Origin: Planctomycetota bacterium
GTDB lineage: Bacteria > Planctomycetota > Planctomycetia > Gemmatales > Gemmataceae
Length of the DNA: 64,000 nucleotides
Direction of reading: 5' to 3'
Assembly (NCBI GenBank): GCA_003669555.1
Contig: QWOS01000111.1
Location: 1-64,000 of the forward strand
Positions 1-64,000 of the stretch are shown in pieces. The first letter of the stretch is position 1. Every line of letters starts with the position of its first letter. Both the position numbers and the translations under genes were made by a program. Below the pieces are notes generated by a model. It worked only from the letters and a program-made list of their open reading frames with translations. It did no database searches and was not told the origin of the DNA.

Positions 1-185
1 CTAAGGTAGCCCAGGGCAGAGCGCAGCGCCGCCCTGGGTTCAGGGGTTTTATTTATTTTCAGCCCTATAGGGGCGCAATAAGGGTGGTTGGCGGCCTGAT
101 TGGTTCAGTTGGTTCAAAGATTATTACGCCCCTACAGGGCTTTTTTTTGGGTGGCGCCTAACCCAGGGCGTTGCCCTGGGCTATC
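1..185. repeat. REPIN-like dispersed palindromic repeat, copy A (81-bp core 61..141 plus flanking CCCAGGGC/GCCCTGGG hairpins at 10..38 and 162..180)
   Basis: AGCCCTATAGGGGCGCAAT (61..) and inverted ATTACGCCCCTACAGGGCT (..141). Core aligns with copies near 22400 and 33415. Confidence 0.75.
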
Positions 186-344
186 GTAGGCCGCCCCGTT
201 GGGGCTTCGGAAGGGTTGAATGGGTACGCCGTTGGGCGCGAGGGGACCGGGGTTGGATGCGTACGCGGTTGGGCGCGAGGGGACTGGGGTTTGGCACCGG
301 GAGGTTTGGGGCGGGTGATGGGGGGGCGGGAAGGGTGGTTGGTA

Positions 345-1523
345 CTAGAACCCGGAGAGGGGGGCCAGGGTGACGGGAAGCTCGAGCTCCTCGCCATCGC
401 GGATGACTGCCACGGGCACCTTGTCGCCGCTGGTGTGGGATTTCAGGACATCCTGCAGATCCTTGAGGGTGCGAATGGTTTTGCCGGAGACACGGGTGAT
501 GATATCGCCCAGCACCGGCCGGCCACGCAGGTCGGTGCTGGTGCCGCGGATGCCCGCCCTGGCGGCGCCGCCGCCTTCCACCACCCGGCTGACCATCAGG
601 CCCGGGACTGGCATGTCACGCGTGCTGGCCTGAGGCATCAGCACCACACCCAGGCCGGGCTTGGTGGGTTTGCCACCAGAAATCAATTGGGGCACCACGC
701 GGTTGACCTCATCGACCGGGATGGCGAAGCCGATGCCCGAAAACGATCCTGATGGGCTGACAATGGAGGTGTTCACGCCGATCAGCCGGCCGGCGGAATC
801 GAGCAGCGGGCCACCGGAATTACCGGGGTTGATGGCCGCATCGGTCTGGATGGCGTCGCTGATTTTCTGGCCACCCACAGAATCGATCTCGCGGCCGAGC
901 GCGGAGATGATGCCAGTGGTCAGGGTTTGGTCGAGCCCGAAGGGATTGCCGATGGCATACACCTTCTGCCCCACCCGCAGGTCATGCGACACTCCCAGCG
1001 GAATGGGCGGGAGGGCGTCGGGGGGGGCGTCGATGCGCAACACGGCGAGGTCGAACTCTGGGGCCGCGCCCACCAGGCTTGCCCGGAAAGAGCGATGGTC
1101 GTTGAGGGTGACCTCGGCACCGTTGGCCCCCTGGATAACATGGAAGTTGGTGACCACATGGCCCTTGTCATCCCACAGGAAGCCCGAGCCGGTGCCGGTT
1201 GGCACCTCGCGCACATTGAAGCCTGACGGGCCGGCGCGACGGTCCGCCAGCGTGGTGATATGGACCACGCTGAGACGGGACTGGTCGTACAGTTCGATAG
1301 TGGATTTTTCATCGTTGGCCAGGTCGCCGCGGGCGGTGATGGCGCGGGGCTGGCCATCGGGACCACCTGCCGCCCGGCTGATCCAGCGCTGGGCGTGGGG
1401 AATGATCTGGATGGCAATGAGCACCAGCAGCAGCACCAGCAGGGCCCATTGGGTCCAGGGCATGAAGGTAGAGGCACGCCTGACAGGTCTTTCCATTCCG
1501 GTCGGCAGATCTTCAAACGCCAT
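345..1523 (-). CDS. S1C trypsin-like serine protease with PDZ domain (HtrA/DegP-like)
   Basis: N-terminal TM; GTGSGFLWDDKGHVVTNFHV, DLAVLRID and NPGNSGGPLLDSAGRLIGVNT catalytic motifs; C-terminal PDZ-like region. Confidence 0.93.
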   Translation of the reverse strand: MAFEDLPTGMERPVRRASTFMPWTQWALLVLLLVLIAIQIIPHAQRWISRAAGGPDGQPRAITARGDLANDEKSTIELYDQSRLSVVHITTLADRRAGPSGFNVREVPTGTGSGFLWDDKGHVVTNFHVIQGANGAEVTLNDHRSFRASLVGAAPEFDLAVLRIDAPPDALPPIPLGVSHDLRVGQKVYAIGNPFGLDQTLTTGIISALGREIDSVGGQKISDAIQTDAAINPGNSGGPLLDSAGRLIGVNTSIVSPSGSFSGIGFAIPVDEVNRVVPQLISGGKPTKPGLGVVLMPQASTRDMPVPGLMVSRVVEGGGAARAGIRGTSTDLRGRPVLGDIITRVSGKTIRTLKDLQDVLKSHTSGDKVPVAVIRDGEELELPVTLAPLSGF

Positions 1524-1583
1524 GGCGGGCCTCCAGCAAAGAGTACAATGAGGACAGTATAGGCCAGTTTTCCGGTTTGGGGG

Positions 1584-4202
<2,619 letters not shown>

Positions 4203-4247
4203 GGTTGGTTTTCCAGGTCGTGACCGGGGGCAAGTCTGTCTGGGAGA

Positions 4248-4263
4248 TGCAAGAAGCATGCCA
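4248..4263 (-). promoter_or_regulatory. sigma-54-like -24/-12 element upstream of clpB
   Basis: Minus strand TGGCATG-CTTC-TTGCA with GG-N10-GC spacing, 46-61 bp upstream of the clpB start codon. Confidence 0.4.
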
Positions 4264-4397
4264 AGTGAAAGGTGAGTATTGTGCCGGAGCGGCAGGGGGG
4301 TGGGTGGAGAACCGGGGTGCCGTTTTGGCAGGAGCGGGTTTTGCGTGGATTATGCGAAGCGGCGTTTATGCCATTTTGGCATGCAGCGCTGCGCTAG

Positions 4398-4425
4398 TTG
4401 ACAGTGATGGCGCCGTGCGGACAAT
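4398..4425 (+). promoter_or_regulatory. candidate sigma-70 promoter
   Basis: TTGACA (4398-4403), 16-bp spacer, GACAAT (4420-4425), upstream of the 4524 ORF. Confidence 0.3.
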
Positions 4426-4523
4426 TGGGTGCGGTAGTTGTGCTGGCCGGAAGGTGTCCTTCCCGGGGCGGAAAAGGTGATTTGGGGTTTGGGTGCCAGG
4501 GTTGCTGAATCAACGGAGGCTGG

Positions 4524-4826
4524 ATGAACATGAAATCGATAGGCGGGTATCTGTTTTTTTTTGGCATGGGTTCCATGGTGCTCAATTATCTGGGCTACGA
4601 ATTCATGTTGCTGAAATGGATTGACTGGTGGGGTCCGGAAAATGGCTGGGCCATCCGCATCGGCATGGCTGTTGTTGGCGGTGCCATGTGGTTGCTGGCC
4701 TACCTGGGCGAGCAACCAGCCAAGGCGGCGGCAGAGAGTGCCGAAACCAGCGAGGAAAATCAGGATGGCCAGGGTTCCGACAATGAAGGCCGTAAGCCTG
4801 GGCAGAAGAACTCTCCCCAGCGCTAG
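4524..4826 (+). CDS. small membrane protein of unknown function
   Basis: ORF MNMKSIGGYLFFFGMGSMVLNYLGYEF with two hydrophobic segments and a charged tail. Confidence 0.65.
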   Translation: MNMKSIGGYLFFFGMGSMVLNYLGYEFMLLKWIDWWGPENGWAIRIGMAVVGGAMWLLAYLGEQPAKAAAESAETSEENQDGQGSDNEGRKPGQKNSPQR

Positions 4827-4834
4827 CGTTGGCA

Positions 4835-6037
4835 CTAGCCGATCAGCGGGGCCGTGTCGCGCGCTATGACCCAGTCTTCCCGGGCGCCCACCACCAGAAT
4901 CGGGGCGCTGGAATGCCCGGCGGAAATCACCAGCGGTTTGGGAATGGGTTCAGGGCTGAGGTTTTGCTGGTTGGCTGTTTCGTGGAGTTTCAGCCCCATG
5001 TGGGCCAGTCCCTCGATGATCCGTTGCCGGATCGGCGGGCTGTTTTCACCAATGCCACCCGTGAAGGCCAGGCAGCCCAGTCCGCCCAATTCGGTGGCGA
5101 GGGCCGCCACGGTGCGACGGGCATGGCGCACCAGCATTTCCACGGCCAGGTGGGCCCGCGGGTTGCCTTCGGCCTCGGCCTGGAGAACCTGGCGCAAATC
5201 GGCGGAGACACCCGAAACCGCCTGCCAGCCTGACTCCTTCCACAAAGCTTTTTCCAGTTCATCCGGAGTTTTTCCCAACAATCGCCCCGCCGTGAAGACC
5301 AGGCCGGGATCGATATCGCCGCAGCGCGACGCCATGGGGAACCCTTCCAGGGGGGTCAGGCCCATGGTGGTGAAAACCGACCGGCCATGACGGATGGCGG
5401 TGGCGGAGCAGCCAGCCCCCAGATGCAGCACCACCAGACGATCCCAATGCTCCTCGGCCACAGCGGCGCGGACGGCCATGCTGGCCCAGGAATGGCTCAG
5501 CCCGTGGAAGCCATAGCGTCGCAGATGGTGCTGGTGGGTCCAGTCCCACGGGATGGCATAGGTGCGGGCCGCCTCGGGTAGCGTGGCATGGAAGGCGGTG
5601 TCGAATACCGCCACCTGCCTGGCATTGGGGAAGGCCAGGCTGCAGGCGTCAATTCCCTCCAGAGCAGGGGGATTGTGCAGGGGTGCCCAGTTGGAAAGGG
5701 AGTCGAGTTCGGTCCGGACTTCTGGCGTGATTATGACCGGACCGCTGAAGTGGGGACCGCCATGTACCACACGGTGGCCCACCCCGGCGATAGCCACCCC
5801 GATATCGTCGAGCCCCTCGGCCAGAATCCGCACGGTCCGGGCGATGCGGTTCTGGACGGGTTCGCTGCCCACCGGCCAGTGGATGGCTTGTCCACCCAGC
5901 TTGGTGTACCAGGACGGTCCGTTGGCATCCAGCCAGTCGAGCCGGGCCATGCCCCGCTCGGTGAGTGTGTGCTGGTCGAACCAGGCCACCTTGAGGCTGG
6001 TGGAGCCAACATTGCAAGCCAGGATGCACGGTGTCAT
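4835..6037 (-). CDS. ackA: acetate kinase / acetate-propionate family kinase
   Basis: ILACNVGSTSLKVAWFD N-terminus, GHRVVHGG, FDTAFHATLPEAARTYAIP, FTGGIGENSPPIRQRI. Confidence 0.93.
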   Translation of the reverse strand: MTPCILACNVGSTSLKVAWFDQHTLTERGMARLDWLDANGPSWYTKLGGQAIHWPVGSEPVQNRIARTVRILAEGLDDIGVAIAGVGHRVVHGGPHFSGPVIITPEVRTELDSLSNWAPLHNPPALEGIDACSLAFPNARQVAVFDTAFHATLPEAARTYAIPWDWTHQHHLRRYGFHGLSHSWASMAVRAAVAEEHWDRLVVLHLGAGCSATAIRHGRSVFTTMGLTPLEGFPMASRCGDIDPGLVFTAGRLLGKTPDELEKALWKESGWQAVSGVSADLRQVLQAEAEGNPRAHLAVEMLVRHARRTVAALATELGGLGCLAFTGGIGENSPPIRQRIIEGLAHMGLKLHETANQQNLSPEPIPKPLVISAGHSSAPILVVGAREDWVIARDTAPLIG

Positions 6038-6424
6038 GAGTCAGCCCATCCGGTTGCCAGACTGAATGCCCAGTCCTCAGGTTCAGCACCTTTTCTCATG
6101 GTACGGCATCGGGATACCGGTTGATCAGTGGGCGAGGGTTTCGGGCCGGGCTGGCCGCAGAAAAGCGGTGCCCGGGGCGTGGCGGGAATCGGGTGGGGAA
6201 TCAGAGTCAGATTCTGCAAGCCGCCCTGCCGTTGGGAGGGGTACTCCTATAGCATAAGGGTGCCTCTCCGTTAGGCCGTTTTTTCTGCCAGATGTAACCA
6301 GATCGCGTAATTTGGGTTGTTTGGCTTGTTTGGTGGGCGGTAAACGGTTATTCAATGCAGGCTCAGGCGATGGCACCCGTTGCAAAATGTGGGTAGTCCA
6401 GGCCCAAGGGGAGAAGGAATCACT

Positions 6425-8917
6425 ATGGCACCGGTCCAACCAGGAACCACACCCAACTATGCGACCCAGCCGGGGCGTCCCGTGGTTGTGGGTGCAGGGA
6501 GCATGCTCGAGGCGATAGAACGGCATGCCCGCTACACGCTGGGGTTGCCCTGGGGGAGCCTGACCAGCCACGAGAAGCTGGTGGCGGTGAGTTTGGCCGT
6601 GCGCGAGCGTCTGATCGACGGGGCGCTGGAGACCGAGGCCAAATATCGCCAGGAAGGGTCGAAGCGGGCCTATTACCTGTCGGCGGAATTCCTGATCGGC
6701 AGGTCGCTGGTCAACAATCTGATCAATCTGGGCATGCTTGAGGAGTGCAAGCGCGCCCTCGAGTGCAAGGGAGTGCGTCTGGAAGAGCTGTGCGAGGTGG
6801 AAGAGGACGCAGCACTGGGCAACGGTGGCCTGGGTCGACTGGCCGCCTGCTTCCTGGATTCAGCCGCCACGCTGGGGCTGCCGCTCTTTGGCTACGGCAT
6901 CAACTACGAATATGGGCTGTTCAAGCAGGAGATCCATGGCCTGCAGCAGGTTGAGCGGCCCGATGCCTGGCAGCGTCTGGGGCGTTCGGCCTGGCAGATC
7001 GAGCGTATGGAGCGCACTTGCCAGATCCCCGTCTATGGCAAAGTGATTCTTGAGACCGACAGCATGGGCCGCAAGCGCTCGCGCTGGATTGAGACGCAGA
7101 CGATTGTCGGCGTGCCTTTCGACATGCTCATCGCCGGCTACGGGGGCAAGGCGGTCAATGTGCTGCGGTTGTACGCGGCGCGCGCTTCCACCGACTTCGA
7201 GATGAAGGTTTTCAATTCGGGCGATTACATCAAGGCGGTAGAGCAGAAGGTGCTGTCGGAGACGCTTTCGAAGGTGCTGTATCCATCGGATCAGGTGCGC
7301 CAGGGGCAGGAGCTGCGCCTGTTGCAGGAATATTTCATGGTGGCCTGTGCGTTGCGTGACATCTTGCGCCGGCATGTGGGTGACCTGGAGGGTGACTACA
7401 GCCGTTTACCCGAGCGGATTGCCATTCAGCTGAACGACACCCATCCGGCCATGGCCATCGCCGAGCTGATGCGCCTGCTGCTCGATGAGGTGAGCATGGA
7501 GTGGGATCAGGCGTGGAAAATAACCTCGAAGAGCATTGCCTACACCAACCACACGCTGTTGCCCGAGGCGCTGGAGCGATGGCCGCTGCACCTGTTCGAG
7601 GTGGCCCTGCCGCGGCATCTGCAAATCATTTATGAGATCAACCGGCAGTTTCTCGAAGAAGTGCAGGGGCGCTGGCCCGGCGACGAGGAGCGCGTGCGCC
7701 GCATGTCTTTGATCGAGGAGGGCCCCGAGCGCAAGATCCGCATGGCGAATCTGGCAATCGTTGGTAGCCGCAGCGTCAACGGCGTGGCGGCCATGCATTC
7801 CGAACTGGTGAAGAAGGAACTGGTGCCGGATTTCTTCGAGATGACCCCCTGGAAATTCAACAACAAGACCAATGGCGTTACCCCCCGCCGCTGGTTTCTG
7901 GCTGCCAACCCCGACCTTTCCCGGCTGCTCACCTCGCTGGTGGGTGAAGGCTGGGTGGATCATCTCGACCAGTTGCGGGGGCTGGAGAAGTTCGGCGCTG
8001 ATGCGGGTGTGCTGGAAAAGCTTCGCAAGGTGAAGCGTATCAACAAGGAGCGGCTGGCCCGGCACACGCATTCGGTGGTTGGCATCGTGCTTGATCCGTC
8101 CGCCCTGACCGATATCCAGGTGAAGCGGATGCACTTGTACAAGCGGCAGTTGCTGATGCTGCTGCGGGTGGCCTGGCAGTACCTGCGGGTGGTGGAGGAC
8201 GGTTTCACCCCCGCCGCGCCGCGTTCGTGTCTGCTGGCCGGCAAGGCGGCACCCGGTTACCTGGCTGCCAAGCAGGTGATCAACCTGGCCTGCGGGCTGG
8301 GTGAGCTGATCAATCGCGACCCGCGTGTCAACCGGTGGCTGAAGATGGCTTTCCTACCCGACTACCGGGTGAGCCTGGCGGAGGTGATGATTCCCGCCGC
8401 CGACCTGAGCGAGCAGATATCCACGGCCGGTTACGAGGCTTCCGGCACCGGCAACATGAAGTTTGCCATGAACGGCGCGCTGACGGTGGGCACGCTCGAC
8501 GGTGCCAATGTGGAAATTCTCGAGGAGGTTGGGGCGGATAATTTTTACCTGTTCGGCAAAACAGTGGAGGGTATCCGCGAGTTGCGGCAGACCCATGTCG
8601 AGCCCCGGACCTTTTACGAGTCCCGTCCCAGGGTGCGCCGGCTGATGGATGCTTTCAGGGCCGGGCGCTTCAATGTGCCGGGTTGCGATGCTTCGTGGGT
8701 TTACACCACCCTGGTGGAGCGGGAAGACCCGTTCTATTACCTGGCGGATCTGGAAGAATACCTCGATATCCAGGACCGCATCGACAACGACTGGAACGAC
8801 AAAACAAGCTGGGATCGTAAATGTCTGCTGAATATTGCCCGCATGGGAAAATTCTCGTCAGATCGGACCGTCGCTGAGTATGCGCGGGAAATCTGGGGCA
8901 TCACTCCGGTGGAATGA
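6425..8917 (+). CDS. glgP: glycogen/starch/alpha-glucan phosphorylase
   Basis: YLSAEFLIGRSLVNNLINLGM, EEDAALGNGGLGRLAACFLDS, QLNDTHPAMAIAELMRLL, EASGTGNMKFAMNGALTVGTLDGANVEI; ATG at 6425. Confidence 0.96.
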   Translation: MAPVQPGTTPNYATQPGRPVVVGAGSMLEAIERHARYTLGLPWGSLTSHEKLVAVSLAVRERLIDGALETEAKYRQEGSKRAYYLSAEFLIGRSLVNNLINLGMLEECKRALECKGVRLEELCEVEEDAALGNGGLGRLAACFLDSAATLGLPLFGYGINYEYGLFKQEIHGLQQVERPDAWQRLGRSAWQIERMERTCQIPVYGKVILETDSMGRKRSRWIETQTIVGVPFDMLIAGYGGKAVNVLRLYAARASTDFEMKVFNSGDYIKAVEQKVLSETLSKVLYPSDQVRQGQELRLLQEYFMVACALRDILRRHVGDLEGDYSRLPERIAIQLNDTHPAMAIAELMRLLLDEVSMEWDQAWKITSKSIAYTNHTLLPEALERWPLHLFEVALPRHLQIIYEINRQFLEEVQGRWPGDEERVRRMSLIEEGPERKIRMANLAIVGSRSVNGVAAMHSELVKKELVPDFFEMTPWKFNNKTNGVTPRRWFLAANPDLSRLLTSLVGEGWVDHLDQLRGLEKFGADAGVLEKLRKVKRINKERLARHTHSVVGIVLDPSALTDIQVKRMHLYKRQLLMLLRVAWQYLRVVEDGFTPAAPRSCLLAGKAAPGYLAAKQVINLACGLGELINRDPRVNRWLKMAFLPDYRVSLAEVMIPAADLSEQISTAGYEASGTGNMKFAMNGALTVGTLDGANVEILEEVGADNFYLFGKTVEGIRELRQTHVEPRTFYESRPRVRRLMDAFRAGRFNVPGCDASWVYTTLVEREDPFYYLADLEEYLDIQDRIDNDWNDKTSWDRKCLLNIARMGKFSSDRTVAEYAREIWGITPVE

Positions 8918-8932
8918 TCCTGGGGGTTGGCG

Positions 8933-9760
8933 ATGGATCACACCGCTGAGCTGGAAACTCCGCGCATCCTGGCAGGTTGGCAGGGGCGTGGGCGACGGTT
9001 GCTCTTTGCAGCGCTGCTGGCGGCCGGTTTTCTGGTCTGGGAAGCCACTGCCATGCCCGCTGTGGCGGCATTGGTGGTGTGTTTCAAGTTCGGCTTTGGC
9101 GACTGGTCACTGGGGGTGTGGCTGGCCCGCCATGACCCGGACCGGAAGCGCGGGCTGGTCTGCCTGCTTTTTCATCTGGCCTTTGGCATGTGGAAGGTGG
9201 CGGTGTCGGCCACTCTGCTGGTATTTCTGTCATTATTCGCGGGTGTGATCATGGCCCGTGCCGGTCAGCAGCCGATGTTGCCGGGTTTGGGGCCGATTTT
9301 GCGCGGGGCGGTGGGGGCTGCCCTGGCAGGCTATGGCCTGACCCTGCTCACCACCTATGTGGCGATTGTTTTCGGGGTGTGGATGCGGGTGCGGATGTGG
9401 CTGGGTGAGAGCCAGTGGCTGGCCCGCTCGGGACGGTATTGGCCCCCCCGCCAGAGCGGCCGCAACATGGCCCCGCTGCTGAGCATGACAACACTCGTTC
9501 TCTCTTTGTTGCTGGGGGTTGTCCTGGGGTTGGGTATTTTGGTGAGCCTCAATCCCTTGGCTTTGGCACTGTGTTTGGTTCTCTGCATTGTTTTACTGCC
9601 GGTATTCGTGGCGGTTTTTCAGGCGATCAGCCGGCGTGCCTTTGCCAGGTGTGTGGCCGATTGCTGGCCCCACAGGGACGGGGAAGTGGTGCACCAGGAG
9701 TTGCCGGAGACGAGGCAGGATCCGTATCCCGCCCATGTGCCCCTGGATGGGGAGTGCTGA
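8933..9760 (+). CDS. multi-pass membrane protein, unknown function
   Basis: ATG at 8933; several hydrophobic helices; directly abuts the downstream BatA-like gene. Confidence 0.75.
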   Translation: MDHTAELETPRILAGWQGRGRRLLFAALLAAGFLVWEATAMPAVAALVVCFKFGFGDWSLGVWLARHDPDRKRGLVCLLFHLAFGMWKVAVSATLLVFLSLFAGVIMARAGQQPMLPGLGPILRGAVGAALAGYGLTLLTTYVAIVFGVWMRVRMWLGESQWLARSGRYWPPRQSGRNMAPLLSMTTLVLSLLLGVVLGLGILVSLNPLALALCLVLCIVLLPVFVAVFQAISRRAFARCVADCWPHRDGEVVHQELPETRQDPYPAHVPLDGEC

Positions 9761-9761
9761 C

Positions 9762-12035
9762 ATGATCCACGCCTACCTGCTGGCTTTTTCACTGATGGCT
9801 GCTGTGCCTGTCCTGCTGCACATGCTAAAGAAGGGGCAGCCCAAACGGGTGATTTTTCCGGCCATCCGTTTTCTTCTGGAGCGCCAGCAGAAATCGCGGC
9901 GGCGTAGCCAGTTGCAAAACCTGCTGCTCCTGCTGCTGCGCATGGCCATCATTGTTCTTGCTTGCCTGGCGCTCGCCCGCCCCTTGTTGCCCAATCCGGG
10001 CATCGACCTGGGGCAGGGGGCTCAGGTGCGGGCGGTGGTGATTCTTGACCTGAGTCCCAGCATGGGGGTCCGGCAGGGGCAGACAACCCCGCATGATGAG
10101 GCCAATCGCCTGCTGGGGCAACTTCTGGAGCGCTTTTCCCCTGAAAGCAGGGTGCAGGTCTTGCGTGGCGACGGTGAACCGTTATCAGGTGCCGAAGATG
10201 CCCCCGCCGAGGCCGGCTGGGGCAATGTGAAGCGGGCGCGGCAACAGATGGAAGGTGCCCGCCTCATGGCCGGGCAGGGGTCGGTGGTACCGGCGCTGCG
10301 CAAGGCGAGCCGTCTTTTCACCGAGGCGGCCAAAGAGGGGGGCGAGGCTCCGCTGGAATTGCTGCTGGTGTTGTCGGATCGCACCCGGCAATCGTGGCTG
10401 GGCGCCGCTGCCGCTCCGCTGGAGTTGCCCGGCAAGGTGCAGGCGTACTGGCTGGATGTGGGCGGGACGGTTGCCCCCCATGTGGCCATCACCAATCTCA
10501 CGCTGGATCCTCCCGCCGCGGCCCCCGGCTCGCAGGTGCGGGTACGGGTGGAGGTGCGCGCTCGTGGCGAACCGCCGGGCGGCAAAACCTCGGTCCAGTT
10601 GACCCTGGGGCTGGACAACGACCCCGATGTGGCCCGGCCCGTCGAGAAGAAAGCCGTGGAGCTGACCAGCCAGGAACCGGTTCGGCTGGTGGAATTCATC
10701 CGCCAGGTCCCCAACCTTCCGGAAGGGGAAAAGGAAGGCTATTTCCAGTACACTGCCCGTGTGCAACCCGAGGACGCGTTGCCGTTGGACAACACGCGTT
10801 GCGTGACACTGCCGGTGCGCCGCGAGGTGCTGATCCTTGCGGAAACGCCCGCTGATGCGGACCTGCTGAAATCGGCGATGGATGCGCTGAAACGACACCC
10901 CTCCGAGGTGCGGTTGCTGAGCGATGTCGCCGCCTGGACCCCGCAGGAACTGGCGGCCTGCCGTGTGGTCTGGCTGGCCCACCTGAGGAACCCCCCGCCG
11001 GCCCTGTGGAAAAGTCTGGAAGTGTACCTGCAGGGAGGCGGTGCCCTGGTGGTGGTACCCGGTGGCAAGGATGCCAGGCTTGCCGCCTACCAGGGGGCCG
11101 AGGCCAACGCGGTGCTGCCGGCGCCCTATGGCGAGATGGAGGAGCTGGGCCCGAAGGAGCGCGGCTGGCGGCTGGCGGCCTGGGACAGTCAGGAGGGGTG
11201 GACCTCGGCAATCGAGGGCATGGCCAGGGGGGGCCGGGTGGATTTTGCGGTCCCTGAATACGAACCGCTGGTTTATCGCCGCTGGAAACTGGGAGCGCCT
11301 GATGCCGAGGCCCGGGTCGTGGTGCGGCTCGACGATGGCAAACCCATGGGCACCCCTGAGGCGCTGGCGGTACAGGGCCGGGTGGGTACCGGGCGAGTGC
11401 TGCAACTGGCCACCGGCCTGGATGGCCAACTCTATGTGAACAGTCGGGGCTGGAACAACTTCTGGACCGATTCCTCCATCGGTCTGGTGATGGTGGACCG
11501 TCTCAATCAGGATCTGGCCGGCACCGGCGCGCAAGCCGCCCTGGCCAACTGGGTGGCGCGTCCGGGGCAATACCCCGAGGTGGATATTCCGCCACTGATT
11601 CCGGCCATGCTGCCGCTGAAATTGCGAGGCCCGGGCCTCCAGGCCGATGGTGCCGACCTGATCCTTGAGGCCGCGACCAAGCGGCTGTCGTTGCGGGAAG
11701 CCGGGGAACCTGGCAACTACCAGGTGCGTGACGCCCGCAAGCGGACCGTGCGCGCCTTCAGCCTGGCCATAGATCCGGGCGAGACCGAGCTGGAGAAAGC
11801 TCCCGTCAACGAAATCGAAGACCTGATGGGCAAGGGCCGGGTGCTGTCGCTGGAGGGTGGCGAGGGGCTGGAGCAGTTGATGGCCGGTGAATGGCAGGGT
11901 GATCTGGATTTGCTGCCATGGATCCTGGGGCTGGTGGTGCTGATGATGGCGCTGGAGAGCTACCTGGCCAACCGGGTTTTCCAGTCGGGGCAGAGCGAAG
12001 AAAGCGTAGCCAGCGGGCCCAGGAGCGCCGCATGA
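9762..12035 (+). CDS. BatA-domain / VWA-like membrane protein (aerotolerance-operon type)
   Basis: N-terminal AVPVLLHMLKKGQPKRVIFPAIRFLLERQQKSRRRSQLQNLLLLLLRMAII typical of BatA; VVILDLSPSMGV VWA-like motif; C-terminal TM. Confidence 0.85.
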   Translation: MIHAYLLAFSLMAAVPVLLHMLKKGQPKRVIFPAIRFLLERQQKSRRRSQLQNLLLLLLRMAIIVLACLALARPLLPNPGIDLGQGAQVRAVVILDLSPSMGVRQGQTTPHDEANRLLGQLLERFSPESRVQVLRGDGEPLSGAEDAPAEAGWGNVKRARQQMEGARLMAGQGSVVPALRKASRLFTEAAKEGGEAPLELLLVLSDRTRQSWLGAAAAPLELPGKVQAYWLDVGGTVAPHVAITNLTLDPPAAAPGSQVRVRVEVRARGEPPGGKTSVQLTLGLDNDPDVARPVEKKAVELTSQEPVRLVEFIRQVPNLPEGEKEGYFQYTARVQPEDALPLDNTRCVTLPVRREVLILAETPADADLLKSAMDALKRHPSEVRLLSDVAAWTPQELAACRVVWLAHLRNPPPALWKSLEVYLQGGGALVVVPGGKDARLAAYQGAEANAVLPAPYGEMEELGPKERGWRLAAWDSQEGWTSAIEGMARGGRVDFAVPEYEPLVYRRWKLGAPDAEARVVVRLDDGKPMGTPEALAVQGRVGTGRVLQLATGLDGQLYVNSRGWNNFWTDSSIGLVMVDRLNQDLAGTGAQAALANWVARPGQYPEVDIPPLIPAMLPLKLRGPGLQADGADLILEAATKRLSLREAGEPGNYQVRDARKRTVRAFSLAIDPGETELEKAPVNEIEDLMGKGRVLSLEGGEGLEQLMAGEWQGDLDLLPWILGLVVLMMALESYLANRVFQSGQSEESVASGPRSAA

Positions 12036-14419
12036 ACCTGGATTTCGACCCGTACTTTCCTTGGAACAACCCTGCTGGCCCGCTGTTTTGGCTGGCTTCG
12101 GTGGGGATGCTGTTGCTGGTCCTTGTCACCCTGGCTACTTACCGGGGGGTGCGTGGTGCCACCGGTCCGCGCGTCATGGTGTTGCTGGTCCTGCGGTTGC
12201 TGGCCTTCCTGCTGGCCCTTGGTGTGTTTTTCCGGCCCACGCTGGTGGGAATCGAGGGCGAGAAACGGCAGGGCGTGCTCCTGCTGGCGCTGGATGATTC
12301 CAAAAGCATGGCCACAGCGGATGAGGCGGAGGGTAAATCCCGCTACAGTCGGGCCATCGCTCATCTGGAAGCCGCCCGGCCCCTGCTGACACGACTGGAG
12401 GAGGAGCAGGGTGTGGAGACACGGCTCTATCGCTTCAGCTCCAGGGTGCAGCCGCTGGATGTGGAGTCACCCGGCGCGCCCGAGGGGGTGATCACCGACT
12501 TTGGCGGATCGCTGAAAGCTCTGGAGGAAATGCAGGAGGCGGGGCGTGAGAAGCTGGGTCTGCTGCTGCTTTCCGACGGTATAGACACCGGCAGCCGACG
12601 GGTGCCGGCGCGGGCCGCCGCGGCCGCCTGGCGACGACTGGAATGCCCGCTGCATACCTTCTGGTATGGCAGCCCGGCGGCTGACAGTTCCCGGCGGGAT
12701 GTGGCGCTGGTAGATATCCGCACCGAACCCACACCACGCATTTCCCATGGCGGTGAGATGCGGGTGACAGTGGAGGTGGATGCGCCCGGCTACAGCAAGT
12801 CCAGGGTGCGCTTCAAGCTGCTCATCAATGGCGAAGCGGTGGAGGCCTCGGCGCACCTGGCGGGGGAGGAGGGCGCCGCCAACAGGTCGGGCGAGGTGAA
12901 CATGCGCCAGAACGAGGGCAACATGGTGGTGTTGCGCCATCGGCCGGTGCAGGCCCTGGGTGAGGTGCGGGTCACGGTGGTGGCCTGTGATCCGGGTCGT
13001 GACGATCAACCACTGCCAGGCGAGCAGAACAAGTTGAACAACCGCATCACCACTTTCGCCCAAGTGTCGAAAGAGGGTATGAGCATTCTGCTGGTCGACA
13101 AGCAACGGGCCTGGGAGCCGCAGGTGCTGGCTGACACCCTGGCGCGTGATCCCAACATCAGTATCTATACCGTCTGGTTGCGTGATGACAATGGGGCGCG
13201 GGTGGGTGGCGCTGATGCCGACCTGCTGGATTTGCAAAAGCGTTTTTATGATGTGGTCATTCTCGGTGATGTCACGCCCGCGCAGCTTGAAGCTGCCTCG
13301 CCGGGGGCTGCCACACGCATCGAGGAGATGGTGGCTGAACGCGGTGCCGGCCTGCTGATGATGGGCGGCTATGCTTCATTCGGTAATGGTGGCTGGCAGA
13401 ACACGGCCCTGGCCCGCATGCTGCCGCTGGAGATGGTTGCGGCCCCGCCGGTGGAGGAGAAAGTGAAGATGGTGCCCACAGCCGAGGGATTGCGGGTGTG
13501 CAAATACTTCATGTCGATCGCTGAGCAGGGTGCTGACAGCCGTCAGGCGTGGAATAGCCTGCGCGAACTCGATGGCTACAGCCGCCTGGGCAAGATGAAA
13601 GGTGACGGCACGCTGCTGGCCAGCACCGCCCAGGGGGAGCCGATGCTGGTGGCCAAGCTGGCGCATGGCAAGGGGCGGGTGCTGTCTTTCGCGGGTGACA
13701 CCACGCACCGGTGGATCCGCGACAAGGCCGCGAAGGCATTGCATCAGCGGTTCTGGCAACGCCTGGCCCGCTGGCTGGCCAGGCAGGACCAGCAGGACAG
13801 CCGTGCTTTTCTGGAGCTGGATACCCGCCGCCTGGGTGTGTTGCCGGAGAAGGGCCTGGGGTTCCGTGTGGGCGTGAATGGCCCGGATGGCAAAGCCCTT
13901 GAGAATCCATCCCTCAAAGTGACAGTGCTGGGCCCGGATGGCAAGCCTCTCGGCGCGGGTGGCAAGCCCGCCGAGAGTGGCCAGCCCCTGGGCATTCGCA
14001 AGGAGGGTGGGGAAAACCTGGGCGAGGTGGAAGCAAACTGGCTGGCCGCGCCGGGGGTATACACAGCGCGCCTGGAGGCTTCCGCAAAAATAGCCGATGG
14101 CAGCGAAATTTCCGATACAGTGGAAGCGCGCTTCGAAATTTTCCAGGATGACCGCGAACTGACGCGGGTGAGCAGTGATCCGCGCTTCATGGAGGGACTG
14201 GCCCAGGAGGGTGGTGGCACAGCGCGGCGCGGCGAGGATCTGATCGAACACCTGAGGTCACTGCTGGCCCGCCCGCGCGAAGCCGAGCAGAAAGTGGTGA
14301 GCAGGCACCCTGACTGGAAAGCCACTACCTGGTCGCCTTTCCTCATGGTCTACCTGCTGTTTTTTCTATCATTGCTTTGCGGCGAGTGGGTGCTGCGGCG
14401 AGCCTGGGGCCTGGCCTGA
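12032..14419 (+). CDS. VWA / GATase1-like large membrane protein
   Basis: ATGA overlap with the preceding stop; LLLALDDSKSMATADEAEG; GAGLLMMGGYASFGNGGW; N- and C-terminal TMs. Confidence 0.82.
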   Translation: MNLDFDPYFPWNNPAGPLFWLASVGMLLLVLVTLATYRGVRGATGPRVMVLLVLRLLAFLLALGVFFRPTLVGIEGEKRQGVLLLALDDSKSMATADEAEGKSRYSRAIAHLEAARPLLTRLEEEQGVETRLYRFSSRVQPLDVESPGAPEGVITDFGGSLKALEEMQEAGREKLGLLLLSDGIDTGSRRVPARAAAAAWRRLECPLHTFWYGSPAADSSRRDVALVDIRTEPTPRISHGGEMRVTVEVDAPGYSKSRVRFKLLINGEAVEASAHLAGEEGAANRSGEVNMRQNEGNMVVLRHRPVQALGEVRVTVVACDPGRDDQPLPGEQNKLNNRITTFAQVSKEGMSILLVDKQRAWEPQVLADTLARDPNISIYTVWLRDDNGARVGGADADLLDLQKRFYDVVILGDVTPAQLEAASPGAATRIEEMVAERGAGLLMMGGYASFGNGGWQNTALARMLPLEMVAAPPVEEKVKMVPTAEGLRVCKYFMSIAEQGADSRQAWNSLRELDGYSRLGKMKGDGTLLASTAQGEPMLVAKLAHGKGRVLSFAGDTTHRWIRDKAAKALHQRFWQRLARWLARQDQQDSRAFLELDTRRLGVLPEKGLGFRVGVNGPDGKALENPSLKVTVLGPDGKPLGAGGKPAESGQPLGIRKEGGENLGEVEANWLAAPGVYTARLEASAKIADGSEISDTVEARFEIFQDDRELTRVSSDPRFMEGLAQEGGGTARRGEDLIEHLRSLLARPREAEQKVVSRHPDWKATTWSPFLMVYLLFFLSLLCGEWVLRRAWGLA

Positions 14420-14422
14420 AAC

Positions 14423-15061
14423 ATGGATGAAGAACAAACAGTTATTCCTGATCCCCTGTCTCGCAATCAGATCATGCAAATGGCCATGGTTGTAGAGGGA
14501 TTGCTGATACCCGGGGCCATTCTTATCGGCTGGTGGGGTGGCTTCGACCCCCTGGACAAGCTGGCTCTCACCCGGGTCGATCTGATCTGGGGCGTGGCGG
14601 GCGGCCTGGGGCTGGCCCTGCTGGTAGTGGCGGTGCTGGCCTTGCCACTGCAGCCCGTGCGGGCCTTTCGGGAATTGATGGATGGGCAGGTCAATCCCAT
14701 GCTGGCGGCCAGCACCTATCCCGACCGTTTGGGCATCGCCCTGCTCGCCGGCTTCTGCGAGGAAATGCTCTTCCGTGGCGCCATCCAGACTTTGCTGGGC
14801 CAGACCTCGATCGGGCCCTGGGGGGGGATCGTGATTGCCTCGGTGCTTTTTGGGGCCTTGCATGGTCTGTCGCTGATCTACTTTGTGGCGGCCACCCTGA
14901 TTGGTTGCCTGCTGGGCTGGCTGTACGAGCACACCGGCAACCTGTTGGGGCCCATGGTGCTGCATGGTCTGTACGATCTGGTGATTCTGCTGCTGCTGGT
15001 GCCCTACCAGCCGGTGGAGGACAGCGAGGAAGACGCCCCTGACGATGACAGTTGGGGTTGA
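14423..15061 (+). CDS. CPBP family intramembrane metalloprotease
   Basis: GFCEEMLFRGAIQ (EExxxR), ASVLFGALHGL and GPMVLHGLYDL motifs. Confidence 0.9.
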   Translation: MDEEQTVIPDPLSRNQIMQMAMVVEGLLIPGAILIGWWGGFDPLDKLALTRVDLIWGVAGGLGLALLVVAVLALPLQPVRAFRELMDGQVNPMLAASTYPDRLGIALLAGFCEEMLFRGAIQTLLGQTSIGPWGGIVIASVLFGALHGLSLIYFVAATLIGCLLGWLYEHTGNLLGPMVLHGLYDLVILLLLVPYQPVEDSEEDAPDDDSWG

Positions 15062-15113
15062 TCCACGCAGCGGTGGCCAGGGTGCCGGCGTGGAGACTGA
15101 AAGGCCCGGGGGA

Positions 15114-17111
15114 TTAGCCCTTGCGGGCTTTTTCCTGCTCCTCGGTGAACCAGCGGTTCAGGTCGGCATGTTTGGCTGGTGTGGTCAGTTCGCGGAGCAG
15201 TCGGAGTTGGTCCAGGGCCTCCGCGTTTTTTCCCTGGCGGAGCAGGGCTAGCAGGAGCAGGCTACGGGTCTGCACCCGGCTGGGCTCGGTCTTCAACCCG
15301 GCCAGGCAGGCCTGCACGGCGCCGGCGGCATCACCATCGCGCAACAAGGCTACGGCCAATTGGTGTTGATAGCCGGGGTGATGCGGGTTGATGGCGACAG
15401 CGGCGCGAAAGTGGGCAATGGCTTCCTCGCGCCGGCCCAGTTCCAGGGCCACCAGGCCGGCACCAAAACGCGTTTTTTCGTGGCCGGGAAGAGCCAGCGC
15501 CGAGCGCTGGTATTCGGGCATCGCCTCGTTGGGCCGGTCGAGCAAAAACAGGGCATCGGCGCGGGCCTCCACGGCGGGCCAGTCCTGCGGGTCAAGGCGG
15601 ACTGCGGCATCCAGGTTCGGCAGGGCGGCGGCTGCCAGATCGCGGCTCATTTCGAGGGGCGGTTCCAGGTTGAGCATGGCCATGCGGGCCAGACCCAGAT
15701 TGCGCTGCAGACCGGGATCATCCGGAGTAATCAGATGGGAATGGAACGCGACAAGATCATAAGGGGATGGAAACGGGCGGGGCCGCTGGCTGGCCGGGTT
15801 GGTTTTCACGGGCAGGCGGGGGATGGTGTGGTCGGTGAGGGCGGCATGATTCACCCTGGCGACGCCTGTCTGCGGCATGTGGCAGGCGACACAACTGTCG
15901 CCTGGCTGTTGTTGCAGGCGGACGGGTTCAGGCAGGGCGCAGGGTTTCTCGGCATGACAGACCAGACATCTGGCACGGTAATGGGTCAGCTTTGCCTGCG
16001 GATTTTCTGGCATGGAGTGGGGGTCGTGGCACGAGGTGCAGCCCATCCGGGCTGGCTCGGGCGATGCCAGGTAGCATTGGCTCTGCCGCATTTGTTCCAC
16101 AGTATGGACGAACTTGTGGCTGCCATCAGCCTGCCTGCCATCGACAAAGTCCATCAGGAAATCCTGCAGGGGCAGGCCAGGCCGGAAGTCGAACTCGGTC
16201 AGGCCACGGCCTGTGACGCGCTGGTCACCCTGCAAATGGCACTGTTCGCACACAGCCTGGCGGAGCGAATGATCCAGCCATTTCGGATTGACAATAGTGG
16301 TATCCATGCCTTCTGATGGGCCGTCGCACGACAAACGGGCGGCCACATGCTTTTCACCGGGCCCGTGGCAGCGTTCACAGCCGATGGGCAGGCCGTGGAA
16401 AACCGGCTGGCGGTAGCGATTCAGCGTTCCATCCATATGATCGACCTGATTGCAGTGGCAGAACAGGCAGGCCGGCGACACCGGGCGGCTGAAATGCTGG
16501 TTTTTCTCGAGGTACCCGGGGGACAGGTTCCACACCTGACCCGACTGGTACCAGGTGCAGGGCGACTCGAAGAGATACCCATCCTGCTCCACCATGTAGC
16601 TGCGGCCTTTGGCACCCGAGCCTATCGCAAAAAGCGCTTTCATTTCGCGGGTGAATTCGCCAACAGGCTGACCGGTGACCTGGGCCGGTCGTTCTTCCCG
16701 GTGGAACCCTCCCTGCCCAGGCAAACCCACGGTATAGCGAAACCCACCCGCTGTGAACGGGTTGTTGGCTGCCGCGTCATGGCGTTCGATGGGGGTGGAC
16801 TGTTCCACCCAGGCCATGGCCTGCCCCATGGGGTGTTTGGCGAAACTGTCGAGGTGGCTTTGGTGGCAGCCCGCGCAAGCCTCGTCGCCGACATATCGCA
16901 CCGAGGGATGGATATTCTGGAACGGTCCGGCGTACGACAGGCGAGGATCAGGCGGCGGGGCCTGGCGCGCACTGTAGGGCCACCACAGGCCCCACCCAAG
17001 AGCCACCGCCACCACGGCGGCCACCGCCATTGGCAGGGCCAGGCGCTGGAGCAGGGTTCGTCCCGAGGAAGTAGCTGGAGCCAAAGCGGATTCTCCCATG
17101 AGATCACCCAT
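15114..17111 (-). CDS. multiheme c-type cytochrome with TPR repeats
   Basis: Seven CxxCH motifs (CAGCH, CLFCH, CERCH, CEQCH, CTSCH, CLVCH, CVACH); N-terminal TM; C-terminal TPR-like repeats. Confidence 0.87.
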   Translation of the reverse strand: MGDLMGESALAPATSSGRTLLQRLALPMAVAAVVAVALGWGLWWPYSARQAPPPDPRLSYAGPFQNIHPSVRYVGDEACAGCHQSHLDSFAKHPMGQAMAWVEQSTPIERHDAAANNPFTAGGFRYTVGLPGQGGFHREERPAQVTGQPVGEFTREMKALFAIGSGAKGRSYMVEQDGYLFESPCTWYQSGQVWNLSPGYLEKNQHFSRPVSPACLFCHCNQVDHMDGTLNRYRQPVFHGLPIGCERCHGPGEKHVAARLSCDGPSEGMDTTIVNPKWLDHSLRQAVCEQCHLQGDQRVTGRGLTEFDFRPGLPLQDFLMDFVDGRQADGSHKFVHTVEQMRQSQCYLASPEPARMGCTSCHDPHSMPENPQAKLTHYRARCLVCHAEKPCALPEPVRLQQQPGDSCVACHMPQTGVARVNHAALTDHTIPRLPVKTNPASQRPRPFPSPYDLVAFHSHLITPDDPGLQRNLGLARMAMLNLEPPLEMSRDLAAAALPNLDAAVRLDPQDWPAVEARADALFLLDRPNEAMPEYQRSALALPGHEKTRFGAGLVALELGRREEAIAHFRAAVAINPHHPGYQHQLAVALLRDGDAAGAVQACLAGLKTEPSRVQTRSLLLLALLRQGKNAEALDQLRLLRELTTPAKHADLNRWFTEEQEKARKG

Positions 17112-17296
17112 CAGGATTCCAGAGCGGCATGCCAAAAGGCAGCCGGTAAATTCCTGTTTGCCTGCGGAACGATACGAGTGTAATGGTTTTTTCCGGTTGT
17201 TTCACGCCATTTTTCCCGATCCCTCCCCTATCGGTCCGGAGCGCCCTCTTGTCCCGGAACCATAGGCGACCGGCGCCGGGGATGGTTGTGCCTTGG

Positions 17297-18907
17297 CTAA
17301 AACTTGAAGGACACCTGCACAAAGGTCGAGCTGCTGTCCGATACCTTGCCGGTGCTACGCAGGAAGTCGCCGCCATACAACTTGGACCAGCCGCTCATCA
17401 GGTCGGTGCGCGGGCCGAGGTGGAAGTAGAAAACGACATTGTATTCGTCGCCGACATAGTTGCCGGCGGAACCGTTGCGGCTCAAACGCCCGGGCTGGCC
17501 GTTGGCGAAATACAGTGCATCCCGGGCCGAGGCCAGCCAGAAGTTGTGGTGCTGCAACATGCAGGTGATCCAGGGGCTCGGGTAAAAATACGCCACCTGG
17601 CTCACATCGTGGATGTTTTGGCGCCCCACCAGATCACACCAGCCCAGGTAAGAATGCCCAAAGGGAAAGAGTTGCTGGAAAGTGTTGCTGTTTCCGGTTC
17701 TGAATGTTTTGGAACCGGACGCGCAATCGTAGTTCAGCCAGACCACCGGCTCCAAGGGCAGATTCTCGAAGCGCCGCCCCAGATTCACGGTGGCCATGCC
17801 GGCAGTGAGGGGCTGACCGTAGTAAATGATGCCCTGCTGCACGGCGGCTTCGAAGTCATAGAGCCAGTCATTGTCATTGCCAGTAGCCCGTGCTCCCAGG
17901 GTGACAAAATTTCCCCGGGGAATGGGTGTGCCACCTTCCTCCACAAACAGCTTGGTGTTGCTGTACCACAGCGCGTACAGGTCAGCGGAGTGTTCCGCAT
18001 CGGGCCGGTGGGTCCACCAGATGCCGGAAAAATTGCAACTGGTTTCAGCCCAGCCCCAGCCTTTCGGGTCGGGGATGACCGGTTGTAACCAGAACATGTT
18101 CAGTGAGTTGGTATCGCCAAGGTGCATCATGCGCGCTCCCTGGAATGTGCGTCGGGTGTTCGACCAGTCGGAGGTGCTGATCAGTCTCTGCGAGCCGAGC
18201 AGCAATTCCTGCCTGCCAAAGCGGACCACCAGGGGGGCATCGTTCGTTTCCAGCAGCTTCATTTCCGCGAAGAGGTCGAGGAAATCGGCGGGATCCTTGT
18301 CGGGCAGCACCGGAGCAATGTCGTTGTTCCAGATATCGGCGGTGATGAATTCGCCGTAGATCCGGAAGGTATCGTGGTACCACATGTCGGCGAAAAGCCG
18401 GGCGCGGAACAGGTCGTAGGAGTTGTCAATCGGCCGCAGCCGCGCATTCTCCTCATTGGTGTAGCGGTAACGCACCCCGCCGCCGGTGGCCAGCAGCCAG
18501 TTGTCGCCTACCGGGATGCGTTTCATCTCGTCCAGCACCGGAAAAGACCGGTCATCACCGGGAGGTTCCACCTTGCGGAAATCCAGTTCGAAAATGGGCT
18601 GGAATCCCGGCAGGACGGGGGCCCAGGCGGTGGCTGGCAGGGTGGGGCGCTCAATGCCACGCAGCCAGTCGATGCCCGAATAGAATCCATCCCCCGTGCT
18701 GACGGGTATGGAAAAAAAACCGGGTCTGACAGCGGGGGCTGGGCGAGGAACCTTGCTCCACCAGTCCGGGTGGTCTGCAGGCATGGCGACGGTGGCCGGC
18801 GTTTCCGCTGAAGTCGCCGAAACCTCTGCCGGCAGCTCCTCTCCCGGCGCAGCGGCCAGGCTGAGCCATGCAAGACAACGGATCGCCATGGGGCTCAACA
18901 GGGACAT
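17297..18907 (-). CDS. alginate-export-type outer-membrane porin (paralog 1)
   Basis: FRARLFADMWYHDTFRIYGEF and VVRFGRQELLLGSQRLISTSDWSNTRRTFQGARM are typical of Alginate_exp barrels; signal peptide. Confidence 0.85.
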   Translation of the reverse strand: MSLLSPMAIRCLAWLSLAAAPGEELPAEVSATSAETPATVAMPADHPDWWSKVPRPAPAVRPGFFSIPVSTGDGFYSGIDWLRGIERPTLPATAWAPVLPGFQPIFELDFRKVEPPGDDRSFPVLDEMKRIPVGDNWLLATGGGVRYRYTNEENARLRPIDNSYDLFRARLFADMWYHDTFRIYGEFITADIWNNDIAPVLPDKDPADFLDLFAEMKLLETNDAPLVVRFGRQELLLGSQRLISTSDWSNTRRTFQGARMMHLGDTNSLNMFWLQPVIPDPKGWGWAETSCNFSGIWWTHRPDAEHSADLYALWYSNTKLFVEEGGTPIPRGNFVTLGARATGNDNDWLYDFEAAVQQGIIYYGQPLTAGMATVNLGRRFENLPLEPVVWLNYDCASGSKTFRTGNSNTFQQLFPFGHSYLGWCDLVGRQNIHDVSQVAYFYPSPWITCMLQHHNFWLASARDALYFANGQPGRLSRNGSAGNYVGDEYNVVFYFHLGPRTDLMSGWSKLYGGDFLRSTGKVSDSSSTFVQVSFKF

Positions 18908-19160
18908 ACCGAACCTCCATGAACAGAAGAATCGGACTATGCGGTCGCCAAATCCGCATCAATTGCCCGACCCGCACCACCAGTTCAGGCAGCATGGTTG
19001 TACGAATCGTTAAATCTTTCCCAGATTTCCAGGCACTGTCGGCCGGGCGGACAGCATCTTCCAGCGGGACCATGGCAGGCATTACGGTGAGGGGGACCGC
19101 ATCCATGCAATTATTGAGGAACCATGGGCGACCTGGCGCCGGGGATGGTTGCGCCTTGGC

Positions 19161-20771
19161 TCAGAACTTGAAGGACATCTGCACAAAGGTTGCGCTGCTG
19201 TCCGACACCTTGCCGGTGCCACGCAGGAAGTCGCCACCATACAACTTGGACCAGCCGCTCATCAGGTCGGTGCGCGGGCCGAGGTGGAAGCTGAAAATGA
19301 GGTTGTACTCTTTGCCGACATAGGTGCCGGCGGAACCGTTACGGCTCAAACGCCCGGGCTGGCCATTGGCGAAGTACAGCGCATCCCGGGCCGAGGCCAG
19401 CCAGAAGTTGTGGTGCTGCAGCATGCAGGTGATCCAGGGAGCCGGGTTTAAATATGCCACCTGGCTCACATCGTGGATGTTTTGGCGGCCCACCAGATCG
19501 CACCAGCCCAGGTAATAATGGCCAAAGGGGAAGAGTTGCTGGAAGGTGTTGCTGCTTCCGGTTCTGAATGTTTCAGAACCGGAAGCGTAGTCGTAGTTCA
19601 GCCAGACCACCGGCTCCAAGGGCAGATTCTCGAAGCGCCGGCCCAGATTCACGGTAGCCATGCCGGCGGTGAGGGGCTGTCCGTTGTAGATGATGCCCTG
19701 CTGCAGGGCGGCTTCGAAGTCATAGAGCCAGTCATTGTCATTGCCGGTGGCCCGTGCACCCAGGGTGGCAAAATTTCCCCGGGGAATGGGTGTGCCACCT
19801 TGCTCCACAAACGGCTTGGTGTTGCTGTACCAGAGCGCGTACAGGTCGACCGAGTGTTCCGCATCAGGCCGGTGTGTCCACCAGATGCCGGAAAAATTGC
19901 AACTGGTTTCAGCCCAGCCCCAGCCGTTCGGGTCGGGGATGACCGGTTGTACCCAGAACATGTTCAGTGAGTTGGTATCGCCAAGGTGCATCATGCGTGC
20001 GCCCTGGAATGTGCGTCGGGTGTTGGACCAGTCGGCGGTGGTGATCAGTCGCTGGGAGCCGAGCAGTAATTCCTGCCTGCCAAAGCGGACCACCAGGGGG
20101 GCATCGTTCGTTTCCAGCAGCTTCATTTCCGCGAAGAGGTCGAGAAAGTCGGCGGGATCCTTGTCGGGCAGCACTGGAGGCAGGTCGTTGTTCCAGATTT
20201 CGGCGGTGATGAATTCGGCGTAGATCCGGAAGGTGTCGTGGTACCAGATGTCGGCGAAAAGCCGGGTGCGGTACAGGTCGTACGAGTTGTCAATCGGCCG
20301 CAGCCGTGCATTCCCTTCATTGGTAAAGCGGTAACGCATCTCGCCACCGGTGGCCAGCAGCCAGTTGTCGCCCACCGGGATGCGTTTCATCTCGTCCAGC
20401 ACCGGAAAAGACCGGTCGTCGCCGGGAGGTTCCACCTTGCGGAAATCCAGTTCGAAAATGGGTTGGAGTCCAGGCAGGATGGGGGCCCAGGCGGTGGCCG
20501 GCTGCCTCGGGCGCTCCATGCCACGCAGCCAGTCGATGCCCGAATAGAATTCATCCCCCGTTTTGATAGGGATGGGAAAAAAGCCTAGTCTGACAGCCGG
20601 AGGCCCACGAGGAACCTTGCTCCACCAGTCCGGGTGGTCTGCAGGTATAGCCAGGGTGGTGGGCGTCTCCGCTGAAGTCGCCGAAACTTCTGCCAGCTCC
20701 TCCTGCCCCGGCAGGGCGGCCAGGCTGAGCCATGCAAGACACTGGATCACCATGGGGCCCAACAGGGACAT
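19161..20771 (-). CDS. alginate-export-type outer-membrane porin (paralog 2)
   Basis: Near-identical to the 17297..18907 product over its whole length. Confidence 0.85.
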   Translation of the reverse strand: MSLLGPMVIQCLAWLSLAALPGQEELAEVSATSAETPTTLAIPADHPDWWSKVPRGPPAVRLGFFPIPIKTGDEFYSGIDWLRGMERPRQPATAWAPILPGLQPIFELDFRKVEPPGDDRSFPVLDEMKRIPVGDNWLLATGGEMRYRFTNEGNARLRPIDNSYDLYRTRLFADIWYHDTFRIYAEFITAEIWNNDLPPVLPDKDPADFLDLFAEMKLLETNDAPLVVRFGRQELLLGSQRLITTADWSNTRRTFQGARMMHLGDTNSLNMFWVQPVIPDPNGWGWAETSCNFSGIWWTHRPDAEHSVDLYALWYSNTKPFVEQGGTPIPRGNFATLGARATGNDNDWLYDFEAALQQGIIYNGQPLTAGMATVNLGRRFENLPLEPVVWLNYDYASGSETFRTGSSNTFQQLFPFGHYYLGWCDLVGRQNIHDVSQVAYLNPAPWITCMLQHHNFWLASARDALYFANGQPGRLSRNGSAGTYVGKEYNLIFSFHLGPRTDLMSGWSKLYGGDFLRGTGKVSDSSATFVQMSFKF

Positions 20772-21005
20772 ACCGAACCTCCATGAACAGAAGAATCGGA
20801 CTATGCGGTCGCCAAATCCGCATCAATTGCCCGACCCGCACCACCGGTTCAGGCCGCATGGTTGTCCGGGCCGTCAAATATTGCCCAGACTGCCAGGTGC
20901 TGTTGGCCGGGCGGACTGGATCTTCCCGCAGGCCCATGGCAGCCATAGCGGTGACGGGTACCGCGCCAGCAGATTTTCTTCCCCTGGCAAAGCAGCTCTG
21001 GGTGT

Positions 21006-21266
21006 TTGATGAGCCATGTCTCCAGCCGCCCCTACGAGGGGCAGCGCCTGGGAACGCTGGTGCCGGGCTTGGTACCCACAATGGCTGATGTGCCCCAGCT
21101 CGTGGGTCTGATGGCTCCCCGCAGGGTGGTGGTGGCGGGTGGCATGGATGCCCAGGGTAGTGGCCTGCCGGTGGCTGCCATCAATGGCATGTTCCGGGTG
21201 ACAGGCAAGCATGTCAGCGTGATCGAGCCGGCTGAAACCGGGCTGGCCCGGGAGCTGCTAAGATAG
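21006..21266 (+). pseudogene. possible C-terminal remnant of an alpha/beta hydrolase
   Basis: LVPGLVPTMADVPQLVGLMAPRRVVVAGGMDAQG resembles the C-terminal part of planctomycetal esterases/hydrolases; no upstream catalytic portion in frame. Confidence 0.38.
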
Positions 21267-21318
21267 CGCTAAAGGGCGGGTCCAGTGCCCATCTGTGCTT
21301 CCATGGGATGACCTGTTG

Positions 21319-22389
21319 ATGCCGAACCAGAAAAACTATTCTTTCCTGTTGGCCATGGCTGCCTTGGCGGTTTCCGTCGGGGTGGCCGGGTATGCGTTGT
21401 TGCTGGCAAACTCCCTGCAAGGAAAAAACCGGGCTCTGGAAGCTGCCTTGCTGGCCTATACCAGCGGCAACTTCGGAGAAGTTGGCAATGAGACGACAGA
21501 GCTGGAGAAGGCCACGGCCGAAATTTCCGGAAAATTGGCCGAGTCCGAGGCCCAGAACCGGATTCTCGTCCGTCGCGAGATCGACCTGAGGCAAACCGCC
21601 CAGGCAGCGGACCAGTCAGCCTTGGCCCAGGGGAACCAGGCTGATTTTGCCCGGAAGGCAGGCCTGCCCATCGAACGCAAGCTGGAGGTGGCTCCAGGTG
21701 TGAACATCTCCTTCATGCTCATTCCTCCCGGCACTTTCACCATGGGTTCCCCAGGCGATGAGCATCTGCATGCCAAGGATGAGGTGGTTCACCAGGTGAC
21801 CATTTCGAAGGGTTTTTACCTGGCCCGGACCGAGACCACCCAGGCCCAGTGGCAGGCCGTCATGGGGAGCAATCCTTCCTATTTCAAAACGGACATACTC
21901 GGGAAAAACACCGAAAATCTTCCCGTGGACAGTGTCAGTTGGCTGGATGCCAACGACTTTTGCAAGGTGGCAGGGAAGCCATCCGGGAAATTGCTACGGC
22001 TACCCACGGAGGCCGAATGGGAATATGCCTGCCGGGCCGGCACTACCACCCCCTCGCATTGGGGGCCGGTTGGCAGGAACGAGCAGGGTGTTTTCATGAT
22101 AGAGAACCTGGATGTCGCCAGCTTCAAGGCCAATGGCTTTGGTTTGTGCGACATGCATGGCAATAACTGGGAATGGTGCTCCGACTGGTATGGCCCACTG
22201 GGCACGGCTGATCAAGTGGATCCGGCGGGGCCCGTGAGCGGCCTCTATCGCTGCTTGCGCGGGGGTCGCTGGGAAGACACGCTCGAGGTTCGGCGCTCCG
22301 CCTTCCGCCACAAGCTGCCAATCACTGTGCGGTGGAATTTCCACGGGGTAAGACTGGCTATGCCGCTGGATGAACGCCAGCCAGACTGA
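21319..22389 (+). CDS. formylglycine-generating-enzyme/SUMF1-domain protein with N-terminal TM and coiled coil
   Basis: ISFMLIPPGTFTMGSPGDE, LARTETTQAQWQAVMGSNPSYF, LPTEAEWEYACRAGT, GNNWEWCSDWYG, LRGGRWEDTLEVRRSAFR. Confidence 0.9.
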   Translation: MPNQKNYSFLLAMAALAVSVGVAGYALLLANSLQGKNRALEAALLAYTSGNFGEVGNETTELEKATAEISGKLAESEAQNRILVRREIDLRQTAQAADQSALAQGNQADFARKAGLPIERKLEVAPGVNISFMLIPPGTFTMGSPGDEHLHAKDEVVHQVTISKGFYLARTETTQAQWQAVMGSNPSYFKTDILGKNTENLPVDSVSWLDANDFCKVAGKPSGKLLRLPTEAEWEYACRAGTTTPSHWGPVGRNEQGVFMIENLDVASFKANGFGLCDMHGNNWEWCSDWYGPLGTADQVDPAGPVSGLYRCLRGGRWEDTLEVRRSAFRHKLPITVRWNFHGVRLAMPLDERQPD

Positions 22390-22399
22390 TGCGGAATCC

Positions 22400-22520
22400 A
22401 ACCCTGAAGGGGCGCAATGTAGGTTATTGGCAATCCGGGTTGGTTATGGTTCTTCAGGGATTTTTACGCCCCTTCAGGGCTGAAATGTTTGGGCATGAAC
22501 CCAGGGCTACATCCTGGGGC
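22400..22520. repeat. REPIN-like repeat, copy B
   Basis: ACCCTGAAGGGGCGCAATGTAGGTTATTGGCAATCCG...TTTTTACGCCCCTTCAGGGCT, followed by CCCAGGGCTACATCCTGGGG. Confidence 0.75.
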
Positions 22521-22576
22521 CGGTGTGTAGCAAAATTCCCCAGAATGACTTGCCTGACCGGAAGATTTGAATTGAT

Positions 22577-22604
22577 TTGACTTTGCCGCCGGTCATTGTA
22601 TTTT
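22577..22604 (+). promoter_or_regulatory. candidate sigma-70 promoter upstream of vgrG-A
   Basis: TTGACT, 16-bp spacer, TATTTT. Confidence 0.35.
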
Positions 22605-22689
22605 AGGATAAGTTGGGTGACAATTGGTTTGTTTGCCAGCTATCGCTAGACCAGTGTCAGGGTTTCTGACATCGTGGCGAAAGGTAACC

Positions 22690-24336
22690 ATGCCTCAATT
22701 TTCCCAAGAAAATGCAGCGTTCCAGATTCAGACCCCCCTGGGGCCAGATGCTTTGGTGGTGCTTTCTTTTCAGGGCACTGAGTGTTTGTCCGGTCTTTTT
22801 GAATTTCGGCTTCAACTCGGGGCCCTGGCTGGTAGTCGGGTGCCTTTTGAAGCCTTGCTGGGCCAGTGCGCCACAGTCAGTTTGCAGAGTCGTGGCCAGG
22901 TTCAGCGGTATATCAGTGGTGTTATTTGTCAATTCACCGCAAAGAATTCTGATCGGTATCTGGATCATTACGAGATGGTGTTGCGACCCCGGCTGTGGCA
23001 ACTGGGGCTGGTGAAGCAAAGCCGTATTTTCCAGCAGCAAAATGCCTGCCAGATTCTGGCAGCCGTGTTGGCCCCGGTTGCGGGGGCCAGTCAATTGGTA
23101 GCTCCCACGCCCCTTGTTCGTGTCTGCTCCACCCAGTACCGCGAGACCGATCTGGAATTTTTCAATCGTATCTGTTTCGAGCAGGGGTTTGCGAGTTATT
23201 GGGTGCATTCTGCGTCGGATCATCAGTTGAAGATCACGAACATGACCACCAACAATCCATCCGCGGGTACTTGCTATTTCAACCAGGCCGAAGGTGGCTC
23301 GCAAGATATCCCTTCCATCAAGACCTGGGAAACGACCCAAACGCTGGTCAACAACCAGTTATCATTGCGCGATTCCCAATTCCAGCTATTCAACCAGCCA
23401 CTCACTGCGCAGGGGAAAGGGCAGCAAACGGCGCAGGCTGGCACAGTGAGTTTGAAAGTCTCGTCGTCTGCTCAGCCGTGGCAGGAGAATGGTGCTTCGC
23501 CGGGGCGCTATTTTGACACGATCCTGGCGACAGGGCAGGAGAACAGCGGTGCCATGTCTGACACCTATGAGTATCTGCAGACGCGCGCCAATATTTTGTC
23601 AACAGCCATTGCCTGCAAAGCGGTGCTGGCTAACGGTTCTGGCAACTGCATGAACCTGGTTGCCGGTTATCAATTCACGCTGGCCGATCACCCCACCGCC
23701 GATGGTGCCTGGCTGGTGACCCGTCTTGAGCACGATGGGAGGCAGGAGGGGCTTTTCTGGAGCGGCGAAGCGGCCAGGGTCAGTTACAGCAATCGTTTCG
23801 AGGCGGTGCCCGCCAGTTCCAGCCAGAAGCCCTGGCCGCCTGTGCTCCGGCCCAAGGTGGGGGGTGTGCAAACTGCCATAGTTATCGGCTCGGAAGGGGC
23901 GGAGATGAACATCGACCCGTTTGGCCGGGTGCAGGTGCGCTTCTGGTGGGATGCGGCGGAGAGCGGCACCTCCTGCTGGGTGCGCGTGGCACAGGTCTGG
24001 GCGGGGCAGGGGTATGGGGCGTTTTTCTGGCCGCGGGTGGGGCATGAGGTGGTGGTGTCCTTCGAGGATGGCGACCCGGACCGGCCCCTTATCGTCGGCA
24101 GCGTTTACAACTCAACCAATAATGTGCCCGTGCCGATGCCACAAAGCTCGTATCTTTCCGGGGTTAAATCCAAAACTCAGGGTGGGGATGTCACCAAAAA
24201 TTTTCATACCGCGCTTCTGTCGGATGAGATGAGTGCCGCAGTGATTTATGTCCATGCCGAGACACACATGATGGTGCATCAGGAGCAAACGCAGGTGAAC
24301 AATCACCACGGGCGCTCCATCACTTTTGAAGGCTAA
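22690..24336 (+). CDS. vgrG: type VI secretion tip protein VgrG (copy A)
   Basis: Gp27-like N-terminal domain and gp5 OB domain: FGRVQVRFWWDAAESGTSCWVRVAQVWAGQGYGAFFWPRVGHEVVVSFEDGDPDRPLIVGSVYN. Confidence 0.93.
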   Translation: MPQFSQENAAFQIQTPLGPDALVVLSFQGTECLSGLFEFRLQLGALAGSRVPFEALLGQCATVSLQSRGQVQRYISGVICQFTAKNSDRYLDHYEMVLRPRLWQLGLVKQSRIFQQQNACQILAAVLAPVAGASQLVAPTPLVRVCSTQYRETDLEFFNRICFEQGFASYWVHSASDHQLKITNMTTNNPSAGTCYFNQAEGGSQDIPSIKTWETTQTLVNNQLSLRDSQFQLFNQPLTAQGKGQQTAQAGTVSLKVSSSAQPWQENGASPGRYFDTILATGQENSGAMSDTYEYLQTRANILSTAIACKAVLANGSGNCMNLVAGYQFTLADHPTADGAWLVTRLEHDGRQEGLFWSGEAARVSYSNRFEAVPASSSQKPWPPVLRPKVGGVQTAIVIGSEGAEMNIDPFGRVQVRFWWDAAESGTSCWVRVAQVWAGQGYGAFFWPRVGHEVVVSFEDGDPDRPLIVGSVYNSTNNVPVPMPQSSYLSGVKSKTQGGDVTKNFHTALLSDEMSAAVIYVHAETHMMVHQEQTQVNNHHGRSITFEG

Positions 24337-24347
24337 GGGAGGCCGAC

Positions 24348-25541
24348 ATGGCAGTCTGGGACATTATCGGCAATAGTGTGGATGCCATGCTGCCGGATAC
24401 GCTCAATTCCACCTATAGCAATATTATTGGGGATATTACGCAGCAACTCCTCGGCGGGGCAAGGACCGTCAACATCATCGGGGCTGACCAGAAATTTCTG
24501 TTTGACTGGGAGATCCTTGTCGAGAGTCTGGTCGACAAGACTGGCATGATGGAAAATAAGGTATTCAAGCCACTTTTCGAGTTTTTCATGGGAAGCGGCG
24601 GCAATGCCTCCATCAATATAGGCGATAATAACAGTCTGAATTTGATGGGTGAGCTGCTTTTGAATGGAAAAATCGGGCACACTCTCACTGTGAATCTCGA
24701 TGATCCCTGGCCACTGCCCCCTAAAGCCGGAGATCCAAAATTTGCAGAGCTGCAAGCAGCATATGCGATAGCCTACCCTGAATTTATACTGAATTACAGA
24801 ATTGTGGCATTGGCAAACACCCTGATTGTGATCACGGTGATCATTTGTATGGCTATTGCTTATTTCCAGTATAATAATTTTCAGAAACCCCCACCATCAA
24901 CCGATGGGGCCGAGAGTGAGGCGGTCCCCTCGATCGAGGACACCAAAACAATGGTCCTTGGCATTGGGCTGGGTGTTGAAAATAGGTGTTTTCTTTTTAT
25001 CAACCAGTACCTTCAGACGCTTGGCAAGGATAGGGCAGCCGCTAAATTGCTGGCTGACCAGACAGCCAAAGATGCGGCAGATGTGGCCACAGGTGATCTG
25101 ATTAACAAAGCGCAGGCTACGGCCGAAAAAGGCTTGACCGCGGCTGGTGTTGCTCAGGCCGCCGCAGATGCGGCCATGACCACTGGCAATGCGGCCGCGG
25201 GCGCGGCTGCCGATGCCGCTCAAGCCGCCGCTGCTACGGCTGCTACCAATGCAGCAGACACGGCCCTGTTGAAGGAGCAAATGGCGTCGCTGGAAGTACG
25301 AGTGACCCAAGTTTTGAATACGGGTATTGCTGCACTGCAAGTATCGGTAGACCAGCAGATCGAAGCAATAGAAGGCGTGAATGGAACCCTTTTGAAAATG
25401 CAGGAAGGTCTGGATTATGTGTCGACGCTGGCGGTGAGCAACAATACCCAGATCCAGTATTTGGGCACTCAGGAGGTGAAAGGAAATCTGGACAAGATCA
25501 ATCCAGAGACCCGAAGTTGGGGGAGTTTTATTGGATTGTGA
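24348..25541 (+). CDS. VgrG-cassette protein: conserved N-terminal module, TM helix, Ala-rich coiled coil; candidate cargo/effector
   Basis: LLGGARTVNIIGADQKFLFDWE motif shared with the 29093 ORF; TM VALANTLIVITVIICMAIAYF; Ala-rich C-terminal half. Confidence 0.75.
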   Translation: MAVWDIIGNSVDAMLPDTLNSTYSNIIGDITQQLLGGARTVNIIGADQKFLFDWEILVESLVDKTGMMENKVFKPLFEFFMGSGGNASINIGDNNSLNLMGELLLNGKIGHTLTVNLDDPWPLPPKAGDPKFAELQAAYAIAYPEFILNYRIVALANTLIVITVIICMAIAYFQYNNFQKPPPSTDGAESEAVPSIEDTKTMVLGIGLGVENRCFLFINQYLQTLGKDRAAAKLLADQTAKDAADVATGDLINKAQATAEKGLTAAGVAQAAADAAMTTGNAAAGAAADAAQAAAATAATNAADTALLKEQMASLEVRVTQVLNTGIAALQVSVDQQIEAIEGVNGTLLKMQEGLDYVSTLAVSNNTQIQYLGTQEVKGNLDKINPETRSWGSFIGL

Positions 25542-25588
25542 TAGAACCCTTGGGAAATTGAGTTAGAAACAGATTTTAGGAGTATTTC

Positions 25589-26344
25589 ATGGTTCAGGTC
25601 AACTCGCATCCGGACAATATGCTGCTCGAAGGCCAGTCGGTGACCGTAAACTCGGTCGGTGGCAACATCACCTTTGCCACGGTTTGCGGGCCCGATGAAT
25701 ATGAAGGCCAGGTCCAGATCAACAGCACCAACTTTGTCGGGCTGAATTGCTGCAATGCCTTCATCGAGATGAATAACCAGACCGTTGGCGGATTGATCAA
25801 CATTCAAACCCAGAACGAGGGGATGATCAAGATCAACACATCCTGCATGGATGTTCTTTCCGCGATAGTGGTCTCACCCGAATTTATCCAGATTTTCAAT
25901 GGGCTGCCCGGTGTTTGCGGGGCCATCCAGATCAATCAGGAGGCCATATTGCTCTCTATCGGTGAGCCAGGCGTGGGGTCCACCATCACCATGACGCCTG
26001 AATCGATCACTTTCCAGGTGGGTGAAACCGTCATGACCATCACCGCCGAGGGGGTTGTCACCAGCGCGCCAACTGTCGAAATCAACTGCGACGAGACCAA
26101 CCTGGTGTACAGCGCCGAAGGCATCACCGAAGAGGTGGGCGAGGTCACCCGTGAGGTGACTGCCGAGGGGCACAACTTCACCGCCGGCGAGGTGGAACTG
26201 AATGTGGGTGTGGAAGGCATGATGGCGGAAGCACCCACCAACACCGCTGAATTCGAGGGAACTTCCGAAATGAACAGCGCCCTGATCACCGAAGCCGCCG
26301 ATGCCATGTTGTCCGTTGAGGCATCGATTTCCATGGTGGAATGA
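25589..26344 (+). CDS. gp5-like triple-beta-helix needle protein encoded separately from VgrG (copy A)
   Basis: ITMTPESITFQVGETVMTITAEGVVT followed by 8-residue periodic Gly repeats (AEGITEEV GEVTREVT AEGHNFTA GEVELNVG VEGMMAEA). Confidence 0.65.
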   Translation: MVQVNSHPDNMLLEGQSVTVNSVGGNITFATVCGPDEYEGQVQINSTNFVGLNCCNAFIEMNNQTVGGLINIQTQNEGMIKINTSCMDVLSAIVVSPEFIQIFNGLPGVCGAIQINQEAILLSIGEPGVGSTITMTPESITFQVGETVMTITAEGVVTSAPTVEINCDETNLVYSAEGITEEVGEVTREVTAEGHNFTAGEVELNVGVEGMMAEAPTNTAEFEGTSEMNSALITEAADAMLSVEASISMVE

Positions 26345-26494
26345 TTGCCGGCCCTTTCGGGAAGTCCAGGTGGGGTCTGGAATCAAGGTGCTGGAACACT
26401 CTCCCGGCGCCTGACGCAACTGCGAACCACCCTCGGCAAAGGTTGCGATGGCATGGGGTCTTGATATTTCAACAGCCTTTGAGGAGTCGATAAC

Positions 26495-27082
26495 ATGCCG
26501 CGCTTGCCGCCTTGCACTGATTTGAATGGCACCGCTGAACTGGAAGTAGTGGACAAGGCTATTGGCATTTTCAAAAAACAGATCCAGCGGCTTTTGCCTG
26601 ACCAGAAAAATCTCATTAACGGCCTGCTTGCCCAACTGGTGCAAACCCGCGAAAAATTTGCGGTAGAAGCCCCGAAAGCCAATGCCCGACTGCAAAGAAT
26701 GGCAGCAGCCAACAAAAAAAAATATGATGCGATGATGGCGAGGTTCAAGGCAAAAAAAGAAGCGCTTGAACTGAGGAGAGCCGCGCTCGGTGACATGAAA
26801 AAAAAGAACGCCGAGGAAATGGCAAAAAATGTCCAACCCAAAAAAATCCCCGCCCGGCCCCGGAAAATCCCTGGCAAAAAAAAGGTGGAGATCGAACTCG
26901 CCTCCGGCAAAGTCCTGCATGATCTGCTAATGGCCCGGACGGTCGTGCCGCCGCCGCCCAAGCCAAGGGTACTTGGCAATATCTGGGAAAACTGGGGCGC
27001 CATGGGGTTGCCAGCTACGCCCCCTGACGACGAAACACCGCCTCTCGACGAGCTGCATGAGGGCTCCAGCCCCTGGAGTTGA
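26495..27082 (+). CDS. Lys-rich coiled-coil protein with conserved C-terminal tail ending GNIWENW-like (copy A)
   Basis: C-terminus ARPRKIPGKKKVEIELASGKVLHDLLMARTVVPPPPKPRVLGNIWENW shared with the 31103 ORF. Confidence 0.75.
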   Translation: MPRLPPCTDLNGTAELEVVDKAIGIFKKQIQRLLPDQKNLINGLLAQLVQTREKFAVEAPKANARLQRMAAANKKKYDAMMARFKAKKEALELRRAALGDMKKKNAEEMAKNVQPKKIPARPRKIPGKKKVEIELASGKVLHDLLMARTVVPPPPKPRVLGNIWENWGAMGLPATPPDDETPPLDELHEGSSPWS

Positions 27083-27220
27083 CCACCCACCCCAGCCCGG
27101 CGTGTTATGCGCCCCGCACCATCCACCATCCTTCGCTACCAAACCAGAAAATCCAGCACGCTTTCCCTTGCGCCCAAAGGCATAAACGATCCACTCTTCC
27201 GAAGCCTCAGCGGGGCAGAA

Positions 27221-27302
27221 TGTGATAGCTCGTAGAGCGAAACACCATTCTGAGTTCGGCCACCTCGCGAAGCCCCAGCTCCCAAGGGGCGCAATGGATT
27301 AT
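27221..27302. repeat. degenerate REPIN-like repeat, copy D
   Basis: TGTGATAGCTCGTAGAGCGAAACACCATTCTGAGTTCGGCCACC aligns with the reverse complement of copy C flank; then AGCCCCAGCTCCCAAGGGGCGCAATGG. Confidence 0.5.
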
Positions 27303-27440
27303 TTTTTTTGGGTAAAGTTTTCTTCCGGGTCGCAGACCCTCCACTACAATCAGATTGACCTGTTTTGGTGTTGACCCATCGAATGAACAGGAATCGCTAG
27401 ACCATTTCCAGGTTTTCTGGCATCGTGGCGAAAGGTGAGC

Positions 27441-29087
27441 ATGGCCCAGTTTTCCCAAGAAAATGCGGCGTTCCAGATTCAGACCCCCCTGGGGCCAGAC
27501 GCTTTGGTAGTGCTTTCTTTTCAGGGCACCGAGTGTTTGTCGGGTCTTTTTGAATTTCGGCTCCAACTCGGGGCCCTGGCTGGCAGTCGGGTGCCTTTTG
27601 AAGCCTTGCTGGGCCAGTGCGCCACAGTCAGCTTGCAAAGTCGTGGGCAGGTTCAGCGGTATATCAGTGGTGTCATTTGTCAATTCACCGCAAAGAATTC
27701 TGATCGGTACCTGGATCATTACGAGATGGTGTTGCGACCCCGGCTGTGGCAACTGGGGCTGGTGAAGCAAAGCCGTATTTTCCAGCAGCAAAATGCCTGC
27801 CAGATTCTGTCAGCTGTGTTGGCCCCAGTGGGGGGAGCCAGTCAGTTGGTTGCGCCCACGCCCGCTACCCGTGTCTATTGCACCCAATACCGCGAGACAG
27901 ATCTGGAATTTTTCAACCGTATCTGTTTCGAGCAAGGGCTTGCAAGTTATTGGGTCCATTCTGCGTCGGATCATCTGTTGAAGATCACGAACATGACCCC
28001 CAACAATCCATCCTTGGGTACTTGTAAGTTCAACCAGGCCGAAGGTGGCTGGCAGGATAACCCTTCCATCAAGACCTGGGAAACGACCCAAACGCTGGTC
28101 AACAACCAATTGTCACTGCGCGATTCCCAATTCCAGCTATTCAACCAGCCACTCACTGCGCAGGGGAAAGGGCAGCAAACGGCGCAGGCTGGCACGGTGA
28201 CCTTGAAAGTCTCGTCGTCGGCCCAGCCGTGGCAGGAGAATGGTGCCTCGCCGGGGCGCTATTTTGACACGATCCTGGCGACAGGGCAGGAGAACAGCGG
28301 TGCCATGTCTGACACCTATGAGTTCTTGCAGACGCGCGCCAATATTTTGTCCACAGCCATTGCCTGCAAGGCGGTGCTGGCCAACGGTTCTGGCAACTGC
28401 ATGAACCTGGTTGCCGGTTATCGATTCACGCTGGCCGATCACCCCACCGCCGATGGTGCCTGGCTGGTGACCCGTCTCGAGCATGAGGGGAAGCAGGAGG
28501 GGCTTTTCTGGAGCGGCGAAGCGGCCAAAGTCAGTTACAGCAATCGGTTCGAGGCGGTGCCTGCCAGTTCTTACCAGAAGCCTTGGCCGCCTGTGCCCCG
28601 GCCCAAAGTGGGGGGTGTGCAAACTGCCATAGTTATCGGCCCGGAAGGGCAGGAGATGAACATCGACCCGTTTGGCCGGGTGCAGGTGCGCTTCTGGTGG
28701 GATGCGGCGGAGAGCACCACCTCCTGCTGGGTGCGCGTGGCGCAGGTCTGGGCGGGCAATAGCTGGGGGGCGTGTTTCTGGCCGCGGGTGGGGCATGAGG
28801 TGGTGGTGTCTTTCGAGGATGGCGATCCCGACCGGCCTCTCATTGTCGGCAGCGTTTACAACTCGACCAACATGCCTCCCTACCCCCTGCCGGCCAACCA
28901 GTACATCGCCGGATGGAAGAGTCTGACCGAGGGCGGCGACCCATCGAAAAACTACCACCAAATCCTTATATCTGACGAAAAGGGCGCAGAAGTGGTCCAC
29001 ATTCACGCCGAGAGTTCTTTTATTGTCAACCAGGAAAGCATAAAAATCAGCTCCCGCCCCAGTTTTAGTGTTGATCAACAAGGATAA
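27441..29087 (+). CDS. vgrG: type VI secretion tip protein VgrG (copy B)
   Basis: Near-identical to copy A through PDRPLIVGSVYNSTN, divergent after that. Confidence 0.93.
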   Translation: MAQFSQENAAFQIQTPLGPDALVVLSFQGTECLSGLFEFRLQLGALAGSRVPFEALLGQCATVSLQSRGQVQRYISGVICQFTAKNSDRYLDHYEMVLRPRLWQLGLVKQSRIFQQQNACQILSAVLAPVGGASQLVAPTPATRVYCTQYRETDLEFFNRICFEQGLASYWVHSASDHLLKITNMTPNNPSLGTCKFNQAEGGWQDNPSIKTWETTQTLVNNQLSLRDSQFQLFNQPLTAQGKGQQTAQAGTVTLKVSSSAQPWQENGASPGRYFDTILATGQENSGAMSDTYEFLQTRANILSTAIACKAVLANGSGNCMNLVAGYRFTLADHPTADGAWLVTRLEHEGKQEGLFWSGEAAKVSYSNRFEAVPASSYQKPWPPVPRPKVGGVQTAIVIGPEGQEMNIDPFGRVQVRFWWDAAESTTSCWVRVAQVWAGNSWGACFWPRVGHEVVVSFEDGDPDRPLIVGSVYNSTNMPPYPLPANQYIAGWKSLTEGGDPSKNYHQILISDEKGAEVVHIHAESSFIVNQESIKISSRPSFSVDQQG

Positions 29088-29092
29088 ACCAG

Positions 29093-29683
29093 ATGCCTAT
29101 TTTTACAGCGATTGGCGGTGCTTTTGAGAATTCTGGTGGTACCGACGGTTTATTTCAGGTTTTCAATAGTGCTTATATGTGCACGGTGGGTGACAACGAT
29201 AATTTCATTATTGGTGGCGCCAGAATCAACAATATATTTGGCGCAGATTTAAAGATGGTGTTTGATTGGGAAGAAATGGTGATGCAGTGTTTGCCAGAAA
29301 GTTTTGCCGAATGTAAGCTTTTTTCGGCATTTGTTGGAATTGGCGCAGAAGCCGATCTTGTATTTGGTGATAGAAGTCATTTTACCTATTACGGGCAATT
29401 TTTTGAATGCCACCGTGCTACGGAGAAAACTCTGAAATATGTTTCACCACAGCTTGATCCTAATGTAGTAGCAGGAGGGGCTTTAGAAGGATTAATAGAT
29501 GAAGATACCCAAATGGTGTTGAAGACGGCAGGAATCATTGATTTGGAGGAAGTGTGTATGCCATTGGCAACCAGGTGCTGTTTATATTTGGGATGTTTGG
29601 CACTTGTTCTTTATGCCTTGGTTTTACGCTATTACTCAGGCGGAAACGGTCTTTACAATTCCACTAACCAAATTGATGGTTAA
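29093..29683 (+). CDS. VgrG-cassette TM protein homologous to the N-terminal module of the 24348 ORF; candidate cargo/effector
   Basis: IIGGARINNIFGADLKMVFDWEEM motif; hydrophobic CCLYLGCLALVLYALVL near the C-terminus. Confidence 0.72.
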   Translation: MPIFTAIGGAFENSGGTDGLFQVFNSAYMCTVGDNDNFIIGGARINNIFGADLKMVFDWEEMVMQCLPESFAECKLFSAFVGIGAEADLVFGDRSHFTYYGQFFECHRATEKTLKYVSPQLDPNVVAGGALEGLIDEDTQMVLKTAGIIDLEEVCMPLATRCCLYLGCLALVLYALVLRYYSGGNGLYNSTNQIDG

Positions 29684-29725
29684 AAGTAATTTACTGGGCG
29701 CAATGCAGTGGGGAAAGAATAAACC

Positions 29726-30169
29726 ATGGCAGATGATTCAACTGAAGGAGCGGAAAAGCCAGCGGATGTCGAAGTGGCATTTCAAGTTGCTGTTTCATCC
29801 ATTGGTCAGTTGGAAGCAACCTGGTTGTGGGCGCTAAAAGCTCTTGAAGCTATAGTCCCTGTTGCTGGCACAACCTTTCCTGTTTTGTCTTTGCAGTTGG
29901 CTACAGATATTCAAAATGCACAAACAGAGCTTAAGGTGCTTACTGATGCGTTGCCAGCACTGCAGATTGCGGCAACTAATGAGACAAACATGGCAGCATC
30001 GAACCCGGCGGGGGCGGCTCCGGTTGCATCGACATCCCGCAATGCTTTAGCAATCAACGTAACTAAAACTAAAACAGCGACAACTAAACTCGCGGATGCC
30101 ATAACTGCTGCCAAAACAGCCGCTGCAACCAACATAGCTTATTTGCGAGGAATACAACTTTTACCATAG
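29726..30169 (+). CDS. small alpha-helical/coiled-coil protein of VgrG cassette B
   Basis: Intact 147-aa ORF, Ala/Thr/Lys-rich helical composition, same-strand position inside the cassette. Confidence 0.65.
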   Translation: MADDSTEGAEKPADVEVAFQVAVSSIGQLEATWLWALKALEAIVPVAGTTFPVLSLQLATDIQNAQTELKVLTDALPALQIAATNETNMAASNPAGAAPVASTSRNALAINVTKTKTATTKLADAITAAKTAAATNIAYLRGIQLLP

Positions 30170-30296
30170 TGATGGCCGGTTTTTTTCTGGGCGGGCTGAA
30201 TTTTGCCGGGAAATTTCCAGGGTCGGTTGGCAAATTTCTGACGGACGACAGTTGGAAATTTTCAAAAATGGATGATTGGATTTTAGGGAGGGTAAT

Positions 30297-31061
30297 ATGA
30301 CGCTTACTACACAGGTCACCATCGAATCTTTGACTGTTGCCAAGTATTTTGTCTCGGCTTTGGGTGGTTGTATCCAGATGCAATCTCTGGGTGTGGACTC
30401 TCTTGTGGATTTACGGGGCCAAACTGTCGCAATCACGGGTGTGGGCAGCGAGGATGTGGGAATTGCGACACTGAATGTCTCCCAAACGGAAACAGGCGGC
30501 GTTATCGGCCTGTCTGTCCAGGGGGAAGGGGCTGCCATCAATCTTCAGGCAGTTCCTTTGGCGGGTGACGTTTATTCCGTCATCAATCTCGGTATTGAAA
30601 GTGTCGGCATGAGTTTTTTGACAGAAGGCTCGGGAGGGTCGATTGGGATAGGTATGTCTGCCATGTCCTTTTCTTTTGGAGATCCTGCAGCGGGGCCATC
30701 CATCACCCTGACTCCTGTGGCGATCATTTTCAAGGTGGGCGAAACCATCATGACCATGACGGCGGAAGGTATCGTCACCACTGCGCCAACCGTCGAGATC
30801 AACTGCGACGACACCAACCTGGTCTATAGCGCCGAAGGCATCACCGAAGAGGTGGGGGAGGTCACCCGTGAGGTGACCGCCGAGGGGCACAACTTCACCG
30901 CTGGCGAGGTGGAACTGAATGTGGGTGTGGAAGGCATGATGGCGGAGGCACCCACCAACACCGCTGAATTCGAGGGATCCTCCGAAATGAACAGTGCCCT
31001 CATCACCGAAGCTGCCGATGCCATGTTGTCTGTGGAGGCGGCGATTTCCATGGTTGAATAA
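30297..31061 (+). CDS. gp5-like triple-beta-helix needle protein (copy B)
   Basis: AGG GAG GGT AAT ATG start context; ITLTPVAIIFKVGETIMTMTAEG; C-terminal ~95 aa almost identical to copy A with a divergent N-terminal half. Confidence 0.65.
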   Translation: MTLTTQVTIESLTVAKYFVSALGGCIQMQSLGVDSLVDLRGQTVAITGVGSEDVGIATLNVSQTETGGVIGLSVQGEGAAINLQAVPLAGDVYSVINLGIESVGMSFLTEGSGGSIGIGMSAMSFSFGDPAAGPSITLTPVAIIFKVGETIMTMTAEGIVTTAPTVEINCDDTNLVYSAEGITEEVGEVTREVTAEGHNFTAGEVELNVGVEGMMAEAPTNTAEFEGSSEMNSALITEAADAMLSVEAAISMVE

Positions 31062-31102
31062 ATGGGTACTGTCAACTGTTTATCCAAAAGGAACCGCAAC
31101 TC

Positions 31103-31615
31103 ATGAGCAACCTCGCATCTTTTCCAGATCCCTTTTCACCGCTTTTCAAGCATGTGGATACTTTGACTGCTACTGTCAGAGGTATCCTTCCGTCAATTAG
31201 AAACTCGCAAGATCGCCAATTTTTCACGGAATTACTGAAACATGTAACCGACCGGCAAGCCGAGTTGGCTGTGCTCGGGCCACAGGCAATTGCCAAGGGG
31301 ATCGCCCGGGCAGATGCATTTCAAGTAAAAATGGCGGAATTGTATCAGCAAGGCGAGGATCTTTTGTCGCAATTTGACGCTCATGGGGCTGTGCTGAAGG
31401 AAGAGCTGGCCAAAATCGACGCCCAGTTAGTTGTCCTGAAGGCCCAACCCATACCGGAACCCGCCCGGCCCCGCAAAATCCCGGGCAAAAAAAAGGTGGA
31501 GATCAAACTCTCTTCAGGTGAAGTGCTGCATGATCTGCTGATGGCCCGGACGGTCGTGCAGCCGCCCAAGCCACGGGTGCTTGGCAATATCTGGGAAAAC
31601 TGGCCTTCGACCTGA
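31103..31615 (+). CDS. coiled-coil protein with conserved C-terminal tail ending GNIWENW (copy B)
   Basis: ARPRKIPGKKKVEIKLSSGEVLHDLLMARTVVQPPKPRVLGNIWENWPST. Confidence 0.75.
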   Translation: MSNLASFPDPFSPLFKHVDTLTATVRGILPSIRNSQDRQFFTELLKHVTDRQAELAVLGPQAIAKGIARADAFQVKMAELYQQGEDLLSQFDAHGAVLKEELAKIDAQLVVLKAQPIPEPARPRKIPGKKKVEIKLSSGEVLHDLLMARTVVQPPKPRVLGNIWENWPST

Positions 31616-31754
31616 GAATGGCTGGTGTGCGGTTGGCCCCTGTTGCCCTCTGGCGGCAGGTGGTAGTATGGGGCTGGCTGACTAGCAACAACGGTTTGCG
31701 GGCCTGGCTGACAGATCGCAGTGGCCCACATGGTTTTTGGGGAGGAGTAGGCCC

Positions 31755-32411
31755 ATGGCTTTACTGGCATGTTTGAAACCTGAGTCACCTGCTGACGAAG
31801 CGCTGCGCCGGGTGATGGGCGCAGACGATATCCCCGCTGAGGCGCATGGCCTGACCAGCTCTGCCGCGGCGGCCCTGTGGGTGGGAAAAAATCCCGCCAT
31901 GGCCATCCGTCTGATCGCCGGCTGGCTGTCCACCCGCGAGGCCATCTGGTGGGGAGCCTTGTGCCAGGCGCAACTGGTGAAGGTGAATGCGGCGGTGGGA
32001 CCGCACGAAGTGCTTACCCAAGTGGTGAACTGGGTGCGTGAGCCGGTAGAACACAACCGCGAAGTCCTGGGCAAACCCGGGCGTGGTGATAGCAGCCCCA
32101 TTGGCCTGATGGCCCAGGGCGTGGTGCTCACCCTCGATAATCTCTCGCCCCTCAAGGACCATCCGGTGGCTTGCCCCGCCGGCCTGGCGCACCGGATGAC
32201 GGGCCTGGCCGTGCTGGCAGCCGCATCGCGCTGGCCGGGCAGGAAACGGGCCGATTGCCTGAACCACTTTGTCGCCCTGGGCGTGGATGTGGCCGACGGT
32301 TTGCACCTCTGGGCAGACGAGGCGATGGATCGGCACGCCGGGCTGCGGCTTGGCTCAGTCACCACGAGCGGGACGCACCCCAGTGGCAACATCTGGGAAA
32401 AATGGCAGTAA
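31755..32411 (+). CDS. alpha-helical protein of unknown function, possibly T6SS-associated (DUF6931-like?), with C-terminal GNIWEKWQ tail
   Basis: Intact ORF; AAALWVGKNPAMAIRLIAGWLSTREAIWWGALCQ; terminal SGNIWEKWQ matches the tail of the cassette coiled-coil proteins. Confidence 0.72.
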   Translation: MALLACLKPESPADEALRRVMGADDIPAEAHGLTSSAAAALWVGKNPAMAIRLIAGWLSTREAIWWGALCQAQLVKVNAAVGPHEVLTQVVNWVREPVEHNREVLGKPGRGDSSPIGLMAQGVVLTLDNLSPLKDHPVACPAGLAHRMTGLAVLAAASRWPGRKRADCLNHFVALGVDVADGLHLWADEAMDRHAGLRLGSVTTSGTHPSGNIWEKWQ

Positions 32412-32605
32412 CCGGCTGTTTCCGGGTTTCGTGCGGGCTGTGTCGATTGTAATGAAGTCATCAGCCGGACTATCCCGGCGGGTATGGAACCCGCTGGCCA
32501 TGCCGGCCCGGCCGCTGCCTGACCGGCTGGTTGGCCGAAAGAGATTCCATGGGCCAGGAAGGAAGAGGCGTAGCCTTGCCTGATGGCCTGTGGGAGTGAC
32601 CCGCC

Positions 32606-33409
32606 ATGGCCCTCAACACGCTGGCCCTTTGTGCCCTGATGCTGTCGCTGGGCCAGCCCCCTGCCGCCCCACAACCGGGTACCCTGTTGCCTGTCCCCAA
32701 GATGCTGCCGGGATTGTCCCCAGAGCCTGCCGCCCCGGCTGCAGCTCGGCCCGCAGACAGTGGCGAGTCGGGACCGTTGAGCGTTCCCCAGGTGGAATTG
32801 CCTGACATGCGGGTGCGCCTGGTGCCCCGGTCAGACCTGGAATCGCGGCCGGAGTTTCTGGTGGGGAAGGCAGAATACGGTACCACCCGTCCCGATATGC
32901 ATATCTCGTATCGCACCGAAAAGCGCACGATCACGACCATGAAGCCGCGCACGGTGGTCAGGCGTGTGGAGGTGCTGTCGCGGCGCCATGTCCGCCCGGG
33001 AGAGGTGGACCCCACCACGGGTGAGGAAGCCAGCGATTCCCGGGAAGTGATGGTGCCGGTGAGTGTGATGATGAGTTGCCAGGTGATGGAAGCAGTGACC
33101 GAAGAGGTGGAGGTGCGGGTGCCAGAGATGCGGCTGGTGGAGAGTGCGGTGGTGGTGCGAAAATACGGCCTGCTGCTGGGAGAAAACACGCGCCTGACCA
33201 CACGGTATCGGGCGCTGATCCTGAACGATCCCCTGGCATTGCCACCCTGCGAAATCCCCCCCCCGGGCGATCCGCTGGGGCGCCCGGAATCGCCCGAAGG
33301 TGGCGCGGCACAGCCCACCCCGTCCGCCCCGGCCCGCCCTTTGCCCGGCAAGCCCCTGGGTCGGCCTGGCCGGCCAGAAGGGGCGGAGCCACCCCTGGCC
33401 AAGCCGTAA
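32606..33409 (+). CDS. secreted Pro-rich hypothetical protein
   Basis: N-terminal hydrophobic signal, Pro/Ala-rich flanks, continuous ORF with high GC3. Confidence 0.6.
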   Translation: MALNTLALCALMLSLGQPPAAPQPGTLLPVPKMLPGLSPEPAAPAAARPADSGESGPLSVPQVELPDMRVRLVPRSDLESRPEFLVGKAEYGTTRPDMHISYRTEKRTITTMKPRTVVRRVEVLSRRHVRPGEVDPTTGEEASDSREVMVPVSVMMSCQVMEAVTEEVEVRVPEMRLVESAVVVRKYGLLLGENTRLTTRYRALILNDPLALPPCEIPPPGDPLGRPESPEGGAAQPTPSAPARPLPGKPLGRPGRPEGAEPPLAKP

Positions 33410-33414
33410 CTTTT

Positions 33415-33590
33415 AGCCCTGAAAGGGCATGATGTGGGTTATTGGCGATCCGTGGGGTTTAGGTTACACAAAGATTGTCTAGCCACTGCAGGGCTGAGGT
33501 TTTTGGTGGCGCCTGACCGATGGTGGCGCCGAAACCAGGGTGGCGCTTCGCTCTACCCTGGGCTATCACATTTCGCCCCTTTAGGGCATG
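33415..33590. repeat. REPIN-like repeat, copy C (core 33415..33495; second hairpin 33534..33563; extra half-site 33573..33590)
   Basis: AGCCCTGAAAGGGCATGATGTGGGTTATTGGCGATCCG...CTGCAGGGCT; ACCAGGGTGGCGCTTCGCTCTACCCTGGGCT; TTTCGCCCCTTTAGGGCA. Confidence 0.75.
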
Positions 33591-33646
33591 GGATCACGGA
33601 AAAAACGCAAACCCATTGGCCCCTGGAGCAATCGGGGAACAAGGCC

Positions 33647-34765
33647 CTATGCGGCGGCGCGGCGGGTGTCGGGAAGCAATAGGCCGCGCGGGGCGGGCAG
33701 GCCATGGGGCCCATGGGGGCCGTCCGTTTTCCCGGTCCAGCAATGCTCGCCCATGGCAGCGAGAATCCGTTCCGCCAGTTCAACCACCTGCCTGCCGGCG
33801 GTGCCGGTCACGCGGGGGCTTTTTCCCATGCGGACTGACTGGGTGAAATCGATCAGTTCGCGGGTGAGCTGGTCTTCCTGGGAGTTGCAGGTCCACTGCA
33901 CGCGTTCCAGGTGCGTGGTCATTATGTCTTGTTGCAAAGCTTGCAGTGCCAGTGGGGTGAGGCGGGTGGCATCCAGCTTGCCGCTGGTGATGGCCTGGGA
34001 GGGCTGCACCACCTCAACCGTTTTGGCCGCGAAGTCGATACGCACCGATCCCTCACTACCCATCACCTGCATGCGCCTGACTGGTTCGTGGCTCACCCGG
34101 CAGGCGGTGAGGTCGGCAACCAGGCCGCTGGCAAAGCGCAGGCGAACCTGGGCCATGTCCTCGTGGCCGCCCAGAACTGCGACCCCCATCGCCTCCACGC
34201 TGGTCACCGGGCTGGAGTCCCAGTCAAGTACCAGGTCGAGATCATGAATCATCAGATCAAGCACCACGCCCACATCCAGCGAACGGCCGGTGAATTTGCC
34301 GGCCCGCTCTGCTCGCAGGTAGCGGGGCACCAGGCCGGTTTGGCGGGCGGCCTCGTAGGCGGGGTTGAATCGTTCGATATGGCCCACCTGCAGTGGCACA
34401 TTGGCCCGGGCGGCGGCTTGCTCCAGCTCCCTGGCCTCGTGGGCTGAGGGTGTGATCGGTTTTTCCACCAGCACCGGCAGCCCGCGCCCGAGCGCTTCCA
34501 TGGCCACCTGATGATGGAACCGGGTGGGGGTTGCCACCACCACGGCGTCGACCAGCCCAAAGAGCTCGGTCGGGTTGTCAAAAGCCAGACAACCGCATTT
34601 GGCGGCTACCGCTTCGGCCTGGGCCCGGTTTGGATCGGCCACCCCTACCAGCCTGGCTCCCGCCAAACCGGAGACGATGCGCGCATGCTCCTTGCCCAAA
34701 TGACCCACACCCACCACGCCCACGCGTAATAGTTCACCCAAAGATCGTGTCGACTGCTTCATCAC
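33647..34765 (-). CDS. Gfo/Idh/MocA family oxidoreductase
   Basis: RVGVVGVGHLGKEHARIVSGL Rossmann motif; DAVVVATPTRFHHQVAMEALGRGLPVLVEKPIT. Confidence 0.92.
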   Translation of the reverse strand: MMKQSTRSLGELLRVGVVGVGHLGKEHARIVSGLAGARLVGVADPNRAQAEAVAAKCGCLAFDNPTELFGLVDAVVVATPTRFHHQVAMEALGRGLPVLVEKPITPSAHEARELEQAAARANVPLQVGHIERFNPAYEAARQTGLVPRYLRAERAGKFTGRSLDVGVVLDLMIHDLDLVLDWDSSPVTSVEAMGVAVLGGHEDMAQVRLRFASGLVADLTACRVSHEPVRRMQVMGSEGSVRIDFAAKTVEVVQPSQAITSGKLDATRLTPLALQALQQDIMTTHLERVQWTCNSQEDQLTRELIDFTQSVRMGKSPRVTGTAGRQVVELAERILAAMGEHCWTGKTDGPHGPHGLPAPRGLLLPDTRRAAA

Positions 34766-34795
34766 GAAAAAGCTCCCCAGTTCGGGATCAGGACT

Positions 34796-35752
34796 TTAAG
34801 CGGCCCGGCGGAAACGCTGCAATGGCATTAACCGGGGCGGGTCCAGGGAAGATTCGACCTGTTGCCGCACCATTTGCCGACCCAGTTCCACATTGAGGGG
34901 GTGTCCGGACCGGCAACCGACCAGATGACCGGCGAGGTCAAAACCCAGCAGATTGATGTCGCCAATCAGGTCGAGCATCTTGTGCCGCGCCGGCTCGTTG
35001 CCGAAGCGCAACCGGTTTCCCTCCACGCCATGGCGCGAGAAAACCAGCAGATCAGCCAGGGTCGTGCGTGAACCCAGACCCTGTTGCAGCAGGGCATCGG
35101 CCTCTTCACGCAGCAAAAAAGTGCGGCACCAGGACAATTCCGAGTGATAAGCCTCGGGGGAATGCTCCATGGTGTGCATCTGGCGTGGAATTGGCGAAAG
35201 AGAGCCGTAGTCGAGAATATAGCTGAGCAAAAGCCCGGTGTTGGTGGCGGGGTGGAGGGTGAGGGTGGCGTTGCCGGCACGAATGCAGGTCATCCGGTCC
35301 ACACCCATAATGGGGCGTGAACCCGATTGTTTCAGCACCCCCGCACGGATAATGGCCTCGGTGAAGGCCCCGGCGGATCCGTCCATGCCCGGCGCTTCAG
35401 GTGCGTCCACCTCCACCAGGCAATTGTCCACCCGCATTCCGCCGAGGGCGGACAGCACATGTTCAACCAGGCCCACCTCGCGAGGTGCGTGGCCCAGGGT
35501 CGTGCGACGAGAGGTGCCGGTGACATGGCGCACATGGGCCGGGATGGCAGGTAATCCGGGAAGATCTGTCCGGTGAAAAATGACGCCGTGGTCTTCGGGG
35601 GCGGGGACCAGCCGGAGAGTGACATGCTCCCCGGTGAGAAATCCGGTGCCCGAAACTTCCACGGTGGTGCGGAGGGTCCGCTGCGGACGGTGGCCAAGGA
35701 TACGCACGATGCTCTCCCCGTGGGTGGAAAGTGTAGAGGATAAAGTGGGCAT
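34796..35752 (-). CDS. lpxC: UDP-3-O-acyl-N-acetylglucosamine deacetylase
   Basis: LVEHVLSALGGMRVDNCLVEVDAPEAPGMDGSAGAF, RHKMLDLIGDINLLG, GHLVGCRSGHPLN; likely start MPTLSSTLS at 35752. Confidence 0.93.
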   Translation of the reverse strand: MPTLSSTLSTHGESIVRILGHRPQRTLRTTVEVSGTGFLTGEHVTLRLVPAPEDHGVIFHRTDLPGLPAIPAHVRHVTGTSRRTTLGHAPREVGLVEHVLSALGGMRVDNCLVEVDAPEAPGMDGSAGAFTEAIIRAGVLKQSGSRPIMGVDRMTCIRAGNATLTLHPATNTGLLLSYILDYGSLSPIPRQMHTMEHSPEAYHSELSWCRTFLLREEADALLQQGLGSRTTLADLLVFSRHGVEGNRLRFGNEPARHKMLDLIGDINLLGFDLAGHLVGCRSGHPLNVELGRQMVRQQVESSLDPPRLMPLQRFRRAA

Positions 35753-35819
35753 GAGAAGAGTGATATTTTCCGGACACGCCAGGGGCCCCTGAGAGGTGCC
35801 CCCGGCTAACCCTTTACTG

Positions 35820-36521
35820 TCAGGGTCTGGGGGTCGCGCCCCCGGCTCCTGTGGTTGTGCCTGGCGCACCGATACCGGCTGCAGCGGGTGCGGCTGCCCC
35901 TGGGGCGGGAGCCGCAGTGCGGCTGTAGGCCTGATTCAGGGCGCTGACGACTTCAGCGCTGATATCAACGCCGGGGGCGTAGAACAGTGGCATACAGGCG
36001 CCGGCCTGCAGCTTGCGGGCGATGTTCATGGGGCTCCAGTATTCCTGGCTGGTGGTCGCATCATTGTAATGCAGCACCATGTCGTATCCCTGGGCCATGG
36101 AAATGCGGTGACAGGCGTCCTGGACTTCCTTGTACAGGTTCACCAGCATGTCGTCCTGCCTCTTGCTGATGCTACCCTGGGCCTCGTTGGCCCCGTCCTC
36201 CAGTTCTCGTTTCAGTTGGCGGAGCTGCCGCTCGTAGGCCTCCCGCTGGTCAGGTTTGGCCTGGGCCTCCTTCATCAGTGCCTCGTACTGGGCGGCCTTG
36301 CCCTTCTGCCTTTGGGCGAGGGGATTGATGACTTCCTTCATCTCGTTGTTGAAAGCCACAGCCTTCTGGTAATTCTTGAGCACATGGCTGAGATTGATGA
36401 GGGCAACACGGCCACCGCTGCCAGCCGCGCGAACCGCGCCAGTCTGCGCGACGATGTCGCCGCCCATCCAGCCGAGGCCACCCAGAACCAAAGCCACCAG
36501 ACTAAAAGCAATCCACTTCAT
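35820..36521 (-). CDS. OmpH/Skp family outer-membrane chaperone
   Basis: Signal peptide; VALINLSHVLKNYQKAVAFNNEMKE...; helical core; GYDMVLHYNDATT; position next to lpxC. Confidence 0.85.
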   Translation of the reverse strand: MKWIAFSLVALVLGGLGWMGGDIVAQTGAVRAAGSGGRVALINLSHVLKNYQKAVAFNNEMKEVINPLAQRQKGKAAQYEALMKEAQAKPDQREAYERQLRQLKRELEDGANEAQGSISKRQDDMLVNLYKEVQDACHRISMAQGYDMVLHYNDATTSQEYWSPMNIARKLQAGACMPLFYAPGVDISAEVVSALNQAYSRTAAPAPGAAAPAAAGIGAPGTTTGAGGATPRP

Positions 36522-36939
36522 CGGAGTCCTCCCTTTTCAAACCATTTCCGGCGGGCACCCGTGTTTCCCCGGGATTTTCACTGCGCCCGCGTCAAGCTAT
36601 CCCGACACCCATGACCATTTTCCCGTAACCCATATGGCCACATGATGGATGAACCAGCATGCGGGCCGGGGGTAGGGCCGCCCAAACAGCAGATGGGGGG
36701 CTTCTAACCCCGTGATGCTGTGCGGTCAAGCCGAAGAATCCAGCGGCGCGAGGGCCAGGGAATTACGGTGTTTTTCCCGGAAGGATTTCATCCTGAAGGT
36801 GGAATTGCGGCGGATGATTCCGCATTGCGGTCAGGTTCCGCAATGGAATAGACTTCCCGCGGCTGGGGTGTTTCTGTTGGGTTTTCAGGTCCCGACTGTT
36901 TCGGCCCCTGGGTTGCTTTTCCAGAGTGGGGGTTCGGGA

Positions 36940-37389
36940 ATGTCGCCCCTGGCACCTCATATGCAGCCCGAACCACAGCGGGCTTCCATTCCCTGGGTAC
37001 CGGTGGGATTTGGTGGGGCCTTGCTGGCATGCCTGGTGATCTATCTGTTTTTGCCAGTCGGCAAACCTGCCGAACCTGTGGCGGTGGCTGGTACGGTCAC
37101 CTGGCGGGGCCGGGGAGTTGCGGGTGGAACCATTGTGTTCGCGCCCGACCATAAACGCGGCCATGCCGGGCCTTTGGGTATGGGTGTGATAGACTTTTCT
37201 GGCCATTATGAAATCCAGTCAGAGGACCGGCCGGGCCTGATGCCAGGCTGGTATGTCGTCACGGTGGCCCCATCGGGGGCGGTGAGCCCCTTGGGTTGGC
37301 CTTACAAATACCACCATCCCGAAAGTTCGGGTCTGGGGTGTGAGGTGAAGGGGAAAGGCAACGCTGCTTTCGATTTCAATCTGGAATAA
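36940..37389 (+). CDS. small TM protein with carboxypeptidase-regulatory-like domain
   Basis: TM FGGALLACLVIYLFLPV followed by VAVAGTVTWRGRGVAGGTIVFAPDH...GHYEIQSEDRPGLMPGWYVVTV. Confidence 0.65.
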   Translation: MSPLAPHMQPEPQRASIPWVPVGFGGALLACLVIYLFLPVGKPAEPVAVAGTVTWRGRGVAGGTIVFAPDHKRGHAGPLGMGVIDFSGHYEIQSEDRPGLMPGWYVVTVAPSGAVSPLGWPYKYHHPESSGLGCEVKGKGNAAFDFNLE

Positions 37390-37471
37390 GCCCAATGGGA
37401 TAGGGATCAGGCGAATTGGTGGCCGGCTGAAAAACACTGGCCATGCGAATAAACCGCAGGAGAATAATACC

Positions 37472-38176
37472 GTGAATCGTTTGTTGCGCGGGGTTGTCGA
37501 GGCCACTCGTGAGGTTTTCCCACTACCCGAGCCGATCCTTGAGGTCGGTTCGCTCCAGGTGGATGCCCAGCAGGACATGATCAATCTGCGTGGCATGTTC
37601 AAGGGGACCAGCTACACCGGGGTGGATTTCCGCGCCGGCAGGGGTGTGGATCAGGTAGCCAATGTGGAAAAGCTTCCTTTTCCGGATGGTCATTTCGGTA
37701 CGGTCCTGGCTCTTAGCACCTTTGAGCATGTGCGCCGGTTCTGGCTTGGCTTCGCCGAGGTGGCCCGGGTGCTGAAGCCTGGCGGCGCCTTTCTGGTGGC
37801 CTGTCCCTTCCACTTCCATGTGCATGCCTATCCTTCCGACTACTGGCGGTTCACCCCGGAGGCCCTGGAGTCGCTCCTCGATGGGCCGTATTCCGAAGCC
37901 GTTCTGGGTTGGCACGGGGCCGTGCGTCGGCCCGCCAATGTCTGGGCCCTGGCTTACCGGGCCGGTAGCCACGCTCATATCACGCCCCAGGCCGAGGAAG
38001 GGTACCGGGAGGCCCTCTACAACAACGCCCGGGAACCGCTGCCTCTTGGGAGGAGACTGCGTTATGGATTGGCGGCCCTGGTCGCTGGCCGTCGCCCAGT
38101 CGCTCCATGGCTCGATCGCGAGAAGATCGGCATCCGCCGGACCAATCTGCCCAGTTTCCAGGGCAAGGCCGCCTAG
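37472..38176 (+). CDS. class I SAM-dependent methyltransferase
   Basis: PILEVGSLQ, YTGVDFRAGRGVDQVANVEKLPFPDGHFGTVLALSTFEHVRRFWLGFAEVARVLKPGGAFLVACPF. Confidence 0.9.
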   Translation: MNRLLRGVVEATREVFPLPEPILEVGSLQVDAQQDMINLRGMFKGTSYTGVDFRAGRGVDQVANVEKLPFPDGHFGTVLALSTFEHVRRFWLGFAEVARVLKPGGAFLVACPFHFHVHAYPSDYWRFTPEALESLLDGPYSEAVLGWHGAVRRPANVWALAYRAGSHAHITPQAEEGYREALYNNAREPLPLGRRLRYGLAALVAGRRPVAPWLDREKIGIRRTNLPSFQGKAA

Positions 38177-38410
38177 GGATCTTGCCCTGGTGCCCGAAAC
38201 GACCCAGTTTCCGGCAATCGGCGGCGCATGGCAGGCAAGATTTTCGGCATAACCGATTTCTTTCCGAACCTCGGCGCAAGTTGCACGACCGGCTTTGCCG
38301 ATATTTTCGATGCACCCGGTGCGTTACGCGCCGTTCGCGGGCGTGTCGAAGCGCCAAGGCCGGGTGTGGGGGCGACCCCATCATCGGAAAGATCTCAGGA
38401 GGGTTGGTCC

Positions 38411-39706
38411 ATGCCATCAGGTCGCGCGGCTTTATTGCTCGCCTGGTTGTGCTGTGCCACCGCAGTGGTGGCCCAACCCGCAGTCCAGCCGCAGCCAGGG
38501 AATCCCCCTAGTCTTTCTGAAATGGAATTGCCTGTCAGGCGACAGGTGGTGCCACCCCAGATTGTCAATGATCCGCCTCCTCCCTATCCGCCGTTGGCCA
38601 TGCCACTGGGAATAGTCGAGCAAGGGCCCAATGTATGGGTCAACGGCGAGGTGCTCTGGTGGTTCACCAAGCCTAACAAATACCCCACTCCCCTGGTAAC
38701 CAAGGGAAGCCTGATTGACACAGCGCCCGGTGTGATTGGGCAGCCCAACACCGTGGTCGAGGCTTTTCCCAATGATGTGACTACGGGAACTTTCCGCGGC
38801 TTCCGCACCAATATGGGTATGTGGCTGGATGATGACGCAGCTTTTGGCATTGAGAACACCTTCTTTGTTCTCGAACAGCGAAGCTGGAACCAGAGCTTTG
38901 TCTCGAATCAGAACACACCGTATATTGTTACCGTCCCGTTCACCGATTCCACTAGCGGCGGGGCTGACTCGCTGCTCAACAAGCTGCTGGATACAACGCC
39001 TTTCCCTTTGCCGCCCCTGTCGACTGAAATTACGGTCAATTCGCGGCATCAGGTGTACGGCGATGACATCAATCTGATCAAGAATATCAACCGCACCAAC
39101 TGCATGTCAGCTGACCTGATCACAGGTGTGCGCTGGATGCAGGTGACGGATGCCACCACACTGGGAGTGACCACCCAGAACGATGTCAACGGGGCTGTGG
39201 TGCCACAGTTGGGATATGATTCCGTGGCCTGCACCAACAATTTCTGGGGCTGGCAATTCGGTGGGCGGATCCGCGAACAGTGGGGCCGTTTCAATCTGGA
39301 AAGCACCGTCAAGATTGCCTTGGGTGGTAGCCAGCAACGGGTGAATATCCAGGGGGCCACACTGACCAACAACCCGGCGGCGGGTGGTGCCTTTGGTCAA
39401 CCCGGGTTTGTATTCACGCAAAACAGCAATATCGGGGCTTACAACTTCAGCCGTTTCGCGGTGCTGCCAGAAGTGGGGGCCAAACTGGGCTACTCCCTCA
39501 CCGATAGCATCAACCTGAGCCTGAGCTACAACTTTTTGTACCTGTCCAGTGTGGCTCTCTCAGGCAATCAGTTCGACAAATTCACCAACCCCAATGTGGG
39601 CTTCACGCCGCAATCGGCCCCGGTGGGAACCCACCCGGCTTTCCTGAAACAAAGTCAGGACTATTGGGTCCAGGGTGTTGGCGTGGGCATGGAGTGGCAT
39701 TACTAG
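38411..39706 (+). CDS. BBP7-like planctomycetal outer-membrane beta-barrel protein
   Basis: Signal peptide at 38411; WVNGEVLWWFTKPNKYPTPLVTKGS; alternating beta strands to the C-terminus. Confidence 0.82.
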   Translation: MPSGRAALLLAWLCCATAVVAQPAVQPQPGNPPSLSEMELPVRRQVVPPQIVNDPPPPYPPLAMPLGIVEQGPNVWVNGEVLWWFTKPNKYPTPLVTKGSLIDTAPGVIGQPNTVVEAFPNDVTTGTFRGFRTNMGMWLDDDAAFGIENTFFVLEQRSWNQSFVSNQNTPYIVTVPFTDSTSGGADSLLNKLLDTTPFPLPPLSTEITVNSRHQVYGDDINLIKNINRTNCMSADLITGVRWMQVTDATTLGVTTQNDVNGAVVPQLGYDSVACTNNFWGWQFGGRIREQWGRFNLESTVKIALGGSQQRVNIQGATLTNNPAAGGAFGQPGFVFTQNSNIGAYNFSRFAVLPEVGAKLGYSLTDSINLSLSYNFLYLSSVALSGNQFDKFTNPNVGFTPQSAPVGTHPAFLKQSQDYWVQGVGVGMEWHY

Positions 39707-39734
39707 AGTGCGGCCGCAACCAGAGCAGGGAAAG

Positions 39735-39762
39735 CGCCGGTGCCCTTTGCAGGGCACCGGCG
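39735..39762 (+). terminator. hairpin terminator after the BBP7-like gene
   Basis: Perfect 11-bp stem CGCCGGTGCCC-TTTGCA-GGGCACCGGCG, 29 bp after the stop; weak T tract. Confidence 0.55.
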
Positions 39763-40071
39763 AAATTCTTGGATAAAGCGAAGAAGAGGAGATCCAGCGC
39801 GCCGGCTTGTTCTCCTTTGATATCTTGTGATTTAAAAAGGCTGGTGTCAATAGCGTGGCTGGTTGTGAAGGTGAATGTTTGCCGGACTGGCAAACTTGAT
39901 AACACAGGCCAAAATAAGTACCAGCATTTCCAGAGTTTTGGCTAGCCAGCCGGGTTTTGTTTTTCTACCATGAGAAATTAGGTATAGCTTCTCGGCATGT
40001 TCACCATGCGCCGGGCCAAATCGTCAAGTGCCCGGCATGTGTCATGCGGTCTTTGCCTTGGAGGTTGGAGC

Positions 40072-40887
40072 ATGTTCTGGAGCCCCGCGGCACTCGCAGG
40101 CCTCTTGGCCGTCATCACTCCGGATCAGTCCGGATTGAAAATGGACAATTTGCGCCTCACCTATGGTTCGCCTGGCCCGGATCGCGCCAGCGCCCAGGTT
40201 TTTCCCGGTGATGAGGTCTTCCTCGCTTTTGAACTGAAGGGCTTCAAATCCAGTGAGGGTGGTGTCACCAAAATCAAGCTGACCACCGAAGTGATGGGCA
40301 AGGACGGTAAAACCGAGTACAAGCAAGACACGGGCGATTCCCAGGTTCTTGACTTGTTTGGTGGGGGCCGGCATTTCCTGCATACCCGCGTCGATGTGGG
40401 GGTAAAAACTCCTCCTGGCAGCTATAAAGTCAAAATCACCGCGCTCGATCTGACCACAAAAGAATCTATTAGCGGCGAAAAAGATGTGACTTTGCTTGAG
40501 CCAGCCTTGGCGGTGGTCAAGACCGCACTTTTCACTGATCAGGCCATGCGCGCCACCTCCCAGGTTTTTGGGGTTGGCCAGCCGGTGTTTGTCGGCTTTT
40601 CTGTGGTTGGTTTCGCCCGCGAGAGCAGCACCAATCATCCCAAGCTCAAGATGGAGCTGGTGGTAAAAGACGACAAGGGTGCTGTTGTCACTGATAAACC
40701 GAGCTTCCTCGTCGATGCCAATCAGCCTGAGAAAGTGCCAGCCAATGTCCAGGTCATGCCTGGCCAGTTCAAGCTGCCGCTCAACAAGGCGGGCAACTTC
40801 ACCGTGGAGCTTCGCGCCACAGACCTCACCAATCAGAAATCCTCGCAGCCCGTCGTGCTCAGGCTCGTCGTGACCGAAGCGAAGTGA
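40072..40887 (+). CDS. secreted hypothetical protein with beta-sandwich-like repeats
   Basis: Signal-like N-terminus; VFPGDEVFLAFELKGF and VFGVGQPVFVGFSVVGFA repeats. Confidence 0.65.
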   Translation: MFWSPAALAGLLAVITPDQSGLKMDNLRLTYGSPGPDRASAQVFPGDEVFLAFELKGFKSSEGGVTKIKLTTEVMGKDGKTEYKQDTGDSQVLDLFGGGRHFLHTRVDVGVKTPPGSYKVKITALDLTTKESISGEKDVTLLEPALAVVKTALFTDQAMRATSQVFGVGQPVFVGFSVVGFARESSTNHPKLKMELVVKDDKGAVVTDKPSFLVDANQPEKVPANVQVMPGQFKLPLNKAGNFTVELRATDLTNQKSSQPVVLRLVVTEAK

Positions 40888-41015
40888 GTGACTACTGAGC
40901 TAGCCCTGGCGGCGCACCGCCGCCAGCTGGCTTGTCTCGCCTGGTGAATCAGATCCGATCCTTTTGGTGTGCGAGGGTGCCCCGAGAAGCGGCACCCGTT
41001 CCAGGAGAGCGCAGC

Positions 41016-42494
41016 ATGTTCCGCTTGAAGGCTTGGCCGTTGATGGTGCTCTTGGGGGCCTGTGTGGCACTTGTGGGTTGCGGTAATCGCAAACCTCAGG
41101 ATGCCAAAGCCAAGCCGACCGGGCAGGCCAGTGATAAAACGGTTGCTTCGGCAACCATTAGCCTTGAGCCGCCCCCTGCGCTGGTTTCCGGGGGATCAGC
41201 CTCCACGGAAGTCGCCGTCAGTGGCGTGAAAATCACCAGCGACAAGGGTGCAGCCCTGGTTCAAAATGCCGGGGAGTCCACCTACAAGGTGGTGGACAAG
41301 GATTCCTTGCTCAGTGTCGGCCAGCGGTTGTTGTCCCCCAACGGTGCCACCGTTGTCGCCAATGGCCTGGAAGTCGTTCTGCGCGGGGACTTGTCTGGCA
41401 AGTCGCCTTTGCCCGTTCTTGAATCCGCCCTGGTGCTGCGCAAGCCATCCGTTCCAGGGATCGATCTCGAGTTTGAATTCGAGCGAGGTCGAGTCGACCT
41501 GGCGAACACCAAGACCACTGGTGACGCCAAAGTGCGGATCCATGCCTTTGGTGCATTTGCCGACCTCGAACTCCGAGGCCCAGGTGCACGCTGCGCCGCG
41601 GAGGTTTATGGCCGTTTCCTGCCAGGAACCAGGTTTGATGCCAATGCCACTGTACCGGCCCGGCCATCCATGCGCATGGTGCTGGTGGTGATCAAGGGTG
41701 AGGTTGGCTATAGCGACCATGACAGCTTCTTGCGTCTGAGTCAGCCTCCCGGGCGGGCCATGCTCAATTTTGACGGGGATGCGGGTGCTGAATTATCTCC
41801 TTCGCATCTCGACAAGGTTCCGGCCTGGGTGCTTGAGGACCCCAAGGACCCTGAAGTGGCGAAGCATTTGGCCATGGTGAAGGATTTGGAGGGCAAGTTT
41901 GCTGCCACCGGAAATGTTTCCGCGGTGATCGATGATTTCGCAAAAAGCGACGATCCTTCCAAGCGTCTGGCCGCTGTCAACATGGCGGCAGCAGTGGATG
42001 ATCTGCCCCGCCTCATCATGATCATTAGCTCCAGTCCCCACCCCGATGTGATTGACGAGGGCATAGTGGCCCTGCGTCATTGGCTTGGCAGGGCTCAAGG
42101 GCAGGACCAGAAATTCCACGATATGCTTGTCAAGGGGTTGCCGGACCTTGCCAAGATAAGTGGCAAACCCGAATTGGGCAAACCCGCCACCTCCATTCAG
42201 GCAACTTCTTTTCTCGAATTGCTCTACGGCTTTGACGATGAGCATCGTGACAAGCCATCCACCTATGCTTACCTGCTCAAGCTGTTGCGCAGTGATCGTC
42301 CGGCGTTGCGGGGCTTGTCAGCCTGGTATCTTTCTCACCAGGTTCCGGAAGGGGTGCGTTTTGGTTTCAACGCCACCGCCGCCGCAGATGTGCGTGAAAT
42401 TGCGGTCAAGCAATGGGAGCAAAGGCTCAGCGAACTCAAGAAGTTGCCCGAGGTTCCTGTCAAGAAGCCTTTGCCTGTGAAGTCAAAGCCTTGA
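41016..42494 (+). CDS. lipoprotein of unknown function
   Basis: Lipobox-like MFRLKAWPLMVLLGACVALVGCGNRK; intact ORF. Confidence 0.7.
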   Translation: MFRLKAWPLMVLLGACVALVGCGNRKPQDAKAKPTGQASDKTVASATISLEPPPALVSGGSASTEVAVSGVKITSDKGAALVQNAGESTYKVVDKDSLLSVGQRLLSPNGATVVANGLEVVLRGDLSGKSPLPVLESALVLRKPSVPGIDLEFEFERGRVDLANTKTTGDAKVRIHAFGAFADLELRGPGARCAAEVYGRFLPGTRFDANATVPARPSMRMVLVVIKGEVGYSDHDSFLRLSQPPGRAMLNFDGDAGAELSPSHLDKVPAWVLEDPKDPEVAKHLAMVKDLEGKFAATGNVSAVIDDFAKSDDPSKRLAAVNMAAAVDDLPRLIMIISSSPHPDVIDEGIVALRHWLGRAQGQDQKFHDMLVKGLPDLAKISGKPELGKPATSIQATSFLELLYGFDDEHRDKPSTYAYLLKLLRSDRPALRGLSAWYLSHQVPEGVRFGFNATAAADVREIAVKQWEQRLSELKKLPEVPVKKPLPVKSKP

Positions 42495-42567
42495 GGTTTT
42501 TTTGGTTGGTCTCTGAAGGCCAGCTTATACTGGGACTGTGTGCGAAGCGACCAGGGGGAATGGTGAC

Positions 42568-43683
42568 ATGATCCGAAGTAAGCGAACGCTGGTGGCACTG
42601 GGTTGTCTGGTTCTGGGTGCGGCTGGTGCCCAGGCCCAGTTTGGCGGCGGGTTTGGCGGAGGTATCGCCTCAGGCATTGGATTTGGCGCTGGCATGGGCG
42701 GCGGTGGCATGGGCGGTGGCTACGGGTACAATCCCGGGCCTGTTGGCGGGTACATGCAGGGATTGGCCTCTGTGACCAACGCCAACGGCGAATACCAGAT
42801 GCAGATCCAGCAGGCTCGCGTGGAGCAGCAGCAGGCCGAGAAGGCCCGCAACTCGACCCGGATCGACTGGGATAAAACCCGGCTGGAGGAAACCTCGCTG
42901 CGTAGCCAGCAGGTGACTGCCAATAAAGACTTTCGCGAGAATGTGCGTACCCAGGCCCGGCTGGAGACGCTCAACTGGAGCCGTGACAATCCACCCCCCC
43001 ACTACATCATGGAGGCGGTGGCCCTGAATGCAATCGCCAATGAAGTCAAGCGAATCCAGCTCGACAGCAACCTGCGCGGGCCGCAGATTCTCGTCGATCC
43101 CGAGGTTCTCAGTCATATCAACACCACCGATGGCGGTCGCGCCTCGGGCGGTGCCAGTCTGAAAGCCATCAACAGCAACGGCTCCCTGAAGTGGCCCATC
43201 ATCATGCGCTCGCGTGATTTTGAGCCAATCCGCAAGAGCCTGGACCAGCAAATGGCCGGTGCGATCCGCATGGTGAAGTCCGACAGCATGGATGCCGAGA
43301 CCTACAACAAAATGACAGTCGAAGTCGAAAACCTGCAAAAGTATCTCGACGGTCAGGTGTCTGATCTTCGCCCGGACGATTTTATCCGGGCCAACCGTTT
43401 TGTCACCGACCTGCAGCAGGATGTCAGCCTATTTGGCCGTGATGATGCCAAGAAGTACTTCACCGGTGATTTCAAGGCCCAGGGGTCCACGGTGGGCGAA
43501 GTGCTGGAAAACATGTTCAAGTCGGGCATGACCTTTGCGGCGGGCGCGGAGAGTGATCGGCAGTATTACTTCTCCTTCTATAACTCGCTCCAGCAATACG
43601 ATGCGGCGCTCCAGCAACTATCCGGTCCTCCCAATCCGTTGGTGGCGCCTGATAATTCTCCGACCATTCCGATCCGACCCTGA
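42568..43683 (+). CDS. secreted hypothetical protein, Gly-rich N-terminus
   Basis: Signal peptide TLVALGCLVLGAAGAQAQ then Gly-rich stretch and helical region; followed by a strong terminator. Confidence 0.7.
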   Translation: MIRSKRTLVALGCLVLGAAGAQAQFGGGFGGGIASGIGFGAGMGGGGMGGGYGYNPGPVGGYMQGLASVTNANGEYQMQIQQARVEQQQAEKARNSTRIDWDKTRLEETSLRSQQVTANKDFRENVRTQARLETLNWSRDNPPPHYIMEAVALNAIANEVKRIQLDSNLRGPQILVDPEVLSHINTTDGGRASGGASLKAINSNGSLKWPIIMRSRDFEPIRKSLDQQMAGAIRMVKSDSMDAETYNKMTVEVENLQKYLDGQVSDLRPDDFIRANRFVTDLQQDVSLFGRDDAKKYFTGDFKAQGSTVGEVLENMFKSGMTFAAGAESDRQYYFSFYNSLQQYDAALQQLSGPPNPLVAPDNSPTIPIRP

Positions 43684-43720
43684 TTGTGCGGGCCACTTTG
43701 AGTGTTTGAGGTTCATGGCG

Positions 43721-43751
43721 GCCCCGGGAATGAATTCCCGGGGCTTTTTTT
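43721..43751 (+). terminator. Rho-independent terminator
   Basis: GCCCCGGGAA-TGAA-TTCCCGGGGC followed by TTTTTTT. Confidence 0.9.
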
Positions 43752-43774
43752 ATACGAACAACAGGAGACTGAAA

Positions 43775-44746
43775 ATGAGTCAGGCGATGGAGCGCAGGCG
43801 TTTTTTAGCTACCTCGGCAGGAGTGATTGGTGCGGCATCCGCACTGGCCGCACCCACTTTCGCCCAGGGGCCGCTTGATCCCGGTCAAGCGAAAAGACCC
43901 TTCCGCCTGGGAGTCTCCACCTACTCGTTCTGGCACTTCAAAGGGAAGCCGGTGCCGATTGTTGACTGCCTGGAACGGGCCGCGGTCATGGGCTTTGATG
44001 GTGTCGAGATCCTGCATCAGCACATGGAAAGAGACGCCGAGGCGCGGGGCCTCCAGGTGGATGGTGCCCTGCTGAACGAGGTCAAACGGCGGGCATTCGC
44101 ATTGGGTATGCCGCTGATGGGTTTCTCAACCCACCAGGGGTTTGTATCGCCCGATGCCGAGGTTCGCAAGAAAAACATCGAGCACACCGCCAAATGTCTT
44201 CAGCTTGCTCATGATCTGGGCATCCCCACCATCCGGGTCAACACCGGTCGCTGGGGTACCATCAAAAGCTTCGACGACCTGATGGCCAACAAGGGACGCG
44301 AACCGGTGCCTGAGGGCCGCACCGCCGACGAGGGATTCGCCTGGGTGAACGAATGCTTTGAGAAGCTGGCGCCCATTGCCGCAAAACTGGGGGTGGTCAT
44401 GGGTTTGGAAAACCACTGGGGGCTGGGGCGAGAGGCCTCCGGGGTCCTTCGGGTAATCAATGCGGTCAAGTCACCCTGGTTGCGGGCCACGCTCGACACC
44501 GGCAATTTCCTGGAGGATGCCTACGCTCAAATGAAAGTCATGGCACCTGTCACAGCACTGGTTCAGGCCAAAACCTATTTTGGTGGTGGGGAATGGTACA
44601 CCCTGGACACCAATCACGCTCAGGTGGCGGGCATCCTGCGCGATGCCGGTTACCGGGGCTGGATATCACTGGAGATGGAAGGGAAGGAAGACCCCGCCAC
44701 TGCAGTTCCGAAAAGCCTGGCACTTTTGCGACAGGCTTACGCCTGA
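43775..44746 (+). CDS. sugar phosphate isomerase/epimerase (TIM barrel), Tat signal
   Basis: MERRRFLATSAGVIGAASALAAP Tat-like signal; GFDGVEILHQH, VVMGLENHWG, RATLDTGNFLED, YRGWISLEMEGKEDP. Confidence 0.9.
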   Translation: MSQAMERRRFLATSAGVIGAASALAAPTFAQGPLDPGQAKRPFRLGVSTYSFWHFKGKPVPIVDCLERAAVMGFDGVEILHQHMERDAEARGLQVDGALLNEVKRRAFALGMPLMGFSTHQGFVSPDAEVRKKNIEHTAKCLQLAHDLGIPTIRVNTGRWGTIKSFDDLMANKGREPVPEGRTADEGFAWVNECFEKLAPIAAKLGVVMGLENHWGLGREASGVLRVINAVKSPWLRATLDTGNFLEDAYAQMKVMAPVTALVQAKTYFGGGEWYTLDTNHAQVAGILRDAGYRGWISLEMEGKEDPATAVPKSLALLRQAYA

Positions 44747-44765
44747 AATACGGAGGCTTCACCGC

Positions 44766-46700
44766 ATGGGTCTGATGCTTGGCTGGCTGCTGGTTCTGGG
44801 TGCGCTTGGGGAAGATCCACCCCTGGGCATGCTCCCTCTCGGGGTGGTTCCCGCCACGGCTCCTTTGCTCCAGATCGTCACCGGGACCGAAATTCCGTGG
44901 AGCCGGGTTGCCGGTGCGAAGGGCACGGCTGTGGTCTGGTTGTCGCTCGATTGCCCCATGGCCAGGAGCAGTTTACCCGGGTTGGTGCGGCTGGCTTCGC
45001 ATTGTGGCCCTCAGGGTGTTGCCCTGGTGGGTGTGTTTCCCGCCGAGATCCTGCCCGGCGGTGATGCCACCAAAAAGGACAAGGCCATCGGCGCCCTGCG
45101 CGCCAAGCTGCTGGAGCTGGCCGTAACCTTGCCGGTCCTGATCGATCACACCGGCGAACTGCAGCGCGTCCTCGAAGCCCGGGTCACCCCTGAGGCGTTC
45201 CTCCTTGATTCCCGGGGAAAGGCGTTGTACCGGGGCCGGATAGATGACGGTTATTCTGCCCGTCTGGAGCATCGCGGACGGGTGGACCGGGAGGATCTCC
45301 GCCTGGCCATCAACGAGGTTGTCGCCGGCAAGCCCGTGGGGGTGTCTGTCACCCGGGCCTACGGCTGTGCATTGTCGCGCCCGATACCCGCCCGGAATGG
45401 CTCCCCGGGTGTGCCAACCTACCAGGCGCGGGTGGCACCCATTTTGCGCGCCCATTGCCAGGTTTGCCATCAGCCTGGGGCCCTGGCCCCATTTCCACTC
45501 ACCCGCTATGAAGAGGCACTGCGCTGGGCCGAGGACATCCGCGATTTTACCCGTGCGCGCCGCATGCCCCCCTGGTTGCCAGAGCAAAGTGTTCCCTTGC
45601 GCGATTGCCGGCGTTTGAGCGATGAAGATATCCAGACGATCGGGCAATGGGTGGATGGTGGATGCCCTGAGGGTGAATCTGCCCCCGGTACAATTCCGGC
45701 CCAAGCTGTCAGGGCACCTGACGCCTGGGTGCTGGGCCAGCCCGACCTGATTCTTGATCCTGGCGCGGATATGGAGATAGCAGCCGAAGGGCCCGACCTG
45801 TTTCGCTGCCTGGTGCTGCCAACCGGGCTGAAGGAGGGCTGCTATGTCACCGCTTATGAGGTCAAGCCGGGCAATCAATCGGTGGTACACCACATGGTGA
45901 ACTATCTCGACAACCAGGGCCGCGCCCGCAAGCTGAATGATAAACAGGCTCCCGGGGCGGCTGGCGCCGGGCACGATCGCGGTCCCGGCTATACCTTTTC
46001 GATGGGACCAGGCTTTTTTCCACTCACGGGCGATCTCGGGGGATGGGCACCCGGCAGCACACCGCACCGGTTGAGTCCCGGCGTGGGCTACTGGTTGCCG
46101 CCGGGTACCGATGTGGTGATGCAGGTGCATTACCATCGCACTGGCAAAGCCGAAAAGGATCGCTCGAGGATCGGTCTCTATTTCGCCAAGCCGGCGGAGA
46201 AAATCACCCGGCCATTCCAGGTGATTCCGGTGGGCGCGCCGTTTTTGGGTATTCCGGCCGGCAATGTGGCTTATCCGGTGTCCGGGAAAGTCTGGCTGGC
46301 CGAGGATTGCACCTTGCATATGTTGATGCCGCACATGCATTTGTTGGGTAAGTCGATCCGGTTGACCGTCACCCGGCCGGGTGGCCAGGGGGAGATACTG
46401 CTGGATATCCCGCGTTGGGATTACAACTGGCAGGAACACTATTTTCTTGACAAGCCAATCGCCCTGCCCGCCGGCACAAAGCTGGAGGTGGAGGCGGTCT
46501 TCGATAACAGCCGCCTGAATGCGCGCAATCCAAACAGTCCCCCCAGGATGGTGTTGGTGGGTGAGGGGACCACGAACGAAATGTGTTTTGGTTTTTTTGG
46601 TCTCACCCGCGATTCTGGTGGTCCGGTGGGCGTGCGGCTTGCGTCCAAAGGGCTTGTGCTGCGCCGGCTGGGTAATCTGCCGCCCCAGGTCACGCCATGA
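44766..46700 (+). CDS. redoxin / c-type heme / copper type II monooxygenase-like fusion protein
   Basis: VVWLSLDCPMARSSLPGLVRL; HCQVCHQPGALAPFPLTRYEEA; VVHHMVNYLD, VMQVHYHRTGK, CTLHMLMPHMHLLGKSI. Confidence 0.83.
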   Translation: MGLMLGWLLVLGALGEDPPLGMLPLGVVPATAPLLQIVTGTEIPWSRVAGAKGTAVVWLSLDCPMARSSLPGLVRLASHCGPQGVALVGVFPAEILPGGDATKKDKAIGALRAKLLELAVTLPVLIDHTGELQRVLEARVTPEAFLLDSRGKALYRGRIDDGYSARLEHRGRVDREDLRLAINEVVAGKPVGVSVTRAYGCALSRPIPARNGSPGVPTYQARVAPILRAHCQVCHQPGALAPFPLTRYEEALRWAEDIRDFTRARRMPPWLPEQSVPLRDCRRLSDEDIQTIGQWVDGGCPEGESAPGTIPAQAVRAPDAWVLGQPDLILDPGADMEIAAEGPDLFRCLVLPTGLKEGCYVTAYEVKPGNQSVVHHMVNYLDNQGRARKLNDKQAPGAAGAGHDRGPGYTFSMGPGFFPLTGDLGGWAPGSTPHRLSPGVGYWLPPGTDVVMQVHYHRTGKAEKDRSRIGLYFAKPAEKITRPFQVIPVGAPFLGIPAGNVAYPVSGKVWLAEDCTLHMLMPHMHLLGKSIRLTVTRPGGQGEILLDIPRWDYNWQEHYFLDKPIALPAGTKLEVEAVFDNSRLNARNPNSPPRMVLVGEGTTNEMCFGFFGLTRDSGGPVGVRLASKGLVLRRLGNLPPQVTP

Positions 46701-46925
46701 ATTGGCTGGTTTTGCAAGGTGGCGGAAGTGATCAGCCTTTCCCCGCCAGGGAATCCATTGGCAGTTGAGCGACCAATGTGCGACGATCTTGGGGTGCTCC
46801 TTTTGACTCTGGCCGGGGGATATCGGGCCAGCCCCCATTCCCAGGCCCCCTGACGGGGAACTGGCCAACAGACCAGGCCGGGCAGGTTTCGTCAGGTTTG
46901 TGATGGAAAACCGGGATCGAATTTT

Positions 46926-49900
46926 ATGCTATTTAAACACGCGCTGGTCAGCCAAATCGCCCTTGTCGCAGCCTTGCTGTTGCTCCCACAGAGTCTGGTT
47001 GCAGCCGATGAATCAGCTTTTTTCGAGTCGCGTATCAGGCCCTTGCTCGTTGACAACTGTATCCGCTGCCATGGTGAGGAAAAACAGCGGGCAGGTCTGC
47101 GTCTGGATTCCAGGGAAGGCTGGGCCAAGGGTGGCGAGAGCGGGCCAGCCATTGTGCCTGGCGATCCCGACAAAAGTCCACTGATCAAGGCCATTCGGTG
47201 GAATGATCCCGAATGCACCATGCCCCCGGATAAAAAGATGGCTGATACCCAGATTGTCGCCCTGGAGCACTGGGTCAAGTCAGGTGCGCATGATCCGCGC
47301 AGGCTTGCCACCAGCAAGGACCCGGTGAAGGACTGGGCCGCCCACTATGAGGAGAGGCGCAAATGGTGGAGCTTGCAGCCCGTGCGGGCCCTGACCATTC
47401 CGCCCCGGCTCGACCCGGCCTGGTCAACCCCGGTGGACCGTTTTCTTTTTCAACGCATTCGCCAGGAAAAACTGGATCCGGCGCCCCTGGCCTCACCAGC
47501 AACCCTGATCCGCAGGGCAAGCCTGGTGCTGACGGGCATGCCGCCCAGCCCGGCCGAGGTGGCCGCCTTTGCCATCGCCTGCCAGACCGACCGCAACGCC
47601 GCATATGCTGCCCTGGTGGATCGTCTGATGGCTTCTCCCGGATTTGGCGAGCGGTTTGCCCGCCACTGGCTCGATGTGGTCCGCTTCACAGAGACTCATG
47701 GCAATGAGTGGAACTACGACTTGCCCCATGCCTGGCGGTATCGGGATCATATGATCCGCGCTTTCAATCTGGATGTTCCCTATGACCAGATGGTCCGGGA
47801 ACATATCGCTGGTGACCTGCTGGCCAAGCCCAGGCGCAACCCGCTGGATGATAGCGACGAGTCGGCTCTCGCGACAGCTTTTTACCGGTTTGGCGAGGTC
47901 AACCACGATAGTTGCATCGACTTCAACATCATTGGTTACGATATCGTCGATAACCAGCTCGACACCCTGACCAAGGCATTTCAGGCGACCACGGTAGCCT
48001 GCGCGCGCTGCCATGACCACAAGATGGATCCGGTTTCTGCCAGGGACTATCACGCCCTTTTGGGGGTGCTGAGAAGCAGTCGATCCGTGCAGCGCACCCT
48101 GGATGGTCCCGAAGCCAATCGGGCGAACCTGAGCGGCATGATCACAGCCAAGGCCCGGATCAGGGCGGGGCTGGCCAAGGCCTGGCAAGGGAACCTGGCT
48201 CGAATCACCAGCGAAAAGCTCCAGTCCCTTACGGTCGCAGCCAAGGAAAAAGCGACCAGTCAGGATAACCCGTTGCGTCCATTCGCGATGGCTTGCAAGC
48301 CTGGGGCGCCTTTGGCCGTGGCGGAGTGGGCCAAGGCTGCGGCTGGCCATGCCCGCGAACGTGCTGAAAACGAAAAGTTCAATGGCGGAAATTTCCGGAC
48401 GGTGGCCGATTTCAGGAAGGAAATGCCCTCGGGCTGGGAAACCGAGGGGCTGGGAATGAGAGACGGGATAGGGCGCCCTGGCGATTTCGCGGTGGCCACC
48501 GATGGGGATACCGCCATAAAAAGATTTTTGCCGTCTGGGTTGTTCACCTTTGCCTTGTCCGAAAAACTCAACGGGGCCTTGCGCTCACCAAAATTGGCCC
48601 GCACCCATGGAAAACTGAGTTTCGAGGTGATAGGCGGGCACCACAGCATGGCCAGGCTGGTTTTCAACAACTGTCAACTCGATTACACCCGTCAGCAGTC
48701 GTTGCACCACGAGGAATGGTCTTGGGTCACCATTGATTACTCGACGGATACCGAGCGGTACCATCCCCGCGCGGAGTTGCTGACCTTCTGGGACAGCCCA
48801 AAATTTCCGGACCCGCTGGGAACTCTCGGCAAGGATACCGACAATCAGCGTGGACCTTTCGCAGAACATTCCAAAAATCCGCGCACATGGTGGGGCATTC
48901 GCCGGGTTGTCGCCCACGATTGCGGTGAAACCCCCAAAGCGGATCTGGGCCATCTGGCGGGACTATACGACGGGCCGCCACCGCAATCGCTTGACCAGGC
49001 GGTGGCACTGTATCGGAGGATTTCTGCCCGGGTCATCGAATCGTTCGCCGCCGGCAAGGCCTCAGACGAGGATATTCGCTGGCTGGAATGGTTGCGATTG
49101 AACGGCCTGATCACCAATGCTCCGGGCGCAGATCTTGCGGCGTTATTCAAGGAATACCGCAAGCTGGAGGCGGATCTGAAGCCCCCGCAAGTCGCGCCAG
49201 GGTTTGCCGACGCCGGACCGGCGTTGCCGCAACCCGTGCTGGCTCGCGGTGATCCGGCCAAGCCGGGCGAGTTGGTGAGCCCCGGATATGTGCGGGCGTT
49301 GACCCCGGGTGGATTTGTTTTCAACCCGGCGGGTAGCGGTCGCGGCGAGGTGGCCCGACTGATTGCCTCGGCTGACAATCCGCTGACGGCCCGGGTGATG
49401 GTCAACCGTGTCTGGCAATGGGTGTTTGGCAAGGGACTGGTGGCCACGCCCGATGATTTCGGCCACCTGGGCGGGCTACCTTCCCACCCGGAACTTCTCG
49501 ACCACCTGGCTGGACGATTCATGGCGGAGGGGTGGTCTTTGAAGCGTCTGACCCGGGAACTGGTCATGAGCCGGGCTTTTCAGGCGGATGGGGCGCAGAA
49601 CCAGGCCGCGAAGGAGCGCGATCCCCTGAACCAGACCCTGTCGCATTTTCCGGCCCGACGGGCCGAGGCCGAGGTGATCCGGGACAGCGTGTTGGCCGTT
49701 TCCGGTCGGCTCGACCCGGTGATGTTCGGGGCGTCGGTCCAGCCATTCAGGGAAAAGGCCGATCCTGAAAAGCGCTTGTTTGCCGGGCCTTTGGACGGGG
49801 AGGGCCGGCGAAGCATTTACCTGAAATTCCAACTGATGGAAGCGCCCCATTTCCTGCGCGTCTTCAACCTCCCAGGCGGCAAGATCGTTCAGGGACGCCG

Positions 49901-50213
49901 CGACACCACCAATAATCCATCCCAAAGCCTGGCCTTGCTGAACGATCCGTTTATGCTGTCGATGGCAGCTTTTTGGGCCAACCGGCTGGTGGCGGACGGT
50001 CTTCCCTCCCTGGAGGAGCGGGTGGATTCGATGTTTTTGGCCGCACTGGGACGACCTGCTGTCAGCCATGAACGGCAGCGGTTTGTCGATGCCGTGCGCG
50101 CCTTGGCCGGGGCGCATGGGATTTCCGACAGCGCTATCATGGCCAGCCGGGAAGTCTGGGGCGATGCTGCCCATGCCTTGTTCAATCTCAAGGAGTTCTA
50201 CTTCATCCCATGA
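46926..50213 (+). CDS. PSD1 / DUF1549-DUF1553 planctomycete cytochrome protein
   Basis: [100 protein letters not shown]. Confidence 0.95.
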   Translation: [1095 protein letters not shown]

Positions 50214-51616
50214 GCCAGCCGATACTTCCATCCAGCCGGGTTGGGGGGGGAGATAACCCGGCACCCTGGTCCCGCCGGGGTATGCTTCACGCCAGTTCCA
50301 CCGGGTTTGGCTGGCTGGCTTTTTCAGCCCTTGCCAAACAGGTGGGCCTGCGGGCCGCCTGGGAACCGCATTTTCCACCCAAAGCCCGGACAGTCATTTT
50401 TCTTTTCATGGATGGTGGCGTTTCGCATGTCGATTCGTTCGATCCCAAACCATCTCTCGACAAGTATGCCGGTCAGCCATATCCCGCTGACAAAAATCGC
50501 AAGTGGCAAAAAAGTCCGTGGAAGTTTGCCCGGCATGGTCAAAGTGGCGTTTGGGTCAGTGAGCTCTTTCCGCATATCGCCTCGTGCGCCGATGATATCG
50601 CCGTTGTTCGCTCCATCAAGGCGGATTTGCCCATCCATTCAACCGGCGTGCTGTTTCTGCATACCGGCAACAATCTCGCCGGGAGGCCCAGCCTGGGTTC
50701 CTGGATGAGTTATGGGCTGGGATCCGAGAATCAAAACCTGCCCGGGTATGTGGTGCTCAGTTTTGGGCATGTGCCGGTGGGGGGCATGGAGACTTTTGGC
50801 AGCGGCTTCCTGCCTGCCACCCATGAGGCGACCATCCTCCGGGCCGAAGGGCCCCCTATTGAAAATATTGTCCCTTCAGGGCGCGGCGGGACGCAGAAGG
50901 TAAAGCTTGGTTTTCTGCGCGATCTGGACGGCGCCTTCTCGGCCAGGCTCGGCGGGAATGAGGCTGTGGATAGCGCGATCCGCAATCAGGAACTGGCTGC
51001 CCGGATGCAGTCCCTGGTGCCGGATGTGCTGGACGAAAGCCGGGAATCCCGGGCCACGCGTGAGCTGTACGGACTGGACGACAAAGACTCCGTCACGCGC
51101 CTGTACGCCAGGCAATGCCTGCGGGCGCGGCGCCTGGCTGAGTCGGGTGTGCGCTTCATCCAGGTGAACTGTCCGTACGGTTTATCCAATGGCACCTGGG
51201 ATCAGCATGGCGGGCTGAAGGCCGGGCATGAGAAAAATGCCCGCCAGACGGAACGGGCGATCGCCGGTCTGATCAAGGATCTGAAACAGCGGGGCATGCT
51301 GGAAAGCACCCTGCTGGTGTGGTCGGGCGAATTCGGCCGAACGCCCCATGCCCCCGGGCCGGATGGGCGTGACCATCACAGTACCTGCTTCAGCATGTTT
51401 TTCGCGGGGGGTGGGGTGAAAGGTGGGACCACCTATGGAACCAGCGACGAATTCGGCATGTACCCGGCCGAGAATCCTTGCGACATGCATGACATGCATG
51501 CCACCATCCTGCACCTTGCCGGGCTGCATCATGAGCAGCTCACTTTCCGCCATAGCGGCAGGGATTTCCGTCTCACCGATGTCCATGGGAAAGTTTTGAA
51601 GGGTTTGCTGTTGTGA
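50210..51616 (+). CDS. DUF1501 domain-containing protein
   Basis: FLFMDGGVSHVDSFDPKPSLDKYAGQ; GEFGRTPHAPGPDGRDHHSTCFSMFFAGGGVKGG; ATG overlaps the preceding stop. Confidence 0.95.
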   Translation: MSQPILPSSRVGGGDNPAPWSRRGMLHASSTGFGWLAFSALAKQVGLRAAWEPHFPPKARTVIFLFMDGGVSHVDSFDPKPSLDKYAGQPYPADKNRKWQKSPWKFARHGQSGVWVSELFPHIASCADDIAVVRSIKADLPIHSTGVLFLHTGNNLAGRPSLGSWMSYGLGSENQNLPGYVVLSFGHVPVGGMETFGSGFLPATHEATILRAEGPPIENIVPSGRGGTQKVKLGFLRDLDGAFSARLGGNEAVDSAIRNQELAARMQSLVPDVLDESRESRATRELYGLDDKDSVTRLYARQCLRARRLAESGVRFIQVNCPYGLSNGTWDQHGGLKAGHEKNARQTERAIAGLIKDLKQRGMLESTLLVWSGEFGRTPHAPGPDGRDHHSTCFSMFFAGGGVKGGTTYGTSDEFGMYPAENPCDMHDMHATILHLAGLHHEQLTFRHSGRDFRLTDVHGKVLKGLLL

Positions 51617-51628
51617 TTGCTGAAAAGA

Positions 51629-51672
51629 ACACGGGCCAATCCAGGGCCTGAAGGCCATGAATCAGCCCGTGT
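51629..51672. terminator. bidirectional hairpin between convergent genes
   Basis: ACACGGGC (51629-51636) and GCCCGTGT (51665-51672) with an internal GGCC-TGAA-GGCC. Confidence 0.4.
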
Positions 51673-51691
51673 GATTGCCGGATTTCGTTCC

Positions 51692-54600
51692 CTACTTCAG
51701 CGACCCCAGAAATGCCATCAGGTCCAGGAACTCGCCTGGTGACATGGCTCCCGCCAGGCCTTCGGGCATGCTGCTTTGCTTCAGCATCTGTTTCTCCTCG
51801 ATATCAGCCGTCTTGATGGTGCGCTTCTGTTTTCCGTCGAAAATGACCACCTCGTCTTTGGTTTCACTGAGTAGCAGGCCATTGATGGTCTTGCCGTCGG
51901 AGGTGGACAGCACGGTGGCGTAGTACTTCTTGTCCACTTCGGCGTTGGGATTGATCATCGATTCCACCAGCTTGTAAGGGGTCAGCCGGCTTGCCACCTT
52001 GTCGAGAATGGGACCGAATTCAGAACCCTCGTTGGTGGCCTTGTGGCAGGCGGTGCAGTTGCGCAGGAAGACCGCGCGGCCTTTGGATATCTCGCCACCT
52101 TTAGTATCGACGATAGCCTGCATGGCTTTGCTCTTCGCCTCCTCGGGTTGCTGATCTTTGCCCAGTAGCACCTGCAGGTGCGGGATCATCCCCGCCACAC
52201 GCTTGTCAGCGGCGAGCAGGCCATCGAGAATCCGGGCTTGCTCAGGGTTACCCTTGGCGAGCTCACCCTTGATATAGCCAGCCCGCCAGGTTTCCAGATT
52301 GGCACCCAGGGCGGCATCGGCGGTGTAGCGCACCCAGTAATCGCCAGGCCAGGTGGTCATGGCGTTCAGCACCGCATCCATTGCCTGGGTGGTGCTGAAG
52401 AAGCTCAGACCGCGGATCGCTTCGGTCACCACCCGTGGCTGGGTGCTTTTTGCGGCGGTCAGCAGCAGCTCCTGGGCATTGGCAAGACGATCACGCTCAT
52501 CCGCGATTACCCGCACCGCAGCAGCGCGGGCTTCGGGGGACTTGCTGGCCAGCACCTGCCGCAACAGCCCCTGGTCGTTCTGATGCAAACCCTGGCGCAC
52601 CCACAACGCCTCAGTGCGGAGTCTTTCGCTGACGGGATCGGTGGCATCGAGAGCGCCGACCCAGGTATCCAGGGCCCGCAGCACTTCTGCGGCTGGTCTG
52701 GCTTGCAGTTCGCGGCGAACCCGGTAGCGGGTGCGCCATTCCGGTTCGCGGAACTGCTCGAGCAGCTCGGTGACCGGTTTGCCTTGCTGGGTGACGGGCT
52801 TCAACAAGGGCTTGTCCTTATAGACCAGACGATAGATGCGGCCGTGGACATGGTCGCGGTTGGGGTCACGCTGCGAGTACTGCATGTGACCGATCAGCGG
52901 GTTGGCCCAGTCGCCGAACCAGAGGGCGCCATCGGGGCCGATTTGCGGATCAACCGGCCTGAAGTGCTTGTCGGTGGATTTGATCAGGTCGAAGGGGTTT
53001 TTTGGATCGGCTGGGTTGTGACGCACCCGGGTGCCCTTGAAGCCGGCCCCGTCATCGCTGAAGGTCCAGCGCGGGATACCATTCATGTTAATGACACAGG
53101 CGTAAAGGAACTGGCCCTGGATGTTGTCCGGGAACTGGCGGGTGTTCAGGAACTCGCTGCCCACCACCGGGCGCATGCCCTCGGTGTTGAAGACGGTGTT
53201 CAGGCCCTTGCGGCCCCGGTACTGGGCTCCCGAGAGCGGTGTATCCCAGTGCTGGCTGGCCATGGTGCCGTCGCCGCAGAAGCCCTGTCCCCATTGGTCA
53301 AAGACATAGCACCAGGGGTTGCCATAACCGGGTGTCACAAAATGGCGCACCTTCCAGGTGCGAGGATCAACCACATACGATCCCGGGGTGCCAAAGTTGC
53401 GGAAGGCGCCCCAGGGGGTCTCGATGGCGGTGCTCATGGCCACGCCCTCGAGCATGTGCAGCAGGCCGCTGTTACTGAATTCGAAAGCTCCCACGGTGTG
53501 GTGGGTGTCCTCGGTCGCCCAGCCGTCCAGGACATGGGTCACCTGATCGGCTTTGTCATCACCGTCGGTGTCCTTCAGCCAGAGGATGCGGGGCTGGTCC
53601 ACCACCAGCACGCCCCCGTTGAAGAATTCGAAGCCGGTGGGGCACTGGAGTTTGTCATAAAAAACAGTTGACTTGTCGGCTTTGCCATCGTTGTCGGTGT
53701 CTTCCAGAATGACCAGCTTGTCGCTGGGCTTGGGGTCACCGGGTTTCCAGAGAGGATAGCTGGGCATGGTGGAGACCCATAGCCGGCCTTTGGCGTCGAA
53801 ACTCATTTGCACCGGTTTGGCGATTTCCGGGAATTTGCTTTCGTCAGCAAAGAGTTTGATCTCGAAGCCCGGCGGGACGATGCAGGATTTGATCAACTCG
53901 TCAGGGGGCAGTATTTTTGGGCCTCCCTCCTGGTTTTCGCTGTATTTCTGGCCGGGAACGCCGAATCGGGTGTTGGGGGTGTACAGGTCACCGGTTTTTG
54001 AATCATCGGGTTGGGCTGGAACGGTTTTTCCAGCGGCAATATCCCAGACATACTGGTCACGCACGGCTGCCATGGCGCGGATTTTGGCGTATTCCCGAGG
54101 GAAGGTTTCGGTATCCCAGGTGCGACGGCCACCATAGACATACCAGCCATTCAGCATGCGGTAATCCTGCTGGTGAACCCAGGACTTGTCGTTGACGGCG
54201 GCGCGGAGCTTCTCGTAACTGGCGCCATTGGCAGGGCCAGGATTGGCACCGCCGAAGAGGGCGTTGTCGAGCAGTGCGCCAACCACACGGTCGCCGGCCT
54301 CGTTCAGGTGGCAGCCGTTGATGGTAAGCCGGGCGCCCTGATTCCCGGCGAAAGGTTTTTGGGTGGGTGTGAACAGATCCACAAAGGCCAGATTGCGTTT
54401 GGCGGCCACACGCTGGGTGGCGGTGGTGTAGAGGGCTAAAGCGGCATTCCGCTCGCTGGCACTGGGCAGCAGCGGGTCGCCGGTTTTCTCGAAGGCGATG
54501 GGCGAAACCAGGACAAAACGCGGCGGGCTGCCGGCGTCGTCCCGGGCATATTTTTGGGCGTATTCGTCGAGAAAAGCTTCATAAGTCCGTTCGTACTCGG

Positions 54601-55033
54601 GCAGGCCAGCCGCGCCCTGGAACGACTCGTTGTAGCCGAAAAAGCAGAGGAGGGTGTCCGGGTTGAATGAAAAAAGTGGGTCATCCAGTTTAGTGTAATC
54701 GGAGGGGCGCTGGCGATTACCGACCTCGTCGGCGGGACGGGAGAAATTGCGGAAGACCAGCTTTTTATCGGTGAAGCGCTGTTGCAGCAGAGTCTCAAAG
54801 GCTCCAAAGAGGTTGAAGCGCTCGCCCGTGCTGTTGCCCACCAGGGCGATCCGCTCGCCGTTCTGGAGCAGCAGGGGCAGGGTGCTGGAAGGCAGGGCCT
54901 CTTTTTTGGGCCGGGGTTTGGGTTTGAGGAGTCCCTCCGCAGTGCGGGGCGCTTGAGAGGTGCCCTGTCCCGGCGCCAGGGAGATGAGCCAAACCGCCAT
55001 CAGGGTGAAAGTGGCAAAACGGAACTTGTGCAT
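51692..55033 (-). CDS. PVC-type heme-binding CxxCH protein with N-terminal SGNH/GDSL-like domain and HEAT-like repeats
   Basis: ERIALVGNSTGERFNLFG...; FEIKLFADESKFPEIAKPVQMSFDAKGRLWVSTMPSYPLW; LRNCTACHKATNEGSEFGP. Confidence 0.92.
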   Translation of the reverse strand: MHKFRFATFTLMAVWLISLAPGQGTSQAPRTAEGLLKPKPRPKKEALPSSTLPLLLQNGERIALVGNSTGERFNLFGAFETLLQQRFTDKKLVFRNFSRPADEVGNRQRPSDYTKLDDPLFSFNPDTLLCFFGYNESFQGAAGLPEYERTYEAFLDEYAQKYARDDAGSPPRFVLVSPIAFEKTGDPLLPSASERNAALALYTTATQRVAAKRNLAFVDLFTPTQKPFAGNQGARLTINGCHLNEAGDRVVGALLDNALFGGANPGPANGASYEKLRAAVNDKSWVHQQDYRMLNGWYVYGGRRTWDTETFPREYAKIRAMAAVRDQYVWDIAAGKTVPAQPDDSKTGDLYTPNTRFGVPGQKYSENQEGGPKILPPDELIKSCIVPPGFEIKLFADESKFPEIAKPVQMSFDAKGRLWVSTMPSYPLWKPGDPKPSDKLVILEDTDNDGKADKSTVFYDKLQCPTGFEFFNGGVLVVDQPRILWLKDTDGDDKADQVTHVLDGWATEDTHHTVGAFEFSNSGLLHMLEGVAMSTAIETPWGAFRNFGTPGSYVVDPRTWKVRHFVTPGYGNPWCYVFDQWGQGFCGDGTMASQHWDTPLSGAQYRGRKGLNTVFNTEGMRPVVGSEFLNTRQFPDNIQGQFLYACVINMNGIPRWTFSDDGAGFKGTRVRHNPADPKNPFDLIKSTDKHFRPVDPQIGPDGALWFGDWANPLIGHMQYSQRDPNRDHVHGRIYRLVYKDKPLLKPVTQQGKPVTELLEQFREPEWRTRYRVRRELQARPAAEVLRALDTWVGALDATDPVSERLRTEALWVRQGLHQNDQGLLRQVLASKSPEARAAAVRVIADERDRLANAQELLLTAAKSTQPRVVTEAIRGLSFFSTTQAMDAVLNAMTTWPGDYWVRYTADAALGANLETWRAGYIKGELAKGNPEQARILDGLLAADKRVAGMIPHLQVLLGKDQQPEEAKSKAMQAIVDTKGGEISKGRAVFLRNCTACHKATNEGSEFGPILDKVASRLTPYKLVESMINPNAEVDKKYYATVLSTSDGKTINGLLLSETKDEVVIFDGKQKRTIKTADIEEKQMLKQSSMPEGLAGAMSPGEFLDLMAFLGSLK

Positions 55034-55262
55034 GACAGGCAACTCGGCGGGGCAAAGCGTGGATTTTCTACCGAACGGCATTATTCCACAAAAGGCAGGC
55101 CCGGGCAAAGGAAGGTCGAAAAAAAATGGTAGAGCATGACCAGCCAGGAAAAAGTGGCACCCGGTTGCCGTTTGCCCGGCCAACTATGCGCCGTTACAAT
55201 GAAAATGCCCGCCAAGCCGCATCCTCGGGGTGCGGAACGGTTGATCAATTGGTCAGCTCTGG

Positions 55263-58200
55263 ATGAACCCTATGCCGTTCTTTCGCTGCTTTGCCGCTGG
55301 ATTTTTCCTGCTGTCTGTCTGGGGACAGGCTGGTTGGGCAGATGATGCTACCGATTTTTTCGAAAACAAGGTGCGCCCGGTGCTGGCGGAGCACTGCCAA
55401 AAGTGCCATTCCGTGGGTGAAGGCAGGAAAGTGAAAGGGGGGCTTAGGCTGGATAGCCGAGCCAATCTGCTCAAAGGGGGTGATACCGGGCCTGCCGTGG
55501 TGCCCGGAGAACCGGGAAAAAGCCTGATGATGAAAGTCCTTGGTTATCAGGATGATGTGCAGATGCCGCCCAAAGGCAAGCTTTCCGATGCGGTTATCGC
55601 GGATATGACCCGCTGGGTGAAGGACGGGGCGGTCTGGCCCGGGGATGGCCCTGCTGGTTCTGGGAAAAAAGAAGCCTTCAGCGTGGCTGATCGCCGCGCA
55701 GCCCATTGGGCCTGGCGTCCGCTGGCTAATCCTGCTGCTCCCGCTGGTGCGGGTGACCCTGTTGATCGTTGGCTGGCGGGGGCCCGCCAGGCGCATGGGG
55801 TGGGAGAGGCACCTGCCACCAGCAAGGCATCGCTTTTGCGCCGGCTCACTTTCGACCTCACCGGCATGCCGCCCACGCCTGCTGAAACGCGGGCTTTCCT
55901 GGCGGATTCTTCACCGGGTGCGCTGGAGCGGCAGATCGACCGCCTGTTGGCGTCGCCCCGCTTTGGCGAGCACTGGGGTCGTCATTGGCTGGATCTGGTG
56001 CGTTATGCCGAGACCCGCGGTCATGAGTTCGATTTCCACACCCCCAACGCCTGGCAGTACCGCGATTATGTGATCCGCGCGTTGAACGCCGATGTGCCCT
56101 ACAACCAGATGGTTACCGAGCATATTGCTGGTGATCTGGTGGCCAAGCCTCGCCTCGACCCTGAAAAGGGGTTCAACGAATCGGTGCTGGGCACGGGCTT
56201 CTTTTTCCTGGGCGAAGAGGTGCATAGCCCTGTCGATGTGCGACAAGACGAAGCGGACAGGTTTGATAACCGTATCGATGTGCTGGGCAAGGCGTTTTTA
56301 GGCCTCACGGTTGCCTGCGCCCGCTGCCATGACCACAAGTTCGATGCCATCAGCGCCGCCGATTATTACGCTCTCTACGCTGTGATGGAGAGCACACGCT
56401 ACCGTTTGGTACGATTCGAGGCCATTGAGGCCGAGAAGCGGTTGGCTGACAAGCTGGCAGGGCTTCGGAAAGCCAGCAAGGACTCGCTGGCCAAGGCTTT
56501 GGCGGCGGAGGTCCAACCCCTGGTGGCCCAGTGGCCTATGCTGGAAAAAGCAGCGGTGGATTTGGCGCGGAAATACCAGGGCAAGCCGGTCAATGACCAG
56601 GTGCTTCAGGAGATTCGCCAACGGGCCACCGTGGATCAACTGCAGGGCGGATGGCTGGAAAAGCTGGTGCGCGCCCTGGTTGACCCGGGCTTGAAGGCTG
56701 ACGATCCCCTGCGGATGCTTTTCCCCACGAAGAAAGCTGATGGCTTGCCGGCGAAGGGGAATTGGAAAACCCTGGTTGATTATGCGACCAGTGATAACCA
56801 CGACTGGTTGCCCGATGGCCAGGCGTTTGGCCAGGGGAAGGTGGTGCCGGGTGATGTCAGCCTTGCCAAAGCAAAGCCAGGCTGGGCGATGGAGACCGCT
56901 TATTCTGCCCGCCGCGATGCCTTCTGGCCCGAACCGAAAATCGCCCCCGGTCAGCAACTCGACCCCAGCAGCCTGAGCTACCAGCGCTCTGGCAACACCC
57001 TGATTACCCCCACTTTCACTGTGGGCAGTGGCCAGGTGAAGGTCCTGCTGTCCGGCAAAGGCAAAATCTATGCCGCAGTCGGGTCGCATGTGATGGTGAT
57101 GGGCCCCCTGCATGGCGAAATGGTCGCGGGGTTCGATCACGGCAACACCTCCAGATGGTTCGGCATGAACCTGGCCCGCTACAGCGGCCTGCCTTGCCGG
57201 CTTGAAATCACCAGTGATGATCCGGATTGTCGGGTTTCAATGGTTGGCGAAGGGGATGCGCCAGCTTCGGTACAGCCCAGTGGTTTTGCTGTGGGTTCTT
57301 TACTGGGCGTTTGGCAAAAAGCGTTGGCCAGTGGAACTTTTCCCGTGTTGGCCGGTGACCAGGCGGCTGTTCTCAACCGTCTGATCCGGCTGCTGGAACC
57401 CACCGGTGACCAATCCGCCCAGGCTGTGCTGGTCTGGCGCCAGAAAGAGGAGGCTCTGAAGGCTGAAATTCCTCCCCCCTCCCGGCTGGCGCCAGCCTGT
57501 GGCGATATCCAGGGGATTAACGAGAAGGTCTTTGTGCGTGGCTCGCACAAGGTGCCGGGCGCAGAGGTACCCCGGCGCTATCTCGAGGCAATCGACTCCA
57601 CCCCGCTGGTTGGCTATGGCAGTGGCCGGCTGGATTTGGCGAATAAAATTGCCAATCCCACTCTGACCCCACTCGTGCCCCGTGTGGTTGTCAACCGCGT
57701 TTGGCACCATCTGTTTGGCAAAGGCATCGTTCCCACGGTGGATAATTTTGGCGTGCTGGGTGAGGAACCCAGCCACCCTGAGCTACTCGACTACCTGGCG
57801 ACCGGGTTCGTCCATGACGGCTGGTCTTTGAAAAAGCTGGTTCGCAGTCTGGTGCTCACCCGGGCTTATGCGCTTTCCACCCGTGGCGATGCCGCTGATT
57901 TGGCCAAAGATCCCGGCAACCAATGGTTGGGCCATGCGCGCGTGCAGCGCCTGTCAGGTGAGGAGATCCGCGATGCTTTGCTGGCGTTGTCGGGTCGGCT
58001 GGATGAAAAACAGTTTGGAGAGCCTGTGCCGCCCCACATTGGCGAGTATCAGGATGGCCGGGGCAAGCCGGGGCAGGGCCCGCTGGATGGCGCTGGCAGG
58101 CGGAGCATCTACCTGGGAGTGCGACGCAATTTCCTGTCGCCCTGGATGCTGGCGTTTGATACCCCCGCGCCTTTTTCAACTATGGGTCGAAGGTCCAGCA

Positions 58201-58481
58201 GCAATGTTCCGGCGCAATCGCTGGTCCTTCTGAACGATCCGCTGGTGCGTGAAATGTGCCGGCTGTGGGCTGATCGCGAGATGAAGACCACGGGTAACGA
58301 ATCGGCCCGGGTGTCCAGGATGGCGCTGGCCGCCTATGGCCGCGAGGCCAGCACCGCTGAAGTGGAGGTGCTAAGCAGGTTTTTGCTCGACCAGGCTGCG
58401 GCTGGGGCCCCGGAAGCGGAACGCCTGACGGCTTTGGCGCACGCCTTGGTCAACACCCGTGAATTCATCTTCCTGCGCTAG
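55263..58481 (+). CDS. PSD1 / DUF1549-DUF1553 planctomycete cytochrome protein (second copy)
   Basis: [73 protein letters not shown]. Confidence 0.95.
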   Translation: [1072 protein letters not shown]

Positions 58482-58507
58482 GGCGCAGCTTTGAGGGGAG
58501 TGATGGC

Positions 58508-59956
58508 ATGACAGGCAACTTGCATGGCTGGTCCTGTGGCGTAGGTATGCCCCGCGTGCTCAACCGACGGTCCATGCTCGACCGCTGCGCCCTGGGGTTT
58601 GGCGCGGTGGCTTTCTCCGCGCTGAATGCCCGCAACGGGGCAGCCGCCTCGCTGGACACATCCACAGGTCTGGTGGGTTTGCACCACCCGGCCCGGGCGC
58701 GGGCGGTCATTTTCCTGTACATGGATGGCGGGCCGAGCCAGGTTGACACCTTTGATCCCAAGCCTCTCCTTGACAAATACAATGGGCGCAATCCGGCGGA
58801 ACTGTTCAAGGTGGATCCCACCCAGTTCAACAATGTGGGCAAGGTGCTTGCCTCACCCTGGAAATCCAGGCAGCGGGGGCAATCGGGCCTGCCTGTCAGC
58901 GACCTGCTCCCTGAGTTGGCCCGGCATGCAGACAAGCTGTGTGTGGTGCGCAGCATGGTCGCCAAATTTCCCGAGCATACCAGCGCCAATTATTTCCTGC
59001 ATACCGGATCCGGTTTGCAGGGAAGGCCAAGCTGGGGTGCCTGGCTCAGCTATGGACTGGGCAGCTTCAACCGGGATCTGCCCGGTTTCATGGTGCTTAA
59101 CGGGGGACTGATACCGCCTGGCGGGCTCGACAACTTCAATAGTGGCTTTCTACCGTCCGCCCATCAGGCTTCGGTCCTCAAGGCTGGTAATCGTCCCGTT
59201 GCCAATATCGCCGCTGTCGAGGGGCGGCCCGGCCAGCAGCGCGCCATGCTGAACCTCTCGGCCAGGCTCGATGACGAGCACTTGCGCGCCTTCGGCACCC
59301 ATCCCGAACTCGAGGCAGCCATCGCCAACCAGGAGACCGCCTTCCGCATGCAGGCCTCCATGCCTGCCCTGGTGGATGTTACTGGCGAAAGCCCGGCCAC
59401 CCGCGCGCTGTATGGCATGGACAGCACCTTCGAGCCCACGCGGATCTATGCCCAGCAGTGCCTCCTTGCCCGCCGTTTGGTGGAACGCGGGGCCCGGTTT
59501 ATCGAGATCACTTGTCCGAATGTCGGTTTTGATCGCTGGGACCAGCATTCGGCCTTGAAGGAAGGCCACGAAAAAAACTGCCGGGCTGTGGACCAGCCAA
59601 TTGCCGGCCTGCTGCAAGATCTGGAATCGCGCGGCATGCTGGATGAGACTCTGGTGGTCTTTTCAGGAGAATTTGGCCGCACCCCGTTCGCCCAGGGTGG
59701 CGACGGACGCGACCACAATCCTCAGGGATTTTCCATCTGGATGGCGGGTGGCGGTGTGCGAGGCGGCATGGCTCATGGCGCCACCGACGAATGGGGCTAC
59801 CGGGCTGTGCAGGACAAGGTGGAGGTCCATGACCTGCATGCCACCATGTTGCATTTGCTGGGAATAGATCACAAGCGGCTTACCATGCGCTGGGGCGGTC
59901 GCGACATGCGCCTGACCGATGTGCATGGTGAGGTGGTCCGGCCCATTTTGGCCTGA
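58508..59956 (+). CDS. DUF1501 domain-containing protein (second copy)
   Basis: FLYMDGGPSQVDTFDPKPLLDKYNGR; SGEFGRTPFAQGGDGRDHNPQGFSIWMAGGGVRGG. Confidence 0.95.
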   Translation: MTGNLHGWSCGVGMPRVLNRRSMLDRCALGFGAVAFSALNARNGAAASLDTSTGLVGLHHPARARAVIFLYMDGGPSQVDTFDPKPLLDKYNGRNPAELFKVDPTQFNNVGKVLASPWKSRQRGQSGLPVSDLLPELARHADKLCVVRSMVAKFPEHTSANYFLHTGSGLQGRPSWGAWLSYGLGSFNRDLPGFMVLNGGLIPPGGLDNFNSGFLPSAHQASVLKAGNRPVANIAAVEGRPGQQRAMLNLSARLDDEHLRAFGTHPELEAAIANQETAFRMQASMPALVDVTGESPATRALYGMDSTFEPTRIYAQQCLLARRLVERGARFIEITCPNVGFDRWDQHSALKEGHEKNCRAVDQPIAGLLQDLESRGMLDETLVVFSGEFGRTPFAQGGDGRDHNPQGFSIWMAGGGVRGGMAHGATDEWGYRAVQDKVEVHDLHATMLHLLGIDHKRLTMRWGGRDMRLTDVHGEVVRPILA

Positions 59957-59973
59957 ATTGGTCCGGCCGGACC

Positions 59974-60645
59974 TCAGGGCAAATGGGGCAGTACGTGTCT
60001 GATACGCGCTCCCAGCCAAAGGCAGGCGCCGGCCAGGCTGATCACCAGCCCCCAGCCTGGGGGGCCAAACGCCAGGCAATTGACCATCAGCAGCAGCAAG
60101 GCGAAAGAGGCTGCCAGACCCAGCATTGCTGGTAGCGGTCCGGGCCACACTGCGCAACCGATGGATAGCAAGCCAAGCCCGGCCACAGTGATCCCCGCAC
60201 GGGTTGCCAGGCCTGTTATCACTGTTGGAGTGAGAGCTTCCAACTGAGGGTTTGGCAAAGGTTGGTCGGTGTACCAGGGGCCCTGCAAGCCGGTGCCAAT
60301 CAGCAATACAGAGATCAGGGACAATAATTTTTGCCGCCAGCCCCTTGCTTTTTGCGCCGTCCGGGTTGGAGGTAGGCGGTCGGGGGTAACTGGTTCAGGC
60401 TGATTCAGGGGATGGCTTGCGGGTTTCTCTGCCAGGAGAAAGGGTGATGGTTCATCGAACAAGCCTGCCAACTGGCTGGCGGGCTGCCACTCTTCGGAGG
60501 CTTCGTGGCGCAGCAGGTCAACAGGTAGCAGGTGCCCTGTAAGAGTCATCTGGCGCAGTTGCGCCCAGGTGTAGCAATCCGCCCCACTGCCGTCCCGCAG
60601 GATGTGCCAGCAATCAGGCAGTCTGGCATGAATGGGCTGGGTCAT
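59974..60645 (-). CDS. GYF_2/DUF4339-like membrane protein
   Basis: HILRDGSGADCYTWAQLRQMTLTGHLLPVDLLRHEASEEWQPASQLAGLF then several TM helices. Confidence 0.7.
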   Translation of the reverse strand: MTQPIHARLPDCWHILRDGSGADCYTWAQLRQMTLTGHLLPVDLLRHEASEEWQPASQLAGLFDEPSPFLLAEKPASHPLNQPEPVTPDRLPPTRTAQKARGWRQKLLSLISVLLIGTGLQGPWYTDQPLPNPQLEALTPTVITGLATRAGITVAGLGLLSIGCAVWPGPLPAMLGLAASFALLLLMVNCLAFGPPGWGLVISLAGACLWLGARIRHVLPHLP

Positions 60646-60883
60646 GGTATCAGGATGTAATGGATTGGTTTAGTTCCATTTTTTAGGTAGTGATAAGCCC
60701 TTATTTATCTTTAGCGATTCATAAGCCTTTCAAGGGCCAGAAAAAATTATTCCGGTTTGTTTGTCCCTTGATGGCCGGCGCGGTCGCTTATGCAAATAAA
60801 AAACCGGTGAGACTGTGAATGGGGCGATTGTTTGGTAACCTGATTTCTGCCACAATGAGTTAGCGCAGGAGGTAGCCAGGGCT

Positions 60884-61540
60884 ATGGGGGCATCCACCAA
60901 CAGTCAGCTGCAATACTGCCTGGATCCAGTTGTTTTTGATCGGCCGGGAACGCTGGAAAAACTTCTGGAAATCTCTGAAGCCAGTCTGCGGCGTCTGGCA
61001 AGGCACAGGTTGCGTGATTTTCCCAACCTGACTCGCTGGGTTCAGACCGATGATGTGCTGCAGAATGCCATGCTGCGACTGAACCGGAGCCTGAAAGAGC
61101 TGCGCCCACAGACAGTTCGGGCTTACTTTGGCCTGGCGGCCTTGCAGATCCGCCGGGAATTACTGGACCTCACCAAATCGATTTTTGGACCCATCGGCTT
61201 TGGCACCCTCCATCACACCGATGCTGTTGGCAGCGGCGTGAAACTGGTGGCCGATGATGGCATTTCCCCCAAGGAAATGGTTGGCAAAATAGACGAACTC
61301 ACCGAGTTGTTGTCGCTGGAAGAGCGTGAGTTGGTGGATCTGTTGTTCATCCATAGCCTCACCCAGGATGAAGCGGCCTTGGTGCTGGGGATATCAACAC
61401 GCACCCTGAAAAGGCGCTGGCTTTTGGCCCGGATGAAACTGGGCAGAAGCGCCGGGCAGGACAACCTGACCGAAAACACTGGCCACCCGCCCGAAACCGA
61501 TAGCCAGGCGGATACCGGGGAAATAAACCACCAGCCTTGA
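60884..61540 (+). CDS. ECF-type RNA polymerase sigma factor
   Basis: LVQTDDVLQNAMLRLNRSL-like region 2; LSLEERELVDLLFIHSLTQDEAALVLGISTRTLKRRWLLAR region 4 HTH. Confidence 0.87.
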   Translation: MGASTNSQLQYCLDPVVFDRPGTLEKLLEISEASLRRLARHRLRDFPNLTRWVQTDDVLQNAMLRLNRSLKELRPQTVRAYFGLAALQIRRELLDLTKSIFGPIGFGTLHHTDAVGSGVKLVADDGISPKEMVGKIDELTELLSLEERELVDLLFIHSLTQDEAALVLGISTRTLKRRWLLARMKLGRSAGQDNLTENTGHPPETDSQADTGEINHQP

Positions 61541-61680
61541 GTCCGCGCTTTCCAAGATCGCCAGCCTTCCCGGTTGGCTGGCTCCGACAGCAGCCCTTCT
61601 ATAAGGGAACGACCCGGGTGGCAGTGGATGCCCAGGCTGGGGAATGCGGTTGGGGTTCAGGGGAAGCCTGGGGCTATCCG

Positions 61681-62679
61681 TCATTCCATCGGGGTTTCGC
61701 CACCCGCCCGGGTGCATAGCCCTTTCAGCATGGGCAGGGTCATGGTGGTTTGCAACATCCGCACCGAACCATCGGCGAAAGCGAAGTTCACCCCGCCGAT
61801 GTGCTGGCTACCAAAGGCCATGGACCTCATTTCCACCATGGCCTGGATGTCGTCGAGGGGTACCGGTACTGGCGGGAGGGGTGGTTGACCGGGCAAGGGG
61901 GGCGGGGGTGGCGTATAACCACGGATCAGCGGTGAATTGAGCAGGGTGAAGCCGGCATGGGTGACCTGGCTGATCGCCATGGGGCCGGCGGGTGCCCAGG
62001 CCCGGGTTTGCGAGAAAGGCTGCCAGGGCGGGTCTGGCTTGGGTTGGAGCGGGGCGCCCAGCCAACTGTCCCAGGCCATGTCGAAGTGGGTTCGCTCACC
62101 CAGCAGCAAGGTGTTCGAGGAGCCGTCGAGGATATCGGTCAGTCGAACCGCGACCTGCCTGGCGGTGGGCTTGGAGTAAAAGCCGGTTTCGTGGAAGATG
62201 CCATCCGCCTTGTTCTCGCGGAAAGGCAGCACCCGGCTGCCGCCATTACCACCATAGCTGCTCAGCCCGGCCATGAAGTTCGCCCCGGCTATGGAGAGGG
62301 GATTTTCAGGGAGTGTTGCGCTGGGGCACACGAGGTTTTTAATGACTGCCCGCGCCGGACCACCCGGTAACATGTTGGCGGTTGGATCAGCCCAGTTCCA
62401 GGCACTGGCAAGGGCCGATTGCTCGATATGCGGCAGCAAATAACAGAAAAAGCTGCCTTGGCGGGCGGGGTCGCGCGAATACCCCGGAGGCAAGGCACCA
62501 TCCGTGTCATGATGGTTGTGGCAGGCCAGTGCCAGTTGTTTCAGGTTGCTTTGGCAACTCATGCGGTTGGCCGCTTCGCGGACCTTTTGCACCGCCGGAA
62601 TAAGCAAGCCGACCAGCACCGCGATGATCGCGATAACCACCAGCAGCTCAATCAGGGTGAATCCATGACGCTGGCGCAT
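61681..62679 (-). CDS. DUF1559 prepilin-like protein
   Basis: [76 protein letters not shown]-terminus. Confidence 0.95.
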
Positions 62680-62779
62680 GTGCTGGTTGCCTGGAGGAGA
62701 GGAATGCACCAAGCATACCCCCTGGGGCATGCCAAGGGAAATGGCGTCTCTCCAGGAGAATCAGCAAGGGAAGCAACCC

Positions 62780-64000
62780 TTATGGTTTTTTTGCTGGTTC
62801 ATCCTGGAAAACATTGTCTTTTTCCAGCGGTAACTGGAAGGCATCGGCCACACGGGTCATGAAGTGGCAACGACCAGACCACCAGACCACCTGCCACATC
62901 CCTTCGCGTCCAAACTCTTTTTCCAGTCCCTCGAGGTCGGCTTGCGAAACCTTCCAGGGTTCCAGGGCTTGTTTACGGGCGAAGCGTAGTGCCATTTGGT
63001 GCCCCACAGGCAGGCTCGACCAGTTGCCGCTGGCCAGCATCTTTTCCCGATCGAAAATTTCGTTTTCTTTCAGCCCCGCGACCGCGAGGCCCATTTCGCA
63101 ATGACCCATTCAATAAAAGCAGTTGAGTGAACGCGTCACCACCCAGAACATGTCCGCTGAGAGCATCGGGTCGAGCCTGGCGCCCTCGGGCTTGGCCCCT
63201 TCCCGTTTGCGGCGGCCATCGACACGGAACTGGTCCACGCAATCGAACCAGGCATCGGCGATCTCGGCCTGATGACCAAAAGCCACCAACCCCCAACCCA
63301 CCTTGGGCCAGCGGCGTACCCAACTGTCTATTTCCAGGTGTGGCTGCACTTCTTTCCAGCCCGGAATGCGAATACGGGCCACCCGTTTACGCTGGTTTTC
63401 CAGGCTTTCCTGCAATTGGGCCAGCGATTGGCCTGTCCAGGCGGGATCATCCGGCCCCAGGTTTTTCCCTGGTTCCTTGCCGGGCTTTGTCACTGCGGCT
63501 GGTGGCTTGGGTGGCCCGGTGCTTTTGGTTGGCTGAGTGCGTTTGATACCGAAGGCCACCAGCACAGGCGCGGGAACTCCTTCGGATTCGATGGGGGGAC
63601 GCAGTGTGAGCAGCAGCCGATCCTGGAAGCTGCCATGAGCCACCAGCAGTACCATCGCCACCACTTGCGATTCGCTGTAAGTGGCCAGCAGTTCCTTCAC
63701 CTGGGCGTCGGTGGTCCGGGAGGCTTCCAAAGCCAACTGGCGGGCGAAATCCCAAACCAGTTTTTCCTGGGGTGGCAGGGTGGCGATATCCGGCGCACCG
63801 GCTCCGGTATCTTCGCGGAGATCGGTCAGGGCGATGGCCCTGCCATAATCGCTGTGGTTGGCATCAGCTACCGCCAGGCGAATCAGGGCCCGCAAACGCG
63901 GGTGCAGCGAGGGGGCGGTGCGGGTGAGCCCATCCAGCCGCAGCATGGCCGCGGTGGCATGGGGCATCGGGCCCGCCAGCAGGCGGGCCCAGGCCGGCAA
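62780..64000 (-). CDS. candidate selenoprotein: two-domain carboxymuconolactone decarboxylase/AhpD-like protein read through UGA at 63110..63112 (5' end outside window)
   Basis: Two ORFs in the same frame separated only by TGA: ...MFWVVTRSLNCFY-[TGA]-MGHCEMGLAVAGL...; gives an AhpD-like CxxU motif; downstream sequence completes the CMD-like fold (FARK...FMTRVADAFQLPLE). Confidence 0.72.
63073..63090 (-). promoter_or_regulatory. candidate bacterial SECIS hairpin
   Basis: Minus-strand RNA GCCUCGC-GGUC-GCGGGGC starting 19 nt after the UGA; GGUC apical loop. Confidence 0.6.

What the first reader, a model, noticed from the sequence alone, without database searches (positions are those of the whole stretch)
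62780..64000. Candidate selenoprotein: AhpD/CMD-like reading frame interrupted by one in-frame UGA
Seen directly: the minus-strand ORFs 64000..63110 and 63109..62780 are in the same frame and separated only by TGA, reading T-R-S-L-N-C-F-Y-[UGA]-M-G-H-C-E-M-G-L-A-V-A-G-L. The second ORF has no Shine-Dalgarno-like sequence before its ATG and looks like the back half of a CMD/AhpD domain. Neither ORF alone gives a complete second domain. Reading UGA as Sec gives C-F-Y-U, matching the redox CxxC of AhpD-like proteins with the second Cys replaced. AhpD-like proteins are known among bacterial selenoprotein families. No frameshift or other in-frame stop is present in the visible part.
Basis: partly seen in the sequence, partly recalled or inferred. 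Interest (0 to 1): 0.88.

Follow-up and report, generated by a model that had tools for sequence, protein, structure and literature searches.

The report
UGA-encoded selenocysteine AhpD-like selenoprotein
A planctomycete gene that looks broken by a stop codon almost certainly encodes one protein with the rare amino acid selenocysteine in its redox centre; this is well supported but belongs to an already known kind of bacterial selenoprotein.

Summary
The gene runs from contig position 64138 (138 bases past the window edge) to 62780 on the minus strand: 452 codons with one in-frame UGA (63112..63110) in the motif CFYU. In 78 homologues from the same bacterial family this column is UGA (52) or Cys (26), nothing else. 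A GGUC-loop hairpin (CUCGC-GGUC-GCGGG) follows the UGA at fixed spacing in 50 of 52 UGA genes and 0 of 26 Cys genes, with covarying pairs and near-frozen synonymous codons: a bacterial SECIS. Coding constraint after the UGA is stronger than before it. The draft genome (60% complete) has selD, itself with an active-site UGA, but no selA, selB or tRNA-Sec; its three same-genus relatives have selB-selA, one also tRNA-Sec(UCA). UGA and Cys forms separate by one change on the tree. The protein has two AhpD-fold lobes (sestrin-like); the first is degenerate, the second carries Sec. The upstream gene is a second CFYU selenoprotein. AhpD-like CxxU selenoproteins are known, so this is a new member of a known kind, below current NCBIfam cut-offs. 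Substrate unknown; most likely a peroxide/thiol oxidoreductase.

The parts
62780..64000 (-). Selenoprotein gene, part inside the window (codons 47-452 plus stop TAA at 62782..62780); the start ATG lies at contig position 64138, outside the window
   Evidence: homologues
63110..63112 (-). In-frame UGA, read as selenocysteine (residue 343 of 452; motif C-F-Y-U)
   Evidence: UGA or Cys only at this column in 78 of 78 family homologues
63072..63091 (-). Bacterial SECIS hairpin GGC-CUCGC-GGUC-GCGGG-GCU; apical loop GGUC at 63083..63080, 26 nt after the UGA
   Evidence: 50/52 UGA genes vs 0/26 Cys genes; covariation; fold
62780..63445 (-). C-terminal AhpD-fold lobe carrying the C-F-Y-U motif (P0001 residues about 186-400)
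   Evidence: AlphaFold model pLDDT 89, pTM 0.91; Foldseek and profile matches to AhpD-like structures
63600..63994 (-). N-terminal AhpD-fold lobe with degenerate active site (S-D-Y-G where CxYC would be; P0001 residues about 3-134)

Best explanation
The gene encodes one 452-residue selenoprotein. UGA at codon 343 is decoded as selenocysteine by the SelB/tRNA-Sec system, directed by the SECIS hairpin just downstream. The product has two AhpD-fold lobes: the first has lost its redox residues, the second has the active site C-F-Y-U-M-G-H, in which Sec replaces the second Cys of the AhpD CxYC motif. It most likely works as a thiol/selenol oxidoreductase of the AhpD type, reducing organic hydroperoxides or an oxidised partner protein through a selenenyl-sulfide cycle between Cys340 and Sec343, probably outside the cytoplasmic membrane and together with the apparently co-transcribed upstream CFYU selenoprotein. 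Sec decoding is strongly supported by comparative evidence; the chemistry, location and partnership are inferred (I would put the AhpD-type redox role at about 0.65).
For: Cys/UGA exclusivity: 41 UGA and 8 Cys for this gene, 11 UGA and 18 Cys for the upstream gene, none other; in the public-genome scan 92 Cys and 3 UGA. SECIS: 50/52 vs 0/26; pair 24-39 forms in 53 of 55 UGA genes with six standard pair types, against a shuffled mean of 34.5 and a maximum of 45 in 20,000 shuffles; a double compensatory synonymous change in L022. Codons L-A-V-A have top-codon shares 0.97-1.0 against at most 0.79 at the other conserved degenerate codons. Ala352 in 44/44 Sec forms, Glu/Asp in 84/86 Cys forms. dN/dS after the UGA 0.047-0.077 against 0.119-0.247 before it in same-genus pairs. 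One UGA/Cys change on the tree. selD with UGA; selB-selA and tRNA-Sec in the genus. AhpD fold twice, nearest full-length match Sestrin2. The hairpin meets the published bSECIS constraints (PMC13188914).
Against: selA, selB and tRNA-Sec were not found in this draft assembly (59.7% complete). His lies 3 residues after Sec, against 4 after the second Cys in characterised AhpD-like proteins, and the proton-relay Glu 12 residues before the first Cys is Ala here, so peroxidase activity cannot be assumed. No expression or selenium-labelling data.
Confidence: 0.95

Rival explanations
1. Decaying pseudogene or sequencing error: the TGA is a mutation or a misread TGC/TGT/TGG.
For: It is a single stop in one draft metagenome-assembled genome.
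Against: The same UGA is present in 41 of 49 homologues across many genera; post-UGA dN/dS is 0.05-0.08; a conserved hairpin follows it.
Confidence: 0.01
2. Two polypeptides: translation ends at UGA and restarts at the adjacent AUG (63109).
For: In the window gene the UGA is directly followed by ATG, a possible termination-reinitiation site.
Against: In 15 of 52 UGA genes (4 of this gene, all 11 of the upstream gene) the next codon is CTN, not ATG. The two parts form one AhpD lobe and are one open frame in Cys forms.
Confidence: 0.01
3. UGA is recoded to something other than Sec (genetic-code change to Trp or Gly, or near-cognate read-through).
For: Read-through without Sec cannot be formally excluded by sequence alone, and selB is not in this draft.
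Against: 22 of 37 long ORFs in the window end in TGA, so UGA is an ordinary stop. The column alternates only with Cys. A SECIS hairpin is present, and selD and genus-level sel genes exist.
Confidence: 0.02

Closest known systems
NF041238 AhpD_rel_CFYUT (alkylhydroperoxidase-related (seleno)protein; listed in PMC13188914 as a CxxU family first seen in the Sargasso Sea)
   Same: CFYU motif, AhpD-like region, Sec at the second position of CxxC
   Different: The window protein scores 21.8 bits against a cut-off of 175 and aligns only over the last third
TIGR01926 peroxidase-related AhpD-like proteins, a family in which CxxU selenoproteins are already listed (PMC13188914)
   Same: AhpD-like fold and CxYC-type active site
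   Different: 27.1 bits for this protein and 67.5 for the upstream one, cut-off 81.8; two lobes instead of one; His spacing shorter by one
Sestrin2 (human)
   Same: Two tandem AhpD-fold lobes, only one catalytically competent; best full-length structural matches (TM 0.51-0.54)
   Different: In Sestrin2 the first lobe is active and its second Cys is Leu128 (PMC4674687); here the second lobe is active and the second Cys is Sec. About 12% identity, no evidence of shared function
Debrominase Bmp8 (PDB 6OHI/6OHJ)
   Same: AhpD-like; profile match to the Sec lobe, E=7.7e-7
   Different: Single lobe, Cys-based; shared substrate not shown

Membership tests
Bacterial selenoproteins (SECIS-directed) | In-frame UGA aligned with Cys in homologues | tested here: met
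   78 of 78 Cys or UGA
Bacterial selenoproteins (SECIS-directed) | bSECIS: 3-9 nt apical loop, 4-16 bp upper stem, G in the first two loop positions, 16-37 nt from the UGA (PMC13188914) | tested here: met
   GGUC loop, 8 bp stem, 26 nt spacing; conserved and covarying
Bacterial selenoproteins (SECIS-directed) | selA, selB, tRNA-Sec and selD in the organism | tested here: inconclusive
   selD with UGA present; the other three not in the 60% complete draft; selB and selA in all three same-genus genomes, tRNA-Sec(tca) in G079
Bacterial selenoproteins (SECIS-directed) | Selenium in the protein | not testable with these tools
   needs 75Se labelling or mass spectrometry
AhpD/CMD superfamily | All-helical AhpD fold | tested here: met
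   confident model; Foldseek to 6k40, 2prr, 2gmy and others, and Sestrin2; profile hits
AhpD/CMD superfamily | Pfam PF02627 above the gathering score | tested here: not met
   17.0 bits against 23 for the window protein; a homologue, L020, reaches 30.9
AhpD catalytic proton relay (Glu, Cys, His/Tyr, Cys, His; PMC3141380) | Glu at -12 from the first Cys, CxYC, His at +4 from the second Cys | tested here: not met
   CxYU present, His at +3, Glu replaced by Ala in this protein
NF041238 AhpD_rel_CFYUT | score at or above 175 bits | tested here: not met
   21.8 bits; homologues 25.8-36.8
TIGR01926 peroxid_rel | score at or above 81.8 bits | tested here: not met
   27.1 bits

The most novel reading that the evidence does not exclude
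The Gemmataceae Sec-AhpD proteins form a deiodinase-like reductive system. In related genomes the same protein is fused behind an EF-hand/deiodinase-family domain, in some with Sec at both active sites, and the Sec lobe resembles debrominase Bmp8. The pair may use two selenols to reduce halogenated or peroxidised substrates outside the cytoplasm.
Probability: 0.1. Interest if true: 0.75.

Novelty: new member of a known kind. Interest (0 to 1): 0.5.

Why it matters
Standard gene calling splits this gene into two ORFs at the UGA, and the same should hold for its many Gemmataceae relatives. The family gives an unusually clean case of SECIS evolution: one Cys/Sec switch on the tree, a hairpin frozen at synonymous sites, and an amino acid (Ala352) apparently dictated by the RNA structure. 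Apart from one study (PMC4807772), planctomycete selenoproteomes are little described in the papers found here, and a homologue with Cys in a lineage lacking all sel genes (Zavarzinella formosa type) gives a natural control.

Tried and rejected
RF01852 hits in the own genome looked like tRNA-Sec but are all below the cut-off, and ARAGORN reads them as ordinary tRNAs such as Leu, Trp, Ser, Gly and Tyr. TIGR00475 hits in the own genome are elongation-factor-type GTPases (best one EF-Tu-like) and a CysN-type protein, not SelB. Pseudogene, reinitiation and code reassignment were rejected (see rivals). Rfam gave no match in the region. The single-sequence fold z-score of the hairpin is modest (-1.7), so the SECIS claim rests on comparison, not on energy. 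The public-genome scan used the Cys form of the peptide and is biased towards Cys forms, so UGA/Cys proportions outside the family are not estimates. Three alignment calls failed on stops or frameshifts in draft loci before one worked. A literature search for Bmp8 with deiodinase found nothing in the held library.

Full report
Observation. The minus strand has two ORFs, 64000..63110 and 63109..62780, in one frame and separated only by TGA at 63112..63110. The window cuts the gene: the contig continues, and the gene starts at ATG 64138, giving 452 codons with Sec at 343. Its ATG overlaps the stop of the upstream gene (ATGA), so the two are likely translationally coupled.

The genome. The window lies in a 3.43 Mb draft of 135 contigs, 59.69% complete. 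Some proteins of its family-mates are identical to those of named Gemmataceae (Fimbriiglobus, Zavarzinella formosa), so the host is taken to be a Gemmataceae planctomycete. TGA is the commonest stop of long ORFs in the window, 22 of 37.

The column. Searching 95 genomes of the family gave homologues in 44. At codon 343 there are 41 UGA and 8 Cys among 49 homologues read in detail, and for the paralogous upstream gene 11 UGA and 18 Cys among 29; nothing else. In a scan of public genomes the column is Cys in 92 and UGA in 3 matches, plus one off-register alignment; all 3 UGA cases carry CTCGCGGTCGCGGGC. That scan used a peptide with Cys and so favours Cys forms; a few loci overlap the family set.

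SECIS. After the UGA, 50 of 52 genes have five inner pairs and a GGUC loop; 0 of 26 Cys genes do. The two exceptions (L112, L114) have a GGUCU hairpin 9 nt further on. On 18 sequences all 108 cells pair, against 35-58% when the partner is slid by 1-3 bases; the outer pair shows GC, CG, AU, UA, UG and GU, and L022 has a double compensatory synonymous change. Across 55 UGA genes this outer pair holds in 53, above all of 20,000 shuffles. Codons for Leu-Ala-Val-Ala are near-fixed (0.97-1.0) while the other conserved degenerate codons are at most 0.79. Residue 352 is Ala in 44 of 44 Sec forms and Glu/Asp in 84 of 86 Cys forms: the likely reason is that the hairpin needs GCG there (inference). Loop, stem and 26-nt spacing fit the bSECIS model in PMC13188914. 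The GGUC loop is the one of the E. coli fdhF SECIS (own knowledge).

Selection. In same-genus pairs dN/dS is 0.047-0.077 after the UGA and 0.119-0.247 before it; synonymous sites are near saturation in two of the three pairs.

Machinery. selD is present with one UGA, in C-A-G-U-A-G-K, three residues before the active-site Lys (position of the catalytic Cys from own knowledge). selA, selB and tRNA-Sec were not found in this draft. The three same-genus genomes have selB and selA on one contig close together, and the 93%-complete one has tRNA-SeC with anticodon tca. Across the family selB, selA and selD pass their cut-offs in 81, 85 and 83 of 95 genomes. G094, 100% complete, has no selA match, no selB or selD over the cut-off and no 94-nt tRNA-Sec, and both its homologues have Cys (this gene there is L034, the upstream type L120); its protein is identical to that of Zavarzinella formosa. 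The missing genes here are therefore most simply explained by the incomplete assembly.

Evolution. On a tree of 128 proteins the Sec and Cys forms are separated by one change (branch support 84), against about 35 for shuffled labels. The root is not fixed, so direction is not shown.

Structure and mechanism. The model (pLDDT 89, pTM 0.91) has two AhpD-fold lobes. The best full-length matches are Sestrin2 structures, then single-lobe AhpD and peroxidase-related proteins. The first lobe has lost its cysteines (S-D-Y-G here); the second has C-F-Y-U-M-G-H, with C340, Y342, the Sec/Cys and H346 invariant in all 130 sequences. In AhpD the two cysteines form a disulfide after reaction with hydroperoxide, with Glu, His/Tyr and His as proton relay. 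Here His is one residue nearer and Glu is Ala; a selenol, ionised at neutral pH, would need less help (inference). I therefore propose a selenenyl-sulfide cycle between C340 and U343. Signal-peptide-like N-termini in homologues L023, L036 and L040 (by eye) suggest export; in the window protein it is weaker.

Context. The upstream gene (contig 65448..64136) is a second selenoprotein, CFYU-LGH, with the same hairpin. In the four genomes of the genus, a UGA plus this hairpin sequence inside long frames on both sides and matching known homologues occurs only in these two genes; one other long-frame hit (L189) was not pursued. In some relatives the downstream type is fused behind an EF-hand and deiodinase-family domain (NF038285 507.8 bits, PF00837 103.5 bits), and in G039, G040, G043 and G093 the deiodinase active site also holds an in-frame UGA.

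Comparison and verdict. AhpD-like CxxU selenoproteins are known (PMC2398784, PMC1794560, PMC13188914). This protein fails the cut-offs of the closest models, and the passages read of the paper on planctomycete selenium use (PMC4807772) do not mention it. It is a new member of a known kind, with high confidence that UGA means Sec and moderate confidence in the redox role.

Noticed in passing
contig C66 65448..64136, minus strand, just beyond the window (L008, L093): The upstream gene is a second AhpD-like selenoprotein with an in-frame UGA (CFYU-LGHQEHKLAVAG, codon at contig 65082..65080) and the same GGUC hairpin; homologues are UGA (11) or Cys (18).
   Followed up: yes
L020, L021, L029, L043 (G039, G040, G043, G093): Apparent double-Sec fusion: deiodinase-family domain (behind EF-hands where read, L020) with FGSFT-U-GP(Y/F)R, followed by the CFYU AhpD-like part. 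A SECIS at the deiodinase site was not clearly identified.
   Followed up: partly
L015 (G000 contig C61 44228-45160, minus): selD of this genome has an active-site UGA (CAGU) followed by a CGCA-GGUU-type hairpin.
   Followed up: partly
L112, L114 (G069, G071): Upstream-type UGA genes without the usual hairpin; a GGUCU hairpin lies 9 nt further downstream, perhaps a relocated SECIS.
   Followed up: partly
residue 347 (four after Sec): A third Cys is invariant in Cys forms (86/86) but present in only 10 of 44 Sec forms, suggesting a different resolving residue in the two forms.
   Followed up: no
short (about 200 aa) matches in many family genomes: Many small AhpD-like matches with one or two in-frame UGAs, so the family's AhpD-type selenoproteome is probably larger.
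   Followed up: no
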